A stretch of 64,000 nucleotides of DNA from Actinomadura graeca (GTDB taxonomy: Bacteria; Actinomycetota; Actinomycetes; Streptosporangiales; Streptosporangiaceae): contig NZ_CP059572.1 in NCBI RefSeq assembly GCF_019175365.1, forward strand, positions 3,782,001 to 3,846,000, given 5' to 3'. The notes under the pieces were generated by a model. It saw only the letters and a program-made list of their open reading frames with translations. It was not told the DNA's origin and searched no databases. Shown in pieces: positions 1 to 64,000 of the stretch. Made by a program: the position numbers and the translations under genes. Numbering within the stretch: position 1 is the first letter of the stretch; each line of letters starts with the position of its first letter.

Positions 1-893
1 ATGTCGCTGGTGGCCGACACGCCGTCCAGTGGCTTCCAGGTCGATCCGGTGACGAGCACGTTGCGCGCGTAGACCCGGTTGTCCTCGCCTCGGGCGAAGA
101 TCTCGAAGCCGTTGATCGCGTCGCTGTCCCTGATCGCGATGTTGCTGGTGACGCGCATGTCGTCGACCGCCGTGAAGCCGGAGGAGCCGCTCGGGCTCAC
201 CTGGTTGAGGTAGACGCGGTGGTCGGAGCCACGGACGAAGATGCGGACGTTGCCGCCGATCGAGCTGTACAGGCGGCTCGCGGTGATGTCGCTGGTGATG
301 AACCCGCCCAGGCTGCTCCATCCGGCCCAGGAGCCGTTGCGGCGGACGTTCGTCCACACCGCGCCTTCCGGGCCGCGGGCGAAGATCCGCACGCTCCCCG
401 CGGGCTCGTCCGCCGGGACGATCGACTCGATGTCCCCGGTGACGGTCAGGCCGGGCACCAGCGAGTAGCCGGTGACCGTGCCGGAGGGGGTGACGGTGTT
501 GGCGTAGACCTGGTTGTCGGTGCCGCGGACGATGAGCTCGGTGTTGCCGCTGGAGGTGACCACCGCGGACGGGTCGCCGACCGTGACCCCGCCCAGCGAC
601 TGGAAGGGGGCGAACCCGGTGCCCGAGCGGGCGGCGTACAGCAACGCGCCGTCGGTGCCGCGCGCGGCCACTCCCTTGGCCGGCTGGTTGGCGGTCCGGT
701 CATAGGCCACTTGCGGTGTGGTCAGGCTGGGCAGGTCGGCGGCGTAGGCGGGTGGCGCCGCCGCGGCCAGCGGCGCGGGCCCCGCCGCTGCCGCCGCTGA
801 TGCGGCGGGTGCGGCGAGGTGGAGAAGGCCCGCAGCGGCGGTCAGCGCGACACCGCCCCGTACGGTCCTGCGGAACCACGAGGAATGTTGCAT
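1..893 (-). CDS. Secreted PLL-like beta-propeller protein (3' end outside window)
   Basis: Reading leftward from ATG at 893, the frame stays open to the window edge, giving about 297 codons without a stop. The N-terminus has a Sec-type signal: basic start (FRRTVRGG), then an Ala/Leu-rich core. The rest is repeats of roughly 45-50 residues with spaced motifs such as RGTDGALLYA, RGTDNQVYAN, RGPEGAVWTN, RGSDHRVYLN and RGEDNRVYAR. This is the pattern of PLL/tectonin-type sugar-binding or protease-associated beta-propellers. The C-terminus is missing, so a catalytic domain beyond the edge cannot be excluded. The function is inferred from the repeat pattern only. The downstream neighbour on the same strand (953-2461) is read toward it but is unrelated. 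Confidence 0.75.
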   Translation of the reverse strand, partial: MQHSSWFRRTVRGGVALTAAAGLLHLAAPAASAAAAAGPAPLAAAAPPAYAADLPSLTTPQVAYDRTANQPAKGVAARGTDGALLYAARSGTGFAPFQSLGGVTVGDPSAVVTSSGNTELIVRGTDNQVYANTVTPSGTVTGYSLVPGLTVTGDIESIVPADEPAGSVRIFARGPEGAVWTNVRRNGSWAGWSSLGGFITSDITASRLYSSIGGNVRIFVRGSDHRVYLNQVSPSGSSGFTAVDDMRVTSNIAIRDSDAINGFEIFARGEDNRVYARNVLVTGSTWKPLDGVSATSD

Positions 894-952
894 GAAGAGT
901 CCCCTTCATCGGGTTGGAGGTGACTCTTATTCGCCGCCGAGGACCGACCGGA

Positions 953-2461
953 TCATCGGATTTTGCCGAACCAGTGGGTGGCGGCCTGATCGAACGCCTT
1001 TTCGTCAAGCGTGCTGCCCGCCGCCCAGGCGACGATGCCGTCGGGGCGGACGAGTACGGCGCCGAATCCGAGGTCGTCGCGCGCCGGTCCGGCCACGTAC
1101 CGGATCCGCTTGTCCCACTTCATGGCCGCCTCGTGCAGACGGCGGCCGGGGGTGAAGTCGAGGGCGACGCCTCGTCCGTCCCGCATCAGTTCGCCGAGGC
1201 GGGTGCCGTCCTGAAGACGGAATTCCGGGACGTTACGGCCGACCAGTGGTTGCTCGCCGCCCAGGTCGTAGCGGACGGACGATCCGGTCAGCTTCTCGAA
1301 CATGTAGGTCGTCCCGTCACGGGTCCCCATCAGGTCGCGGATCAGCGCTTGGACCGCCCGGCCGTGCTGGTCCGGCTTCATGGTCGCCACCTGGGCGCGC
1401 GTCCAGTCGAGCAGCCATGCGCCGACCGGGTGGCGCTCGCGGGTGTAGGTGTCGAGAAGCCCTTCCGGCGCGTCCCCGCGTACGGTCGCCGCGAGCTTCC
1501 AGCCCAGGTTGAGGGCATCGCCGATGCCGACGTTGAGTCCCAGCCCTCCGAGCGGAGAGTGGATGTGGGCGGCGTCGCCCGCGAGCAGGACGCGTCCCTG
1601 CCGGTACGTGGTGGCCTGCATCGCCCGATCGGTATAGGTCGTGGCAAGCCGGACATCGCTCAGTGTCACGTCGGTGCCGGACACGCGGCGCAGGACGGCT
1701 TCAAGGTGTTCGCGGCTCGGCTGCTGCGTGCGATCGTAGGCGCCGCCGTCGAACTCCATCACCGCCAGAGGTCCGTCTATGGGCAGTTGGACGTACATGC
1801 CCGTCGGCGTCCGGTTGAAGCCGGGACGCAGCTTCTCGGGGTCGGCGATGGTGGCGGCCATGATGTAACCGATGAATTGCGGCTCCGTGCCGACGAAGTC
1901 GAATCCCGCGAGTTTGCGTACCGTGCTGCGCCCGCCATCACACCCGACGAGCCAGCGCGCCGCGTATTCCTGCCCGGCCGCGTGTGCGATCGCGTTCTCC
2001 CCGTTCTGCGTGACGGCCGTGACCTTGACACCGCGTCTGATCTCCACGCCCAGCTCGGCCGCGCGCTTGGACAACACCGTCTCCAGCGCGTCGAGATTCG
2101 TCATCGTGCCTTCCATCGCCGGGCTGGGAAGCCGGAACGGCAGCGCGGCGAGGTCGACGTCGGCCGGATCGAGCATCATGCCGGCGAAATGGCCCACGTG
2201 ACGAGGGGACGTGAGCTTTTCCGGTGCGCCGGGATAGTCGTCGATGCCCGACGCGGTCAGCACCTGGTGCAGTAACCCGCGCCGGTAGAACGTCTCGGCC
2301 GACGCGGGCGACAGTCCCCGCAGCCCGAGCGGGAGTGCCCTCCACAGGGAGTCCGGCGTCGGCTCTTGCTCAAGGACGAGGACGGAGCGGCCCGCGAGGC
2401 CCAGCTCGCAGGCCAGGAACAGGCCGACCGGGCCCGCGCCCACGATCACTACGTCATGCAT
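953..2461 (-). CDS. FAD-dependent aromatic monooxygenase (PHBH-like, group A)
   Basis: About 502 residues. A Rossmann GxGxxG (VGAGPVG, residues 8-13), the DG motif (GCDGGRSTVRKLAGF, about residue 160) and the second FAD motif GDAAHIHSPLGGLGLNVG (about 270-290) define a class A flavoprotein hydroxylase. The tail after about residue 380 fits the thioredoxin-like domain of RdmE/Rox/MhpA-type enzymes. It likely hydroxylates an aromatic substrate with NAD(P)H and O2. I chose ATG 2461 because GGAAGG lies 8 nt upstream; a GTG at 2470 overlaps the stop of the upstream gene (GTGA) and is the alternative. It is co-transcribed with the flavoprotein at 2467-3687. The substrate is unknown; antibiotic tailoring or inactivation is possible. 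Confidence 0.85.
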   Translation of the reverse strand: MHDVVIVGAGPVGLFLACELGLAGRSVLVLEQEPTPDSLWRALPLGLRGLSPASAETFYRRGLLHQVLTASGIDDYPGAPEKLTSPRHVGHFAGMMLDPADVDLAALPFRLPSPAMEGTMTNLDALETVLSKRAAELGVEIRRGVKVTAVTQNGENAIAHAAGQEYAARWLVGCDGGRSTVRKLAGFDFVGTEPQFIGYIMAATIADPEKLRPGFNRTPTGMYVQLPIDGPLAVMEFDGGAYDRTQQPSREHLEAVLRRVSGTDVTLSDVRLATTYTDRAMQATTYRQGRVLLAGDAAHIHSPLGGLGLNVGIGDALNLGWKLAATVRGDAPEGLLDTYTRERHPVGAWLLDWTRAQVATMKPDQHGRAVQALIRDLMGTRDGTTYMFEKLTGSSVRYDLGGEQPLVGRNVPEFRLQDGTRLGELMRDGRGVALDFTPGRRLHEAAMKWDKRIRYVAGPARDDLGFGAVLVRPDGIVAWAAGSTLDEKAFDQAATHWFGKIR

Positions 2462-2466
2462 GAAGA

Positions 2467-3687
2467 TCACCTTCCGGAATCGGCTCGTTCGGCCTGCGCG
2501 GGTGCCCGGCGAGGGCCCCCGCGGTCGGCGGTGGGTGGAGCAGAGGTGCGGGTCTTGGGCCGCTCCCTGTTCTGCTCGAACATAGTGATCAGGTGGTCGG
2601 AGGCGTCGTCGCCGAGGAGGAGAGCGTTGCGGTGGTCGCCCTCGGCGGCGATATCGGCGCTGCGGGGGAACATGCCCTGCTCGAACTCGGTGAGCGCGGC
2701 CTCGGCGTCATCGGGGTGCGCGGCGAGGGCGATGCCGAGTTCGGCGCCGTCCAGCATGGCCAGGTTGGCACCTTCCCCGTTGGGCGCCTTGACGTGAGCG
2801 GCGTCGCCGAGCAGGGTCACCCCCGGCACCCGGTCCCACCGGTGCGCGGTCGGCAGGGCGTAGTGGGGACGCAGGACCGGCGCGGTGTCGCCGTCGGTGA
2901 TCAGCGCGGTGAGCTCCGCCGCCCAGCCGTCGAACTCCGCCGCGATCCGCGCGGTGGCCGCGGCGGCGTCGGTGAAGTCGATGGCGGCGAACCACTCCTG
3001 CGGCCTGGACAGCACCACGTAGGTGCGCAGGCTGCCGTCGCCCTCCCGGTGGGCGACGATCTCCTTGCCCGACGCGGGCGCGATCATGCCTCCGCAGCCG
3101 ACCACCCGCGCGGCGGCCGGGTGCCGGACGTCGGCGTCGGACAGGCGGATCTCGACGGACGCCAGACCCGCGAACTCAGGTGTGGCGGTGGACAGCAGCG
3201 GCCGGACCCGCGACCACGCGCCGTCCGCGCCGACCAGCAGGCTCGTCACGACGGTGCTCCCGTCGACGAACTCCACCTCGTGGCGGCCCCCGCCGAGGGC
3301 ACGGGCACCGCTGACCTTGCGGCCCCACCGGACGGTGCCCGGCGGGAGCGAGTCGAGCAGGACCCGCCGCAGATCGGCGCGCATCACCTCGGGCCGTCCG
3401 CCCGTGCCGTCGTCGGGCTTGTCGAGCAGGACGGTCCCGTCCCGGTCCAGGACCCGCAGGCTCTGGCGGCCCTCCAGGACGATCGCGCGGAACTCCTCCA
3501 TCAGACCGGCCGCCTCGACGGCGAGCTGCCCGTTGTAGTCGTGGATGTCGAGCATCCCGCCCTGCGCCCGCGCCGCCGGGAAAGACTCCGCCTCGTACAC
3601 CGTGGCTAAGATCCCGTGGACGTGCAGGACGCGTGCGAGCGTGAGTCCGCCGAGACCCGCACCAATGATCGTGACGTCATTGCCCAT
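2467..3687 (-). CDS. FAD-dependent monooxygenase (TetX-like)
   Basis: 406 residues. GxGxxG (GAGLGG, residues 9-14), the DG motif (VGADGAWSRVRPLL) and GDAAHVKAPNGEGANLAMLDG match the small single-component flavin monooxygenases related to TetX and 6-hydroxynicotinate hydroxylase. The ATG at 3687 has an AGGA site 7-8 nt upstream. The stop lies next to or overlaps the start of the second flavoprotein (2461 or 2470), so the pair is translationally coupled and may carry out consecutive oxidations of one compound. The C-terminal 35 residues are Arg/Pro-rich and look disordered. A promoter with an overlapping palindrome lies just upstream (3711-3745). Tetracycline or rifamycin inactivation is conceivable but not shown by the sequence. 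Confidence 0.85.
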   Translation of the reverse strand: MGNDVTIIGAGLGGLTLARVLHVHGILATVYEAESFPAARAQGGMLDIHDYNGQLAVEAAGLMEEFRAIVLEGRQSLRVLDRDGTVLLDKPDDGTGGRPEVMRADLRRVLLDSLPPGTVRWGRKVSGARALGGGRHEVEFVDGSTVVTSLLVGADGAWSRVRPLLSTATPEFAGLASVEIRLSDADVRHPAAARVVGCGGMIAPASGKEIVAHREGDGSLRTYVVLSRPQEWFAAIDFTDAAAATARIAAEFDGWAAELTALITDGDTAPVLRPHYALPTAHRWDRVPGVTLLGDAAHVKAPNGEGANLAMLDGAELGIALAAHPDDAEAALTEFEQGMFPRSADIAAEGDHRNALLLGDDASDHLITMFEQNRERPKTRTSAPPTADRGGPRRAPAQAERADSGR

Positions 3688-3710
3688 GGCTATTCCTTGC
3701 GTCTCGTATG

Positions 3711-3745
3711 CCTGCCGGATAAGAGCCCGGCAGGATCACTTGCAA
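3711..3745 (-). promoter_or_regulatory. Promoter with overlapping palindromic operator
   Basis: On the minus strand, TTGCAA (3740-3745) and TTATCC (3717-3722) are separated by 17 nt, a good housekeeping promoter. An inverted repeat CCTGCCGG-N8-CCGGCAGG (3711-3734) covers the -10 and spacer. It sits about 24 nt upstream of the ATG at 3687, so a bound repressor would block transcription of both monooxygenases. No regulator gene lies alongside. Confidence 0.55.
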
Positions 3746-3926
3746 GCTGCCAGAGCCTCCTGACGAGCCGCTGACACAAGACCGACAGACTCCTGATATG
3801 CGCAGGCCAGACCCCCCACACGCCATTCACCGAAAGGCGGCGCGTCCCTCCAGATGCCGTGCGGGTCGTGGGCGCGGGCTTACGGTCGAGGTGTGCAGGC
3901 ACTCACGCGAGGACGGGCGACCGTCC

Positions 3927-4796
3927 ATGGATGAGATCGCGTCCCGCATTACGCGAGACCACGTCCACCCCTATGCCGACCTGGCCCGCGCGAACCTGAG
4001 CGACGTGGATCTCACCGGCGCGAACCTGGTCGGCGCGAACCTGACCGATGCGAACCTCCGCTTCGCGGACCTCACCCGCGCCAATCTGGCCCACGCGAAC
4101 CTGACCAATGCGAGACTCGATCTCGCGGCGCTGGCCGACGCGAACCTGACCGGCGCGAACTTGATGGGCGCCGATCTGACGGGTGCCCGCCTGCACCGCG
4201 CTGACCTGACCGGCGCCAACCTGGCTCCCCGCTACGTGGGCTTCACGGCCCTCGCCGCTGGGGACCCGAACGTCGCGAACCTTTCTCGTGCGGACCTGAC
4301 CGACGCGAACCTCAATGGCGCGAATCTGAGGGGCTTGAACCTGGTCAGTGCGATTCTGCCCAACGCGACTCTGTATCACGCGGACCTGACCTACGCGAAC
4401 CTCCACCTCGCCGATCTCACCCGTGCGAACCTGACGGCCGCGAACCTCAACCGGACGGATTTGACCGGCGCGGTCCTGTTCCAGACGAGCCTGCAGCACG
4501 CCGACATGCGCGGCGCGAACCTGGCCCACGCGAATTTGATCGAGGCGGAACTGATCGGCGCGAATATGACCGAGGTGAATTCGTACGGCGCCCGTTTGGA
4601 GGGAGCGCGCTGGTCGCGGACCGAAATCGTCTCCGGCGGCGGCGGGCTTGTTGGCGGTGGTGGCGGCACCGTTCCGGCGCCCGGGCCGACGGTGTGGTCG
4701 GCGGGCTTGGCGGCCAGGATGCTGCGACGGTCAACGCGGGTCGGGCCGGGAGTGTATGAGGTGACGGCCGGGGATCCTGCGGCGGCACCTGGCTGA
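3927..4796 (+). CDS. Pentapeptide-repeat protein
   Basis: 289 residues from ATG 3927, preceded by GAGG/GGGCG. Residues about 15-215 are almost unbroken A(N/D)LXX pentapeptides (ANLSD, ANLVG, ANLTD, ADLTR and so on), expected to form a right-handed quadrilateral beta-helix. There is a short break near residue 95 (PRYVGFTALAAGDP). The last 55 residues change to Gly-rich sequence followed by a basic tail. Pentapeptide proteins such as MfpA and Qnr mimic DNA and protect gyrase, but most have no known role and no MfpA-specific feature is visible here. The gene is transcribed divergently from the flavoprotein pair. The opposite strand shows repetitive Arg/Val/Gln reading frames that are only the mirror of this repeat. 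Confidence 0.9.
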   Translation: MDEIASRITRDHVHPYADLARANLSDVDLTGANLVGANLTDANLRFADLTRANLAHANLTNARLDLAALADANLTGANLMGADLTGARLHRADLTGANLAPRYVGFTALAAGDPNVANLSRADLTDANLNGANLRGLNLVSAILPNATLYHADLTYANLHLADLTRANLTAANLNRTDLTGAVLFQTSLQHADMRGANLAHANLIEAELIGANMTEVNSYGARLEGARWSRTEIVSGGGGLVGGGGGTVPAPGPTVWSAGLAARMLRRSTRVGPGVYEVTAGDPAAAPG

Positions 4797-4882
4797 CCAG
4801 GGTCGGTTTCATCAAGACCGCGGCCACTCGTCGATCGCCGCGTAGTGGACGGTCGGCGATGCCGGGGTCGGCAGCGTGGCCG

Positions 4883-5755
4883 CTACGGCTTGCGGAGGAC
4901 GCCGCCGTACTCGGTGAGGTCGCGTTCGACTTTCGACGCACCCGCATACGGGCGCAGCTCGGCGGGGACGGGCGGGAGCGGCGGCTGCTGCGGGTCGGGG
5001 CGCCAGTGGACGATGTCCACGAGGCCCGGCTCGACGGCTTCCAGGCCGTCCGGAATGAGCGTGTCGGCCTCGGCGCGGTCGCGGGTCCGCCAGCGCAGGC
5101 CGGCGCCGTTCGAGCGGGCGTCGATCTCGGCGGCGCGCTCGCGGTCGGAGCACACGATCTGCGTGAACGCCAGGTGGCTGCCGGAGACCGCGCGGCCGAT
5201 GGCGGTACCGAGGACGCGGCGCGGGTCGTCGGAGTCGAGCAGGTGATGGCCGACGGACAGGAACAGCACGGCGAGCGGCTCGTTGAAGTCGATGAGACGT
5301 TCCACGTCCGGGTGGGCGAGGATCGCCTCCTGGTCGCACATGTCGGCGGTGATCACGGCGGTCGAGTCGTCGTCGGCCAGCAGCGCGCGGGCGTGCACGA
5401 GGACGATCGGGTCGAAGTCGATGTAGACGACGCGGGTGTCGGGCGCGAACCTCCGCGCGACCTGGTGCACGTTGTCATTGGTCGGCAGCCCGCACCCCAT
5501 GTCGAGGAACTGCCGGATACCGGCCTCTTCGGCCATGTATCGGACGGCCCGGTACAGGAACAGCCGGTTCTGCCGGGCGAGGTCGATGAACTCGGGGAAC
5601 TCCGGCAGGTTCTCCAGCATGAACCGCCGGTCGGCCTCGTAGTTGTCCTTACCGCCAAGAGCCCACCCGTAGATGCGGGCGGCCGTGGGGACGTCGTGGT
5701 GGATCTCGGTGGGGATGTCCTCGGCTGGGGCCACGGCGTACTCCTGAGCGTCCAT
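4883..5755 (-). CDS. DUF574 family SAM-dependent methyltransferase
   Basis: 290 residues from ATG 5755, where family similarity begins (MDAQEYAVAPAED). Family marks include PTAARIYGWALGGKDNYEAD and FLDMGCGLPTNDNVH (SAM-binding glycine loop, about residue 75), then YIDFDPIVL and the conserved FLSVGHHL. PF04672 proteins are abundant in actinomycetes and have a class I methyltransferase fold, but substrates are not known. In-frame upstream starts up to 5890 exist and would add a low-complexity extension. Two perfect inverted repeats at 5797-5833 lie just upstream and suggest control by a dedicated DNA-binding protein. Confidence 0.85.
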   Translation of the reverse strand: MDAQEYAVAPAEDIPTEIHHDVPTAARIYGWALGGKDNYEADRRFMLENLPEFPEFIDLARQNRLFLYRAVRYMAEEAGIRQFLDMGCGLPTNDNVHQVARRFAPDTRVVYIDFDPIVLVHARALLADDDSTAVITADMCDQEAILAHPDVERLIDFNEPLAVLFLSVGHHLLDSDDPRRVLGTAIGRAVSGSHLAFTQIVCSDRERAAEIDARSNGAGLRWRTRDRAEADTLIPDGLEAVEPGLVDIVHWRPDPQQPPLPPVPAELRPYAGASKVERDLTEYGGVLRKP

Positions 5756-5796
5756 AAAGCGGATTATCCAGCATTTCAGGCTAGCGGCCATAGCAC

Positions 5797-5833
5797 GTTC
5801 CCTTGGGGAACCGACCATGAAGTGATCATGGTC
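5797..5833. promoter_or_regulatory. Two adjacent perfect palindromes (operator candidates)
   Basis: GTTCCC-TTG-GGGAAC (5797-5811) is followed 1 nt later by GACCATGA-AGTGA-TCATGGTC (5813-5833). Both are perfect. They lie 42-78 nt upstream of the DUF574 start, inside the 320-bp gap 5756-6075 between divergent genes. Nothing else was recognised in that gap. Confidence 0.5.
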
Positions 5834-6075
5834 TGCCATCGGACGCGGCGGGCCGGTCCGGGCACCGCTCCTCTCGGCGCACGGCGACATGGTGCGGAGG
5901 CCGTTCCGGGGCCGTCACCTGCGGGAAGAATGATCGGCTGCACTCTGCGTAGCCGACCGGTGTGATCGGACTGGCCTGGCGGAACCAGAGGGTCACCTGT
6001 GGAGCGCGGCAAAGAACTCTTGAGCGAATTAGCATTGTGCATCTGTTCGACTACATGGAGTTATGGAGGGTCATC

Positions 6076-6372
6076 GTGTGTCGTTCCACCGTCCTGCTCG
6101 CCGCCTTCGGCACCGCCGCGCTCGTGCTCACCATGACTCCGGCGCAGGCCGACGGGTCCCCGGCGGAACGGAGCTGGGAGATCATCACCTGCCAGAAGGT
6201 GGACGCGTCGCGGCTGCCCACCGTCTTCGGGGAGGACTGCGATTCGGGCACATGGGGGCCGGTCGACGATTTCCTCATCGTCGATGCCAGGTCGCAGAAC
6301 AGGTACTACTGCCAGGAGGGTTGGTCCGAAGGGGGGCAGTGGGTCCGAGGCAAACGCTGCCTGCCCCTCTGA
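6076..6372 (+). CDS. Small secreted cysteine-containing protein
   Basis: 98 residues starting at GTG 6076, chosen because GGAGG lies 6 nt before it. An in-frame ATG at 6055 would overlap that ribosome site. Residues 1-27 form a signal peptide (CRSTVLLAAFGTAALVLTM, cleavage after AQA). The mature part of about 70 residues has four Cys (CQKVD..., GEDCDSG, YYCQEG, KRCLPL) able to form two disulfides, plus several Trp/Tyr. No family was recognised. It is convergent with 6395-7588, with only 22 nt between the ends. A secreted inhibitor or binding protein is a guess only. Confidence 0.7.
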   Translation: MCRSTVLLAAFGTAALVLTMTPAQADGSPAERSWEIITCQKVDASRLPTVFGEDCDSGTWGPVDDFLIVDARSQNRYYCQEGWSEGGQWVRGKRCLPL

Positions 6373-6394
6373 TCCGGGACGCGACGGTCCACGG

Positions 6395-7588
6395 CTACTT
6401 GATCGGTTCCAGGACGTAGGTTCCCGTTCCGTCGGCCTTGCCGGTGCTGTACTGGCGCATGGTCTCGTTGTCGGCGACCCGCTCCTGGCCGATCATCGAG
6501 CCGGACGACTTGTTCTGCAGGCCGACCAGGTCCGATCCGGGCACGTCCCGGTAGACGTAGAACCGCTGGCCGTCGTCGACCGTCCGGCATCCCTCTTCGA
6601 AGAGGCGGACGCTCTCCCCGAGCGTGTCGGCGACCCTCAAGGTCAGGCATTTGCTGCTCTGGCGGGTGATGAGGATGTGCTCGACCATGCCGTTGCTGGT
6701 CGGCCCCTCACAGACCTGCCAGTGCGGCCGGGCGGACGAGCCCCAGGCGCGAAGCCGGAACTCGTCGGTGCCGTCGATGTTCCACCAGAACAGCAGGCGG
6801 TCGGGTGTGGCGATCCGGTAGAAGCCGGGCAGGCAGGTGAACCCCGGCGGCAGCGCCTTGGGCGCCAGCACGGGACCGGTCGGCGTCTTCACGGCCGGGG
6901 ACGGTGCCTGTGCGCGGTCCTGCGGCGGGGTCCCGGTGCAGCCGAGCACCGTCTGGGCCTTGCGCATGATGCTGCCCGCGGGCACCTTGTCCTCGCACCG
7001 GACGGCCCCCTCCTCGATCGTGGAGAAGGTCGTGTAGGCGCCGCCGGGACGCGCGACCCAGCGTGTGGCGTACCGTCCGCCGCCCAGATCGACCCGGTCG
7101 CAGTTGAGGCTGCCGTACTCGCCGGTGACCTTGCGGGTCCCCTGGTAGACGCCGTAGTAGCCGGGCTTGAGGAAGTTCCAGGTGATGGTCAGGCTCTGGG
7201 CGTTGGTGGTGGCGGTGCTCTTGGTCACGGTGCTGTTGACGAACGCCTCGACCTTGAACAGGGTCCCGATGGTGAACCCGCTGGTGATCTGCGACGTGCT
7301 CCCGACCTGGACCGTGATCACGGTCTGGGTGCTGAGCGTGACGCTCTGGCTGCCGGTGGAGCCGTCGGTGACGTAGTACCCCTTGAAGTGCGTGATGGTC
7401 GGCTCGGTCACCGCGCTCTTGACGAACGGATGCCTCCTGCCGAGGTCGGCGGACGTGCAGGCGTCTCCGGGCCTGGGGTCGGCGGCGGCCGTGGCGGGTC
7501 TGGTCAGTGCGGTCACGGCGGTGATCGTGGACGCGGCGGCCAGCGACAGTGCCAGCGCGCCGCGCGCCACCATGGAGATCTTGACCAT
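6395..7588 (-). CDS. Secreted protein: beta-rich (aerolysin-like?) domain plus ricin-like C-terminus
   Basis: 397 residues with a clear signal peptide (to about residue 35, TRPATAAA). Residues about 60-180 are an alternating Ser/Thr/Val stretch (SVTLSTQTVITVQVG, SQITSGFTIG, SLTITWNFLKPGYYGVYQG) like the amphipathic hairpins of aerolysin/ETX-MTX2 beta-pore formers. A linker rich in Pro/Ala follows. Residues about 250-397 (CLPGFYRI..., SKCLTLRVADTLGESVRLFEEGC, SGSMIGQERV) look like a ricin-B-type carbohydrate module. The start has AGGAG 8 nt upstream. Both assignments are pattern inferences. A toxin-like glycan-targeted protein would fit, as would an inert surface protein. Confidence 0.6.
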   Translation of the reverse strand: MVKISMVARGALALSLAAASTITAVTALTRPATAAADPRPGDACTSADLGRRHPFVKSAVTEPTITHFKGYYVTDGSTGSQSVTLSTQTVITVQVGSTSQITSGFTIGTLFKVEAFVNSTVTKSTATTNAQSLTITWNFLKPGYYGVYQGTRKVTGEYGSLNCDRVDLGGGRYATRWVARPGGAYTTFSTIEEGAVRCEDKVPAGSIMRKAQTVLGCTGTPPQDRAQAPSPAVKTPTGPVLAPKALPPGFTCLPGFYRIATPDRLLFWWNIDGTDEFRLRAWGSSARPHWQVCEGPTSNGMVEHILITRQSSKCLTLRVADTLGESVRLFEEGCRTVDDGQRFYVYRDVPGSDLVGLQNKSSGSMIGQERVADNETMRQYSTGKADGTGTYVLEPIK

Positions 7589-7595
7589 GGGGTCG

Positions 7596-7623
7596 CTCCT
7601 GATAGTGAGATCATAGTCAGGAG
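7596..7623. promoter_or_regulatory. Inverted repeat at the ribosome site of the 6395-7588 gene
   Basis: CTCCTGA and TCAGGAG are perfect 7-nt arms 14 nt apart. The arm nearest the gene contains the minus-strand AGGAG used by the start at 7588, so it could act as an operator or as an RNA hairpin that hides the ribosome site. Nothing proves function. Confidence 0.3.
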
Positions 7624-7674
7624 AAGATTCACACGCCTCATCAAGCCCGAGGAGAGCCCCGTCGCGGCCGGATG

Positions 7675-7836
7675 CGGTCCGGCACGCAGCGACAAGTCAG
7701 GCCGCCGACGCTCGGGCTGCCGGTGACGACCACGTCGCGCCGCTCGCGCCGCACGGCCTCGATCAGGACACCGTCGATGACCTGGGAGTTCGGCCATGCC
7801 GTCGAGGGTGATGAACTCGATGACGATGACGCTCAC
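7675..7836 (-). pseudogene. Remnant of a RibD/DHFR-like reductase gene
   Basis: A GTG at 7836 with AAGGGG upstream begins with the typical family N-terminus (VIVIEFITLDGM). After about 15 codons the frame changes: the next frame reads WPNSQVIDGVLIEAV, then RRDVVVTGSPSVGGL, and ends at a stop near 7633. Those match the middle-to-late motifs of the dihydrofolate reductase-like RibD C-terminal family (W.NS.VI and D(I/V)VVTGS). About 100 residues between the two blocks and the whole C-terminus are missing. This is therefore a deleted, frameshifted relic. It lies directly downstream of the sigma factor, a common neighbourhood for such genes. Confidence 0.6.
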
Positions 7837-7890
7837 GACGGTCCCCTTCGGTCGATGCTCGCCTGTACCTGCCGGCGGCATCGCCCCGGC

Positions 7891-8847
7891 TCATCGCGGG
7901 CGGCGGGAATCGTCCGGAGAAATGTGCTGCGGCAGGCCGAACGCCTCGAACACGCGGGGATCGGCGAACACGACGTTGCTCGCGACGCGCCCTGCGTCGA
8001 CCGTGAACACCTGGAGCGTGTGCAGCCGGTGACCGCCGCCCGGGTCCGGCGCGTACGCGGCGAGCGCGGGCTGCCCGTTGGCGGTGAGGTGCCTGACGTT
8101 CCAGTTCGTCCCGCGCATCTCGAACACGCGGTGCATGAACAGGCCGTAGTCGCGGACGCCCCGGTACCAGAGCGGGACCGGCGGCATCTCCAGGACGGCG
8201 TCGTCGGTGAGCAGCCGGACGAGCGCGGGGACGTCGGCCGCCTCGAACGCCCGCGCGTACCGTTCGACGACGGCACGCACCCCGGGATCGTCCGGCTCAC
8301 TGACCTGGCCGATCTCGCCCACGTCCGCGAGGGCGGCGCGGGCCCGCTGCAAGGCGCTGTTGACGGCGGGGACGGTCGTCCCGAGCTGCTCGGCGACCTC
8401 GGCGGCGCTGAACTCCAGCACCTCGCGCAGGACCAGGACGGCACGCTGCCGCGCGGGCAGTGTCTGCATCGCCGCCACCAGCGCGAGCCGCAGGTCCGCC
8501 CGGACGCCGGTGTCGAACCGCCCGTCCGGGAACGGCTGCAGCCAGGGGATGTCGAGCGCCGGGGTGAGCGGCGCGCCGGGGTCCTCGCTCGGGGCGCCGA
8601 GCCCGGACGGCAGCGGACGGCGCGCACGCCCCTCCAGCGCGGTCAGACACGCGTTGGCCGCGATCCGGTACAGCCAGGTCCGCACCGACGCGCGCGTCCG
8701 GTCGTACCGGTCGCGTGCCTTCCACGCGCGCAGCATCGTCTCCTGCGCCAGGTCCTCGGCCTCGTGGAACGAGCCCAGCATCCGGTAGCAGTACGCCACC
8801 AGCTCACCCCGGTACGGCTCGAAGTCCACCGCCCCATCATGACGCAT
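7891..8847 (-). CDS. ECF sigma factor with SnoaL-like C-terminal domain (SigJ/SigX5-like)
   Basis: 318 residues from ATG 8847, with CAGGTCGC just before it (GTG 8871 is possible but has no site). Region 2 spans about residues 10-80 (LVAYCYRMLGSFHEAEDLAQETMLRAW), with region 4 at about 140-190 (LPARQRAVLVLREVLEFSAAEVAEQLGTTVPAVNSALQRAR). An extra domain of about 120 residues (ERYARAFEAADVPALVRLLTDDAVLEMPP...) has the SnoaL/NTF2-like pattern of ECF41/ECF56-type factors, where it replaces a separate anti-sigma factor. No anti-sigma gene is adjacent, which agrees. Targets are unknown. The DHFR-like relic next to it may once have been a target. Confidence 0.88.
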   Translation of the reverse strand: MRHDGAVDFEPYRGELVAYCYRMLGSFHEAEDLAQETMLRAWKARDRYDRTRASVRTWLYRIAANACLTALEGRARRPLPSGLGAPSEDPGAPLTPALDIPWLQPFPDGRFDTGVRADLRLALVAAMQTLPARQRAVLVLREVLEFSAAEVAEQLGTTVPAVNSALQRARAALADVGEIGQVSEPDDPGVRAVVERYARAFEAADVPALVRLLTDDAVLEMPPVPLWYRGVRDYGLFMHRVFEMRGTNWNVRHLTANGQPALAAYAPDPGGGHRLHTLQVFTVDAGRVASNVVFADPRVFEAFGLPQHISPDDSRRPR

Positions 8848-8950
8848 GCGACCTGCGCCGACGTCCGTCACGTCCCGGCGCAGCCACCCGACCGGCCCCC
8901 GGACGATGCCGGGGCACGCCGGTCGCCGCTCCGCCGGGCCGGGGGCCGCT

Positions 8951-9835
8951 TCAGTCCGCTGGACGTCCGGCGGCGTCTTCGAGGACCTGGTGGAGTTTGC
9001 GCGCGAAGGCTTCGGGTTGCCCGGCGTAGGGGGAGTCTCCGCCGATGAAGCCGCCGTGGTGGCTCGGGAAGACCGTCGGGGACTGGCCCAGCAGAGCGGC
9101 CGTCGCCGCCGCGGTGCGTCCGGTGAAGGTGTCCAGGGACTCCTCGCCGACCGCGACCACGATCCGCGTCGGCGCCGCGTTCAGCGCCCGGACGTCCGGC
9201 AGGTAGGCGCCGACGGCCTCCGACCGGTCGGACAGCAGCGGGTCGTCGCGGGTGCCGTCGTCTTCGGACGGCATGCCGAAGGCGGCGGGATCGGCCGGCG
9301 GGCGGGCGAAGAAGTCGTCGGTGAACTCGCCCCGCCATGACGTCATCGCGATGAACGCCGCCATCCCGGCGCCCCCGCCCTTGGCCTCGTACGCCTGCCG
9401 GACGGCGGCCCAGGCGCGTCCGGCGGCCTCCGCGTCGGGCAGCAGCCGGAGCAGCGGCGGCTCGTGCGCCACCAGGGTGGTCACGTCGCCGGGGTGGGCC
9501 GTCACCAGGGCGAGCGCGGTGACCGCGCCGCCGCTGCTGGCGAACATCTCGACCGGGCCCGCGCCGAGCGCCTCGATGAGGGCGTGCACGTCGGCCGCCT
9601 GCACCTCGGGCACGTGGTCGACCCGGCCGTCCTTGCGGACGCTGCGGCCCAGGCCGCGCGGGTCGTAGGTGATCACGGGGCGCTCGGGGAAGAGGGCCGC
9701 CAGGGCACTGAACCCACTGGCGTCCATGGGCTGGCCGATCATGAGCAGCGGCGGACGGCCGCCGACCGCGGGCGACGGGCCGTGGACGTCGTAGACCAGG
9801 TCGACCTCGGCGGTCTGGAGTGTTCTCGTAGTCAT
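8951..9835 (-). CDS. Alpha/beta hydrolase
   Basis: 294 residues. Oxyanion region GQPMDASG, strand YDPRGLGRS, nucleophile elbow FASSGG (Ser101 in the A-x-S-x-G position) and a late histidine in PSHHGGF fit an alpha/beta hydrolase of the haloperoxidase/epoxide hydrolase group. The substrate is unknown. GGAGG lies about 11 nt upstream of ATG 9835, a long but usable spacing. It is transcribed toward the sigma factor gene with a gap of about 100 bp, so they may be co-regulated. Residues 10-20 contain a short Pro-rich insertion. Confidence 0.85.
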   Translation of the reverse strand: MTTRTLQTAEVDLVYDVHGPSPAVGGRPPLLMIGQPMDASGFSALAALFPERPVITYDPRGLGRSVRKDGRVDHVPEVQAADVHALIEALGAGPVEMFASSGGAVTALALVTAHPGDVTTLVAHEPPLLRLLPDAEAAGRAWAAVRQAYEAKGGGAGMAAFIAMTSWRGEFTDDFFARPPADPAAFGMPSEDDGTRDDPLLSDRSEAVGAYLPDVRALNAAPTRIVVAVGEESLDTFTGRTAAATAALLGQSPTVFPSHHGGFIGGDSPYAGQPEAFARKLHQVLEDAAGRPAD

Positions 9836-10075
9836 ACCCGTATCGACCTCCGGCGCGTCCCGAACTCATCGCTCTCCAGCAGATCCCTCCGGATGGCCCC
9901 ATCCGGCCGCGTGGGCGATCTTCGGAGGACGGGCGCGGGCCCGGCGGGGGCCTGAGCAGCACCGGCGGTCCCCGGTGCCCCCCGGTGGTGACGCTGGCTG
10001 TACCGGCGGCCCTCCCGCAGGCGGGGTCGAGCGGCCGGGATCCGCGGTCCCATACTCCAGAGTGCTCAGGTAAGT

Positions 10076-10126
10076 CCGCCGGACACGGCGCCGGGCCCTC
10101 TCCCGTGCGGTGGCCGTGTCCGGCGG
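10076..10126. promoter_or_regulatory. Long perfect hairpin in the leader of the SGNH gene
   Basis: CCGCCGGACACGGC (10076-10089) and GCCGTGTCCGGCGG (10113-10126) are perfect 14-nt arms around a 23-nt loop. They lie 62 nt before the start at 10188 inside the 352-bp gap 9836-10187. It could be a terminator, an attenuator or an mRNA-stabilising stem. No T-run follows. The rest of the gap shows nothing recognisable. Confidence 0.5.
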
Positions 10127-10187
10127 GAATCCTCGACCGCGCGGCCCCGCAACGCGTGTGACGAACGACCACGCAAGGGGGTAGCGA

Positions 10188-12434
10188 ATGGGGACCGATC
10201 TGTCCGGAGCCCGCCGTGAACGGTGGGGCCCGGGACGCGGCAGAACGGCGATGGCCCTGGTCGTCGCACTGGCGGCCGGTCTGGTGACGGCCGTCGCATC
10301 GACGGCGCCCACCACGGCACCCGCGCTGGCCGCGGCGCCGGGCAAGCCGAAGGCGATCCTGTCGCTGGGCGACAGTTACATTTCGGGGGAGGCGGGACGC
10401 TGGGCCGGTAACGCCAACACCGGGGCCAGCGGCAGCGCGTGGGGCACCGACCTCGCCGCGATCTCCTGCCGGTCCGGACGGGAGGACAGCTGCGACCACG
10501 AGCCGAAGCTCGTCTACCTTGAGGACTCCGACGTCGACAAGGGCAACGGATGCCACAAGTCGAGAATGGCGGAGATCAAGGGCGCCGACATCGACGGGGT
10601 GGGAGAGCGCGACCGGCTCAACATCGCCTGCTCGGGGGCGGTGACCGACAACATCCTGTCCACCCGGTTCAAGGGCCAGATTCCGCAGATCGAGCAGCTG
10701 AGGGCCGCCGCCGCATCCCACGAGATCACCACGATCGTGCTGTCCATCAGCGGCAACGACCTGAAGTTCAGCGACATCATCGCGAAATGCGCCGACGCCT
10801 ACCTCCGCGGAAAACAGCTGTGCAGCGTCAGCGAGGCGCAGGCGTTCCGGAACCGGCTCCCGGAGGTCCGGGGCAAGGTCGTCGAAACGCTGCGGGAAAT
10901 CCACAAGGTGATGCAGGAGAGCGGCCAGGCCCGTGACAGCTACCGCCTGATCCTCCAGTCGTACCCGGCGGCCCTGCCGGCGAGCGACAAGTACCGCTGG
11001 CGCCAGCGCGGGACGTTCCTCTGGGAGCGGTACCGGAAGGGCGGCTGCCCGTTCATGAACGCCGACTCGGAATGGGCGAACAAGACGCTGATCCCGGGGA
11101 TCAGGGACATGCTGCGCGACGCCGCGTTCTCCACCAACGCGACGTTCCTGGACCTGACCGAGGCGTTCAAGGGACACGAGTTGTGCACCAACGAGGCCGA
11201 TCAGGCCGGCAAGGAGAACAACCGTGCCAATCCGCTGCTCGGCGAGAACGCGGAATGGGTTCGCTGGCTGCCCTATCTGAAGTTCCGCACGGCGCCCTGG
11301 GAGAGCCAGGGCCACCAGCAGGAGGCCATTCATCCGAACGCGTTCGGGCAGGAGGCGCTGAGCGCCTGCTTGTCGAAGACGGTCGCCGGTTCTCCTCAGC
11401 CCGGCCAGGCGTTCACATGCGTCGGGCAGGCCAGGGCCAAGCCCTCGGAGGTGCGGGTCGAGCGTGTGAAGGTGCACCAGGAGTCCTGGGGCCGCGACCT
11501 CATCAACAAGAGCGGCCGTCCCGCCGTGTTCACCTACGGCGACCAGCAGCACGCGTTCGCCAGGGACGGCGGCTGCCTGGAGCACATGTGGTGGTCGGCC
11601 GGCAGCGGCCTGAAGCGGGACCAGTGGGGTTGCGGCATCGACAGTGACCCGACCGCGTTCGTCATCGGCGACCAGCAGCATGTCTTCGCCAAGAGCCGCC
11701 GGTGCCTGGAGCACTTCTGGTGGAACGCCGGCGAGGACACGATCCACCGGAACCGGTGGGGGTGCGGTATCGACAGCGCCCCGGCCGGGTTCGCCTACGG
11801 CGAGCAGCAGCACGTCTTCGCCAAGAACGGCCGGTGCCTTGAGCACTACTGGTGGAAGCCCGGCAATCGCAGTGACCAGATCGACCACAACCGCTGGGGG
11901 TGCGACTTCGGCCTCACCGGCAATCCGGCAGTCTTCACCTACCAGGATCAGCAGCACGCCTTCATCCAGAACGGCCGGTGCCTCCAGCACTACTGGTGGA
12001 AGCCCGACAACGGCACCGACCAGATCGAGCACAACCGGTGGCGCTGCGATGTCCGGATCGACAGTGCCCCGGCCGTCTTCACCTACCGGGACCAGCAACA
12101 CGCCTTCGCCAAGAACGGCAACTGCCTGGAGCACTTCTGGTGGACGCCCACCCACGGCACCGACGAGATCGAGCACAACCGATGGGGGTGCGGCATCGAC
12201 TTCGTCCCGACCGCGTTCGTTCAGGGCGACCAGCAGCACGCCTTCGCCACGAACGAGAACTGCCTGGAACATTTCTGGTGGACGCCCACCCACGGCACCG
12301 ACGAGATCGAGCACGACCGGTGGGGCTGCGGCGTCGAGGGAACACCGGCGGGGTTCGGCACCGGAAACCAGCAGCACGTCTTCGCCATCGGGCAGGGACG
12401 GCCGCTCCAGCATTTCTGGTACGCCGGAGAATAG
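10188..12434 (+). CDS. Secreted SGNH/GDSL hydrolase with seven-blade Cys-paired propeller
   Basis: 748 residues. A basic N-region and hydrophobic core (TAMALVVALAAGLVTAVA) give a signal peptide cut near residue 50. The SGNH domain (about 55-410) has the GDSY block (Ser63), a Gly block (ACSGAVTDN), SGND (189-191) and IHPNAFGQ with His382, a complete catalytic set. Residues 448-748 are seven repeats of about 43 residues, each starting F-x-x-x-D/E-QQH-(A/V)F and containing CLEHFWW ... RWGC. Six blades have two Cys; the seventh is shorter and has lost them. Seven units suggest a closed beta-propeller with a disulfide per blade. It likely acts as an extracellular esterase or lipase targeted by the propeller. 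GGGGGT precedes the ATG. Confidence 0.85.
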   Translation: MGTDLSGARRERWGPGRGRTAMALVVALAAGLVTAVASTAPTTAPALAAAPGKPKAILSLGDSYISGEAGRWAGNANTGASGSAWGTDLAAISCRSGREDSCDHEPKLVYLEDSDVDKGNGCHKSRMAEIKGADIDGVGERDRLNIACSGAVTDNILSTRFKGQIPQIEQLRAAAASHEITTIVLSISGNDLKFSDIIAKCADAYLRGKQLCSVSEAQAFRNRLPEVRGKVVETLREIHKVMQESGQARDSYRLILQSYPAALPASDKYRWRQRGTFLWERYRKGGCPFMNADSEWANKTLIPGIRDMLRDAAFSTNATFLDLTEAFKGHELCTNEADQAGKENNRANPLLGENAEWVRWLPYLKFRTAPWESQGHQQEAIHPNAFGQEALSACLSKTVAGSPQPGQAFTCVGQARAKPSEVRVERVKVHQESWGRDLINKSGRPAVFTYGDQQHAFARDGGCLEHMWWSAGSGLKRDQWGCGIDSDPTAFVIGDQQHVFAKSRRCLEHFWWNAGEDTIHRNRWGCGIDSAPAGFAYGEQQHVFAKNGRCLEHYWWKPGNRSDQIDHNRWGCDFGLTGNPAVFTYQDQQHAFIQNGRCLQHYWWKPDNGTDQIEHNRWRCDVRIDSAPAVFTYRDQQHAFAKNGNCLEHFWWTPTHGTDEIEHNRWGCGIDFVPTAFVQGDQQHAFATNENCLEHFWWTPTHGTDEIEHDRWGCGVEGTPAGFGTGNQQHVFAIGQGRPLQHFWYAGE

Positions 12435-12465
12435 CGGGCGGCGCACGCCGCTGAACGAGTAGCGC

Positions 12466-12520
12466 GAGGTCTCCGGTGCTCACGCCTTCGGAAACGGAGG
12501 TCCGTGGCACCGGAGACCTC
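12466..12520. terminator. Bidirectional terminator hairpin
   Basis: GAGGTCTCCGGTGC (12466-12479) pairs perfectly with GCACCGGAGACCTC (12507-12520). Inner CACG/CGTG extends the stem past one bulge. It lies exactly between the convergent ends of the SGNH gene (12434) and hmuV (12536). Confidence 0.8.
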
Positions 12521-12535
12521 ATCACGCCGCCACGT

Positions 12536-13354
12536 TCACCTCTCCCTGCGGGGGACGATCAGCGGGCGGCCCGTGCGGGGGTGCGGGAGCACCTCGACGT
12601 CGTGGCGGTAGACGTCGGTGAGCAGGGACGCGGTGAGGATCTCGTCCGGGGGGCCGCAGGCGGCGAGGCGGCCTTCGGACAGGACCGCCACGCGGTCGGC
12701 GTGGGCCGCGGCGAGGCCGAGGTCGTGGACGACGGCGACCACGGCGGCGCCCGAGGCGGCCCTGCGGCGGACGACCTCGAACACCATCTCCTGGTGGCGC
12801 AGGTCCAGGGCGGCGGTGGGCTCGTCCAGCAGGAGGATGCCCGTGCGCTGGGCGAGGACGCGGGCGAGTGCGACCCGCGCCTGTTCGCCGCCGGACAACC
12901 GCGGGTAGGGGCGGCCGGCGAACTCCGTCACGTCGGTCCGCCGCATGGCCTCGGTGACGGCGGCCTCGTCGTCGTCGGCGAGGGGCGTCGCCGACCAGGG
13001 GGCGCGGCCCATCGCGACGACCTGCCGGACGGTGAACGGGAACGCGAGGGTCTGCTTCTGCAGGAGGATCGCCCGCCGCATCGCCAGCTCGGCGTGGCTC
13101 CACGAGCCGAGCGGCGCGCCGTCCACGACGACGCGGCCCGTGAACGGGACGTCCCCGCCGACCGCCGCCAGGAGCGTGGATTTACCGGCGCCGTTCGGGC
13201 CGACGAGGGCCAGCACCTCACCGGTGCGGACGGCCAGGTCCAGGCCGGTGAGGACGGTCCGCGGGCCGCGTTCGACGCCGAGGTCCCGGACCTCGATCGC
13301 GGGTGAGCCGGGCGGCGCCGGGCGCGGCGGACGCGGGGCGCGTGCGCCGATCAT
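12536..13354 (-). CDS. hmuV: Heme ABC transporter ATP-binding protein
   Basis: 272 residues from ATG 13354, whose ATGA overlaps the stop of hmuU. Walker A GPNGAGKST (52-60), Q-loop region (LLQKQTLAFPF), signature LSGGEQARVALARV, Walker B ILLLDEPTAALD and a switch His (VVHDL) are all present. The FepC/HmuV family couples ATP hydrolysis to import through FecCD permeases. It is last in the operon surface protein - hmuT - hmuU - hmuV and should be repressed by iron through the box at 16184-16202. Confidence 0.93.
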   Translation of the reverse strand: MIGARAPRPPRPAPPGSPAIEVRDLGVERGPRTVLTGLDLAVRTGEVLALVGPNGAGKSTLLAAVGGDVPFTGRVVVDGAPLGSWSHAELAMRRAILLQKQTLAFPFTVRQVVAMGRAPWSATPLADDDEAAVTEAMRRTDVTEFAGRPYPRLSGGEQARVALARVLAQRTGILLLDEPTAALDLRHQEMVFEVVRRRAASGAAVVAVVHDLGLAAAHADRVAVLSEGRLAACGPPDEILTASLLTDVYRHDVEVLPHPRTGRPLIVPRRER

Positions 13355-14439
13355 GACCAGTTCCCCGGCCCGCCGCGGGCGCGGCGCAGCAGCCAGAAGA
13401 AGAACGGCCCGCCGAGCAGCGCGGTGAGGACGCCGAGGGGCAGTTCCTGGTAGGGGACCGCGGTGCGGGCGACGGTGTCGGCGGCGACGAGGACGACGGC
13501 GCCGCCGAGCGCGCCGGCGGGGATCAGCGTCCGGTGGCCGGGACCCGCCACGAGCCTGACCAGGTGCGGGACGACCAGCCCGACGAAGGAGATGACGCCC
13601 GCGAACGCCACGGCCGCCGAGGTCATCAGCGCGATCACGACGATCGAGGTGAACCGCAGCCGCTCGACGTCCACGCCCAGGTGGCGGGCGGTGCGCTCGC
13701 CGAGGGACAGCAGGTCGAGGCGGCGCGCGCAGGCGAGCGCGACCGCCATCCCCGCGGCGGCGACGGGGGTCACGGCGGCGACGGCGTTCCAGTTCGCGCC
13801 CGCGAGGCTGCCGAGGTTCCAGGTCGTGATGGCGCGCAGCGCGTCGTCGCCCGCGGCGAACATCAGCAGGCCGAGCAGCGCGCTCGCGACCGCGTTGACC
13901 GCGATGCCCGTCAGCAGCAGCGTCACGACCTCGGTGCCGCCGCCCGAGCGGGACACCGCGTAGACGAGCAGGGTGGTGACCAGGCCGCACCCGAACGCGG
14001 CGGTCATGATCGTCCAGCTGCCGAGGGTGGACAGGCCGAACACGATGACGGTGGCGGCGCCGACCGCCGCGCCCCAGGAGACGCCGATGACGGCGGGCTC
14101 GGCGAGGGGGTTGCCGAACACGCCCTGCATGACGGCGCCGGAGCAGCCGAGCGACGCGCCCACGACGACCGCGAGCGCCACCCGGGGGAAGCGGACGATC
14201 CACAGCGCGTTGTCGCCCTGCGCCGCGGTGGGCCGGGGGCCGACGTCCAGCCCGAGGTGGTGCAGGAGGGAGCCGATGACCTGGTCGGGCGGGATGTCGA
14301 CCTGGCCGGTCCCGGCGGCGACCACGCACAGCGCCGCCAGGGCGAGGGCCAGCCCGGGGAGCAGCGCCGTCCCGGGCAGCCGCCGGCGGCCGCGCCCGCT
14401 CGCGGCCTTCCCCGGCGGGCGTTTCGTGGCCGTCTCCAT
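13351..14439 (-). CDS. hmuU: Heme/iron ABC transporter permease (FecCD family)
   Basis: 362 residues with about nine to ten hydrophobic helices. Family marks include RFPRVALAVVVGASLGCSGAVMQGVFGNPLAEPAVIGVSWGAA and the cytoplasmic EAA-like loop near VPHLVR. The first 25 residues are Lys/Arg-rich and cytosolic. Its ATG shares one base with the hmuT stop (TGATG), so translation is coupled. With HmuT and HmuV it forms the inner-membrane importer for heme or an iron chelate. The heme assignment rests on the heme oxygenase encoded in the same island. Confidence 0.92.
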   Translation of the reverse strand: METATKRPPGKAASGRGRRRLPGTALLPGLALALAALCVVAAGTGQVDIPPDQVIGSLLHHLGLDVGPRPTAAQGDNALWIVRFPRVALAVVVGASLGCSGAVMQGVFGNPLAEPAVIGVSWGAAVGAATVIVFGLSTLGSWTIMTAAFGCGLVTTLLVYAVSRSGGGTEVVTLLLTGIAVNAVASALLGLLMFAAGDDALRAITTWNLGSLAGANWNAVAAVTPVAAAGMAVALACARRLDLLSLGERTARHLGVDVERLRFTSIVVIALMTSAAVAFAGVISFVGLVVPHLVRLVAGPGHRTLIPAGALGGAVVLVAADTVARTAVPYQELPLGVLTALLGGPFFFWLLRRARGGPGNWS

Positions 14440-15470
14440 CAGCAGGCCCGGTGGACGGCGGCGGCGAGCGCGCCGATGGTCTCGGCCGTGCGGGACCCGA
14501 AGGACAGCAGGGTGCCGTCGTCGACGTCCACGATCCGCCGGTTCCGGCCGGCGGGGGTCTGCGCGACGCCCGGCAGCCTCAGCAGCCCGTCCACCCCGCC
14601 GACGGACCGGAGTCCGGCCGACAGGACGAGCAGCACGTCCGGGGCCGCGTTGATCATCCCTTCGCTGGTGAGCGGGCGGAAGCCGGACAGGCCGAGGGCG
14701 CTGCCCGCGTCGGCTCCGCCGGCGGCCTCGATCATGGCGTCCGGCCCCGCGCCCTTCCCGCCGACGAGGTACACGCCCGCGTTGCCCCGGACGTACAGGA
14801 ACGCGACCTTCGGCCGGTCGCCGGACGCCGGGCGCGCGGCGGCCCTGATCTCGCGGTCCACGCGCGCGGCCAGCTCGCGTCCCGCGGCGGGCACGCCGAG
14901 CGCGGCGGCGACGGCGGTGATGTGCGGGCCGATCGCGGTGAGCGTCTCCTCGTCGTCCACGAGCACGACGGGGATGCCCGAGCGGCGGAGCTGGGCGAGC
15001 ACCTCGGGCGGGCCGATGCTCCTATCCGTGATCACCACGGACGGGTCGAGCTTCAGGATCGCCTCGGCGGACAGGTCGTGGCCCTGCGCGGTCACCAGCG
15101 GCAGCCTCCGGGCGGCGGGGAAGGTGGTGGAGACGTCCCGGCCGACGAGCCGGCCGCCGAGGCCGAGGCCGTGCACGATCTCGGCGAGCGAGCCGTAGAG
15201 GTTGACCGCGAGGACGCGGCGCGCGTCGCGGACGGTGACGCCGGTGCCGTCGGCGGAGCGCACGGTGACCGGCAGTTTCGGCTCCGGCGCGTCCTTGACG
15301 GGGACGGGGTCGCCCTTGGGCGCCGCGACCGTGGCGGCGCAGCCGCGGGCGGAGCGCCCGGCGGCGGGTGCGGCGCCGGGCCCCGCGGCCGTGCCGGTGC
15401 CGCAGGCGGCCAGCGGCAGCGCGCACGCCAGGGCGAGGGTCGCGGCCAGGGCGCGGGACGGACGGGTCAC
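14439..15470 (-). CDS. hmuT: Heme-binding substrate lipoprotein
   Basis: 343 residues from GTG 15470, which overlaps the stop of the upstream gene (GTGA). A lipoprotein signal ends in LAAC with Cys23 as the lipidation site. The body is a class III periplasmic-binding fold: RVLAVNLYGSLAEIVHGLGLGGRLVGRDVST, SAEAILKLDPSVVITD, then VVLVDDEETLTAIGPHI, typical of HmuT/BtuF proteins. A Tyr and a His in the two lobes normally bind heme; NLYGS and TAQGHD are the candidate positions. It passes heme from the surface proteins to HmuU. Confidence 0.9.
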   Translation of the reverse strand: MTRPSRALAATLALACALPLAACGTGTAAGPGAAPAAGRSARGCAATVAAPKGDPVPVKDAPEPKLPVTVRSADGTGVTVRDARRVLAVNLYGSLAEIVHGLGLGGRLVGRDVSTTFPAARRLPLVTAQGHDLSAEAILKLDPSVVITDRSIGPPEVLAQLRRSGIPVVLVDDEETLTAIGPHITAVAAALGVPAAGRELAARVDREIRAAARPASGDRPKVAFLYVRGNAGVYLVGGKGAGPDAMIEAAGGADAGSALGLSGFRPLTSEGMINAAPDVLLVLSAGLRSVGGVDGLLRLPGVAQTPAGRNRRIVDVDDGTLLSFGSRTAETIGALAAAVHRAC

Positions 15471-16120
15471 GAGCCGGTTCCCGCGGGCGTCCTGCGGCGG
15501 CGCAGCAGCACGAACGCCGCGCCCGCGACGACCACGACGGCGCCCGCGCCGGACGCCGCCCATACCCAGGCGGGCGTGCCGCCGTCCCCGAACGTCACCG
15601 GGACCCGCACGTCCTGCGAGCGGTCGGACGTGCGGGTGTGGTCGGCGCGGGTGACGACGGCGCAGCGCACCTCGGCGCAGTCCGCGCCGGCGGAGAGGGC
15701 GGCGCCGATCCGGAGCGTCACGTCGAAGGTGCCGCCGGGCCCGTACGGGACGGCCAGGCCCTTGCCGTACGGGGGCGGGTTGGACGAGACCCACTGCGAC
15801 GCGCCGGCCTTCCCGGTGGTGTCGGCGCCGCCGCCGCAGGGGGAGGGCGCCTTGCCCGCGCCGTTGTCCCTGCACAGGGCGACGTAGACGCCCTTGCCGG
15901 TGTTGTAGCCCGTCCCGCGAACACGGACGGTGGCGCCCTTGGCGGGCAGGCCGTCCGCCCGCGAGACGGTGAGGGTCTGCCCGGACGGGCCGGTGCCGCG
16001 GCCCTCCTTGGCGGGCGCGGACGCGGCGTGCGCGGCCGCGGGCGGGACGAGCACCGCGCCCGCGGCGGCGGTCAGTGCGAGCGCCGCCACGCGGCGTGTG
16101 GTGAGGGGAGGAACGTGCAT
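15467..16120 (-). CDS. Surface-anchored neocarzinostatin-like (Ig-fold) protein, first gene of hmu operon
   Basis: 217 residues from ATG 16120, with GGAAAG 4 nt before it. Signal peptide to about residue 32, an extracellular domain, then a C-terminal membrane helix (WVWAASGAGAVVVVAGAAFVLL) and RRRR, so it is anchored facing outward. The domain follows the neocarzinostatin/macromomycin plan: GATVRVRGTGYNTGKGVYVALC..., a first Cys pair and a second pair (CAEVRC), ending DRSQDVRVPVTF. The motif TSDRSQD recurs in the two proteins encoded on the other strand. Since no HtaA domain is present, this is the likely surface heme or hemoprotein receptor of the system (inference). It is iron-regulated by the box at 16184-16202. 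Confidence 0.75.
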   Translation of the reverse strand: MHVPPLTTRRVAALALTAAAGAVLVPPAAAHAASAPAKEGRGTGPSGQTLTVSRADGLPAKGATVRVRGTGYNTGKGVYVALCRDNGAGKAPSPCGGGADTTGKAGASQWVSSNPPPYGKGLAVPYGPGGTFDVTLRIGAALSAGADCAEVRCAVVTRADHTRTSDRSQDVRVPVTFGDGGTPAWVWAASGAGAVVVVAGAAFVLLRRRRTPAGTGS

Positions 16121-16183
16121 GGGGCTTTCCAACTTTCGAGCTGTGCGGCCCACCAGGGGCTTTACCGGGATCCCGGATGTAGA

Positions 16184-16202
16184 TTAGCTTAGGCTTACCT
16201 AA
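16184..16202. promoter_or_regulatory. DtxR/IdeR-like iron box in divergent promoter
   Basis: TTAGCTTAGGCTTACCTAA closely matches the DtxR/IdeR consensus. For the leftward operon it fills the 16-nt spacer between TTGAAG (16203-16208) and TAATCT (16181-16186), so repressor binding would block RNA polymerase. It also lies 17 nt before the rightward start at 16219. A CCGGGATCCCGG palindrome (16165-16176) is next to it. Confidence 0.8.
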
Positions 16203-16218
16203 CTTCAAGAGGTGAGAC

Positions 16219-17070
16219 TTGCCTAACTCCCCGGTGCTCCGGCGCGCGGCGATCCCCGCCTCTGTCACGGCCGCCGCCCTCGCCGCGTTCGCGCTCGCGG
16301 CCACACCCGCCCACGCCGCCGCCGTGCGGGTGTCCCCCACGTCCGGCGTGAACCCCGCCGGGCAGACGGTCACGGTGAGTGGTTCCGGCTTCGACGCCGA
16401 CCGCAACAACGGCTTCGGCGTCTACGTCGTGTTCGGGCCCCGGCGCGCCGACTGGGTGACCGACTCCAACGCCTACCTCGCGGCCCGATGGGTGCACCGC
16501 GGCGCGTCCGGAAGCGGCGGGCAGGCGCCGATGAGCTCCTCCGGAGGCTTCTCGGTCAGCCTCTCGGTGAAGGCCAAGTACACCGACGGCAGCGGCAGGA
16601 AGGTCGACTGCCTGAAGACCCAGTGCTACGTCATGACCATGGCGGCGCACGGCGTCCCCGACCGCAGCCAGGATACCGCCACCCCGATCCGCTTCACGGG
16701 CTCCGGCCCCGGATCGGGGGGCGGGACGGGTTCCGGCGGCGGGGCGGGGACGGGCGGCTCGTCCGGCACCGGTACGGGCGGTGGGACGTCCTCCGGGTCG
16801 GGGACGGGCGCACAGGGCGGGGCGGGCGGGTCCGCTCCGGCCGGCGGCCCGTCCAGCACCGCGTCCGGCGCGCCCTCAGCGGTGGCGGCGCCGGGCGCGG
16901 TGTCCCCGGACGGCCTGTCCCCCGCGGGCGCGTTCGAGCAGACGCCCTCCGGCGGGCGGGCCGGATCGCCGTGGCCGTTCTGGGCCGTGACCGGAGCCGC
17001 CGTCCTCGCCGTGCCGGCCGCCCGGCACGTCGCCCGCCGCCGTGGGGCCCACCGGCGGAACCCGTCATGA
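16219..17070 (+). CDS. Membrane-anchored neocarzinostatin-like surface protein
   Basis: 283 residues from a TTG start with AGAGG 6 nt upstream. Signal peptide (to AHAAA, about residue 34), an Ig-fold domain (about 35-155) with VSPTSGVNPAGQTVTVSGSGF, then KYTDGSGRKVDCLKTQCYV and MAAHGVPDRSQD. The Cys pair CLKTQC matches the second disulfide loop of neocarzinostatin. A Gly/Ser/Thr-rich linker of about 90 residues can span the cell wall and is followed by a C-terminal helix (WPFWAVTGAAVLAVPAA) and a basic tail. It is about 60% alike in the domain to 17156-18145. Probably a heme or hemoprotein-binding surface component. Conserved Tyr and His (CYVMTMAAHG) are candidate ligands. Confidence 0.75.
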   Translation: MPNSPVLRRAAIPASVTAAALAAFALAATPAHAAAVRVSPTSGVNPAGQTVTVSGSGFDADRNNGFGVYVVFGPRRADWVTDSNAYLAARWVHRGASGSGGQAPMSSSGGFSVSLSVKAKYTDGSGRKVDCLKTQCYVMTMAAHGVPDRSQDTATPIRFTGSGPGSGGGTGSGGGAGTGGSSGTGTGGGTSSGSGTGAQGGAGGSAPAGGPSSTASGAPSAVAAPGAVSPDGLSPAGAFEQTPSGGRAGSPWPFWAVTGAAVLAVPAARHVARRRGAHRRNPS

Positions 17071-17084
17071 CCGGGACACCCCTC

Positions 17085-17138
17085 TTGATCTGCGGCGGCA
17101 CTCCTGTACAGTCCCGATCTTAGGTAAGCCTTACCTAA
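17085..17138 (+). promoter_or_regulatory. Promoter plus perfect DtxR/IdeR-like box
   Basis: TTGATC (17085-17090), 16 nt, TACAGT (17107-17112), then TTAGGTAAGCCTTACCTAA at 17120-17138. The box is a perfect 9-bp inverted repeat around one central base and should overlap the transcription start. It lies 18 nt before the ATG at 17156. Confidence 0.82.
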
Positions 17139-17155
17139 GTTTTCGAGAGGAACCG

Positions 17156-18145
17156 ATGTCCAGACGCAAGACGAGGGCGACCGTGCGGCTCGCCCGCGGC
17201 GCGGCCCTGCTCGCCGCCGCCGGGCTGACCACGATCGGGCTCGGCGCCGCCCCGGCGCTCGCGGCCGGTCCCGCGACCACCGTCACCCCCGCGACCGGGG
17301 CCGACCCCGAGGGCGCGACCCTCACCGTCCACGGCAGCGGGTTCAACGCCAACGCCAACAACGGCCTCGGCGTCTACGCCGTGTTCGGGCCGAAGGGCCC
17401 CGACTACGCCACCAACGCGAACGCCTACCAGGCGTCCAAGTGGGTGCACAAAGGGGCCACTCCCAGCGCCGGGCAGGCCGTCATGAACGCCGACGGCACC
17501 TTCGACCTCACCTTCACCGGCATCAAGGCCACGTACACCGACGGCGACGGCAAGCAGGTCGACTGCCTGAAGACGCAGTGCTACGTCATCACGATGGCGG
17601 CGCACGGCCTGCCCGACCGCAGCCAGGACAGCTTCACCCCCGTCACGTTCACCGGCGGGGAGAATCCCGGCCCGGGCCCCGGCCCCGGCACCCCCGCGGG
17701 GACGGGACAGCAGAAGCTGTCCACCAAGGTCGCCAACGGGGCGCTCACCCTCGCCCTGGCCGGTGACAGCGCCGAGCTGAGCGCGGTGGCGCCCGGCAAG
17801 CACTCCACCGGCGCGCTACGCGCCGCGACCGTCACCGACGCACGCGGCACCCAGGCGGGCTGGAGCCTCGTCGGCGAGGTCACCGACTTCGGCCGCGCGG
17901 CGGGCGGGACGATCCCGGCGGCCGGGCTCGCCTGGTCCCCGACCGCGCGTGTCGTGGACGACGGCTCGCAGGGCACGGTCACCCCCGGCGCGGCGGGCAC
18001 CCTCGGGGCGCCCCGTACGCTCGCGTCGTCGGCCGCCGGATCCAGCGGCGGCGTGTTCGAGGCCGGCGCCGGACTGGACCTCAGCGTCCCGGCGGGCACC
18101 GCGCCCGGCGACTACACGGCCACCCTCACCCTGACCCTGTCCTAA
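17156..18145 (+). CDS. Secreted neocarzinostatin-like protein with C-terminal WxL-like domain
   Basis: 329 residues from ATG 17156 (GAGAGG upstream). Signal peptide to about residue 38. The Ig-fold domain (about 40-155) repeats the island's motif: VTPATGADPEGATLTVHGSGF, YTDGDGKQVDCLKTQCYV and MAAHGLPDRSQD. A Gly/Pro linker follows. Residues about 175-329 resemble a WxL cell-wall domain: TDARGTQAGWSLVGEVTDF carries the first W-x-L, and the end (DYTATLTLTLS) matches the second motif YxxxLTWxL with Leu for Trp. There is no membrane helix, so attachment would be non-covalent, fitting the DUF916 protein encoded next. It probably captures heme at the wall under iron limitation. Confidence 0.75.
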   Translation: MSRRKTRATVRLARGAALLAAAGLTTIGLGAAPALAAGPATTVTPATGADPEGATLTVHGSGFNANANNGLGVYAVFGPKGPDYATNANAYQASKWVHKGATPSAGQAVMNADGTFDLTFTGIKATYTDGDGKQVDCLKTQCYVITMAAHGLPDRSQDSFTPVTFTGGENPGPGPGPGTPAGTGQQKLSTKVANGALTLALAGDSAELSAVAPGKHSTGALRAATVTDARGTQAGWSLVGEVTDFGRAAGGTIPAAGLAWSPTARVVDDGSQGTVTPGAAGTLGAPRTLASSAAGSSGGVFEAGAGLDLSVPAGTAPGDYTATLTLTLS

Positions 18146-18200
18146 GCCCGGGACCTGAGGGCGAGCCGCCAGGCGAGCCCGCCGGGCCGGGGCCGCAAAG

Positions 18201-18237
18201 GAAGGGGTGGGGATGGTCGAAGCATCCCCACCCCTTC
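18201..18237. terminator. Strong hairpin between WxL and DUF916 genes
   Basis: GAAGGGGTGGGGATG and CATCCCCACCCCTTC are perfect 15-nt arms with a 7-nt loop (GTCGAAG). There is no T-run, but such stems often terminate or stabilise transcripts in actinomycetes. It may give the WxL gene higher expression than the genes after it. Confidence 0.7.
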
Positions 18238-18268
18238 AATCGCAGAGAGTACGCGGAGTCATTTCCTG

Positions 18269-19315
18269 ATGAACGCAAAGCGCGGAGCCGCCGTCGTGGC
18301 CGCGGTGACCGCACTGGCCGCGTCCACGGCCGTCCCGGTACCGGCCTCCGCCCACGCCGGGGCCGCGCCGGTCGCCGCCGGGGGCATCCCTCGTGGCGCC
18401 GCTCGTGGCGCCGCGCCCTCGCCGGACGGGTTCGCCTGGTCGGTCAAGCCCGCCGGTGCCAAGGGGCAGTCGCGGCGCGACTTCTTCGTCTACGCGGTCT
18501 CGCCCGGCCAGCAGGTGCGCGACAAGGTGGTCGTCACGAACATGAGCACGCGGAAGCTGACCTTCCGCGTGTACGCCACCGACGCGTTCAACACCGCGGA
18601 CGGCTCGTTCGCGCTGCTCGCCGCGGACCGCACGGCCACCGACGTCGGCACCTGGATCAGCGTCGCGGGCGCGCCCGCGCGCACCGTCGCGCCCGGCCGC
18701 TCCGCCGGGCTGCCGTTCACGCTGACCGTCCCGCCCGGCGCCACGCCGGGCGACCACTCCGGCGGCGTGATCGCCGCCGTCACCGAGCAGACCACCGGCG
18801 GCCAGGGGCAGCGCGTCAACGTCGACCGCCGGATCGCCGCCCGCGTGTACGCGCGGGTGGACGGCGCTCTCACCTCGTCCCTGCGGGTGGAGGGCCTGAA
18901 GGCCGCGCACGACCGGCCCCTGTTCGGCGGCGGTGACGTGGACGTCACCTACCGGATCCGCAACACGGGGAACGTGCGGCTCGCCGCGACCGCGCGGGCC
19001 GGTGTCAGCGGCCCGTTCGGCACGGGCCTCGGCAGCCCGGCCACGCGGCGGGTCCCCGAGCTGCTGCCCGGCAACGTCTACACCTTCACCGACCGGGTCC
19101 GCGGCGTGTACCCGGCGGGTCCGCTGACCGCGACGCTGCGTCTGACGCCCGCGGCCGCGGCGGACGGCCCGTCCGGCGGCTCCCCGGCGGGAGCGCGGCC
19201 GACCGTCCGGACCACCGGGTGGTGGGCGACGCCGTGGGCGCCGCTCGCGGGGGTCGTGTTCGCCGTCGTCCTCGCCGCGTACCTGGTGCGGCGCCGCCGC
19301 AGGGCCAGGGCATGA
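18269..19315 (+). CDS. DUF916 (WxL-interacting) membrane-anchored protein
   Basis: 348 residues. Signal peptide, then FAWSVKPAGAKGQSRRDFFVYAVSPGQQVRDKVVVTNMSTRKLTFRVYATDAFN, the standard start of DUF916 (PF06030). The central part has PPGATPGDHSGGVIAAV and RVYARVDG, and a second Ig-like unit reads VDVTYRIRNTGNVRL. The C-terminal helix (PWAPLAGVVFAVVLAAYLV) and RRRRR anchor it. In Firmicutes, DUF916 proteins pair with WxL proteins and hold them at the peptidoglycan, so it likely docks the product of 17156-18145. Its ribosome site is weak (GGAG 11 nt away). The stop overlaps the next start (ATGA). Confidence 0.85.
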   Translation: MNAKRGAAVVAAVTALAASTAVPVPASAHAGAAPVAAGGIPRGAARGAAPSPDGFAWSVKPAGAKGQSRRDFFVYAVSPGQQVRDKVVVTNMSTRKLTFRVYATDAFNTADGSFALLAADRTATDVGTWISVAGAPARTVAPGRSAGLPFTLTVPPGATPGDHSGGVIAAVTEQTTGGQGQRVNVDRRIAARVYARVDGALTSSLRVEGLKAAHDRPLFGGGDVDVTYRIRNTGNVRLAATARAGVSGPFGTGLGSPATRRVPELLPGNVYTFTDRVRGVYPAGPLTATLRLTPAAAADGPSGGSPAGARPTVRTTGWWATPWAPLAGVVFAVVLAAYLVRRRRRARA

Positions 19316-20463
19316 GGACGCTGCTGGCGGCGGCGCTGGCCGTCCCGCCGCTCTCCCTCGCGGCGCCCGGCCCGGCCGTCGAGATCGACCGCGCCGAGGC
19401 GCGCGTGGGCGACACCGTCACCGTGGACCTGGCGGCGTGGCCGTCCGGCAACGTGCTGATCGAGCTGTGCGGCAACGGCGGGACGCGCGGCTCGGCCGAC
19501 TGCGCCGTCGCGGCGGCGGCGACCACGTTCGTCGACGCCAAGGGGCGCGGCACGGCGATGGTCACGGTCGTCAGGCCGCCGATCGGCTGCCCGTGCGTGA
19601 TCTCCGTGCGCCCGGTCGCCGGGGGGCGTGCGCGGACGGTCCCGCTGGCGGTCAAGGGCGTTCCGTCCCTGTCGTCCGCGCAGCGCCGCGCCGTGTCCGC
19701 CGCGCCCGTGCGCGACCTCGCCGTCTCGGGGATCCGGGTGACCGGCGGCGGCCCGTGGCCCGCCTGGCTCGGCGGACCCGCGACGCGGACGGTCACCTTC
19801 ACCGTGCGCAACACCGGCGCCGCGCCCGTCACCGACCCGCCGCTCACACTGGCGGCCGGACGCGGCGCCGAGCCCACCGGGATCCTGGACGCGCCGAAGA
19901 TCGGGACGCTGGCGCCCGGGCAGGAGCGGACGTTCTCCGTGCGCGCCCGGCTGCCGGGCCCCGCGTTCGGCCGGTACACGGTCGCCGGGGAGCTGACCGG
20001 CGTCGACCGGCCCGCGCGGTTCACCGCGCGGACCTCGTCCTACCCGTGGGCGCTGCCCGCCCTGATCGTGCTCGCGGCACCCCTCGCCGCCGTCAGGGAG
20101 TTCCGCCGTCCCCGCGGCCGCGCCGGACGCGGGCCCGCCGCGCCGCCGCGCGCCGTCGCCATGAACGAGATCGTCGCCCTGAACGTCGGGCAGTGGCGGC
20201 GGCTGCGCAACCTGTCGAGGTCCGCGCTGGCCGAGGCGCTCACCCCGCTCACCGGGGCGGCGTGGACGGACCGCGACGTCGAGCGCGCGGAGACCTTCGT
20301 CCCGCCCCGGCGGTTCGACGCCGACGAGCTGCTGGCGCTCAGCCGCGCCCTCGACGTCCCGCTGCCGGCGCTCCTGCTCCCGCCGTCCGGCTACGAGATC
20401 GCGCCTCCCGCCGCCCCGGTCGTCGGTTCGGGGCGGGCGCCCGCCGCCGGCCCGTCCGCCTAG
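19312..20463 (+). CDS. Membrane protein: two Ig-like ectodomains, one helix, cytoplasmic HTH-like tail
   Basis: 383 residues from ATG 19312 (ATGA overlap with the DUF916 gene). The short signal is followed by an Ig-like domain with two Cys pairs (VLIELCGNGG...SADC and IGCPC), again neocarzinostatin-like. A CARDB-like domain follows (VRDLAVSGIRV, VTFTVRNTGAAPVTDPPLTL, ERTFSVRARLPG). One helix (WALPALIVLAAPLAAV) leads to a basic segment and about 100 residues reading ALNVGQWRRLRNLSRSALAEAL...DVERAE...ALSRALDVPLPALLL, which has the spacing of an XRE-type helix-turn-helix. This could be a one-component transmembrane regulator sensing heme loading. An internal ATG at 20161 could alternatively express the HTH part alone. 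Confidence 0.65.
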   Translation: MRTLLAAALAVPPLSLAAPGPAVEIDRAEARVGDTVTVDLAAWPSGNVLIELCGNGGTRGSADCAVAAAATTFVDAKGRGTAMVTVVRPPIGCPCVISVRPVAGGRARTVPLAVKGVPSLSSAQRRAVSAAPVRDLAVSGIRVTGGGPWPAWLGGPATRTVTFTVRNTGAAPVTDPPLTLAAGRGAEPTGILDAPKIGTLAPGQERTFSVRARLPGPAFGRYTVAGELTGVDRPARFTARTSSYPWALPALIVLAAPLAAVREFRRPRGRAGRGPAAPPRAVAMNEIVALNVGQWRRLRNLSRSALAEALTPLTGAAWTDRDVERAETFVPPRRFDADELLALSRALDVPLPALLLPPSGYEIAPPAAPVVGSGRAPAAGPSA

Positions 20464-20475
20464 AGAAGGAGAGCC

Positions 20476-21396
20476 ATGGAGCAGGAACCGTTCACCGCCG
20501 AGGTGGTCGCGGCGATAGCCCGCCACATGAACGACGACCACGCCGAGGACTCGGTGCTGATCGTGCGGGCGCTCGGCGGGCAGCCGGCGGCCACGGCCGC
20601 GGTGATGACCGGGATGGACGCCGACGGGATCGACTTCTCCGTCCAGGTGGACGGGCGTCCGGTGCCGGTCCGCATCCCCTTCGGCGAGCGGCTGACGGAG
20701 CGGGCGCAGGTGCGCGCCGAGGTGGTGCGCATGTACGAGAAGGCCCGCGAGGGCCTGCGGTTCTCGGTCAGGTTGCGCACCGCCACCCAGCCCGACCACC
20801 GGGACACCGAGCACTCCCCCTACATGGACGCGCTCGTCGAGGGGCGGCTCTCCAGGGACGAGTACGCGCTGCTGGTCGGGCAGCTCTCCTTCGTCTACGA
20901 CGTCCTGGAACAGGCGGCCGACGCGATGCGCGACGACGAGGTCGCCGGCGCGTTCGACTTCGCCGGTTTCCGCCGCCTGGACGCCCTGCACGCCGACCTG
21001 GAGTTCTTCCACGGGCCGGACTGGCGCGAGCACGTCCGGGCCGACGAGGCGACCCGCCGCTACTGCGACCGGCTCCGCGAGGTGTGCTTCGACTGGGCGG
21101 GGGGCTTCGTCGCCCACCACTACACCCGCTACCTCGGCGACCTGTCCGGCGGGCAGGTCATCGCCCGGCGGCTCAAGGGCGCCTATGGGCTCGACGACGG
21201 CGAGGGCCTGCGCTTCTACCAGTTCACGGGACGGCCGAAGGCGCTGAAGGACCGGTACCGGGTCCTGCTCGACACCGCGCCGTGGGACGAGGCGGAGCGC
21301 GCGCGCATCATCGCCGAGGTGAAGACCGCCTACCGGCTGAACTCGGAGCTGATCACCGCGCTGGGCCGCCGCCTGCCCATCGACCCGGCCGCGTGA
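20476..21396 (+). CDS. hmuO: Heme oxygenase fused to N-terminal DUF2470 domain
   Basis: 306 residues, AGAAGGAG before ATG 20476, 12 nt after the previous gene. Residues about 8-85 (IARHMNDDHAEDSVLIVRALGG, MDADGIDFSV) are a DUF2470 domain, which occurs in heme-utilisation proteins. Residues about 98-306 are a biliverdin-forming heme oxygenase. The proximal ligand is His108 in DHRDTEH, and the distal-helix signature is YLGDLSGGQVIARRLKG. It opens imported heme in the cytosol to biliverdin, CO and Fe(II), completing the path surface proteins - HmuTUV - HmuO. The fusion suggests that DUF2470 delivers or senses heme. Confidence 0.92.
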   Translation: MEQEPFTAEVVAAIARHMNDDHAEDSVLIVRALGGQPAATAAVMTGMDADGIDFSVQVDGRPVPVRIPFGERLTERAQVRAEVVRMYEKAREGLRFSVRLRTATQPDHRDTEHSPYMDALVEGRLSRDEYALLVGQLSFVYDVLEQAADAMRDDEVAGAFDFAGFRRLDALHADLEFFHGPDWREHVRADEATRRYCDRLREVCFDWAGGFVAHHYTRYLGDLSGGQVIARRLKGAYGLDDGEGLRFYQFTGRPKALKDRYRVLLDTAPWDEAERARIIAEVKTAYRLNSELITALGRRLPIDPAA

Positions 21397-21513
21397 CGCG
21401 GTGACTCCGGTGCCGTCCGGGGCTCCGCGGGAATCTCGGATTGGAGCGCGCCATAAGACCGGTTGGGGTGGTTATGAGGCATTCCAGCAGGCCATCGTTC
21501 TAGGCTGTCGCCC

Positions 21514-23235
21514 GTGACCTCAGGGCAGATGGTGATCGACGGCCGCTTCGAGCTGCGGGGACGGCTCGGCAGCGGTGGGATGGGCACGGTCTGGCGCGCG
21601 TTCGACCTCGCCCTGGAGCGCGAGGTCGCGCTGAAGGAGGTGCGGCTCGCCGACACCGAGACCTCCCGGCTCGACCCGGACGTCGTGACGATGCTGCGGG
21701 AGCGGGTGATGCGCGAGGCCCGCGCCCTCGCCCGCATCCACCACCCCAACGTCGTGACCATCCACCACATCGTGGACTCGCCGGACATGCCGCACCCATG
21801 GCTGGTCATGGAGCTCGTCCGCGGGGAGTCCCTGCACGACCGCCTGGAACAGGGGCCGATGCCGCCCGCCGAGGCCGCCGCCGCAGGGCGCGGGATCCTC
21901 GCGGCGCTGCGGGCCGCCCACGCCGCCGGGATCTGCCACCGCGACGTCAAGCCCGCGAACGTCCTCCTGCGGACGGACGGGACGCCCGTCCTCACCGACT
22001 TCGGCATCGCGGTGCTGGAGGAGGCGTCCCGCGTCACCGCCACCGGCGGGCTCGTCGGCTCGCCGGAGTACATCGCGCCCGAGCGGCTGCACGGGCACGA
22101 GGGCAACCCGGCCTCGGACCTGTGGTCGCTCGGCGTGCTGCTGTACGTGGCCGTGGAGGGCCGCAACCCGCTGCGCCGCCCCACCACGGCCGCGACGCTG
22201 GCCGCGGTCATGACGGCGCCGATCCCCCCGGCGCACCGCGCCGGGCCGCTGGGGCCCGTCCTCCAGGCGCTGCTGGTGCGGGAACCCGCCGCCCGCCCGG
22301 CGGGCGACCACCTCGACCACCTGCTCTCCCAGGCCGCCGCGGCGGCAGGCCCGGGGACCGCCACGGGAAAGGGCGCGGCGTCGCCCATGCCGGGGCCGAC
22401 GCCTGTGCCGGGGTCGATGTCGGCGCCCCTGCCGTCGAACCCGTCCCTGCCGTCGATGCAGGGCCCGCCGCCGCCACCGCCCGGCTTCTCGTTCCCCGGC
22501 GGCCCGGGGACGAACCCGAACGCGTTCCCGCCGCCGATCCGGATCACCGACCCGGCGCTGCGGCCGCGGCGCCGGTCGCCGCTGACGACCGTCCTGATCG
22601 CCACCCTGGCCGCCGGGGCGGTCGCGGCGGTCCTGACGACCTTCATCGTCGTCCTGCCGAAGGTCCTGGACGTGCCCGGACGGGTGGCGGCCAGTGGCCG
22701 TCCGAACGGCACGACCCCCGCGGGCGGCACCGGCGGCACGGGCGGGCCGCGCGGCGGTGGCGGCGGCACCACCGAGACCAAGACGCTGCTGACGCCCGCC
22801 GCCATCCGCGGCGTGATCAAGAAGTTCGAGGAGGCGTCGCGCAGCAGGCGGTTCGCCGAGTTCACGGTGTACGAGGAGCGCGCGGACGCCGACGCCCCCG
22901 TCGCCGGGCGCCGCGCCGCCTTCGACAACTACACCTATGAGAAGGGCGCGGACGCCGCCGTCCGCAAGGGCCCGAGCATCGCCATCACCACGGGCGACGC
23001 GAAAGTGGACCTCAACTCCTTCAATTGGGACGCCCTGCCCGCGCTGATGCAGCGGGCCGCGCGCACGCTCAAGGTGCCGAAGCCGACGATGAGGTACGTC
23101 ATCGTCCGGGCCGCGTGGACGTTCAACGGCGACCGGCCCACCATGATGATCTACTTCACGGACGAGTACGACGGCGGCTACCTGGCCGTGAACACCAAGG
23201 GCAAGGTCATCAGCACCGTCCCCGCCGACTCCTGA
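21514..23235 (+). CDS. Receptor-like Ser/Thr protein kinase (PknB family)
   Basis: 573 residues from GTG 21514 (ATG 21529 is an alternative). The kinase domain has GSGGMG (19-24), Lys41, HRDVKPAN (Asp144), DFG (162-164) and APE-like YIAPERL, so it is complete and active. A Pro-rich linker (about 290-350) precedes one membrane helix (LTTVLIATLAAGAVAAVLTTFIVVL). The extracellular part of about 190 residues has no PASTA repeats and is unrecognised. It would sense an outside signal and phosphorylate intracellular proteins. It starts about 117 nt after the heme oxygenase and may be an independent unit. Confidence 0.9.
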   Translation: MTSGQMVIDGRFELRGRLGSGGMGTVWRAFDLALEREVALKEVRLADTETSRLDPDVVTMLRERVMREARALARIHHPNVVTIHHIVDSPDMPHPWLVMELVRGESLHDRLEQGPMPPAEAAAAGRGILAALRAAHAAGICHRDVKPANVLLRTDGTPVLTDFGIAVLEEASRVTATGGLVGSPEYIAPERLHGHEGNPASDLWSLGVLLYVAVEGRNPLRRPTTAATLAAVMTAPIPPAHRAGPLGPVLQALLVREPAARPAGDHLDHLLSQAAAAAGPGTATGKGAASPMPGPTPVPGSMSAPLPSNPSLPSMQGPPPPPPGFSFPGGPGTNPNAFPPPIRITDPALRPRRRSPLTTVLIATLAAGAVAAVLTTFIVVLPKVLDVPGRVAASGRPNGTTPAGGTGGTGGPRGGGGGTTETKTLLTPAAIRGVIKKFEEASRSRRFAEFTVYEERADADAPVAGRRAAFDNYTYEKGADAAVRKGPSIAITTGDAKVDLNSFNWDALPALMQRAARTLKVPKPTMRYVIVRAAWTFNGDRPTMMIYFTDEYDGGYLAVNTKGKVISTVPADS

Positions 23236-23387
23236 CGTCCGCGCGTCCAGGATCTTTCAAGCGACGGCCAAGACACCGCGTGCGGCGGCGCATCGCCGCG
23301 TGCCGCGCCGCCCCCCGGCCGTAGGGTCCCGCAGGCGCGGCCGGGCCGATCCGGAGTGCGGCGCGCCTCCACGCAGAGGGGGACGTC

Positions 23388-24776
23388 GTGAGGACCAACT
23401 GGAAGGCCGCCGTCGCAGCCGCCGGAGCGGCCGCCACCGTGGCCGCCGTCGCGGCCTGGCCCGCCGGATCCGCGTCCGGCGCCGCCGGGGCCGGTCCGAA
23501 GGGCTGGATCCTGCTGGACCACGAGGGCTTCGACGAGCCGCTGCGCGTCGACGCGGCCAAGTGGCGCCTCGACCCGCAGGGACCGCGCAGCCCCTGGCAC
23601 GTCGACGCGTTCGACGACGACGGCGAGGCGTGGAAGAGGATCAGCGGGCCCCTGTTCGACAAGCAGCTCGCCACCCTCAACGTGTTCCGCAAGCGCGTCG
23701 CCTTCGGGCACAAGGGCTGGCTGACCGCCGAGGTCGCCGCCGTCGACAAGGACCGCGACGGCCGTCCCGACTCGCGTCCCGGCCTGTCGACCGCGCGTCT
23801 CCCCCACGGCCAGAAGGCCGCACGGCTGTCCGAGCCCAGCTGGGACGCCGGGGTCCTGATCCGCCCCACCCGCCCGCTGCCGCGCCACTACCGCGTGGAG
23901 ATGACGCTGCGGGGCATCGAGTTCGGCGGCAAACGCCACGGCACCTTCGACTACAACGGCAGGCACAACGGCTACACCAGGGAACCCTGCAAGACCCGTT
24001 TCCCGTGGACGTTCCAAGGCGCGCTGCCCGGAGCGTCGCGTTGCGACTACCCGAACGTGACGCGCGAGAACGGCTTCTACTACATGACGATCCTCGACTA
24101 CGCGACGCCCGCGCCCCACGGCAACCCCGGCATCCACTACCGGCGCAAGGCCATCATGGACGGCTACTACAGCGACGACGAACGCTGGAAGAACGCCGGG
24201 ACCTGCAACCCGAAGACGGGCAGGATCTACCGCACCTTCGACGGCACCTTCAACGGCGTCAACGCGCTGTTCCCGCGCGGCGACCTGTTCCGCGAGGCCG
24301 CCAACAACAACATCAGCAACGAGTACTACATCAAGTCCGCCTGCGGGAACGTCTCCATGGACAAGCCCTACGGGCCGGGCGGCAAGTTCCAGGGCCACCT
24401 CACCAGCGCCGAACTGCAACCCCATCTCCTGCCCAAGGCCGCCTACCGCTTCGCCGTGGAACGCGACCGCACCGGATACACGCTGGAGATGAGCGGCCCG
24501 TTCCTGCACACCGGCCAGACGACACTGCGCGTCCACCACGACTTCGTGGAGAACGGCCGTCCGATCTGGCACTACAACCAGACGCCCGGCGAGTACGACG
24601 GCCGCTTCGACCGCAGGCTCCTCCACAAGGGCCCCGCCGGGACGTACACCACCGGGCACTCCTGGCCGAAGGGCTCCGCCTACCCCGACTCCTTCATCAT
24701 CGGCGATCCGCACCTGAACTACTACGAGGGCTCCGCCTACATCGACGACATCCGCCTCTACGTGCCCCGCAGGTGA
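23388..24776 (+). CDS. Secreted concanavalin-like protein, possible glycan hydrolase or lectin
   Basis: 462 residues, GTG 23388 with GAGGGGG upstream. Signal peptide ends near residue 35. The mature protein is rich in Trp/Tyr/Asn and has features of a beta-sandwich of the LamG/GH16 type: WILLDHEGFDEPLRVDAAKWRLD at the start, RHYRVEMTLRGIEFGGKRHGTFDY in the middle and DSFIIGDPHLNYYEGSAYIDDIRLYV at the end. Four Cys could form disulfides. I did not see a clear E-x-D-x-x-E nucleophile motif, so catalysis is uncertain. A binding lectin or a divergent lyase remains possible. A perfect palindrome lies just after the stop. Confidence 0.6.
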   Translation: MRTNWKAAVAAAGAAATVAAVAAWPAGSASGAAGAGPKGWILLDHEGFDEPLRVDAAKWRLDPQGPRSPWHVDAFDDDGEAWKRISGPLFDKQLATLNVFRKRVAFGHKGWLTAEVAAVDKDRDGRPDSRPGLSTARLPHGQKAARLSEPSWDAGVLIRPTRPLPRHYRVEMTLRGIEFGGKRHGTFDYNGRHNGYTREPCKTRFPWTFQGALPGASRCDYPNVTRENGFYYMTILDYATPAPHGNPGIHYRRKAIMDGYYSDDERWKNAGTCNPKTGRIYRTFDGTFNGVNALFPRGDLFREAANNNISNEYYIKSACGNVSMDKPYGPGGKFQGHLTSAELQPHLLPKAAYRFAVERDRTGYTLEMSGPFLHTGQTTLRVHHDFVENGRPIWHYNQTPGEYDGRFDRRLLHKGPAGTYTTGHSWPKGSAYPDSFIIGDPHLNYYEGSAYIDDIRLYVPRR

Positions 24777-24781
24777 CACCC

Positions 24782-24799
24782 GCGGACCGGCCGGTCCGC
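24782..24799. terminator. Palindromic terminator candidate
   Basis: GCGGACCGGCCGGTCCGC is an 18-bp perfect palindrome 5 nt after the stop of the preceding gene, able to fold into a 7-8 bp GC stem. Confidence 0.5.
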
Positions 24800-24933
24800 A
24801 CCTGAGCGATCTTGGCATGCCCGGGCCCAGCGCCGGGTCAAGTGATCACGAAGCCCGACCGTGTCGGTGCCCGGCGCCCGCGCCCCGGACCCGAAGCTAG
24901 CGGTGATCATGACCCTGACCTGGGAGATCCCGC

Positions 24934-25557
24934 ATGCGCTACCGCTTCGTGCCCATCGCCGCGGCCGCCGCCCTCGGCGCCGTCCTCACCGCCCCGGCGG
25001 CCGCCGCGGACCCGCCCGCGCCTCCCGGTGCGACCGAGGCCGCCGAGCACCTCGCCGCCCTCATCGTCGCCGAGGAGGGCTCCATGACCGGCTACAGCCG
25101 CCAGAAGTTCCCGCACTGGACGACCGTCTCCGGGACGTGCAACACCCGCGAGACCGTCCTCAAGCGCGATGGCGAGAACGTCCGGACCGACGCCCAGTGC
25201 GCCGCCGTCGAGGGCGAGTGGACCAGCCCCTACGACGGCGCCCGGTGGACGAAGGCGTCCGACCTCGACATCGACCACATGGTCCCGCTCGCCCAGGCAT
25301 GGCGCTCCGGCGCCGACCGGTGGACGACCGAGCGCAGGCGCCGCTTCGCCAACGACCTGGACAGCTCGCAGCTCTGGACCGTCACCGACAACGTCAACCA
25401 GGCCAAGGGCGACAAGGACCCCGCCCGGTGGAAGCCGCCGCTGACCTCCTTCTACTGCACCTACGCCCGGTCCTGGATCGACGTGAAGCACCGCTACGGC
25501 CTGACCGTCGACCAGGCCGAGAAGGACGCGCTGGGCGAACTGCTGCGGACCTGCTGA
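24934..25557 (+). CDS. Secreted HNH/DUF1524-type nuclease
   Basis: 207 residues with signal peptide (VPIAAAAALGAVLTAPAAAA). The HNH core is DLDIDHMVPLAQAWRSGADRW (catalytic His in DIDH, about residue 113), FANDL and TDNVNQAKGDKDPARWKPP, which carries the Asn/Lys of the family. Cys pairs near GTCNTRE, DAQCAAV, FYCTYA and the terminal LRTC probably stabilise it outside the cell. Such enzymes degrade extracellular DNA/RNA for nutrition or competition. No immunity gene is evident, consistent with an enzyme exported by the Sec route. A hairpin overlaps the stop codon. Confidence 0.85.
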   Translation: MRYRFVPIAAAAALGAVLTAPAAAADPPAPPGATEAAEHLAALIVAEEGSMTGYSRQKFPHWTTVSGTCNTRETVLKRDGENVRTDAQCAAVEGEWTSPYDGARWTKASDLDIDHMVPLAQAWRSGADRWTTERRRRFANDLDSSQLWTVTDNVNQAKGDKDPARWKPPLTSFYCTYARSWIDVKHRYGLTVDQAEKDALGELLRTC

Positions 25558-25569
25558 CCCGAGGTCAGC
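25553..25569. terminator. Small hairpin over the stop codon of the nuclease gene
   Basis: GCTGACC-CGA-GGTCAGC is a perfect 7-bp stem containing the TGA stop. It may help terminate or protect the transcript. Confidence 0.4.
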
Positions 25570-25660
25570 GGCCCCTCCCCCGGCGGGGCGGGCGCATCCG
25601 GAAGCCCCTGGTCCCGTGGTTCCGCCTGCACCGGCCGCATCCGGACCGGCGCCCGCGGGG

Positions 25661-25697
25661 GCGGGGGGAATCGCACAAGACTCGCGAATCCCCCCGC
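25661..25697. terminator. GC-rich hairpin in the 436-bp gap before the STAND gene
   Basis: GCGGGGGGAATCGC (25661-25674) and GCGAATCCCCCCGC (25684-25697) pair with one mismatch. The gap 25558-25993 otherwise holds only a weak leftward reading frame (25834 to 25565; TTG start, no close ribosome site) coding a short hydrophobic peptide, which I do not call as a gene. Confidence 0.45.
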
Positions 25698-25993
25698 GCC
25701 TCGCCCCGCCGTCCAGAAGAACGCCCGAACCCTCCCAGAAGCCCAATAACCGCAGAGCAGACGGACCCGGCGGCGCCCAGAACGGCGGAGAGGGCCTGCG
25801 CCAGAGTGAGCATGTCGTCCAAGATGACTCCCAAGACCGGGCCCGCGCGACACCGCCGGGCCGTGTCCGCCCATTCCCGTGCCGTGGCCGGTTTCCGGCG
25901 ATCTGTGTGCGCGGCCGGTGCCCCTGTCTAGGCTGATGGGATGCCCCCACGCGAGCCTTTCGGAGGCCGTCCGGACCGGATCCGGAGGCGGGC

Positions 25994-28540
25994 GTGACGA
26001 CCGGGCGCGACGGCGACGCGGCGGGCGGGTTCGCGAGCGCGCTGCGGGCCCTCTACGAGGCCGCCGGACGGCCGCTCCCCCGGATCCTGATCTCCCAGGC
26101 CCGGGCGCAGCGGCCCCCGATCCGGCTGAACCCGAGCTCGCTCAGCGACTGGATGGCGGGGATCAGCGTCCCCTCGGATCCGCGGGCGGTGGGCTTCCTC
26201 GTCTCCTACCTCCAGGCGCGTGTGCCGGTGCCCCCGGGGCCGGGTCCGCGCCCACCCGGATGGTGGGAGGAGTTGAGGGCCTCCGCCTGGGAGGAGCGGC
26301 ACGCGAACCGCGGCGGCCGCCGGCGGACACGTCCCGGAGCAGCGGCCGAGGCGGCGGCGCCCTTGTCAGGCAGCGAAGCACGGCGGTTCTGGTCCGGTGT
26401 CGTCCCCCGGCAGGCCGACTGCTACCAGGCGCGTCCCTCGGCCGTCCGGATGCTCGACGAAGACGGCACGGGCGGATGCCACGTCCTCACCGGGACCGGC
26501 GGTGTCGGGAAGACGCAGATCGCCGCCCACTTCGCCCGGGAAGCCTGGCGGACGGGAGGCGTCAGCGTCCTCGTCTGGATCCCGGTCATCACCAGGGAGG
26601 CGGTGATCGCGGGCTACGCCCAGGCGGGGGTGGCCCTCGCGGACGCGAGTCCGGGCGATCCCGACCGCGCGGCGGAAAGGTTCCTCGCCTGGTGCGAGAC
26701 GACCGAGGAGAACTGGCTGGTGGTGCTGGACGACGTAGAGGAGCCCTCGTCCCTGCGCGGCTTGTGGCCCCCGCATCCGTCCCGCGGCCGGACGGTGGTC
26801 ACCACCCGCCGCCGTGACGCGGCGTTCACCGGTCAGGGCCGCCGACTGCTGGAGGTCGAGTTGTTCACCGCCGACGAGGCGTCCGCCTACCTGACCGCGA
26901 AGCTCGCACAGCACGGACGCGAGGACGAGCCCGCTCAGATCGACGGGCTGGCCGGGGACCTCGGCCACCTGCCCCTCGCCCTCGCCCAGGCCGCGGCGTT
27001 CATGATCGACGCGGAGCTGGACTGCGCCGCCTACCGGGAGCGGCTGAGAGACCGCCGGCGAACCCTCCTCGACCTGGTCCCGGACGTCGGCGCGCTTCCC
27101 GACGACCACCACGCGACCGTGGCGGCGACCTGGTCGCTGTCCGTCGAGCGCGCCGACCGGATCCGCCCCGCCGGGCTGGCGCGGCCCCTGCTCGAACTGG
27201 TCAGCATGCTGGACGCCGGAGGCGTCCCCGCCGCCGCGCTGAGCAGCCCGGCCACCCTCGCCTACCTGGAGCGGCGCCGGGGCACCGCTCCTGTCAGCCC
27301 CGAGGACGCGCGGGACACGCTGCGCACCCTGCACCGGCTGAGCCTGGCCGACCACGACCCTCGATCCGGCCAGCGGTCGGTCCGCGTGCACGGCCTCATC
27401 CAGCGGGCCACCCGCGAACCGCTGCCGGACGACCTCACACGGACGGCGGTGCGCGCGGCGGCCGACGCCCTGCTCGCGGTCTGGCCCGAGACCGAGCGGA
27501 ACGGGGACCTCTCCTCGGTGCTGCGCGCGAACGCCGAGGCCCTGATCTCCCACGCCCACCGGGACCTGTTCCACGAGGGCGCCCACCCGGTGCTGTTCCG
27601 CATGGGCGTGAGCCTGGGCGACAGTGGCTCCTCATCGGCCATCGGCTACCTGGAGGACCTCTTTTCGACGGCTCTCGCCACGCTCGGGCCGCGCCATCCC
27701 GACACGCTCATCGCCGCCCGGCACCTGTCCTGGTGCAGGAGCGAGGCCGGACGTCCACGGGAGGCCGTCACCGCGCTGCGGCTGCTCCTCGAAGAGCAAC
27801 TCGGCGTCATGGGGCCCGACCACCCGGAAACGCTGGCCACGCGCAGGTGCCTCGCCCGGAGCCTCGCCGAGGCGGGAGAGCCGGACGCGGCCCTGTCGCT
27901 GTTCCGCGAGCTCATCGCCGATCAGACGCGCATCCTCGGGCCCGCCGCCCCGGAGACGCTCGCCACCCGCTGCAACCTCGCCCGCTACCAGGGGGAGGCC
28001 GGAGAGCACGCGGACGCCGTCGCGGCCTTCGAGGAACTGCTGGAGGACCAGCGCGGGGTCTTCGACGCCGACCACCCGGAGGTGCTCTCAGCCCGGGGCA
28101 ACCTCGCGCGCTGGCAGGGCCGCGCGGGGGACGTGGACACCGCCGTCCGCGCATTCGCGTCCGTTCTGGAGGACCATTTGCGGATCCTGGGCCCGAACCA
28201 TGTGGAGACGCTCACGACACGGAACAACCTCGCCTTCTGGACGGGCAAGGCGGGAGATGTGAACGGCGCGCTGGAGGCGTTCCAGGCCCTGCTGGACGAC
28301 GAGCTCCGGATCCTCGGGGCCGATCATCCGCGGACGCTGACGGCACGGGCGAACCTCGCCCGGCTCACCGGCGAGAACGGCGACGCCGCAGGGGCGGTGG
28401 AGGCGTTCGAGCGGCTGCTGGAGGACCGCCTGAGGATCCTCGGCCCCGGCCACCCCACCATCGCCGTCACGCGCGAAGGGCTGTCCCGCTGGCGGGGTCG
28501 CGCCGATCCGCTCCTGGAGACTCCGTCAGACGCCTCCTAA
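25994..28540 (+). CDS. STAND NTPase with N-terminal HTH-like domain and C-terminal TPR array
   Basis: 848 residues from GTG 25994 (GGAGGCGGGC upstream). Residues about 10-70 (FASALRALYEAAGRPLPR...SSLSDWMAGISVP) are the small helical domain that many actinomycete NB-ARC proteins carry, thought to be HTH-like. P-loop GTGGVGKTQIA (about 166-176), Walker B LVVLDDVE, sensor TVVTTRRRDA and GHLPLALAQAA mark the NB-ARC ATPase. From about residue 545, six repeats of 42 residues (LGPxHPxTLxxRxxLAxxxGEAGxxxxAxxxFxxLL) form a TPR superhelix like kinesin light chain. It may act as an ATP-gated signalling hub or defence regulator. A DUF397 gene follows. Confidence 0.85.
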   Translation: MTTGRDGDAAGGFASALRALYEAAGRPLPRILISQARAQRPPIRLNPSSLSDWMAGISVPSDPRAVGFLVSYLQARVPVPPGPGPRPPGWWEELRASAWEERHANRGGRRRTRPGAAAEAAAPLSGSEARRFWSGVVPRQADCYQARPSAVRMLDEDGTGGCHVLTGTGGVGKTQIAAHFAREAWRTGGVSVLVWIPVITREAVIAGYAQAGVALADASPGDPDRAAERFLAWCETTEENWLVVLDDVEEPSSLRGLWPPHPSRGRTVVTTRRRDAAFTGQGRRLLEVELFTADEASAYLTAKLAQHGREDEPAQIDGLAGDLGHLPLALAQAAAFMIDAELDCAAYRERLRDRRRTLLDLVPDVGALPDDHHATVAATWSLSVERADRIRPAGLARPLLELVSMLDAGGVPAAALSSPATLAYLERRRGTAPVSPEDARDTLRTLHRLSLADHDPRSGQRSVRVHGLIQRATREPLPDDLTRTAVRAAADALLAVWPETERNGDLSSVLRANAEALISHAHRDLFHEGAHPVLFRMGVSLGDSGSSSAIGYLEDLFSTALATLGPRHPDTLIAARHLSWCRSEAGRPREAVTALRLLLEEQLGVMGPDHPETLATRRCLARSLAEAGEPDAALSLFRELIADQTRILGPAAPETLATRCNLARYQGEAGEHADAVAAFEELLEDQRGVFDADHPEVLSARGNLARWQGRAGDVDTAVRAFASVLEDHLRILGPNHVETLTTRNNLAFWTGKAGDVNGALEAFQALLDDELRILGADHPRTLTARANLARLTGENGDAAGAVEAFERLLEDRLRILGPGHPTIAVTREGLSRWRGRADPLLETPSDAS

Positions 28541-28644
28541 GATGGACATGACCGCTGGACCCCGACCACCCCGACGCCCGACGGCCGTCTCGGGAACATC
28601 GATCCGGGCCGGACCCGGGTCGGCGTGTCGACGGAAGGCCGCGC

Positions 28645-28839
28645 ATGGACCACTCCGGCCCGGAGCCCCTGCTCTGGCGAAAGAGCAGGGCGAGTCAGGG
28701 CGCCGACGAATGCGTGGAGCTCTCCGTCCTCGACACGATGGTCTTCATCCGTGACTCCCGGAACGTCGGCGGCGGCATGCTGGCCTTCACCCGGAGCCAG
28801 TTGCGGGAACTCTTCGAACGACTCCGCGCCGAAGGCTGA
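28645..28839 (+). CDS. DUF397 small protein
   Basis: 64 residues, GGAAGG just before ATG 28645. The family core is LLWRKSRASQGADECVELSVLDTMVFIRDSRN, then LAFTRSQLRELFERLR. DUF397 proteins are usually encoded beside XRE (DUF5753) regulators and influence development or antibiotic production in Streptomyces. Here no such partner is adjacent; the upstream gene is the STAND-TPR protein with an HTH-like start, which might take the regulator's place. Confidence 0.88.
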   Translation: MDHSGPEPLLWRKSRASQGADECVELSVLDTMVFIRDSRNVGGGMLAFTRSQLRELFERLRAEG

Positions 28840-28891
28840 CGCGGCGCACCCGCCGGTCGGGCGGTGTACCCGGAGGGGTGGGGACCGGGGG

Positions 28892-29464
28892 TCAGTGTTC
28901 TTGGGGTGGGTAGTGGGCCAGGCCGCGGGCCAGGGTGCGGGCCCAGGGGGCGTCGACCTGGTCGATGGCCATGGCGGTCACGGCGTCGCACCAGAAGCCG
29001 CGCAGGAAGTACATCTGGATCTGGCCCTCGGACGCGCCGGACACCTCCCGCACGTACTCCACCGCCTCGGCGTAGCAGGCGCGGATCGCCTCGCCGATGG
29101 CGGGCTCGCTCGCGGCGCATTTCGCCTGCATGAGCACCATGGGCAGGTTCCGGTCGACGATCAGCCGGGCGTAGGCGTCGCCCATGGCGAACAGGATCGC
29201 CTCAGGGTCGCCGCTGCGCACCTGCGCGGCGCTGTCGGCCAGGCACTGGAGGATCCGGTCCGCGCAGTGGTTCACCACGGCGACGAACAGCGCCTCCTTG
29301 CCGGGGAACAGGCGGTAGAGGTACGCCTGCGAGATCCCGGCGTGCCGGGCGACCTCGGTCGTCGTCGTCCCGTAGTAGCCGCGCGCCGCGAACGCGTCGG
29401 TCGCGGTCCGCACGACCGTGGTGCGGCGCTCGTCGGCGGTGGAGAGTCTCCGGGGGGTGGCCAT
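28892..29464 (-). CDS. TetR family transcriptional regulator
   Basis: 190 residues from ATG 29464; the family begins at MATPRRLSTADERRTTVVRTA. The HTH is TTTTEVARHAGISQAYLYRLFPGKEALF (about residues 30-58). The ligand domain is all-helical with three Cys. It is transcribed divergently from the hydrolase at 29770 across a 305-bp gap holding repeated palindromes, so it probably represses both that gene and itself. The effector is unknown. Confidence 0.92.
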   Translation of the reverse strand: MATPRRLSTADERRTTVVRTATDAFAARGYYGTTTTEVARHAGISQAYLYRLFPGKEALFVAVVNHCADRILQCLADSAAQVRSGDPEAILFAMGDAYARLIVDRNLPMVLMQAKCAASEPAIGEAIRACYAEAVEYVREVSGASEGQIQMYFLRGFWCDAVTAMAIDQVDAPWARTLARGLAHYPPQEH

Positions 29465-29465
29465 A

Positions 29466-29483
29466 TGAGTAATAAACCACTCA
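29466..29483. promoter_or_regulatory. Inverted repeat just upstream of the tetR start
   Basis: TGAGT-N8-ACTCA lies immediately before the ATG at 29464. It would fit autorepression by a TetR protein, but the arms are short. Confidence 0.35.
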
Positions 29484-29551
29484 CACTTTCGGGCGGCAAC
29501 CCGCCCGGCTTCCGCCGGACTTGGCCGCGACGGCGAGCTCCCGCTACTTAG

Positions 29552-29568
29552 TGTTGCTTTTATCAACA
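29552..29568. promoter_or_regulatory. Operator candidate, copy 1 (TGTTG-N7-CAACA)
   Basis: TGTTGCTTTTATCAACA, in the tetR/hydrolase intergenic region. It shares 15 of 17 bases, including the whole TTTATCAACA half, with copy 2 located 64 bp downstream. Confidence 0.6.
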
Positions 29569-29600
29569 TGTACGCGAGGAAGCCGCGCTGACGCGGGGTC

Positions 29601-29632
29601 TTGTTTGAGCTTAGGTGTTGTGTTTATCAACA
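29601..29632 (+). promoter_or_regulatory. Promoter of hydrolase gene with operator copy 2
   Basis: TTGTTT (29601-29606) and TTATCA (29624-29629) are spaced by 17 nt. TGTTGTGTTTATCAACA (29616-29632) covers the -10. Binding there by the divergent TetR would block transcription toward 29770. Confidence 0.55.
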
Positions 29633-29769
29633 GCGAGCTATATACCTGCTGTGACGACCCTCCACGAGCCCGCGAAGGCGGACGCCTTGGGCACCCCGCC
29701 ACGGCCTGCGAGCGCCACCCGGACGGGCTCCGGAACGAGGAGTCGCGGTCAGGATCTGGGAGGTCTTGG

Positions 29770-30741
29770 ATGACGACGAACGACAGCGTCAGACGGACGG
29801 GCAAGGCGGCGGACATCGGGCGCCGGGGGCTGCTGGGGAGCGCCACGGCACTGGCGGTCGGCGGGGCGGTGCTCGCCACCGGCGCGGGGACGGCGGCCGC
29901 GGGCGCGGGCGTCCCCCGTCCCGACTCGCCGCTGAAGCCCATCCCCGTCCCGCCGCAGGTGCCCGCCGCCTCGGGATACGTGCAGGTCCCGGGCGCGCGC
30001 CTCTGGTACTGGGACACCGGGGGCCGCGGGGCCCCCGTCATCTTCCTGCACCCCGCGACCGGCAGCGCGGAGAGCTGGCCCTATCAGCAGCCCTACTTCG
30101 CCAAGGCCGGGTACCGGGTCATCTCGTACTCACGGCGCGGGCACTACCGGTCCGACGCCGGGTCCAAGGACGAGACGGGGACCGGCTCCGGCGACCTCCA
30201 CGCCCTCGTCGGGCACCTCGGCGTCCGGCGCTTCCACGCGGTCGGCGTCGCCGCGGGCGGGGGCCTCGCGCTCGACTACGCGCTGTCACACCCGGACCGG
30301 CTGCACAGCCTGGTGATCAGCGGCAGCCTGACCGGCGTGACGGACCAGGCGTACCGCGACATGCTCTCGCGCCTGCGGCCGCACGGCTTCGACGAGATGC
30401 CCCCCGACTTCATCGAGCTCGGGCCGTCCTACCGGGCGATCGACCCCGCCGGCGTGCAGCGGTGGCTCGACATCCACCACCGCGCCGTCCACACCGAGGT
30501 GAGCCAGCCGAACGCCAACAGCCCCGCCTGGGCCGACGTCGAGCGGCTGCGCGTCCCCACGCTGCTCCTGTGGGGCGACGGCGACCTCTACAGCCCGCCG
30601 ACCGTCCAGCGGATCATGGCGGGCCACCTCCGCGACGTCGAGACGGTCGTCGCCAACGAGTGCGGCCACCAGCCGCACTGGGAGCGCTCGGACGTCTACA
30701 ACCCCGTCCTGCGCAGGTGGCTGGGCAAGCACTCGCGGTGA
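29770..30741 (+). CDS. Tat-exported alpha/beta hydrolase fold protein lacking the usual serine
   Basis: 323 residues from ATG 29770 (GGGAGG upstream). GRRGLLG at 17-23 plus a hydrophobic stretch is a Tat signal. The fold is clear: VIFLHPATGSAESW (oxyanion), RVISYSRRGHYRS, then GVAAGGGLALDYALSHPDRL where the nucleophile elbow has Ala161 instead of Ser. The acid (WGDGDLYS) and histidine (CGHQPHW) remain. Without Ser it cannot be an ordinary serine esterase; a variant mechanism or a binding role is possible. It is controlled by the divergent TetR. Confidence 0.85.
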   Translation: MTTNDSVRRTGKAADIGRRGLLGSATALAVGGAVLATGAGTAAAGAGVPRPDSPLKPIPVPPQVPAASGYVQVPGARLWYWDTGGRGAPVIFLHPATGSAESWPYQQPYFAKAGYRVISYSRRGHYRSDAGSKDETGTGSGDLHALVGHLGVRRFHAVGVAAGGGLALDYALSHPDRLHSLVISGSLTGVTDQAYRDMLSRLRPHGFDEMPPDFIELGPSYRAIDPAGVQRWLDIHHRAVHTEVSQPNANSPAWADVERLRVPTLLLWGDGDLYSPPTVQRIMAGHLRDVETVVANECGHQPHWERSDVYNPVLRRWLGKHSR

Positions 30742-30790
30742 CCGGTGTCGCCGGGGAGCCCGTTCGCGCCGCGGGCTCCCCGGCGGCCTC

Positions 30791-31708
30791 TCAGCCCAGC
30801 CGTGGTATGACCTCGGCGGCGAGCCGCTCCATCTGCTCCAGGTCGTCGAAGAGCGGGGTGAGCAGGATCAGTTCCGCTCCCGCGTCCGCCACCTCGCGCA
30901 ACCCGCGGACGCACGCGTCCGGGGGTCCCCAGACGGCGACGTCGGACAGGCCGTCGCGTCCGTAGAGGTTCCGCAGGCCCGCCGCCACGCGCTCCCCCGC
31001 GCGCGCCGCGTCGTCGTCCACCGCGATGTAGACCCGCTTGCCGATGGGGAAGGACGCGGCGTCGCGTCCCTCGTCCGCCAGCGCCTCGCGCAGGACGCGG
31101 ACCTCCCCGGCGAACTGCTCCGTCGTCGCCGACCCCGCGCCGATGAACGCGTCACCGTGCCGGACCGCGCGCCGCAGCGCCGCCGGGGCGTGGGCGCCGA
31201 ACCAGATCGGCGGATGCGGCCGCTGGAACGGCTTGGGTTCCATGGCGGCGCCCTCGACCTGCCAGAAGCGCCCGTCGAAGTCGATGCGCGGTTCCGTCCA
31301 GCACGCCTTCATCAGGTTCAGGCCCTCGGTGAAGCGGGCGACGAGGCCGTCCGGGTCCACGCCGAACGCGCCGAACATCCGGCCCCGCCCGCCGGTCCCG
31401 ACGCCCACGTCGAGACGGCCGCGGCTGAGCTGGTCCAGCGTGCTCAGGCTCTTGGCCAGGTGGACGGGGCTGTGCAGCGGCGTGACGAGCACGGCGCAGC
31501 CGAGACGCAGCCGCCCGGTGCAGGCGGCGGCGAAGGCCATGGTCTCGATGGGACTCAGCCGGGACGCCGAGCCGAGCACCTGTTCCTGCGTCCAGGCGCC
31601 CTCGAAGCCGAGTTCCTCGGCGCGCTCCAGATGGGCGCGGAAGGCGGCCGGGTCGAACTCCCGGTCGGTGACGTCCTGCGGGATGGAGATCGCGAAACGC
31701 ATCTCCAA
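30791..31708 (-). CDS. LLM-class flavin/F420-dependent oxidoreductase
   Basis: 305 residues. Luciferase-like TIM barrel: EELGFEGAWTQEQVLG, RLRLGCAVLVTPLHSPVHLAKSLSTLDQLSRGRLDVGVGTGG and PPIWFGAHAPAALRRAVRHGDAFIG, which fits the F420-binding branch found in actinomycetes. It probably oxidises or reduces a small organic substrate with F420 or FMN. A second Met at 31702 is an equal start choice. It converges with the hydrolase at 30741; the 49-nt gap shows no strong hairpin. Confidence 0.88.
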   Translation of the reverse strand: MEMRFAISIPQDVTDREFDPAAFRAHLERAEELGFEGAWTQEQVLGSASRLSPIETMAFAAACTGRLRLGCAVLVTPLHSPVHLAKSLSTLDQLSRGRLDVGVGTGGRGRMFGAFGVDPDGLVARFTEGLNLMKACWTEPRIDFDGRFWQVEGAAMEPKPFQRPHPPIWFGAHAPAALRRAVRHGDAFIGAGSATTEQFAGEVRVLREALADEGRDAASFPIGKRVYIAVDDDAARAGERVAAGLRNLYGRDGLSDVAVWGPPDACVRGLREVADAGAELILLTPLFDDLEQMERLAAEVIPRLG

Positions 31709-31792
31709 GACACTAACGGTCGCGTTCGTCCTGAACGACGGCGGGTCCGGAACCCGCGTCGGCCGGCGGACGCGGCCGGGACGGGCGCGGGC

Positions 31793-33166
31793 TCAGGCGG
31801 TGTGCGGGAGCTTGTTCAGGGCGGCGCGGATCGCTCGGACGGCCTCGCAGACCTGGTCCGGCGGATAGGCGGTGTAACAGAGGCGGAAGTAGCCGGGCTG
31901 GGGGCACATCTGCGTCTGGCCCGGCAGGATCTGGACGTTGGCCTCTCCCGCGATCCAGGCGGCCAGCCGCGCCTCCGCGTCGTCGATCTCGGGGAACAGG
32001 TTGGGGAAGGCGATGGATCCGGCAGGGGGTACGCGCTGCAAGTAGGGGCGCAGGTCGAGCAGGAAGAACTGGGCCGGATTGCGTCCCGGCTCGCCCTCTC
32101 CGTAGTACGGGATCTCCTGTGTCTCCAGTTCCTTGGCGATCTGCCGGTGCGCCTGGGTGAGCAGCTTCTTGTACTCCTGCATCAGCGCGCGGGGGTACCA
32201 CTCGGGTTTCTGCGAGCCGTCGGGGAAGAGCAGCCTGATGTAGGCGTTCTTGAGGGAGTCCAGCGGGCCGAACCAGGCCATCGGCGACCGTCCGCCGCCG
32301 CCCTTGACCGCGTCCTGGACCGCCTTCGACTTGGAGATCAGGAAGCCGACCCGGAAGCCGGAGAGGCCGAAGTCCTTGCCCAGCCCCCACACCAGGTGGA
32401 TCCGGTCGGTGTGGGCCTCGTACAGGTCCAGGGACAGGACGGTCGTGAACGGCGGATCGGCGCCCTCGATCTGGGAGTGGGCGTAGATCTCGTCCGTGAC
32501 GAGGTGCAGGTCCGGTTTGGTCATCGCCCACGTGCAGATGTCGTTCAGGAGCTGCCTGCTGAAGTTCACACCGAGGGGGTTCTGCGGGTTGGTCAGCACC
32601 AGCAGCTTCGGCGGACGCGGCTCCCTGTCGTAGGCATCCTTGACGTCCTGGAGGGTCAGCTCGAACTCGATCTTCGGTGCGACGGGCACCAGGCGCAGGC
32701 CGGGGCGCTGCTCGAAGCACCACCGGAACCCCTGCCAGCACGGCACCGGCACCATGACCCCGTCGCCCGGTTCGAGCGCCCCGGTGTGGAGCAGGGCGAA
32801 CGCGAGCGACTCCAAGGCGCCGGACACCCCGGCCGTGGCGCAGACGTCGCTGTCGGCGTCGATCCGGGGCGAGAAGGTCTCGTGCAGCAGGTCGGTCACA
32901 TGCTTCCGCAGGTCCTTGAGGCCGTACGGCGGGGACTTGTAGCGGACGTCGTCCATCTCGACCCGGGCCTTGTCGAGGACGTGGCTCTTCAGCGACGGGT
33001 ACGGCAGGACGTTGTCCGCGATGGCGAGGTTGACGACCGGCCGCCCGGTCACCTCGTGGAAGGCGGCGATCCGCTGCTCGGCGTCGGCGATCCGCAGCAC
33101 CTGCCCGAGCAGTGAGGACGCGGTCCCCTCGGACGGCTCCTCCGCTCCGATCCCGTTCTCCGTCAT
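31793..33166 (-). CDS. PLP-dependent class I/II aminotransferase
   Basis: 457 residues from ATG 33166 (GGGAGGG upstream). Fold-type I features: GVSGALESL (cofactor phosphate loop), VPCWQGFRW (aromatic stacker region), LTNPQNPLGV, HLVTDEIYAH and the PLP-lysine GLGKDFGLSGFRVGF (Lys264). The pattern is close to ACC synthase/alanine aminotransferase-like enzymes of actinomycetes. The amino donor is unknown. Divergent from the photolyase across 169 bp. There is no clear pathway link to neighbours. Confidence 0.88.
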   Translation of the reverse strand: MTENGIGAEEPSEGTASSLLGQVLRIADAEQRIAAFHEVTGRPVVNLAIADNVLPYPSLKSHVLDKARVEMDDVRYKSPPYGLKDLRKHVTDLLHETFSPRIDADSDVCATAGVSGALESLAFALLHTGALEPGDGVMVPVPCWQGFRWCFEQRPGLRLVPVAPKIEFELTLQDVKDAYDREPRPPKLLVLTNPQNPLGVNFSRQLLNDICTWAMTKPDLHLVTDEIYAHSQIEGADPPFTTVLSLDLYEAHTDRIHLVWGLGKDFGLSGFRVGFLISKSKAVQDAVKGGGGRSPMAWFGPLDSLKNAYIRLLFPDGSQKPEWYPRALMQEYKKLLTQAHRQIAKELETQEIPYYGEGEPGRNPAQFFLLDLRPYLQRVPPAGSIAFPNLFPEIDDAEARLAAWIAGEANVQILPGQTQMCPQPGYFRLCYTAYPPDQVCEAVRAIRAALNKLPHTA

Positions 33167-33335
33167 GGGCCCTCCCGATGCGCCGGCCGGTCGGGAACCG
33201 GCTGGGCCCCGATCGCTCCTGGTCCTGTCCGCCGGTGGCCCAACTCCAACCCAACGCCCGGTAACCATTGGTCGGCCCGCGCGATGGTGGCGGAGGAGGG
33301 CAACCGGTCGCGGGCCCCGGTCCGAAGACCGGGTG

Positions 33336-34628
33336 ATGAGCACCTCCATCATGCTGTTCACCCGCGATCTGCGGATACGCGACAACCCGGCGCTCGCGGC
33401 GGCGTGCGGGGCGGACCGCGTCGTCCCGCTCTTCGTCTTCGACGACGCGATCCTGGACGGCCCGTTCGCCGCGCCGAACCGTGTCCGGTTCCTCCTGGAC
33501 AGCCTTGCCGACCTGCGCACTTCGCTCCGGGAGCTGGGCGGTGACCTCGTGGTGCGGCGCGGTGACCCGGTCGCGGAGGTCGCGCGGCTGGCCTCGGAGA
33601 CCCGCGCGGAGACGGTGGTCCTCGCCGACGAGCGGTCCGCGTACGCGACGCGGCGGCTCGCGCGGCTCCGCGAGGAGGGGCTCACGGTCGCGGCGCACCC
33701 GGGCATCACGGTCGTCCCGCCCGGGGAGCTGACCCCGGGGAGCGGGGAGCATTACCGCGTGTTCACCCCGTACTGGCGGGTCTGGGACACGACGAGGTGG
33801 CGGCCCGCCGCGGAGGTGCCCGAGGCGGTCCGGCTGCCGTCCGGGGTGCGGGCCGGTGCCCTACCGCGGCTCACCGCCCTGACCGCGGGGTCGCCGTCGC
33901 CCGACCTCGCGCGCGGCGGCGAGCGGGCCGGACGCCGCCGCATGGAGGAGTGGCTGCGCGGCGACGCGGCCCGGTACGAGGAGGCCCACGACGACCTCGC
34001 CGCCGACCGCACGTCCCGGCTCAGCCCGTACCTGAAGTTCGGCTGCGTGTCCCCGCGCGAACTGGCGGAGGCCGCCCCGGACGGGGCGCGGCGCCAGCTC
34101 GCCTGGCGCGACTTCCACCATCAGGTCGCCGCCGCGTTCCCGGCGCTGGCCCGGGAGGACTACCGGCCGCGCGGACGGACCTGGAACGACGACCGCGAGG
34201 CGCTCGCCGCCTGGTGCGACGGCAGGACGGGCATCCCGATCGTGGACGCCGGGATGCGCCAGCTGCACCGCGAGGGGTTCATGCACAACCGGGCACGCCT
34301 GATCACGGCGTCGTTCCTGACCCGCGACCTCGGCGTCGACTGGCGGCAGGGCCTGCGCCACTTCAACGACTGGCTCGCCGACGGCGACATCGCCGACAAC
34401 GCGGGGAACTGGCAGTGGGTCGCCGGGACCGGCAACAGCACCCGCCCCGACCAGGTCATGAAGCCGCTGCGGCAGGCGTCCCGGTTCGACCCGCGCGGCG
34501 ACTACGTCCGGGCACACGTGCCGGAGCTCGCCGGGATCGAGGGGGCGCGCGTCCACCGCCCGTGGACGCTCCCCGGGAGCCGCAGGGACGCCCTGGACTA
34601 CCCGGCGCCCATCGTCGACGTCGGCTGA
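33336..34628 (+). CDS. phr: Deoxyribodipyrimidine photolyase (cryptochrome/photolyase family)
   Basis: 430 residues from ATG 33336. N-terminal Rossmann antenna domain (FTRDLRIRDNPAL, VPLFVFDDAIL). The FAD domain has TSRLSPYLKFGCVSPREL, WRDFHHQ, GIPIVDAGMRQL and FNDWLADGDIADNAGNWQWVAGTGNSTRP, the class I CPD photolyase signatures including the Asn/Trp residues that contact FAD and the dimer. It repairs UV-induced cyclobutane dimers using blue light. The C-terminus is normal in length. Confidence 0.93.
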   Translation: MSTSIMLFTRDLRIRDNPALAAACGADRVVPLFVFDDAILDGPFAAPNRVRFLLDSLADLRTSLRELGGDLVVRRGDPVAEVARLASETRAETVVLADERSAYATRRLARLREEGLTVAAHPGITVVPPGELTPGSGEHYRVFTPYWRVWDTTRWRPAAEVPEAVRLPSGVRAGALPRLTALTAGSPSPDLARGGERAGRRRMEEWLRGDAARYEEAHDDLAADRTSRLSPYLKFGCVSPRELAEAAPDGARRQLAWRDFHHQVAAAFPALAREDYRPRGRTWNDDREALAAWCDGRTGIPIVDAGMRQLHREGFMHNRARLITASFLTRDLGVDWRQGLRHFNDWLADGDIADNAGNWQWVAGTGNSTRPDQVMKPLRQASRFDPRGDYVRAHVPELAGIEGARVHRPWTLPGSRRDALDYPAPIVDVG

Positions 34629-34635
34629 GCGCGCC

Positions 34636-34959
34636 TCACTTGAGCGGGTCGTGGCCCCAGTTCATCAGGGAGTGACGCCACTTCGTGTCCTTGACGTCGC
34701 CGGACGGGCGCTGGGCGAGATGGCGGTGGACGTACCCGGCCACCTTGGCCATGTGCTGGTGGTCCTTCTCGGTCAGGTCGGCCTTCTTCGTCCGCAGCAG
34801 CTCGACGATCCTGCGGCCGGACGCGTGGCCCGTCGACTCCCCGCCGCCGTCCTTCTGCCCGGCGGACCGCGACTCGTCGGTCTTCAGCCAGTCCTCCAGC
34901 TCCTTGGCCGTCATGTTGACCGCCTCGCCGAACTCGGCCGCCCGGTCGTCGCCGCTCAT
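34636..34959 (-). CDS. DUF3140 protein
   Basis: 107 residues: AVNMTAKELEDWLKTDESRSAGQKDG, ESTGHASGRRIVELL and HLAQRPSGDVKDTKWRHSLMNWGHDPLK are the hallmark of DUF3140. It is found in soil bacteria and fungi, often next to DUF2945 proteins, exactly as here (ATGA overlap with 34956-35183). The role is unknown; co-occurrence and high charge suggest a nucleic-acid or stress function. Confidence 0.9.
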   Translation of the reverse strand: MSGDDRAAEFGEAVNMTAKELEDWLKTDESRSAGQKDGGGESTGHASGRRIVELLRTKKADLTEKDHQHMAKVAGYVHRHLAQRPSGDVKDTKWRHSLMNWGHDPLK

Positions 34960-35183
34960 TTCGAGCGCTTGCGCTTGCGCAGCGCGGAGCCCTTGTGGAC
35001 GGCCTTCCTGCCGCTCTTCTCGCTCCGCACGGCGTACTGCGGCTCCTCCGGCGAGGCCGCGACGGTCCGCCCGGCCTCCTCACGGCGATCGGTGATCTTC
35101 TTCTCGACACGGCCCTTGGCGGTGGAACCGTGGCTGCTCCACGTGACCTCGTCCCCGACCTCGGGTTCCCTCTTTTTCCCCAT
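34956..35183 (-). CDS. DUF2945 (Tudor-like) small basic protein
   Basis: 75 residues from ATG 35183. PEVGDEVTWSSHGSTAKGRVEKKITDRREEAGRTVAASPEEPQ (given in parts: PEVGDEVTWSSHG, GRVEKKITDR, VAASPEEPQY) and YAVRSEKSGRKAVHKGSAL match DUF2945, a small SH3/Tudor-like beta barrel. The tail KRKRSK is highly basic. It forms a two-gene unit with the DUF3140 protein. A binding role for charged partners is likely. Confidence 0.9.
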   Translation of the reverse strand: MGKKREPEVGDEVTWSSHGSTAKGRVEKKITDRREEAGRTVAASPEEPQYAVRSEKSGRKAVHKGSALRKRKRSK

Positions 35184-35233
35184 GTGCCTCGCGGTACCCG
35201 CCCCTCGACCGGATACTCCCGCGAAACGCCTGG

Positions 35234-36451
35234 TCAGCCGCTCAGATCGGCCAGGACGGCTTGCGCGGCGCGCCGTCCGGACACCAGGGCGCCCTGGATG
35301 GACGCGGTGTCGCGGTGGTCGCCGCAGACATAGCGTCCCCGCCCGGCCCGGACCGGCCGCCGCACCCGCAGCGGAGGCGTCATCGCCGGGAGGGCGTCCG
35401 CGACCGGGTAGCTCGCGACGAGCCGCCACGCCGAGGTGTCCCCGTAGATCTCGTTCAGCCGGCCGCGCACCCGCGCCTCGGGGACGTTGAGGCCGAGCAC
35501 CGAGGTCGAGATGAGCGCGCGCCCGTCGGGCGAGTACTCCGGGGCGGCGTCGGTCAGGACGAGCGTGTCGGTGATCACGCCCTCGGCGTCGATGATCTGG
35601 ACGGGCTCGCCCAGCGGCGACGCGGGGGCCGCGTGGTAGAAGGTCGTCACCGACCGCATCACCGGCGCCTCCACCCCCGGGACCAGCGCCGCCGCGCGCA
35701 CGGGGTCGGTCGCGACGACCACGGCGCGGGCCGGGATCCGCTGGCCGTCCACCGTCTCCACGCCCTCGCCCGTGACCGCGCGGACCGGCGTGGCCAGCGC
35801 GACCGTGTCGTCGGGGAGCCGGGAGGCGAGCTGCGCCGGGGCCTGCCCCATGCCCAGCGCCGGGACCCCGATGGTGCCACGCGCGAAGGACCGCCAGATC
35901 AGGTGGAAGAAGCGGCTCGACGTCTCCAGGTCCCGTTCCAGCAGGACGCCCGCGAGGAACGGACGCAGCAGCCTGTCCACCATCTCGTCCGATATCCCCC
36001 AGTGTCGGAACTCCGCGGCCGTGCTGCGCTCGGTGCCGTCGAGTATCCGGGAGCCGGGGAACGCGATGTCGCGGGCCGTCATCGCGGCCAGCGCGGCCTT
36101 GTCGCGGACCGAGCCGATGTCGGCGAACACCCCGCTGAGCGCGTGCCCGGGATGCCGCCACGGGAGCATGACGCGCTCGCGCCGCCCCTCGTGGAAGACC
36201 AGCAGGCCGGACGAGAACGGCCGCAGGTCGAGGGCGGGCAGGTCCAGGACGCGCCGCGCCTCCGGATAGGCGGTGTTGAAGACCTGGAACCCCCGGTCGA
36301 GGCGGAAGCCGTCGACGACGTCGGTCCGCATGCGGCCCCCCACGCCGTCCGACGCCTCCAGGACCCGGACCGGCACACCGTCCTCGTGCAGTCGCACCGC
36401 GCAGGCGAGCCCGGCCAGCCCCGCCCCCACGACGATCACGGCATCGGACAC
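35234..36451 (-). CDS. FAD-dependent amine oxidase / phytoene desaturase-like protein
   Basis: 405 residues from GTG 36451 (GGGGGA 3 nt upstream). Dinucleotide motif IVVGAGLAGLACAVRL, then ASDGVGGRMRTDVVDGFRLDRGFQVFNTAYPEARRVL, typical of the protoporphyrinogen oxidase/phytoene desaturase superfamily. The C-terminal FAD motif is RYVCGDHRDTASIQGALVSGRRAA. The substrate could be a carotenoid-like or other hydrophobic compound. It sits alone, with the photolyase nearby; light-related functions often cluster in actinomycetes, but that link is only suggestive. Confidence 0.88.
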   Translation of the reverse strand: MSDAVIVVGAGLAGLACAVRLHEDGVPVRVLEASDGVGGRMRTDVVDGFRLDRGFQVFNTAYPEARRVLDLPALDLRPFSSGLLVFHEGRRERVMLPWRHPGHALSGVFADIGSVRDKAALAAMTARDIAFPGSRILDGTERSTAAEFRHWGISDEMVDRLLRPFLAGVLLERDLETSSRFFHLIWRSFARGTIGVPALGMGQAPAQLASRLPDDTVALATPVRAVTGEGVETVDGQRIPARAVVVATDPVRAAALVPGVEAPVMRSVTTFYHAAPASPLGEPVQIIDAEGVITDTLVLTDAAPEYSPDGRALISTSVLGLNVPEARVRGRLNEIYGDTSAWRLVASYPVADALPAMTPPLRVRRPVRAGRGRYVCGDHRDTASIQGALVSGRRAAQAVLADLSG

Positions 36452-36573
36452 GCGTCCCCCATCCCCCGCGCGCCACGGGCGGACGCCCGCGGTCAGGGCC
36501 ACCATGCCCGCCACAAGGGCACTTACCCGGACGGCCCCGGGCCGGGTCGGTCCGGGGGTCGGTCCGGGCCGGG

Positions 36574-37641
36574 TCAGTCCGGGTCGGGGCGGGTGAAGGT
36601 GAGGGCGCGGGCGGGGTTGTCCACCATGATCTTGTGGAGGGCCTCGTCGTCCACTCCGCGGCGGCGCAGGGCCGGGAGGAAGTGCGCGGGGATGTAGTCG
36701 AAGCCCTGGCCGCCGTACCGCTTGAGCTGGATCTTCTGGCAGACGTCGTGGCCCAGCAGAATCTGGTCGGCGTACCCCTCCTCGACCAGCGCGGCGATGC
36801 CGCGGGCGACCTTGTGGTCGCTGAGCAGGACCAGGTGCCCCCACGGGCTGCCCGGCGAGGTCAGGAAGTCGAACTCGATGAAGACGCCGCGGGCGAGGAC
36901 GCGGCGCGCGAAGGGCAGGTCCACCGCCATGGTGCCCGCGTGGCCGAGGACGACGTTCGCGGGGTCCACGCCCTCCTCGTCCAGGATGTCGAGGACGGTG
37001 AACTTCTCCTCGCCGACGCCGCCCACATGGAAGGTGATCGGGGCGCCGGTGATCCGGCTCGCCCGGCCGCTCGCGCGGACGCTCTTCAGCTCGTCGCCGG
37101 TCAGCGGCGCCGTCTCCGCGCCGACCTCGCCGATGATCCCGGCGCGGACGCCGGTGCCGTCGGCGCCGTCCACGATGTCGCGGACGATCTCGGCGGCCAG
37201 GTCGTCGACCGTCCGCCCGGGCATGTCCCGCGGGTGGAAGCCGGGGGTGTACCAGCCGGCGCCCATCACGATGTTGAGGCCGCTCGCCTCCGCCATCCGC
37301 CGCAGCGACGCGGGGTCGCGGCCGATGCCGAGGCTGGTGACCTCCACGACGGTGCCGCCGCCCGCGCGCCGGAACGCGAGGACCTCGGCGAGCATCTCGT
37401 CGAAGTCGGCGAGGACGTCGTTGTCGGCGTTGACGGCGCCGTGCCTGGTCCGGGCGAGGTTGGCCAGGGTGAGCGGCTCCCGCGCCTGCGGGGAGTCCTC
37501 GCCCGGGCGGAGGGCATGGGCCGGGCGGCGCAGGTCGACGAAGAGGTGCTCGTGCATCAGCGTCGGGCCGAGCACCTCGGGGGCGACGGGCCCGGCGACC
37601 GTGAGCACCTGGCCGCTGAGGTCCGGGACGGTCCGGTTCAT
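36574..37641 (-). CDS. Phosphotriesterase-family metallohydrolase (active-type)
   Basis: 355 residues. All expected ligands are present: HxH at 30/32 (LMHEHL), Glu172 (GEVGAE, in place of carbamoyl-Lys), His205 (TFHVGG), His234 (LGHAGT) and Asp299 (LLGHDVC). Such Glu-bridged members (PHP/lactonase type) hydrolyse lactones or esters more than organophosphates. It is coupled (ATGA, 37638-37641) to an upstream paralogue that has lost the metal site, suggesting a heteromer. The physiological substrate is unknown. Confidence 0.9.
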   Translation of the reverse strand: MNRTVPDLSGQVLTVAGPVAPEVLGPTLMHEHLFVDLRRPAHALRPGEDSPQAREPLTLANLARTRHGAVNADNDVLADFDEMLAEVLAFRRAGGGTVVEVTSLGIGRDPASLRRMAEASGLNIVMGAGWYTPGFHPRDMPGRTVDDLAAEIVRDIVDGADGTGVRAGIIGEVGAETAPLTGDELKSVRASGRASRITGAPITFHVGGVGEEKFTVLDILDEEGVDPANVVLGHAGTMAVDLPFARRVLARGVFIEFDFLTSPGSPWGHLVLLSDHKVARGIAALVEEGYADQILLGHDVCQKIQLKRYGGQGFDYIPAHFLPALRRRGVDDEALHKIMVDNPARALTFTRPDPD

Positions 37642-38618
37642 GCAGGTTCCTCCGTGATGGTCAGCCAGCGCTGCGGGTTCGTCACCGTGAGCGTGTGCAG
37701 GAGCGCCTCGTCCGCCCCCGTGAACCCCAGGTAGGGGGCGAACTGCTGGACGACGAAGCCGTACCCGCCGCCGCCGAAGCCCTTCAGGTCGCTCTTGCGG
37801 GAGACGCCGGGCGACAGCAGGATCCGCTCGGCGTGGCCGCGGCCGGCGAGGGCGAGGACGGCGGCGGCGACGTCCTGGTCGTCGACCTCGCTGTACACGG
37901 TGGGCAGCCGCCCCAGCCCGTCGAACTGGACGTACGCGCCGCGTCCGGCGAAGGCGGCGAGCGCGCCGACGTCGGTGGCCAGGGCGTCGCAGCCGCCGAC
38001 GGCGACCCGTCCGGCGTCGCCTCCGACCGCGGCCAGCAGGTCCAGGACGGTGTCGGCGGCGCCGCGGTCGACGAGCACGGGCGCGCCGGTGCGGCGGGCC
38101 GCGTCCGCCACGGCCTCGGCGAGGGCGCGGTCCGCCGGCCGGTCCGGGTCCAGCGCGCCGATCCTGCCGATCACGCCCGCGCGCACGCCGCCGGCACCGT
38201 CGCGGAGGTCGCGGACGATCTCCTCGGCGAGGTCTTCGGCGGAGGAATCCGCCGGGGCGGAGTGCCGGCCGCAGCCCATGATCACGTGGACGCCGGTGGC
38301 GCGGGCGAGGCGGGCGAGCGCCGCCGGGTCGCGTCCGAGGTCGGGGCAGGTCGTCTCGACGACCGCGCCGCCGCCCAGGGCGGCGAAGTCGGCGAGCTCG
38401 GGACGGGCGGTCTCCTCGGTGAGCCGCAGGTCGTCGCGGTTCGGGGCGCCCAGCGTGAGCGCGCCGAGCAGGTCCATGGTCACCGGCGGCCCGCCGGGCG
38501 CGCCGTCCCCGAGGTCGCTGACCAGGTGGACGGAGGTGACCGTGTGCCCGAGGTCGTCGGGTGCGAGGGGCCCGGTGACGGTCATGATCCGTCCGGACGC
38601 CGCGGCTGGCGTGCTCAA
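37638..38618 (-). CDS. Metal-site-deficient phosphotriesterase paralogue
   Basis: 326 residues (TTG 38618, or ATG 38585). It aligns along its whole length with the next gene, for instance ILLSPGVSRKSDLKGFGGGGY against ILLGHDVCQKIQLKRYGGQGF. The ligands are replaced: first His to Ser (only the second His of HxH stays), Glu to Arg (VIGRIGA), the third and fourth His lost (LVDRG, VGGCD), Asp to Gly (LSPGV). Hydrolysis is not expected. A structural or regulatory subunit of the active paralogue is the best guess. It is divergent from the KS gene. Confidence 0.85.
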   Translation of the reverse strand: MSTPAAASGRIMTVTGPLAPDDLGHTVTSVHLVSDLGDGAPGGPPVTMDLLGALTLGAPNRDDLRLTEETARPELADFAALGGGAVVETTCPDLGRDPAALARLARATGVHVIMGCGRHSAPADSSAEDLAEEIVRDLRDGAGGVRAGVIGRIGALDPDRPADRALAEAVADAARRTGAPVLVDRGAADTVLDLLAAVGGDAGRVAVGGCDALATDVGALAAFAGRGAYVQFDGLGRLPTVYSEVDDQDVAAAVLALAGRGHAERILLSPGVSRKSDLKGFGGGGYGFVVQQFAPYLGFTGADEALLHTLTVTNPQRWLTITEEPA

Positions 38619-38846
38619 TGGGTACCGCGCTTTCGGTGCGGGGTCGAGGCCGTGCCCGCGAGACGGAGCGAGGCGTTCAGGGAAGAGATTCCCCGCTGAT
38701 CATGCCGCTCTCACCCGCGGGCGGCCATGACCGTCCACGCAAGGGACTTGACGGCGCCCGCACGATCGGCCGCGCCCGGCGGGACGGCTATGGCCGTCGG
38801 GGCAGCGCGATGGGGCGGGCGATCGACCCTTGGGACGCGGCCCGGA

Positions 38847-38863
38847 GTCCGGAAGATTCGGAC
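38847..38863. promoter_or_regulatory. Inverted repeat before the KS gene
   Basis: GTCCG-N7-CGGAC, 31 nt upstream of the ATG at 38895, in the 276-bp gap between divergent genes. It may be an operator; no other signal was recognised there. Confidence 0.3.
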
Positions 38864-38894
38864 ATCACCATCGGACGCGTCGAGGGGATCAGTG

Positions 38895-41189
<2,295 letters not shown>

Positions 41190-41193
41190 GCGC

Positions 41194-41240
41194 AGAAAGA
41201 TCCGCCCCCCGGCCGGAAGGTGTCCGGCTGGGGGGCTTTC
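41194..41240. terminator. Bidirectional terminator
   Basis: CCCCCCGGCCGGA (41205-41217) and TCCGGCTGGGGGG (41223-41235) pair with a single G-T, and outer GAAAG/CTTTC extend the stem with short T-rich flanks. It separates the convergent ends at 41189 and 41277. Confidence 0.8.
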
Positions 41241-41276
41241 GCTGTCGGGCGGGCGTCGCGGTCGCGGCGCGGCCGG

Positions 41277-41897
41277 TCAGGCCGGGGCGCCGGCCAGCGC
41301 GTAGCCGTGCACGATCGACGCGCGGAACTCCTGCTCGTAGAGCCCTTCGAGCGGCGCGGGGACCGCCGCGTGCGGCGAGAGGAACGACGGGACGAGCCGC
41401 GCCCGGTGCTCGGGCCAGCCGCCGTCCAGGGAGAGGCAGGGGCGGGTGGAGGCGGGGAGCGTGCGTCCGGCGACGTCCGGGTCGGTGATCCAGCCTTCGG
41501 CCGCGTCCACCGCCGCGAGCGTCGCGCCGAGGTCCAGCGCCGCCGCGGGCGTGGGGGCGGCGCGCGTCGCGTCGAGCCAGGTCAGCGCGCGGGTCTGGAA
41601 CACGGTGCGGTGGGGGCCGGGCAGGCGCTCGGCCAGCGCCACGACCGGCAGCACCGCGCGCGCCGTGACCGTCTCGCAGGCGAGCATCCGCAGGACGGGC
41701 CCCGGCGACGCCTCGGCCGTGAAGGGAGGCGTCCAGGACCGGGGCCCGGGGAGCGCGCCGCAGGTGGGGCACTCCACGAGGCGGACGCGGACGGACGGGC
41801 CCGGCGCGCCGAACTCCACGCGCGGGGCGGCCAGCAGCGCGGCGGCGGCCTCCCGCCGCGCCATCGCCGCCACCAGGGCGTTCACGTCAGGTGGCAT
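41277..41897 (-). CDS. Unrecognised protein, last gene of the aminotransferase operon
   Basis: 206 residues from ATG 41897, overlapping the stop of the glycosyltransferase gene by 11 nt. It has no recognised domain. A CPTCG near residue 43 could be half of a zinc site. The remainder is Ala/Leu/Pro-rich with WLDATRAAP and ASTRPCLSLDGGWPEHRARLVPSFLSP. Tight overlap and shared strand put it in the pathway of the upstream aminotransferase, oxidoreductase and glycosyltransferase. Confidence 0.7.
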   Translation of the reverse strand: MPPDVNALVAAMARREAAAALLAAPRVEFGAPGPSVRVRLVECPTCGALPGPRSWTPPFTAEASPGPVLRMLACETVTARAVLPVVALAERLPGPHRTVFQTRALTWLDATRAAPTPAAALDLGATLAAVDAAEGWITDPDVAGRTLPASTRPCLSLDGGWPEHRARLVPSFLSPHAAVPAPLEGLYEQEFRASIVHGYALAGAPA

Positions 41898-42948
41898 CAG
41901 CGAATCTCCGTTCTCCCATGCCCTGCCGGACCGCCTCCAGCGCGAGCCGGACGCAGTCCCCGCGCAGCTCCCGGTGGTCCCGCCGGGTCAGCCCCTGGTC
42001 GATCCAGGACTCGACGGCCGCGGGCATCAGCGGGCCCGGCCCGGCGGACGAGGGCGCCGAGCGCGCGACGTCCACGCCGAGGAGGTAGCACGCGGCCCAC
42101 ACCTCCGTCATCGCCGGGACCGCGCGGGCGGGCAGCCCGGACAGGTGCGGCGCGGCGGCGTCGAGCACCTCCTCGGGGTCCACGCCCGCCAGCGGGCAGG
42201 CGTCGTACCAGTACCAGCCGAACTCGTGCTCCACCGGGTCGCCGTGCATGAGCCGGATCGAGCAGACCGAGTCCTGGAGGGCGACGGTGCAGGTGCCCGG
42301 CGGCAGTTCGAGGTCGGCGGACGGGTGGTCCACCGGCCAGCGCCGGTCGGGCGTGAAGACGGTCGCGCGCAGCCCGTCGCTGTGGCCCTCGACGAGCGAC
42401 TCGGCGTGCCCGTGGTCCATCAGGTGCGGCACCGTCGTCACGACGGGGATGCCCCGCTCCCGGCAGAAGATCACGACCATCTCGTCGTCGTCCTGGACCT
42501 CGTCGGGGATGCCGGCGAGGTAGTCGGCGAGGGCGCGGGCGTGCTCCACCGGGAGGACGAACGCCTGGGTGGGCGTCCACTCGTACGGCGAGAGCGGGGC
42601 GTAGGCCGCGCCGGCGACCGCCGCCCTGCGCACGAGGTAGGAGTTGTGCGGGGTGTGCCAGAGGCAGAAGGACGAGACGCCGTGCGCGGGCCGCCCGGCG
42701 ATCGCGTCGCGGAGCTGCGCGGCGAAGCCGGGGGCCAGCCGCACGTCGTCCTGGAGGACCAGGTGGTGCGTCGCGCCGTCGTCGATCGCCGCCCACGCCC
42801 GCTTGGCCGTGCGCAGCGGGCTGGGCCTGCCGTCGGGCTCGGGGTCGGGGACGACCGCGGGTTCGAGGGGGGCGCACGCGCGCAGCAGCGACGGGATCCG
42901 GTGCGCGCGGCGCGGGTGGTGCATGATGGCCGCGCTGATCCTGATCAC
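41887..42948 (-). CDS. GT-A-type glycosyltransferase-like protein
   Basis: 353 residues from GTG 42948, whose GTGA overlaps the stop of the oxidoreductase. HHLVLQDDVRLAPGF has the D-x-D-like metal motif followed by the GT25/GT2-like layout (SSFCLWHTPHNSYLVRR, EWTPTQAFVLP). The C-terminal third is not recognised. It may attach a sugar or cyclitol made by the two upstream enzymes. Confidence 0.65.
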   Translation of the reverse strand: MIRISAAIMHHPRRAHRIPSLLRACAPLEPAVVPDPEPDGRPSPLRTAKRAWAAIDDGATHHLVLQDDVRLAPGFAAQLRDAIAGRPAHGVSSFCLWHTPHNSYLVRRAAVAGAAYAPLSPYEWTPTQAFVLPVEHARALADYLAGIPDEVQDDDEMVVIFCRERGIPVVTTVPHLMDHGHAESLVEGHSDGLRATVFTPDRRWPVDHPSADLELPPGTCTVALQDSVCSIRLMHGDPVEHEFGWYWYDACPLAGVDPEEVLDAAAPHLSGLPARAVPAMTEVWAACYLLGVDVARSAPSSAGPGPLMPAAVESWIDQGLTRRDHRELRGDCVRLALEAVRQGMGERRFADAT

Positions 42949-44009
42949 GGGCGGTCCCCCGCGTCCCTATGCCCGCGGGCCGCCGCGTGGATGCGGTTGA
43001 GCGTCTCCACGTCGTGGGCGGCGTCCTCCGCCGGGCTGAGGCAGGGCCGCCCGTCCGCCAGGACGTCGAAGAAGTGGTCCAGCTCGGCCTTGAAGGGGCT
43101 GACGTAGGAGCCGGGGAGCCTGCTCTCCACGAGGGCGCCGTCGCGGAGCCGGGTCGTGGACAGCGTCGCCGGGACGTTCTTGAGGTAGATCGACGGATAT
43201 TCCAGGACGTGGGTCGCGTCGCCGGTCACCGCGCGGATCTCCTCGACGTACCCGCCCGCGACGGTGTCGAGGGTCACGACGCCCATGCTGACGTGCCGGT
43301 CCGGGCCGTCCTGCCAGATGACCTCGACCCCGCGGCGGTCCAGCACGTCGGTGACGAGCCGCAACTCGGGCCGGGTGATGCCGGTCAGCACGCGCAGCAG
43401 GTACACCTCGTGGATCGCGAGGTTGAACAGCACCTCCTCGCGGAGGTACTCCCACGACCCGCCCCATTCCGGCGCCGCCGCGGGCGGGGTCCAGTCGAGC
43501 GGTCGGACGACGTCGAGGTGCGCGCGGAAGTGGTAGTCCATCGGCAGGGCGGCCTCGGCACGGAGGTAGACCGGGCCGGTCTCGCCGCGGACCTCGTCAC
43601 GCAGGGCGCCGAACGCCGTGTCGAACAGGCGGCTGTAGCCGACCATGACGGTCCTGCCGAGCGCCTTGGCCTTCTCGGCGATCGCGTGGGCGTCCTCGGT
43701 CGAGTAGCACAGCGGCTTCTCGACGAAGACGTCCATGCCGGCGTCCAGGGCGTCGTGGATGATGGCCGCGTGGTCCCCCGAGGTGAGGACCACCAGCACG
43801 TCCGCCGGCGAGGTCCGCAGCATCTCGCGGTGGTCGGTGAAGGTCGCGGCGACGCCGAACCGGTCCGCCACCCCCTTCAGGACGTGCGGGTCCCGCTCGC
43901 AGACCGCGCGGACGGTGCACGCGTCGGAGCGTTCGAGCAGGTGCGGCAGATGCATGATCTGCGCGATCTCCCCGCACCCGACGACGTCGACCGTGAGACG
44001 GCTTCGCAT
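42945..44009 (-). CDS. Gfo/Idh/MocA-family NAD(P)-dependent oxidoreductase
   Basis: 354 residues from ATG 44009 (GGGAAGG upstream). Rossmann GCGEIAQ (11-17), DVLVVLTSGDHAAII, and the conserved EKPLCYS near residue 96 carrying the catalytic Lys. The C-terminal half has the family's open sheet with an HEVYLL motif. Enzymes of this family oxidise sugars or inositols to ketones, and next to an StsC-like aminotransferase it probably makes the keto-substrate that is then aminated. Confidence 0.88.
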   Translation of the reverse strand: MRSRLTVDVVGCGEIAQIMHLPHLLERSDACTVRAVCERDPHVLKGVADRFGVAATFTDHREMLRTSPADVLVVLTSGDHAAIIHDALDAGMDVFVEKPLCYSTEDAHAIAEKAKALGRTVMVGYSRLFDTAFGALRDEVRGETGPVYLRAEAALPMDYHFRAHLDVVRPLDWTPPAAAPEWGGSWEYLREEVLFNLAIHEVYLLRVLTGITRPELRLVTDVLDRRGVEVIWQDGPDRHVSMGVVTLDTVAGGYVEEIRAVTGDATHVLEYPSIYLKNVPATLSTTRLRDGALVESRLPGSYVSPFKAELDHFFDVLADGRPCLSPAEDAAHDVETLNRIHAAARGHRDAGDRP

Positions 44010-44092
44010 TGCCTTCCCTTCGCTTGTGGCGGAGTCTGCGGGCCGCGCCGGGCGTGGGGGCGGCCCGTGTGCTGCTCGGAACCCGGGGCCGC

Positions 44093-45388
44093 TCAGAGCC
44101 CGTGGGCCGCGGCGACCTTGAGCAGGGCGTGGCGGATGTCGCTGAAGTCGGCGTAGTCGCCGAGCAGTAGGAAGTGCGGGATCGTCATGATCTGCTGCCG
44201 GGCGGCGAGCGACTCGGGCAGCGCGAAGTTCTTCGGGTCGATCCGGGTCAGCAGGGCCGGGTCGTACTTCTGCGGCGATCCGAGCGGGTTGTACAGGCGG
44301 CAGTCGTTCAGCGGGTCGTGCAGCGGCTCGCAGGTGACGCGCAGCTCGTGGCTGAGCTCGTTCTGCATCGCCTCGACCTCGGCGGGCTTGACGTCGGAGT
44401 GGACGCGGACGCAGTACCGGTAGTAGGTGCGCCTGGTGCATCCGTCCGGCGCCGCGACCGGCGAGAACGCGTCGATCTCGGTGAGCGCGTCGTCGAGCAG
44501 CGCCGCGGTCACGCGCCGCTGCTCGTTCTCGGCGTCCATCTCCTCAAGGCGCCCCAGCAGCAGCGCCGCCTGCACCTCCGACAGGCACAGGTTCCGCCCC
44601 TGGACGTCGCCGCGGTCCTGGAGGTTGGGGTCGCCCACCCCCGGGTTGACGGAGTAGACACGGCCGTCGGCGCGGTACTGCTCCATGAGCCCGGCGAGGG
44701 ACGCGTCGGCGGTGACGGACGCGCCGCCCTCGCCGCACGTCAGGACCTTCGACTCCTGCATGCTGTAGGTGCCGATCGCGCCGTAGGTGCCGACCGGCCT
44801 GCCCCGGTACTCGGCGCCGTGCGCCTGCGCGCAGTCCTCAACCAGCGCGAGGCCGTGCCGCCGCGCGAGGCCGGTGAACGCGTCGAGGTCGGCGGTGTTG
44901 CACGCGTAGTGGACGAGCAGGACGGCCTCGGTGCGCGGCGTCAGCGCGGCGGCAGCGGCGGCCGGGGACATGCAGAGCGTGCCGGGGTCGATGTCCACCA
45001 GGACCGGGACGAGCCCGGCGCCCGCGACCGCTGACGCGCACGCGACCCAGGTCAGGCCGGGGACCAGCACCTCCGCGCCGCGGCTGAGCCCGAGCGCCTC
45101 GAAGGCGATCGTCAGGGCGCTGCTGCCGCTGGTGGTCGGGATGCAGTGCTCCACGCCGTGGTAGGCGGCGAACGCGCGGGCGAAACGCCGCTCGTACAGC
45201 TCCTGGCCGTTGTGCATCTCGCTGATCGCCCAGCGGCCGCTGCGCAGCGCGTCCAGGGCGAGGCGCTCGGTCCCGGCGTCGAGCCGCGGCCACGCGGGCC
45301 ACGGCGTCGCGCGGGCGGGCGTGCCTCCGTAGGCGGCGAGTCCCTCGCCGGGGCCGCTCTTCGTCGCGCCACCGAGCGCCTCGCTCAT
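44093..45388 (-). CDS. DegT/DnrJ/EryC1 aminotransferase, StsC/BtrR-like
   Basis: 431 residues. PLP-lysine in GTYSMQESKVLTCGEGGA (Lys214), EDCAQAHGAEYRGR (Asp185) and PGLTWVACASAVAGAGLVPVLVDIDP. The run SGRWAIS..., TTSGSSALTIAFEALG and the SMQ..KVLT.GEGG form are typical of the L-glutamine:scyllo-inosose / 2-deoxy-scyllo-inosose aminotransferases (StsC, BtrR) rather than AHBA synthases. With the Gfo/Idh oxidoreductase it predicts a keto-cyclitol or keto-sugar amination. No cyclitol synthase is seen in the window. It is first in a four-gene leftward operon. Confidence 0.85.
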   Translation of the reverse strand: MSEALGGATKSGPGEGLAAYGGTPARATPWPAWPRLDAGTERLALDALRSGRWAISEMHNGQELYERRFARAFAAYHGVEHCIPTTSGSSALTIAFEALGLSRGAEVLVPGLTWVACASAVAGAGLVPVLVDIDPGTLCMSPAAAAAALTPRTEAVLLVHYACNTADLDAFTGLARRHGLALVEDCAQAHGAEYRGRPVGTYGAIGTYSMQESKVLTCGEGGASVTADASLAGLMEQYRADGRVYSVNPGVGDPNLQDRGDVQGRNLCLSEVQAALLLGRLEEMDAENEQRRVTAALLDDALTEIDAFSPVAAPDGCTRRTYYRYCVRVHSDVKPAEVEAMQNELSHELRVTCEPLHDPLNDCRLYNPLGSPQKYDPALLTRIDPKNFALPESLAARQQIMTIPHFLLLGDYADFSDIRHALLKVAAAHGL

Positions 45389-45673
45389 GGCTCATCACCG
45401 CTCTTTCCTCAAAGTCCTTGGGTGCGCAGGGGCGCGCCGTCCTCCGGCCGATGGGGCGCTGCCATCGTGGTCGGCGGCGGCGGAGCGGCGATATCCCCCG
45501 CCGACCGCTCTGCCGGGCGGACGAATGGGCTGTCCGGACATGGCGGAAGGGTGAGCGGCGGGACGCCAGGTCCCGGCCGCCCGGGACCGCCGCCGTCCAT
45601 CTGGCAGGCCCGTCTGAGCGCCCCAAAGGCGCCAGACAGCGACGGGCCGCATCCCTAGCGTGGACCAGGCCGC

Positions 45674-45736
45674 GCCGATGCCGGGTCGTGCCGATGCCGC
45701 GACGTGCCGATCCGGGTCGTGCCGACGACGGGACGA
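45674..45736. repeat. Four tandem 15-16 bp repeats
   Basis: Units starting at 45674, 45690, 45706 and 45721 follow GCCGATGCCGGGTCGT with small changes. They lie in the 376-bp gap 45389-45764 between the divergent aminotransferase and membrane transferase genes. Helical phasing of about 1.5 turns could present repeated regulator sites. Nothing else was recognised in the gap. Confidence 0.6.
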
Positions 45737-45764
45737 GCCGCCAAGACGAACGGGGTGCAGGGCC

Positions 45765-47297
45765 GTGGGAATCGATCGTAAGCCGAGGACTCCGGAGCCT
45801 CCGGCCGACGCGCCGGAGGCTCCGGAGTCCCCGGACACGCAGGGGACGGACGAGGTGACCGCCGCTCCAGGCGGACGCGGCCCGCAGGTGCTCGCGTTCG
45901 CCACGGCCCTGGTGGCAGGCACGGCCGGCATCTCGATGGCGTCGCCGTGGCGGGACGAGGCGGCCACCGTCTCCGCGACGCGGCGCACCCTGCCGGAGCT
46001 GTGGCGGCTCCTCGGGCACACCGACGCCGTCCACGGCGCCTACTACCTGCTGCTGCACCCGCTGGTGAGGGTGTTCGGCAGCGGTGAGGCGGTACTCCGC
46101 CTGCCCTCGGTCCTCGCGGTCGCCGTCGCCGCGGCCGGGGTGGCGTGGCTGGGGCAGCGGCTGGACGGGCGGCGCACCGGCGTGCTCGCGGGGGCCGCGT
46201 TCGCGCTGACCCCGACGGTCGGCAGGTACGCCCAGGAGGCCCGGTCCTACGCGCTCGTGACGGCGCTCGCCGTGCTGTCCACATGCCTGTTCGTGAAGCT
46301 CACCGAGCGGGCCTCGGCGCGCCGGTTCGCCGCGTACGGCGCGGGCCTCGCGCTGCTCGGCGCCGTCAGCATCTTCGGACCGCTGATCGTGGCGGCGCAC
46401 GCGGTGCCGCTGTGGCGGCGGCACCGCGCGCTCGCACGCGGCTGGACGGCCACCGTGCTCGCGGTCGCCGTCGTGCTCGCGCCGCTCGCGTGGGTCACCT
46501 CGCGGCAACGCGACCAGGTCGCGTGGCTGCCCAAGCCGTCCCCCGGCGAGATCTGGGTCCTGGTGTCGAGCCTGGCCGGGTCGTCGCTGCTGCTCGCGCC
46601 GGTCGCGTTGGCCGCCGGGTACGGGCTGGCGCGGGCGCGCGGCCTGCGCGGCGTCGCGCTGCCGTGGCTGCTGGTCCCGCCGGTGCTGCTGATGGCGGTC
46701 AGCCTCGTCACGCCGCTCTACACATTCCGGTACGTCCTGTTCTGCCTGCCTGCGGCGTCGCTCGCGGCCGGAGCCGGGCTCGCCCGCCTCGCCTCGGGCT
46801 GGCGGCTCGCGGCCGGAGTGCTGCTCGTCGCGCTGGCGGTGCCCGGCCACATACAGCTGCGCCAGCAGGACTCGCGCATCGACGACCTGCGCGCGATGGA
46901 CGCGATCCTGCGGGCGAACGCCCGTCCGGGGGACGGGCTGCTGTTCGCCTGCGGCGCTGACCGCCGGGTCATGGCACCCTACGGCTCCACCTACCGGCGG
47001 CTCGTGGACGTCGCGCTGGACGAGTCCCCCGCACACGCGGGCACGATGACGGGCACGTCGTCGGCCGATCCCGAGACCGCCGCCAGGCTCGGCCGGGTGA
47101 ACCGGGTATGGGTGCTGGGCCTCGGCGACGGCTCCCCCTGCCGGGACGGCAAGGAGGCCCTGCTGCGCGCGGCCGGGGGCTTCGCCGGGCCCGGGGGCGC
47201 CGGGCGATGGCACTTCCGTGGCGGCACGCTCCTGCTCACCGGGCGGCGGGCTCCGGCGGCGCCGGGGCCCACAGCTCCGGCGACCGGAACGGGATGA
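45765..47297 (+). CDS. GT-C/GT39-like membrane mannosyltransferase
   Basis: 510 residues from GTG 45765. After an acidic Pro-rich start come about 10 hydrophobic helices. WRDEAATVSATRRTLPELW early on has the Asp-Glu pair expected on the first extracytoplasmic loop of GT-C enzymes using polyprenyl-phosphate sugars. GAYYLLLHPLVRVFGSGEAVLRLPS is the usual second motif. It likely mannosylates lipids, proteins or a natural product on the outer membrane face. Its last 62 nt overlap the convergent gene at 47236. Confidence 0.82.
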   Translation: MGIDRKPRTPEPPADAPEAPESPDTQGTDEVTAAPGGRGPQVLAFATALVAGTAGISMASPWRDEAATVSATRRTLPELWRLLGHTDAVHGAYYLLLHPLVRVFGSGEAVLRLPSVLAVAVAAAGVAWLGQRLDGRRTGVLAGAAFALTPTVGRYAQEARSYALVTALAVLSTCLFVKLTERASARRFAAYGAGLALLGAVSIFGPLIVAAHAVPLWRRHRALARGWTATVLAVAVVLAPLAWVTSRQRDQVAWLPKPSPGEIWVLVSSLAGSSLLLAPVALAAGYGLARARGLRGVALPWLLVPPVLLMAVSLVTPLYTFRYVLFCLPAASLAAGAGLARLASGWRLAAGVLLVALAVPGHIQLRQQDSRIDDLRAMDAILRANARPGDGLLFACGADRRVMAPYGSTYRRLVDVALDESPAHAGTMTGTSSADPETAARLGRVNRVWVLGLGDGSPCRDGKEALLRAAGGFAGPGGAGRWHFRGGTLLLTGRRAPAAPGPTAPATGTG

Positions 47298-48438
47298 CCG
47301 CCACGACGGCCGCCGCGAGGAACAGGCGCAGGTCGTCCAGCGGGAACGTCATGATCGACAGGACGGCGGCCGGCCACGCGACCCGGGCGGCCCGCGGCCC
47401 GCGCACCGGGACGAACGCGGCCAGCACCAGCCAGACCTGGTGATGCGTCCAGGAGATCGGGGAGATCATCAGGCTCGCGGCGCCGACGACGACCAGGGCC
47501 GTGAGCGGTGCCCCCTCCCGCTCGAACCGGACGGCCCGGCGCACCGCGGCGCCGAGGGCGGCCAAGGCGCACACCAGCCAGACGCCCTTCTCGACGGGTC
47601 CCCCGCCCATGCCCAGCCGCTGCAACCACGCCTCGATCGAAATGTTGCCATTGGAGGTGAAGGCGTAGACGTCGTCGCCATGGAAGACGGTCGTCAGCCA
47701 GAAATCGGAACTGTCATGGGGCAGGATCGCCATAGCCGCCACCGAGGCCCCGGCGAAAACGGCGGCGGCGATGAGAGCGACCTGGCGGCGGCCCGCGAAC
47801 CACAGATAGGGAATGAAGGTGAGCGGCGTCAGTTTCACGCCGGACACCAGTCCCAGCGCCACTCCCCCGGCGCGGCCGAACCGCAGGACCCCGACCAGCA
47901 CCAGCGCCGACACCATCAGGCTGATCTGCCCGAACTTCACGTTGATCGCCACGGGCGCGCTGAGCGCGAGCGCCAGGAACATCGCCCCGGTGGCCGACGC
48001 CCGCGCGACCCCGGGCGGCGCGACGTGCCGGCCCGCCGCCCACGCGATGGCCGCGACCGAGCCCGCGGTGAGCAGCGACCACACGCCCGCCACCCCCTGG
48101 AATCCGCCGAAGACCAGCGGGAAGAGCAGCAGGGCCGCCAGCGGCGGGTAGGTGAAGCCGTCGCCCGTCCCGGCCCGGTCGTAGCCGTAGAGGCCGTGGC
48201 CGTGCCGGAGCGAGTCGATCGCCTCGCGGTAGGTCTCCAGGTCCGTCATGCCGCTTCCGTGACCGGGCCCGAGGACCGCCTTGTGGCACGCCAGTGCCAG
48301 CACGACCGCGCCCGCGCCCCAGCCGGCCACGGCACCCGCCGCGTGCAGCATCACGCGACGGTCACGGACCTTTTCCCGGACGGGACGGCCGCCGTTCTCC
48401 GGAATCGTTGTCAGCGTGCTCGGGACGTCGGTTCCCAT
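47236..48438 (-). CDS. GT87 (DUF2029) polyprenyl-phosphomannose mannosyltransferase
   Basis: 400 residues from ATG 48438 (GTG/Met choices up to 48480). Eight to ten helices. Signature GMTDLETYREAIDSLRHGHGLYGYDR...FTYPPLAALLLFP, with the catalytic Asp on the first loop, is that of DUF2029/PimE-like alpha-1,2-mannosyltransferases. ISWTHHQVWLVLAAF near the end is also typical. Together with the previous gene, tail to tail, it gives two GT-C enzymes in the cluster, perhaps for decorating a lipid-linked product. Confidence 0.85.
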   Translation of the reverse strand: MGTDVPSTLTTIPENGGRPVREKVRDRRVMLHAAGAVAGWGAGAVVLALACHKAVLGPGHGSGMTDLETYREAIDSLRHGHGLYGYDRAGTGDGFTYPPLAALLLFPLVFGGFQGVAGVWSLLTAGSVAAIAWAAGRHVAPPGVARASATGAMFLALALSAPVAINVKFGQISLMVSALVLVGVLRFGRAGGVALGLVSGVKLTPLTFIPYLWFAGRRQVALIAAAVFAGASVAAMAILPHDSSDFWLTTVFHGDDVYAFTSNGNISIEAWLQRLGMGGGPVEKGVWLVCALAALGAAVRRAVRFEREGAPLTALVVVGAASLMISPISWTHHQVWLVLAAFVPVRGPRAARVAWPAAVLSIMTFPLDDLRLFLAAAVVAVIPFRSPELWAPAPPEPAAR

Positions 48439-48651
48439 TTCGATCGGGCCCCCTTGTACAAGCGGTGTCGGCGGGAGCAAGAATCGCCCGATCCGGCAGG
48501 CCCGGGAATGGCCGGGTGGGCGCTCGTCCGGCCTGCCCGTCCGCGCCGCGGCCGGAACGGTGGTACCCGAGGGTGCGCCTGAACGTGGCTGGGCCGCACG
48601 GCGCCCGCGGACCTAGCGTGATCGCGCCGCACCGCACCCAGGAGGACACGG

Positions 48652-49290
48652 ATGGACGCCATGCAAGCCGCCCTCGGCCGCTACCTGCTGTCGCACTGCG
48701 AAAGCCCGGACGACGTGCTGCGGGACCTGGCGGTGGAGACCGAGGCGACGGCCCCCGACCTGCACATCACCCACTACGAGGGCGCGCTGCTGTCCATGAT
48801 CACCCGGATCACCGGGGCGCGGCGCGTCGTCGGGGTGGGGGTCTTCACCGGCTACTCCTCGCTGTGCATCGCCCGCGCCATGCCCGAGGACGGGCGGCTG
48901 CTCGCACTGGAGATCAACGCCGAGTGGGCCGCCATCGCCGAGCGGTACTGGAAGCGCGCCGGCGTGGACCACAAGATCGACCTGCGGGTGGGACCGGCGG
49001 CCGACGCGCTGCTCGCGCTGCCCGAGGACGACGAGGTCGACTTCGCCTTCATCGACGCGGACAAGGTCAACCACCGGCTCTACTACGAGGAGCTGCTGCG
49101 GCGGATGCGCCCGGGCGGCCTGATCCTGCTCGCCGACTCGCTGCGCGGCGGCCGCGTCCTGAAGGACGACTGCGACGCCGAGGACGTCGTGGCCGTCCGG
49201 GAGCTGAACGAGGCCGTGCACGCCGACGACCGCGTGGACTCGCTGATCTTCCCGTCCGGGGACGGCGCCACGATGGTCCGCAAGCGCTGA
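48652..49290 (+). CDS. Class I O-methyltransferase (CCoAOMT-like)
   Basis: 212 residues, AGGAGG upstream. SAM loop VVGVGVFTGYSSLCIARAM, metal/substrate motif FAFIDADKVNHRLYYEELLRRMRPGGLILLADS. The fit to the caffeoyl-CoA/catechol O-methyltransferase family is full length. It likely methylates a catechol-like hydroxyl, which could be on the aromatic product of the type III PKS further right. Confidence 0.9.
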   Translation: MDAMQAALGRYLLSHCESPDDVLRDLAVETEATAPDLHITHYEGALLSMITRITGARRVVGVGVFTGYSSLCIARAMPEDGRLLALEINAEWAAIAERYWKRAGVDHKIDLRVGPAADALLALPEDDEVDFAFIDADKVNHRLYYEELLRRMRPGGLILLADSLRGGRVLKDDCDAEDVVAVRELNEAVHADDRVDSLIFPSGDGATMVRKR

Positions 49291-49392
49291 GCCGCCCGCC
49301 TGGGCATGGTCGTTCGTGCGTCGATCGGGACCTTATGACGGCGGGGCGGCAGCGATGACGATGGTCGCCGAGCCGAGTCCTGGAGGGAACCC

Positions 49393-50760
49393 GTGACCGA
49401 GACGACCGCGCCCATGCCCCCGTACGAGGAGATCCGGAGGATCAACGTCACGACCAGGCGCGCCGGTGTGGCGCCCGGGTACCTGTTCATGTCGCCGCAG
49501 TCCATCCTGGAGCCGGCCGCGCCGCACGGCCCGCAGATCGCCGACGACCAGGGCCGGGTGGTCTGGTTCCGCCCGGTCCCCGAGGGCCAGTACGCCACGA
49601 ACGTCCGGGTGCAGGAGTACCGGGGCGAGCCCGTCCTCACCTGGTGGCAGGGCGAGGCGACGCGCACCGGCGCGGGCACCGGCGCCTGCTACATCGCCGA
49701 CACCTCCTACCGTGTCATCGCGACGCTGCGCATGGGCGGCGGCATGCCCGCCGACCTGCACGAACTGCTGCTGACCGACCGGGGGACGGCGCTGCTCGTC
49801 GGCTACCACCCGAAGACGCACGACCTGTCGCCCGTCGGCGGCCGGGAGGACGGCCTGATCCTCGACAGCGTCATCGAGGAGATCGACATCGCGACCGGCG
49901 AGGTGCTGCTGCACTGGAGCGGCGCCGAGAGCATCCCGCTCGGGGAGAGCGACCTGCCCGTCCAGATGGCGGGCGACGGCCCCTGGGACCACCTGCACGT
50001 GAACGCCATCGGCGTGGACGACGATGACAACCTGATCGTCACGGCGCGGCACTCGCAGGCGCTCTACAAGCTGGACCGGGGCACCGGCGAGGTCCTGTGG
50101 AAGCTCGGCAGCGGCGCGAGCACGCTCGTGCTGGGCGTGGGCGCGCGGCTGAACTGGCCGCACGACGCGCAGCCGGTCGGGGACGGCGTCCACCGCGTGT
50201 TCGACAACGGCGCGAACATCGGCATGGAGGGCTACGAGTCGCGCGTGGTGTGGCTGCGCGCCGACGTCGGGAACGGCGTCGCGACGCACGTCCGGCAGCT
50301 CACCCACCCCGAGCACCTGTCGTCGTCGGTCGAGGGGAGCGCGCAGGGCCTGCCGAACGGCAACACCCTGGTCGGCTGGGGACGCGCGGGCCGCATCTCC
50401 GAGTTCTCCCCCGACGGCGAGCTGCTGTTCGACGCCACCACGCCCGACGGGCCCGGGTGGACCACCTACCGGGTGTTCCGGCAGGAATGGCACGGCCGCC
50501 CGGACACCCCGCCGGAGGCGGTGGTGGACGGCGACCTGGTGCGCGCGGTGTGGAACGGCGCGACCGGCGTCGCCCGCTGGCGGCTGCTGGCCGGGCCCGC
50601 CGAGGACGCGCTCCAGGAGGCCGACGTCGTGGACTGGGACGGCTTCGACACCGCCGTCAAGCTGCCCGCCTCCCCGCGTCCCGGCGTCGTGCGGGTCGAG
50701 GCCCTCGGCGCGGACGGCCGGACGATCGGGACGTCCCCCGTCGTGCCGGCCGGACGCTGA
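49393..50760 (+). CDS. Arylsulfotransferase (ASST)-family protein, paralogue A
   Basis: 455 residues from GTG 49393 (GGAGGG upstream). Six-blade propeller pattern: VLTWWQGEATR, LLTDRGTALLVGYHP, EEIDIATGEVLLHW, DHLHVNAIGVDDDDNLIVTARHSQALYKLDRGTGEVLWKLG, NTLVGWGRAGRISEFSPDGELLFDA. A His in HLHVN is the candidate for the sulfohistidine. There is no signal peptide, so it acts in the cytosol, unlike AssT of enterobacteria. The family moves sulfate between phenols without PAPS. A second copy lies at 59251-60660. Ligand binding without catalysis is the alternative. Confidence 0.8.
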   Translation: MTETTAPMPPYEEIRRINVTTRRAGVAPGYLFMSPQSILEPAAPHGPQIADDQGRVVWFRPVPEGQYATNVRVQEYRGEPVLTWWQGEATRTGAGTGACYIADTSYRVIATLRMGGGMPADLHELLLTDRGTALLVGYHPKTHDLSPVGGREDGLILDSVIEEIDIATGEVLLHWSGAESIPLGESDLPVQMAGDGPWDHLHVNAIGVDDDDNLIVTARHSQALYKLDRGTGEVLWKLGSGASTLVLGVGARLNWPHDAQPVGDGVHRVFDNGANIGMEGYESRVVWLRADVGNGVATHVRQLTHPEHLSSSVEGSAQGLPNGNTLVGWGRAGRISEFSPDGELLFDATTPDGPGWTTYRVFRQEWHGRPDTPPEAVVDGDLVRAVWNGATGVARWRLLAGPAEDALQEADVVDWDGFDTAVKLPASPRPGVVRVEALGADGRTIGTSPVVPAGR

Positions 50761-50778
50761 CCCGGGCGGCGCCTCGAC

Positions 50779-51864
50779 ATGAAGAAGAGGTGGGGCAGCC
50801 AGGGGTTCTTCTTCGGTGACGGGCCCGAGACCAGGATCCTCGACTACCCGCGTTACGGGCTGGAGCTGGCCGTGGCCGGGGCCCGGCGCCGCAACCCGCC
50901 GATCCCGCCGTGGCTGCGCAGGTACGCGAGGACATGGCAGAGCTTCGGCCCGGCGCGCCCGTGCGCAGGCGGTCCGCGTCCGGAGGAACCGCTCGTGTAC
51001 GGGCTCTGCCAGGCATGGAACGAAGAGGACGTCATCTACGCGACGGTCCGGAACATGCTGCTCCAGGGCGCCGACAGGGTCTTCGTCATCGACGACGGCT
51101 CCGACGACGGGACGGCCGCCGAGGCGGCGGCCGCGGGGGCGACCGTCATCTCCGACGCCAGCGACGGGCTGTTCGACGAGGTGCGCCGGACCGAGCGCCT
51201 CGTCCGGGTGGCCGAGGAGCGGACGGAGGAGGCGGGGCGGCCCGTCTGGTGGGTCGTCGTCGACGCCGACGAGTTCCCCCGCGGCCCCGAAGGGATGACC
51301 ATCGCCGACCTGGCCCGCTCCCTGCCGCCCTGGGTCGACACGGTCGGGAGCCGCGTCCTGGAGCACTACCCGGGCCGGCTGTCGGCGCCCCGTCCCCGGC
51401 ACCATCCCCTCGACGAGCTGCCGAACGCCCACTGGAACACCATCCGCTTCTGCCCCGCCGGGCACTGGAAGCACCAGATGCTGCTCGTCCGCGGGCCCGG
51501 CGAGCTGCGGTTCACCTTCGGGCGGCACACCATCGCGGCGCCGCCGTCCCGGAAGCCCGTCCTGGAGAGCGAGGCGTCCCTGCTGATGCACCACTTCCCG
51601 CTGCGGGACATGGAGCGGACCGCGCGGAAGTTCCGGCTGGCGAACTCGGCCTCGGGACGGTACGGCGCGAGTTCCGACACGTTCGTGAAGGAGCGGACCG
51701 AGGGGCGGCTGCGGATGCTGAGGCTCGCCTACGAGGAGCGCTACGACCTGCTGCCCAACACCTTCCCCGGGGAGCCCCGGACGGGCGCGTCCGTCCGGGA
51801 CTGGCGTGAGCTGGTGCCGCCTTCCGAACGCGACGTCCGGCACGTCCCGGGCGCCCCGCTCTGA
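50779..51864 (+). CDS. Family 2-type glycosyltransferase
   Basis: 361 residues, 18 nt after the ASST gene, same strand, so probably co-transcribed. GT-A features: LCQAWNEEDVIYATVRNMLLQGADRVFVIDDGSDDGT and the metal-binding VVVDADEFPRG. Middle and C-terminal parts (HWKHQMLLVRGPGELRF, HHFPLRDMERTARKF) match actinobacterial proteins of the Glyco_tranf_2_4 type. Acceptor unknown. Confidence 0.82.
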   Translation: MKKRWGSQGFFFGDGPETRILDYPRYGLELAVAGARRRNPPIPPWLRRYARTWQSFGPARPCAGGPRPEEPLVYGLCQAWNEEDVIYATVRNMLLQGADRVFVIDDGSDDGTAAEAAAAGATVISDASDGLFDEVRRTERLVRVAEERTEEAGRPVWWVVVDADEFPRGPEGMTIADLARSLPPWVDTVGSRVLEHYPGRLSAPRPRHHPLDELPNAHWNTIRFCPAGHWKHQMLLVRGPGELRFTFGRHTIAAPPSRKPVLESEASLLMHHFPLRDMERTARKFRLANSASGRYGASSDTFVKERTEGRLRMLRLAYEERYDLLPNTFPGEPRTGASVRDWRELVPPSERDVRHVPGAPL

Positions 51865-51949
51865 CGGACCGCGACGGCGCCTCCGGTGGCCGCACATGGT
51901 CATGGCGGTACACGCCGACATCCGCTCGAAGGTGGCTTACATTCACAGA

Positions 51950-52585
51950 ATGGACGCGGTGTGGCTGATCCTCACCTCTGTCGGCACAACGGCGGGCGTC
52001 GTCGCCGCCACAGCGGGCGTCGTCGGGACCGCCCACAACCTGCGCCGGTCACGGGAGGCACGCGCCGCGCCGTCGCGCGCGGCACCCGCTCCGCCGGGCT
52101 CACCGGCGCCGGCCTCCCCGCCGGCGGGGGCGCACGGGACGGCGGGGCCGCCGCCGGGCGGAGCCTCCCGCGACGAGCGGGACGTGTTCGTCGCCTACTC
52201 GCGCGACGACGAGACGTGGGTCAGGGACCTCGCCGTCCGGCTGGAGGCCGCCGGGTTCACGGTCTGGCTCGACGCGTGGGACGTCGGCGAGGGCGAGGTG
52301 TTCGTCGAGCGGATCGAGGCGGGGATCCGCAGGGCGCGGAACGCGCTGATGGTGATCGGCGCGCGGACGCCCGACGAGCCCCTGACACGGCAGGAGTACG
52401 CCGCGCTGATGACCCGCTCGATCGAGCGGGGCCTGCGGTTCATCCCCGTCGTCCGCGGAGCCGGTGAGGTCCCCGTCTTCCTCGCGACGCGCCGCTGCGT
52501 GGACTTCCGCGATCCGGCCCCGTTCGAGGAGAGGTTCGACGTGCTGGTCCGGGCCCTGCGCGGTGAGCGTCCCGCGCGCGTGTGA
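51950..52585 (+). CDS. Membrane-anchored TIR-domain protein
   Basis: 211 residues from ATG 51950. One N-terminal helix (VWLILTSVGTTAGVVAATAGVVG), a Pro/Ala linker (about 40-80), then a TIR domain: DVFVAYSRDDETWVRDLAVRLEAAGFTVWLDAWDVGEGEVFVERIEAGI, with TRQEYAALM giving the Glu position used by NAD-cleaving TIRs. It is tail to tail with the SPFH gene (12 nt apart), and the next gene beyond that also carries TIR domains, so the three form a module. Confidence 0.87.
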   Translation: MDAVWLILTSVGTTAGVVAATAGVVGTAHNLRRSREARAAPSRAAPAPPGSPAPASPPAGAHGTAGPPPGGASRDERDVFVAYSRDDETWVRDLAVRLEAAGFTVWLDAWDVGEGEVFVERIEAGIRRARNALMVIGARTPDEPLTRQEYAALMTRSIERGLRFIPVVRGAGEVPVFLATRRCVDFRDPAPFEERFDVLVRALRGERPARV

Positions 52586-52597
52586 CCCCGTGCCCGC

Positions 52598-54532
52598 TCA
52601 GCCGGTCCACTCCGACTCGTCGCCGCCCACCTCGGCGGTCCACGGCTCGCGTCGCCGCGCGGACGCGTCGTCCGCGGGCCCGTCCTCCGTGGCCTCGCCT
52701 TCGCCGGAGTGGCCGTCTCCGGCGGGGAGCCCGGCCTGGCCGACGGGCCTGCCGTCGATCTCCAGGACGTGCGGCACACCGGACCCCGGGGTGATCGCCT
52801 TCCGTCCCTTAAGGGCACCGAGCTGTTCCAGCAGGCCGCGGACGACGCTCGTCGGCATCGACTCCAGATAGCCCGACAGGTCACCGCCGAGGAACTGCGG
52901 CACGGGCAGCTTGGACATCGCCTGGATCATCCGCGTGAGCCGCACGTGGTCGAGCCCGAGCAGCTCGGCCTCCGCCTCGGCCTCGGCGATGTAGCGCCGC
53001 TTCTCGATCTCGATCTCCTTGAGCGCGATCTCGCTCTCGGCCTCGGCGTGCTCCTTCTTGCGGTCCAGCACGTCACCGCGGGTGTCCTCGACGAAGACCT
53101 TCCGCCGCTCGTCGTAGTACACCTGGTCCAGCGGGGTGACCCGCTCGATGTTGGTGCGCTCCGCCTCCACGCCCCACTTGGCGAGCGTGGTGCTCACCTG
53201 CGAGTCGAGGCTCGCGCGGATGAGGCGGACGCCCGTCAGGAAGTCCTTCACCGTGACGCTCGCCGCGTTCTCCACGAGGTAGGTCTCCACGGTGGCGCCG
53301 AGGACCCGCTCGACGAACCGCTGGACGGGCTGCGGGTCGTCGGTCAGCGCGCCGCCCGCCAGCCGTCCCGAGTCGGGGGAGCTGCCGAACTTGCTCACGA
53401 GCTTGGGCGCCGCGTCGGGCGGGATCCGCAGGGACTGCGACACCTCGACCCGCAGCCGGATCCCCTGGCTCGTCTCCAGGTCCAGCTCGTGCAGCCGGGC
53501 GTCGTAGTTGCCCTTCTTGGCCGGGTCCTTCTTGTTCCACTCCATGTTGAGCAGGAAGGTCGGCACCAGCAGCACCTCGACGAACCACGGGTTGAGCGCG
53601 TACTTGGAGCCCTGCGCGAGCGTCTCCTGCTGGACGCCGCGGCGGCCGCCCGCCGCCAGGAACACCCAGGGCAGCCGGAAGTTGCCGTGCCCCTTGACCA
53701 CCGGGCCGACCGTCTCCTCGTCCTCGGGCTCGGCGCCGTCGCGGGTGATGACGACGCCCGCGTGCCCCACCGGGATGGACGTGAGCTTGAGCTGGACGGC
53801 GGCCAGCCCCTCCCGGCCCTCGCCGACGTTCGTGGTGGTCAGCACCTCGAACAGCTCCGGGTTGATGTCGTAGTAGGTGCCGCCGGCGAGCACCGCGAGC
53901 TGGCGTCCCTGCTCGCCGCCGCCCCGCAGGAACGCCGTGCCGTCCTGGAAGTCGCGGCACGGGACGTGGCACGCGAACGCCTGGCCGGGCTCGCGGATCC
54001 CGCCGGCCTTCGCCATCACCACCCCCACCGTCCCGTCGGGGACGTAGGTGCGCGGCACGATCCGCACCTCGAACAGCACGGTGTTGATGTCGTAGGAGGT
54101 GCCGCCCGCCAGCGTCATCGCCTGCGGGCCCTCCTCGCCGCCGCCGAGCAGGAACGCCGCCGCGTCCTGGAAATGGTCGCAGTCCACGCCCTCGGGGAGA
54201 ATGGCCACGGGCCGGTCGCCGGGGCGCTTCCTGCCCTCGCGGGCGACGACGACGCCGATGCTCCCCTCCGGGACGCGGATCCGCGGCACGGTCTCCACGG
54301 TGTAGAGCCAGGGCATCAGGAAGGCCGGCCGCTGCGCGAGGAGCGTGCCCGCGTGGATCCCCCGCGCGGAGCCGGGCACGACGTTCCGGTACCTGCGGTC
54401 GGAATGAGGGCGGCCCCACACCTGCCGGACGATGCCGACGTGGTCGACCGGCACGACACGGCGGCCCAGCCAGTAGATCCGTCCCCCGCCGGCGGCCGCC
54501 AGGGCGAGCAGGAACAGCACGAAGAACATCAT
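52598..54532 (-). CDS. SPFH/Band-7 (flotillin-like) protein with repeated N-terminal units
   Basis: 644 residues from ATG 54532 (ATGA overlap with the TIR-GUN4 gene). One N-terminal helix (FVLFLLALAAAGGGRIYWL). Residues about 65-310 hold three to four related units beginning IRVPEGSIGVVVAREG, TYVPDGTVGVVMAKAGG, IPVGHAGVVITRDG, with DxFQDGTAFLxGGGEQGxQxxxLAGGTYYDINPxLFEV between. An SPFH core follows (about 330-530), then a coiled coil (AEAESEIALKEIEIEKRR, YIAEAEAEAELLG) and an acidic tail. Such proteins build membrane scaffolds; here it may assemble the TIR proteins at the membrane. Confidence 0.82.
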   Translation of the reverse strand: MMFFVLFLLALAAAGGGRIYWLGRRVVPVDHVGIVRQVWGRPHSDRRYRNVVPGSARGIHAGTLLAQRPAFLMPWLYTVETVPRIRVPEGSIGVVVAREGRKRPGDRPVAILPEGVDCDHFQDAAAFLLGGGEEGPQAMTLAGGTSYDINTVLFEVRIVPRTYVPDGTVGVVMAKAGGIREPGQAFACHVPCRDFQDGTAFLRGGGEQGRQLAVLAGGTYYDINPELFEVLTTTNVGEGREGLAAVQLKLTSIPVGHAGVVITRDGAEPEDEETVGPVVKGHGNFRLPWVFLAAGGRRGVQQETLAQGSKYALNPWFVEVLLVPTFLLNMEWNKKDPAKKGNYDARLHELDLETSQGIRLRVEVSQSLRIPPDAAPKLVSKFGSSPDSGRLAGGALTDDPQPVQRFVERVLGATVETYLVENAASVTVKDFLTGVRLIRASLDSQVSTTLAKWGVEAERTNIERVTPLDQVYYDERRKVFVEDTRGDVLDRKKEHAEAESEIALKEIEIEKRRYIAEAEAEAELLGLDHVRLTRMIQAMSKLPVPQFLGGDLSGYLESMPTSVVRGLLEQLGALKGRKAITPGSGVPHVLEIDGRPVGQAGLPAGDGHSGEGEATEDGPADDASARRREPWTAEVGGDESEWTG

Positions 54533-55974
54533 GGGCGGACCCCGCACTTCTGTAGTCGCGCATGGACGGTCAGCACGGTTTCGGTCCACAGGTCGTACCA
54601 GTTCGCGCGCTGCTCGCCGCGCGGGTTGCGCAGCGTGGGGAAGAAGCGGGGCCGGCCGAGCGCCCGCGCGGCGAACTCGGGGTAGGCGGGCATCGCCCCG
54701 CTGTCCGGGTGGTGCCAGCCGAGCTTGCCCGCCAGGACGAGGAAGTCGAGGTGGCTCCTGCCGCCGGCCGGCGCGACGGTCGTCTGGGCGCGGAACCCCT
54801 GGCGGCCGTCGGTGGCCGCGGCCCACAGCCGGTCCACCTTGGACAGCAGGCCGCACGGCAACCCGGCGGCGTCCCCCCACCCGATGAAGCCGGTTCCGGC
54901 CCGTCCCGCGGCCTCCAGCAGCAGCGCCGTCGTGAGCAGGTCGGCGTGCTCGAACTCGCGCTCGGCCAGGGCGGCGCGCAGCCGCTTCAACCCCAGCGAC
55001 GCGGGGACATGAACGGACGCCGCGGACGACACGGACGACACGGCGGGAACCGGCGAAACGGACGGAAGGGCCGGGGCGGACCGCGACGGCTCGGGCGGCG
55101 CCTCGCCCTGCGGCGCGGGACGTCCGCTCAGCACCGCCTCATGCAGCTCCACGAGCTGGGCGAGGGCTCCGTCGGCGAGCGGGCCGCCGGTCCGCGCGTC
55201 CGCCCACCACAGGTTGGCGAGCAGGTAGTGCCGGTCGCCGGCGAGCCAGACGGGGAAGAACTCCCGCCCGTGCCACTCGCCTTCGAGGATCATGCGGGTG
55301 ACGTCCTCGGACTCGTCCGCCGCCGGGGACATCACCACCACGATGGCCGTCGCGTGGCGCAACTGCTGCCGGATCGTCCAGACGTGCCGGTCGCCGGGCC
55401 GCAGGCTCCGCACCGACCACACCGGCAGGCCCGCCCCGTGGACGCGTTCGACGAGCCGCCGGCCGTACTCGGCGTCCGCCGGGGCGTAGCACACCACCAC
55501 GGACCGCCGCCGGGGCTCGGGCAGAGGCCGGGACGGCTCGGACAGCACCGTCCCCTCGGGCACCTCGTACCCGGTCGCCTCGTCGCGCAGGATGCCCGCC
55601 AGCTCGGCCGCCCGGCGGTCGAGGTCCGGCCCGGCGGCGTCGCCGAAGTCCATCCGGACCCGGTTGCGGGCGAACGGCGGGACGGGCGCGCCGCCGAACG
55701 TCACCGGGATGAACGGGAGGCCCTTCTCCGTGCACGACCGTAAGAGCGCGGCGTACTCGTCGAGGGCCCAGCCGTCGCCCGCGAGCCCGGGGCCGAAGAC
55801 GACGACCGCGGCGGTGGTGTCCAGGATCGCCTGTTCCAGGGTGTGGACGATGCCCTTGCCGGGCGGGATCAGCTCGTCGAAGAACGCGTCGATCCCGTGC
55901 CGGTCAAGGCGGCGCCATAACCCGCGGACCCATGCGGCGTCCGCCCTCCCGTACGCGAGGTAGACCTCGGCCAA
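54529..55974 (-). CDS. TIR-TIR-GUN4 fusion protein
   Basis: 481 residues from a TTG start with GAGGGGG 7 nt before it. TIR 1 (1-130): EVYLAYGRADAAWVRGLWRRL, and Glu73 in GWALDEYAALL. TIR 2 (about 155-280): VVVCYAPADAEYGRRLVERV, SPAADESEDVTRMILEGEW. A Pro/Ser linker leads to residues 327-455 with LKRLRAALAEREFEHADLLTTALLLEA, GLPCGLLSKVDRLWAAATDGRQGFRAQ and RFFPTL, a GUN4-like domain. GUN4 binds Mg-porphyrins in phototrophs. Outside them it occurs as a fused sensor module. The gene is coupled to the SPFH gene. Confidence 0.8.
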   Translation of the reverse strand: MAEVYLAYGRADAAWVRGLWRRLDRHGIDAFFDELIPPGKGIVHTLEQAILDTTAAVVVFGPGLAGDGWALDEYAALLRSCTEKGLPFIPVTFGGAPVPPFARNRVRMDFGDAAGPDLDRRAAELAGILRDEATGYEVPEGTVLSEPSRPLPEPRRRSVVVCYAPADAEYGRRLVERVHGAGLPVWSVRSLRPGDRHVWTIRQQLRHATAIVVVMSPAADESEDVTRMILEGEWHGREFFPVWLAGDRHYLLANLWWADARTGGPLADGALAQLVELHEAVLSGRPAPQGEAPPEPSRSAPALPSVSPVPAVSSVSSAASVHVPASLGLKRLRAALAEREFEHADLLTTALLLEAAGRAGTGFIGWGDAAGLPCGLLSKVDRLWAAATDGRQGFRAQTTVAPAGGRSHLDFLVLAGKLGWHHPDSGAMPAYPEFAARALGRPRFFPTLRNPRGEQRANWYDLWTETVLTVHARLQKCGVRP

Positions 55975-56060
55975 CGCGGTGCCCCCTCACGTACGGAGAT
56001 GACGTCCTCACAGCGTAGGCCGCGTTTCCCGGAACACGAGATTGATCGCGTTTTGTTGCC

Positions 56061-57856
<1,796 letters not shown>

Positions 57857-57857
<1 letters not shown>

Positions 57858-59254
57858 CACGCGACCGGGTGGGGCAGGGGCCACACGGCGCCGGGGCCGG
57901 CCGCGGCGGGGTCGAGCGCGCCGAGGGCGATCTCGTCCAGCCGGACGTCGCGTTCGGCGAGCACGGCCAGCAGCCGTTCCAGCGCGTCGAGGTAGGCGCG
58001 GATGCCGTCCGGGGGCAGGTGCGCGGTGTCGGCGAACAGGCTGAGGCGGATCGCCGCCGGGTCGTCGGGGACGGTGAACGCCTCCAGGAAGAACGACACG
58101 GTCGCCCGGTCCACCTTCTCCTCCCACTCGAACGAGGTGAGTGCGGGTGGCACCTGGTCGGAGCCCACCGGGCCGTGGGCGGGTGTCCACAGGTCGTTGA
58201 AGCAGACGTCCAGCTCCACGTCGTGCGCCTCGATGATCGGCGCGATCCGGCGGGGGTCGTAGCGGCCGTGCCGGACGGCGTTCAGCGACGCCACCCGCGC
58301 GCCCTCCAGCACCTCCTGGAAGGTGCCGGCGCCGAGGTCCACGACCAGCGGCGTCTCCTGGCTCAGGTTCCCGACCGCGCGGCGGAACCCGGGACGGCCG
58401 CGGTTGCTGGCGACGGCGCGCACCGAGCACCGGTCGCGGCCGGTGAGCCGCCCGACGAGGACCGCCATCGCGGCGAGCAGGATGTAGGACGTGCCGATGC
58501 CCGTCCGCTCGGCCGCCTTCACCAGCATCCGCGAGGCGGTCTGCGAGCGGATCCCGCCGCGCCAGTAGCGCGGCTCCTCCGGCGCGCCGCCGGGGCCGCC
58601 GAACATCTTGGACGGCGCCTTGGACAGCTCGGCCCTCCAGTGGCCGAGCGCACGCTCCAGGACGCGCCGCCCCTGCGCGGAGCCCTCCTCCTCGGCGAGG
58701 TCCACCGGCTGGAGGGCGGGCCCGGCGGGCTCCTGCCCGTCCAGCAGCGCTGCCAGCTCGCCATAGAGGACGGACGCGCCGAGGAAGTCCGACGACAGGT
58801 GCGACATCCCGAACAGGATCGACACGGGCTCGCCCTCGACCGTCCCGATCCGCGCGCGGAACGGCAGGCCGTCCGCGAGGTCGTAGGGCCGGTCCAGGTA
58901 CGGCCACCAGCTGCCGGTGATCTCGGCGGCGCTCGCGTCCGGCGCGATCGCGACGACCTCGAACTCCGCCTCGCCCGAGCGCACGACCTCCTGGACCGGC
59001 TCGCCGGACGCGCCGGCCCGGTACCGGGTGCGCAGCGACTCGTGCCGCTCGATCAGCCGGCCGAGCGCGGCGAGCACCGCCTCGACCGTCGTGCCGGGCG
59101 GCAGCGGCCCCCCGTTGATCATGTTGGCGAAGGTGGGGACGCCCTCCTGGCCGATCACGGCCTCGTCCCACATCTCCAGCTGCCCCCACGTCAGCGGGCC
59201 GGTCACCGCCCGCGACCCGTGGAAGGGCACCCGGTGCCGGGTGATCTCGCTCAT
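57857..59254 (-). CDS. Condensation-domain-like acyltransferase (PapA/NRPS C-type)
   Basis: 465 residues from ATG 59254 (ATGA overlap with the ASST gene). PLTWGQLEMWDEA and LIERHESLRTRY match the start of condensation domains. The active motif HHxxxDG reads SHLSSDF (151-157): the first His and final Gly are changed, but catalytic His152 and Asp156 remain. GNLSQETPLVVDLG and VELDVCFND are further family marks. No carrier protein is attached. It would make an ester or amide from an acyl-ACP/CoA, for instance with the type III PKS product. Confidence 0.82.
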
Positions 59255-60660
59255 CGCCCGTCCACCTCCGTGGTCACGACGTCGGACGAGCCGACCACGC
59301 CGCCGCCGCCGTCGAGCGCGTCCACCCGCACGTGCGTCGCGCCGCGGGCGGTGCCGGGCAGCGGGACGGCGGTGTCCAGCCCGTCCCACGGCGCCTCGGC
59401 CACCGGCTCCAGGCTCCCGGCGGAGGCCCCGGCGAGGACGCGCCAGCGGGCGACGCCCGTCGCGCCGTTCCACACGGCCCGCACCGACCCGTCCTGGACG
59501 AACGCGGACGGCGGCTCCTCCGGGCGCCCCTCCCAGGGCGACTTGTAGACCCGGTAGGAGCTCCACTCCCCCGGGGGCAGCGCGGCGTCGAACAGCAGCT
59601 CCCCGTCCGGGGAGAACTCCGACATGCGGCCCGTCGGCCCCCACGCCACGACCGCGCCGCCGCCGGGAAGCTCGTGGGCGGCGCCCTCGCGTGTCGTGCA
59701 CAGGTGCTCGGGGTGGACGAACTGCCGGACGAGCCCGGTCTCCCCGCGCGCGGCGTCCACGCGGATCCAGGCGACGCGCGACTCCCAGCCGGGCCACATG
59801 TCGACGGTCGCGTTGTCGAAGACCTTGACGACGCCCGGCGCCGACCAGGTCGCGTCGTGCTGCCAGCCGAACCGCACGCCCGCGCCGAGCGGGAAGCTGC
59901 TCTGCCGGCCGCCGAGCCGCCAGACGATCTCGCCGGTGCGCCGGTCCACCTTGTAGACGGCGGAGGTGTACCGCGCGGAGACGAGCAGGTCGCCGTCGGC
60001 GTCCTCGTCCACGGAGTTGAGGTGGAGGTAGTCGTAGGGCTCCGGCAGCAGGCCGTAGGGCAGGTCGGACTCGGTCACCGGGATGTGGTCGAGGCTGCTC
60101 CACCGCCACACCGTCTCGCCGGTCGCGACGTCGACCTCCTCGACGACGCCGTCCAGGACGGTCGCGGACGGGGGCCCGCCGACGGCGCTGAGGTCGGTCT
60201 CGCGCGGCACGTACTGCATGAGCAGCGCGGTCCCGCGCGGGGTGAGCCGGAACTCGTGCAGGTCGGCGGGCGCGGACCCGGAGACCGAGGCGATGATCCG
60301 GTACCGCTCGTCGGCGACGTGGCAGACGCCCCGGCCGTGGCTCAGGTCGTGGAAGGTGCCCTGCCACCAGGTCAGCACGGGACGCCCCTGGTAGCGCTGG
60401 ACGCGCAGGTCGGCGGCCAGCTCCCCGTCCGGGACGGGATGGAACCACACCGGCCGGCCGTCGCCGTCGAGGATCAGCGGGCCGTGGGGGGCGTCGAGGG
60501 CGTGCGGGCTCTGCGGCGTGGTCAGGTACACCCCGGCCGCGGTGCCCGGGCGGTTGCGCCGCACCTCGAACCGGGGCGGTTCCGGGAGGGGCGCGGGCCG
60601 GGCCGCGGCCGTGCGCGTCGCTGCCTCGCCTGGAGCGAGGCCCTGGTTCGTCGGGATCAC
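59251..60660 (-). CDS. Arylsulfotransferase (ASST)-family protein, paralogue B
   Basis: 469 residues from GTG 60660 (GGAGAG 7 nt upstream). It shares the whole layout of paralogue A: GDGRPVWFHPVPDGELAADLRVQRYQGRPVLTWWQG, EEVDVATGETVWRW, DYLHLNSVDEDADGDLLVSARYTSAVYKVDRRTGEIVWRLG, MSEFSPDGELLFDA and VWNGATGVARWRVLAG. His in YLHLN is the candidate acceptor of sulfate. It is first in the leftward unit ASST - acyltransferase - GH3, all overlapping, so these act together. Confidence 0.8.
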   Translation of the reverse strand: MIPTNQGLAPGEAATRTAAARPAPLPEPPRFEVRRNRPGTAAGVYLTTPQSPHALDAPHGPLILDGDGRPVWFHPVPDGELAADLRVQRYQGRPVLTWWQGTFHDLSHGRGVCHVADERYRIIASVSGSAPADLHEFRLTPRGTALLMQYVPRETDLSAVGGPPSATVLDGVVEEVDVATGETVWRWSSLDHIPVTESDLPYGLLPEPYDYLHLNSVDEDADGDLLVSARYTSAVYKVDRRTGEIVWRLGGRQSSFPLGAGVRFGWQHDATWSAPGVVKVFDNATVDMWPGWESRVAWIRVDAARGETGLVRQFVHPEHLCTTREGAAHELPGGGAVVAWGPTGRMSEFSPDGELLFDAALPPGEWSSYRVYKSPWEGRPEEPPSAFVQDGSVRAVWNGATGVARWRVLAGASAGSLEPVAEAPWDGLDTAVPLPGTARGATHVRVDALDGGGGVVGSSDVVTTEVDGR

Positions 60661-60815
60661 GCGTGGACTCTCCTCTTGGCTGCCGGGCGGTCCCCGCGAT
60701 CGGGGCTCACGCCATCGTCGAAGGCGCGGGCGGCGCGTCGGCAGTCTCGGATGGACGGGCGAACGGACGGAGGGATGTGCATATCCGGATGGACCGGCGC
60801 GGTCACGTGTCACAC

Positions 60816-60857
60816 GAGGCGGTCGTTACAGGAGGCGGTCGTTACAGGAGGCGGTCG
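60816..60857. repeat. 16-bp tandem repeat over the thioesterase stop codon
   Basis: GAGGCGGTCGTTACAG occurs at 60816-60831 and 60832-60847, then GAGGCGGTCG at 60848-60857. The minus-strand unit CGACCGCCTCCTGTAA contains the last codons and TAA stop of the thioesterase, so the end of the gene has been duplicated. Confidence 0.85.
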
Positions 60858-61612
60858 CGGATGAGCCGGACTATGCGGTCGTGGTGGCCGTCGAGGAAGA
60901 AGTGGCCGCCGGGGAGGACGTGGTGCTCGCCGCCGGTGCCGTGGGATGTCCAGGCCAACGCGTCCTCCACCGGCGTCATCGGGTCGGCGTCGCCGACGAG
61001 GACGACGACCGGGCACGGCAGCGGCGGGCCCGGCTCGTACGCGTAGGTGTCGATCGCCTCGTAGTCGCCGCGCAGCACGGGCAGCACCATCCGGGTGAGC
61101 GCCCGGCTCCGCAGCCGCCGCGCGTCCATGCCGCCGAGCCGCCCGACATCGGCGAGGATGTCCTCGTCCGACATCGGGTGGACGCGTTCCTGGACGCTGC
61201 GGGACGGGGCCTTCCGCCCGGCGGCGAACAGCACGGGCGGCGGCGCCGCCAGCCGCCGCGCGACCTCGAAGGCGACCACCGCCCCCATGCTGTGGCCGAA
61301 GAAGGCGGGCGCCGGGCGGGGATCTGGCGTCCCCGTGTCCTGCAACCCGGTCCCTTGCAGCTCCGCGCTGATCAGCCCGGCCAGCTCCCGCAGGCCGGTG
61401 AGCACCGGCTCGCGGTGCCGGTCCTGCCTGCCGGGGTACTGGACGGCGACGACCTCGACGTCGGGGCTCAGGGCCTCCGACAGGCGGTGGTAGGTGTTCG
61501 CCGCGCCGCCCGCGTGCGGGAAGCAGAGCAGCCGGGGCGCGTTCGGGGCCGCCGGATGGAACCCGCGGAACCATCCGGCGTCCCTCGTCCTGGACGCGGT
61601 GGCCACGGTCAC
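60842..61612 (-). CDS. Type II thioesterase
   Basis: 256 residues from GTG 61612 (GTGA overlap with the type III PKS gene). LLCFPHAGGAANTYHRL, QYPGRQDR, nucleophile Ser108 in FFGHSMGAVVAFEVARRL, Asp in GDADPMTP and His in LPGGHFFLDGH are the standard editing thioesterase marks. It removes stalled acyl groups from carrier proteins. Since no carrier protein is encoded in the window, an ACP or PCP gene is expected outside it, or the enzyme acts on CoA esters. Confidence 0.92.
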   Translation of the reverse strand: MTVATASRTRDAGWFRGFHPAAPNAPRLLCFPHAGGAANTYHRLSEALSPDVEVVAVQYPGRQDRHREPVLTGLRELAGLISAELQGTGLQDTGTPDPRPAPAFFGHSMGAVVAFEVARRLAAPPPVLFAAGRKAPSRSVQERVHPMSDEDILADVGRLGGMDARRLRSRALTRMVLPVLRGDYEAIDTYAYEPGPPLPCPVVVLVGDADPMTPVEDALAWTSHGTGGEHHVLPGGHFFLDGHHDRIVRLIRDRLL

Positions 61613-62664
61613 GCGCCGCGCAGGAGGACGGCCCAGATGGTGGCGCCCGGCCCGAACGCCAGCGCGACGCCGTGCTCCCCTGCGGCGAGCGGCATCGTGT
61701 CCTGGAGGCGCCCGAGGACGCCGAGGACGGCGGGCGCGGCGGTGTTGCCGTACTCGCGCATCACGGCCCGCGACACCTCCACCGAGTCCGCCGGGAGGTC
61801 CAGTTCCGCGGTGACGCGGTCGATGATGCGGCGCCCCCCGGGGTGCAGCGCCCACCACCGGATATCGGCGCGTTCCAATCCGTGCCGGGCGAGCAGCGCG
61901 TCGGTCGGCGCGGCCACGGCCGAGGCGGTCACGTCGGGCATGCTCGGCGCGAGCCTGATGTGCAGGCCGCGCTCGCCGAGGTGCACCTGGAGGTCGTCGG
62001 CGAACTCGGGGACGTAGAGCATCTCGGTGTCGGCGACGTCCAGGCCCGCGGGGTCCGCGCCCGGCGTCCCCGCCGAGCCGGGCCGCACGACGACGGCGCA
62101 GGCCGCGTCGCCGAAGAGGGTGAGGACGACCGCGCCCTCCTTGTCGTAGGGCGGGGGCTGGAGGTGCGGGGAGAACAGGTCGACGCAGAGCAGCACCGCC
62201 GGGCGGCCGTGGACCTCGACCCAGTTGCGGACCGTGGCGAGCGCGGGCAGCGCGGCGTAGCAGCCCATGGGGCCGAGCGACTGGAACTCGGTGCCGGGCC
62301 GCATCCCGGTCTCGTGCACCAGCGCGTCCAGGCCGGGCGCCGAGTGGGTCGTGGTGGTGGCCGTGGCCAGCAGGCCGACGTCGTCCGCGCGCAGCCCGTC
62401 ACGGTCGAGGGCCTGCCCGATCGCCTCGCGGCCGAGCGAGCGCGCCTCGGCGAGGCTCACCGCCATCCGGCGCGCCGTGCCCCAGCCCCGGGGGTCGTCG
62501 GCGAAAGGGTTGACGGCCATCCCCTTGGAGTCGATCGCCGAGTTGCGGACGATCTCGGCGACGTGCCCCCCGCCGGGGTCCGCGGCGAGGAGCTCGGCGA
62601 ACTCCTCCATCTTGACCTGCGGCGGAGAGGTGAACGCGATGCTGGTGATCCGGGCGGTGGGCAT
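61609..62664 (-). CDS. Type III polyketide synthase (chalcone synthase superfamily)
   Basis: 351 residues. Catalytic triad Cys135 (GPMGCYAALPAL), His274 (WALHPGGRRIID) and Asn307 (EYGNTAAPAVL), and the closing FGPGATIW loop, are those of type III PKSs rather than KASIII. It condenses malonyl-CoA units on an acyl-CoA starter to give a phenol, resorcinol or pyrone. It is coupled to the thioesterase. Residues around the cavity (TTTTHSAPG, DLFSPHLQPPP) do not tell the starter. Confidence 0.9.
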   Translation of the reverse strand: MPTARITSIAFTSPPQVKMEEFAELLAADPGGGHVAEIVRNSAIDSKGMAVNPFADDPRGWGTARRMAVSLAEARSLGREAIGQALDRDGLRADDVGLLATATTTTHSAPGLDALVHETGMRPGTEFQSLGPMGCYAALPALATVRNWVEVHGRPAVLLCVDLFSPHLQPPPYDKEGAVVLTLFGDAACAVVVRPGSAGTPGADPAGLDVADTEMLYVPEFADDLQVHLGERGLHIRLAPSMPDVTASAVAAPTDALLARHGLERADIRWWALHPGGRRIIDRVTAELDLPADSVEVSRAVMREYGNTAAPAVLGVLGRLQDTMPLAAGEHGVALAFGPGATIWAVLLRGA

Positions 62665-62730
62665 GACGGGACCTCACAGTGTTTCGTGCGGGGACGGACG
62701 TGGCGGGGGGCGGGGGATGCGGAGGCGGGG

Positions 62731-64000
62731 TCAGTCCAGCCCCACCGCGGGCTGCGCGACGGCGCCCGGGACCGTGCCGGGATCCCGGTCCTGGTGGCCC
62801 GGGTCCGGTGCCGTCCGGCGCCTGCGCCCGTCCTGGCGGCGCGTGTACGCCAGCGCGGTGATCACCGCGAGGATCCCGCTGGCGTTCATCAGGCTCATCG
62901 TCAGGTACAGCGGCGTCGGGCCGTCGGCGCCGGAGCTGGCGAGCGCGCCGATCCCGACGGACCCGGCCACGTAGATCGCGGCCCCGGCGAGCGAGAGCAG
63001 CGCGCCGCCGGTCTGCTCCAGCGCCATCAGCGCGGTGAGGACGAGGCCGAGCGCCAGGTAGCTCGGACCGACGACCGCGATGTAGTGGGCCGTCTCACCG
63101 GCGACCCGGTCGTTCTCCACGGTCACGTGGCCGATCACGCCGCGCAGCGCCCACAGGACGGGGACGATCACCGCGTAGACGATCGCGGTGATCTGGAGCG
63201 CCGCGACGAGCACGGGTGTCAGCCGGGCCCCGCCGCCCGCGCCGAGACGCCGGTTCATGAGGATCGCCGAGGCGGAGCCGAGCACCATCGCGGGCATGAT
63301 GACGAGGTTCTGGACGGTCGTGGCGGTGGCGAACCCCGTGACCACGTCGGGCCCGAACGGCGTCAGCATCATGACGAACGCGAAGTTCATCCCGAACATC
63401 ACGAGGTTGACGAGGCTCACCGGCAGCCCCGCGCTCAGCAGGAACTTCAGCGCCTCGGGCCGCCAGCCCCACTCCTTCAGCAGCCCGCGCCTCGCCAGCG
63501 CGACCGTGCCGTACGCGCCGGCGACGACGCCGTTCAGGGCGGTGGCCAGCGGCAGCGCGGTCGCCCCGAGGTCCAGGCCGAAGCCCAGCACCGCGAGGCC
63601 CCCGATCTCCACGGTGGTGCTCACCGCCATGATGACCGCGGCGGGACCGGCGCGCCCGGCGCCGCGCAGCACCGACGAGCAGATCACCGGCCACGCGAGC
63701 GTCAGGTTCGCCAGCGACATCTCCCGCAGGAACCGCGCGAAGTCGCCCTTGTACCGCTCGCTGGTGCCGAGGACGTCGCCGAGGGCGGAGGCGCCCAGGC
63801 TCAGGCCGCCGCCGAGGACGATCCCCGCGACGAGCCAGAGGGCGCCCACGGTCAGCACCGTCGCCGCCACGTCGTGCTCGCCGCGCCCGGCCCGCCGCGC
63901 GGTGACGGTCTGGCCGGTGACGTCGAACGCCATCTGCACGGCGAAGAACAGGAACGCCAGGGGGAAGTAGAGCGAGCGGAGCTGGATGGCCCGGTCGTCC
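62731..64000 (-). CDS. MATE-family efflux transporter (5' end outside window)
   Basis: The frame is open from the stop at 62731 to the right edge (about 423 codons), so the N-terminus is missing. Eleven or so helices in two bundles; AVQMAFDVTGQTVTARRAGRGEHD is the characteristic MATE loop after an early helix, and SAGLPVSLVNLVMFGMNFAFVMML begins the second half. The last 35 residues are basic and disordered. It likely exports the product of the cluster using H+ or Na+ antiport and ends 66 nt before the type III PKS start. Confidence 0.88.
   Translation of the reverse strand, partial: DDRAIQLRSLYFPLAFLFFAVQMAFDVTGQTVTARRAGRGEHDVAATVLTVGALWLVAGIVLGGGLSLGASALGDVLGTSERYKGDFARFLREMSLANLTLAWPVICSSVLRGAGRAGPAAVIMAVSTTVEIGGLAVLGFGLDLGATALPLATALNGVVAGAYGTVALARRGLLKEWGWRPEALKFLLSAGLPVSLVNLVMFGMNFAFVMMLTPFGPDVVTGFATATTVQNLVIMPAMVLGSASAILMNRRLGAGGGARLTPVLVAALQITAIVYAVIVPVLWALRGVIGHVTVENDRVAGETAHYIAVVGPSYLALGLVLTALMALEQTGGALLSLAGAAIYVAGSVGIGALASSGADGPTPLYLTMSLMNASGILAVITALAYTRRQDGRRRRTAPDPGHQDRDPGTVPGAVAQPAVGLD

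Follow-up and report, generated by a model that had tools for sequence, protein, structure and literature searches.

The stretch of DNA analysed here (the window, 64,000 nucleotides) comes from the genome of Actinomadura graeca, which has about 9 Mb and is coded G000 in our genome sample, and it contains a locus of nine genes on both strands. On the minus strand, at the left side, lie hmuV (12536–13354), hmuU (13351–14439) and hmuT (14439–15470), whose products match the Pfam families ABC_tran, FecCD and Peripla_BP_2, with a gene that we call A (15467–16120) upstream of all three. The plus strand carries, in this order, B (16219–17070), C (17156–18145), a gene for a WxL-interacting protein (WxLIP; 18269–19315), D (19312–20463) and a gene for a heme oxygenase with an N-terminal DUF2470 (20476–21396; PF01126 178 bits, PF10615 81 bits). 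A is the first gene of an overlapping run A-hmuT-hmuU-hmuV: it shares the four bases GTGA with hmuT (the hmuT start and the A stop), hmuT and hmuU meet in TGATG, and hmuU and hmuV in ATGA. The WxLIP gene and D likewise overlap in ATGA, and 12 bases separate D from the oxygenase gene. An earlier reading had A start at GTG 16153; since the predicted protein (P0051) has 217 amino acids, ATG 16120 is probably the start. The preliminary description had heme genes framing four exported proteins; hmuTUV and the oxygenase gene do frame them, but there are five candidates, and the protein of 18269–19315 matches WxLIP and is not like neocarzinostatin (NCS).

The importer can be assigned with some precision. 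HmuV scores 314.9 bits with the heme ABC transporter ATPase model NF010068 (cut-off 261) and HmuU, a FecCD-type permease, 307 bits with PF01032. HmuT, a predicted heme-binding lipoprotein with a GTG start and a lipobox-like LAAC, has as its closest solved relative HmuT of C. glutamicum (5az3; phmmer E=1.4e-63). In the latter, His141 and Tyr240 are the heme ligands and Arg242 is a hydrogen-bond partner (PMC4926363); in the alignment the window protein keeps all three of these residues. HmuT is therefore, as judged by its residues, of the heme type, and both marks of a HmuTUV heme importer, the heme-site residues and a heme-type ATPase, were found.

A, B, C and D each contain an NCS-type domain, and export is predicted for all four and for the WxLIP protein. 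A has a predicted signal peptide, an NCS-type domain at about 15584–15982 (profile E=2.9e-37) with four Cys, a single His and the motif DRSQD, and a C-terminal membrane helix. In B a predicted signal peptide is followed by the domain (about 16318–16701), which carries CLKTQC, AAHG and DRSQD, then by a long Gly/Ser/Pro-rich linker and a C-terminal helix, placed at residues 252–278 in the model. A and B have one NCS domain each and no further recognised domain. C combines a predicted signal peptide and an NCS-type domain (about 17258–17659; profile E=9.6e-59) with a predicted C-terminal WxL-like domain, whose match of 23.7 bits is slightly below the cut-off of 25; no membrane helix was found in C by a simple hydropathy scan. 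The WxLIP protein has a C-terminal membrane helix (PF06030 32.1 bits, cut-off 27.3), with no sequence match in the PDB at E<=0.1. D consists of an NCS-type domain (residues 19–116) that has no His, no Tyr and no DRxQD, a second Ig-like domain (134–243), a membrane helix and a helical cytoplasmic tail. By the same hydropathy scan, A, B, C and the WxLIP protein have a hydrophobic stretch near the N-terminus, and an anchor stretch is present in A, D and the WxLIP protein; the N-terminus of D and the C-terminal helix of B were below the threshold. Reading of the sequences confirmed DRSQD in exactly three proteins, A, B and C; the CLKTQC-type Cys loop ascribed to all four is present as such in B and C and as CAEVRC in A, but D has only CPC.

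Two further features of the plus-strand genes were looked at. The helical bundle that makes up the cytoplasmic tail of D raised the question of a sensor role; in Pfam, one of six such tails gave a weak HTH_3 match (E=0.025, below the cut-off), and with five tails NCBIfam gave nothing of the HTH kind, and the role was left as a lead. Between C and the WxLIP gene lies a strong hairpin with a 15-bp stem (18200–18237, plus strand), the RNA of 18185–18260 folding with -38.9 kcal/mol (z -4.67; none of 200 shuffles equally stable). There is no T-run behind the stem, and our guess is that the hairpin could raise C over the downstream genes.

The proposal that these proteins have the neocarzinostatin fold held up as far as prediction goes, with predicted fold matches for B and for the first domain of D. 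For B, re-alignment of the Foldseek candidates brought up NCS entries, and by prediction B has the fold of the family. Foldseek alone, with the full-length B model, gave no NCS entry among the best 50 (top E 2.4e-3, Ig and other domains). A phmmer search of B against the PDB returned only matches without bearing, mostly low-complexity ones from the Gly/Ser linker; as it was uninformative, the domain alignment was used instead. With the domain profile, three domains were found in the A. graeca genome, all at this locus (E=2.9e-37 to 1.3e-62). The Pfam model PF00960.24 gives A 15.4 bits (cut-off 25) and does not match B, C or D at E<=1, whereas the newer PF00960.26 is assigned to B itself (P0001) and not to A itself (P0051); 13 of 19 A-type proteins match PF00960.24 at E<=0.01, and we do not read the failure of the local model with B and C as absence from the family. 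Because the profile matches are strong, because all three are found here and because the arrangement recurs in other families, the NCS-type locus is, on its sequence, real and more than chance.

NF040680, the model for enediyne chromoproteins (cut-off 86), gives 26.5 bits for A, 36.6 for B, 31.6 for C and 18.0 for D, all below the cut-off. NCS-like sequences are not confined to the genomes found with our profile: at E<=0.001 NF040680 matches in 30 of 396 genomes, 19 of them outside the 15 that are positive with our profile, and only one match in the 396 genomes (L094) is above the chromoprotein cut-off. Sequences were read beyond the match at 20 NF040680 loci, 19 of them readable (L106 was lost at a contig end). 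A His eight residues past the loop Cys occurs in 3/19, namely at an hmu locus (L104), in an HtaA fusion with an iron box (L108) and in the window (L112), and is absent from the other 16, L094 included; DRxQD occurs in the window alone (1/19). Two near misses were seen: L101 has a His seven residues past the Cys, together with an iron box and, a short way downstream, an HtaA domain, and L098 has DRSQI. Of five neighbours scanned in the window, one matched nothing and the others matched no family of enediyne biosynthesis. With these neighbours and with no NF040680 score near the cut-off, an enediyne self-protection cassette was dropped.

Boxes for iron regulators were searched with a DtxR/IdeR/DmdR consensus. 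On both strands of the window only two boxes were found with up to five mismatches, besides one shifted overlap of the first. The first candidate, TTAGCTTAGGCTTACCTAA (16184–16202; 2 mismatches), lies in the promoter region between the divergent genes A and B, and the second, the palindrome TTAGGTAAGCCTTACCTAA (17120–17138; 3 mismatches on the plus and 2 on the minus strand), ahead of C. With up to four mismatches a box is present in 24 of 36 stretches with NCS genes, described below, usually near an NCS or hmuT gene, and in 7/20 HmuT stretches without NCS; 112 mononucleotide shuffles gave none. The 12 NCS stretches that have no box at this threshold (L034, L037, L040–L044, L058, L060 and L071–L073) take in all five hmu-linked loci outside the class of A. 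graeca (L040–L044). Boxes also stand shortly before NCS genes away from hmuTUV (L031, L032, L039). In S. coelicolor, a locus with homology to hmuO, htaA and hmuTUV belongs to the predicted DmdR1 (iron) regulon (PMC12161575). The boxes suggest that the locus in the window is iron-regulated.

We then compared the locus with those of other genomes. In a profile scan across the phylum 15/396 genomes matched at E<=1e-5, and in a scan of the family 22/200, A. graeca included in both; these counts are lower bounds, since only part of the first-look candidates was scored (up to 10 or 21 per genome). In the family scan five of 11 genomes of the same genus, A. graeca included among the 11, had no match. 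For the neighbourhoods we took 36 stretches from 35 other genomes, of 20 kb where the contig allowed, matches being picked independently of what lies around them. The expectation that these genes would be conserved next to hmuTUV was borne out, with hmuT on 30/36; the other six are L031, L032, L037 and L039 (20 kb each), L058 (at a contig end) and L073 (a 4.7-kb contig). In the phylum sample HmuT (E<=1e-30) is present in 14/15 NCS genomes and in 18/381 others (Fisher p=3e-16), or in 13/14 when A. graeca is removed (p=4e-15), the p values being only a guide because the genomes are related. NCS genes stand beside hmuT in 11 genomes of that sample, A. graeca included, with eight family codes. A broader NCS model found no NCS domain at the HmuT loci of the 18 genomes that lack NCS, nor at two HmuT loci of genomes with NCS genes elsewhere (L092, L093); as most of these loci were drawn for lacking a match, this shows only that no divergent copy had been overlooked. 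Taken at the level of sequence, the NCS-heme locus is real, conserved and iron-linked.

A tree of 97 domains and two outgroups separated an A-type group (41 rows; 99/98), a B/C group (24 rows; 99/98), in which 11 B-like proteins formed one branch (95/93), and a third group (8 rows; 98/92) with an NDH or NDR motif in 7/8 and HtaA near or fused in all. The deep branching order is not settled, as there are few columns, long branches and an unsettled bootstrap. A-type genes appear to be the most widespread: there are 329 A-type homologues at E<=0.001, and among the best 120 of them those with names are mostly called hypothetical protein and some Neocarzinostatin family.

The preliminary description placed the NCS-type proteins instead of HtaA, which is correct for A. 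graeca, where PF04213 (HtaA/CR) has no match in the nine locus proteins or in the whole genome, and for 16 of the 30 hmu-linked stretches (one of them, L057, a 6.7-kb contig), but HtaA is on the other 14 (in L034 below the cut-off), often in the same polypeptide. Counted by genome, PF04213 matches in 25/36 NCS genomes. A single open frame encodes NCS and HtaA domains together at 12 of the 36 loci (L032, L033, L035, L036, L038, L043, L058, L060, L061, L068, L071 and L072), and the protein of L032 is above both Pfam cut-offs (HtaA 100.6 bits, cut-off 24; Neocarzinostat 26.1, cut-off 25). Since 14/30 stretches carry HtaA, the NCS domain is equally a partner and a substitute of HtaA, and a replacement of HtaA everywhere was dropped. 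In the phylum sample four genomes of four families (G000, G162, G252 and G374) have NCS genes beside hmuTUV and no HtaA match genome-wide. Amongst the 32 HmuT genomes, 4 have NCS only, 7 HtaA only, 10 both and 11 neither; as 11/32 have neither, a surface domain of the NCS or HtaA kind is not obligatory. Pfam gave no NEAT match at E<=1 in the nine locus proteins.

The 97 domains from NCS loci also show which residues are kept. His is found in the His column in 82/97 (15 have none) and Cys in the two loop columns in 81 and 80; in DRxQD the residues are kept as D in 75 (N in a further 13), R in 79, Q in 73 and D in 81. The Tyr of GxY is present in 93/97 and a Trp in 87/97. In an alignment of 19 A-type proteins, chosen from the 120 best homologues, the columns C, C, R, DHTR, DR and D are invariant. 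The Tyr and His of CYV(M/I)TMAAHG had both been proposed for mutation; the His is conserved, but the position of the Tyr is Ala, Val or another residue in A-type proteins. In A and B the His lies eight residues past the second loop Cys, which we take to be C93 of neocarzinostatin and used as the starting point of counting. Ungapped counting from there makes V95 and G96 part of one strand, which reads CYVMT in B and CAVVT in A; the loop that follows this strand would carry the conserved His, five residues past G96. In neocarzinostatin the floor of the cleft includes V34, G35, Q36, L45, V95, G96 and V108, with F52 and C37–C47 below the enediyne (PMC2694159). From this counting we infer that the most conserved segment sits at the cleft.

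We give a probability of about 0.55 to the reading that the locus, with its iron boxes, serves heme uptake and that its predicted NCS-fold exported proteins take up heme at the surface and pass it to HmuT. Within it, the NCS-type proteins likely catch surface heme in place of the known HtaA receptors, no gene for which was found in the A. graeca genome; a receptor class new to bacterial heme uptake would then be represented here. For heme binding, the ligand residue and the direction of transfer we infer the following. Heme would first be caught, or stripped from hemoproteins, by C, which the WxL-like domain and the WxLIP partner would keep at the wall, and by B, which is probably bound to the membrane and would reach outward on its long linker. 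The final acceptor ahead of HmuT would be A, which is predicted to be anchored in the membrane and is made along with HmuT; HmuUV would import the heme and the oxygenase would open it. In the enediyne carriers the NCS cleft holds a flat aromatic ligand; here the porphyrin may sit in it, its iron likely bound by the conserved His from the loop beside the cleft floor, a loop to which DRxQD would give its shape. Not every NCS copy can bind through the His, as D has the fold with no His, Tyr or DRxQD.

Such a route resembles the relay schemes of Isd and of HtaA/HtaB/HmuT (PMC8977872, PMC4926363), with another domain. Like HtaA, HtaB and ChtA of Corynebacterium, the proteins are predicted to be exported or anchored at the surface, are encoded beside hmuTUV and would feed HmuT. 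The CR domain of HtaA, which in relatives of the window locus is fused to the NCS-type domain, is another beta-sandwich, in which a Tyr of helix alpha1 holds the heme, aided by a His or Tyr (PMC12494546). The Isd NEAT relay of Firmicutes, also a chain of surface Ig-like domains ending at the lipoprotein of an ABC importer, serves as a working analogy (PMC8977872), but the locus uses WxL/WxLIP and membrane helices for anchoring and another domain family. WxL-like and WxLIP proteins side by side recall the WxL/WxLIP clusters of Firmicutes; binding to WxL, along with a membrane helix, has been proposed for WxLIP proteins (PMC10599100). Here, in contrast, the cargo is an NCS-type domain in an actinobacterial heme locus and the WxL score is just under the cut-off. 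With the enediyne apoproteins (neocarzinostatin, macromomycin, C-1027, actinoxanthin and kedarcidin) the locus proteins share the predicted fold, weak sequence similarity and the second Cys loop, but they are below the chromoprotein cut-off, are predicted to be anchored in membrane or wall, have the added His and DRxQD and are surrounded by heme genes. The A-type profile found a single match in the PDB at E<=10, ThiX (7qhm; E=2.9e-9), a lipoprotein subunit of the C. glutamicum bcc-aa3 supercomplex, which keeps the DH motif but is bound to the respiratory chain; its soluble domain is absent from the resolved structure, and it has no known activity (PMC8795186).

Other readings of the NCS-type domains have to be weighed against heme capture. 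They may bind hemoproteins or a protein partner (a hemoglobin-like protein, HtaA or HmuT), heme being held only by HtaA, where present, and by HmuT. The occurrence of NCS and HtaA domains in the same polypeptides would fit this, as would a single stretch bearing both the conserved DRxQD and the His, a layout possible for a protein-contact patch, and the fold of D with no His or Tyr. We think it rather unlikely, as the four genomes with no HtaA match would then need another heme donor to HmuT and the enediyne carriers bind small flat ligands with this same fold. Ig-like domains often serve as spacers, and tandem copies, up to six per frame (L036), and the strong divergence of some copies would suit ligand-free stalks that display the machinery through the wall. 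Spacers usually vary at their surface, however, whereas DH and DR..D are kept in 19/19 A-type proteins chosen from the best 120, and A and B have a single NCS domain and no other recognised one, which makes this reading improbable.

The domains might instead bind another iron-linked small molecule (a metalloporphyrin, coproporphyrin or a siderophore) or sequester enediynes, the locus then being only partly concerned with heme. The NCS fold is indeed a small-molecule carrier, and a few iron-boxed NCS genes stand away from hmuTUV (L031, L032, L039). This seems the most improbable reading, given a HmuT of the heme type with its three heme-site residues, a heme oxygenase in the locus, NF040680 scores of 18.0–36.6 bits against a cut-off of 86, and no enediyne biosynthesis family in the five window neighbours scanned. 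In the literature searched, with most subscription journals outside its coverage, we found, among the papers listed, no report of NCS-fold proteins in heme uptake and none of neocarzinostatin together with HtaA; of the papers in which neocarzinostatin and heme do meet, two only cite work on NCS-based artificial biocatalysts.

Under the heme-capture reading, the locus would be a Gram-positive surface heme relay using a domain not known for that role, the receptor role being likely. Its extension to the Actinobacteria, with the NCS fold and a His at the cleft mouth as a third, unrecognised class of domain for heme relay at the surface, next to NEAT and HtaA/CR, working alone in some lineages and with CR in others, and with A-type proteins as the common last step before HmuT, is more tentative, and we put it a little short of even odds. 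Neocarzinostatin-type folds are known as a shelter for enediyne drugs, neocarzinostatin itself carrying an antitumour antibiotic; here a group of relatives, many labelled hypothetical protein, is found at iron-boxed heme loci and in fusions with HtaA domains. Should they prove to bind heme, the phylum gains a new class of heme receptor, the NCS fold, already an engineering scaffold, gains a natural porphyrin ligand, and it becomes testable whether the enediyne carriers came from nutrient uptake or the borrowing went the other way. On the more tentative reading for the Actinobacteria as a whole, heme receptors and enediyne carriers would go back to a single small-molecule carrier of the actinobacterial envelope that was put to two uses.

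In some other genomes the NCS-type (neocarzinostatin-type) domain lies close to the HtaA heme-receptor domain (PF04213), and the two can be found in the same protein. In L036 a single frame of 1400 amino acids (8662-12861), which adjoins hmuTUV, encodes six NCS-type domains and, after them, an HtaA pair. A further site, L101 in genome G214 (match 2524321-2524719), encodes an NCS-like domain with a histidine at Cys+7 and has an HtaA domain approximately 250 bases downstream, together with an iron box that has four mismatches to the DtxR/IdeR/DmdR consensus. This is a second HtaA-NCS site in G214, besides the one linked to hmu in the same genome.

Pairs of genes for A-type domains, those related to protein A of the window, are also found distant from hmuTUV, in L031 (8169-12099) and L039 (8184-11062). 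Each pair has an iron box shortly upstream, and both genomes carry their own hmuTUV-HtaA locus at another site. Eleven HmuT loci (L074-L084) come from genomes where profile searches gave no matches to either the NCS-type domain (A2) or HtaA (PF04213).

In the window, the cytoplasmic tail of the putatively membrane-anchored NCS protein D (20161-20460) is predicted, mostly with confidence, to form a helix bundle and has a weak Pfam match to HTH_3 (E=0.025). A possible role for D is that of a sensor-regulator of the heme locus, bound to the membrane. Partial matches to the enediyne chromoprotein model NF040680 in L109, L110 and L113, from class f3/g3 genomes, are D-like (LICGQ, GGTNSCANADGRAV, PCPCVVH), and perhaps there is a wider family of such short NCS domains in which a CPC motif occurs. 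Between the gene for the likely wall receptor C and the WxLIP gene there is a hairpin with a 15-bp stem and no T-run (18200-18237), for which mRNA processing or partial attenuation is possible. To the left of the heme locus, a gene for a GDSL-like hydrolase (10188-12434), itself below the Pfam cut-off, contains five DUF346 repeats over threshold, with the motif QQHxFAKNGxCLEHYWW.

In C. glutamicum the bcc-aa3 supercomplex includes ThiX as an accessory lipoprotein (PDB 7qhm chain M), with its soluble domain unresolved in that structure (PMC8795186). When chain M was compared with alignments A2 and A5, ThiX proved to be related in sequence to the A-type domain of the heme loci (E=2.9e-9), whose DH motif it keeps. 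A domain of the NCS type would thus be present on the respiratory chain as well.
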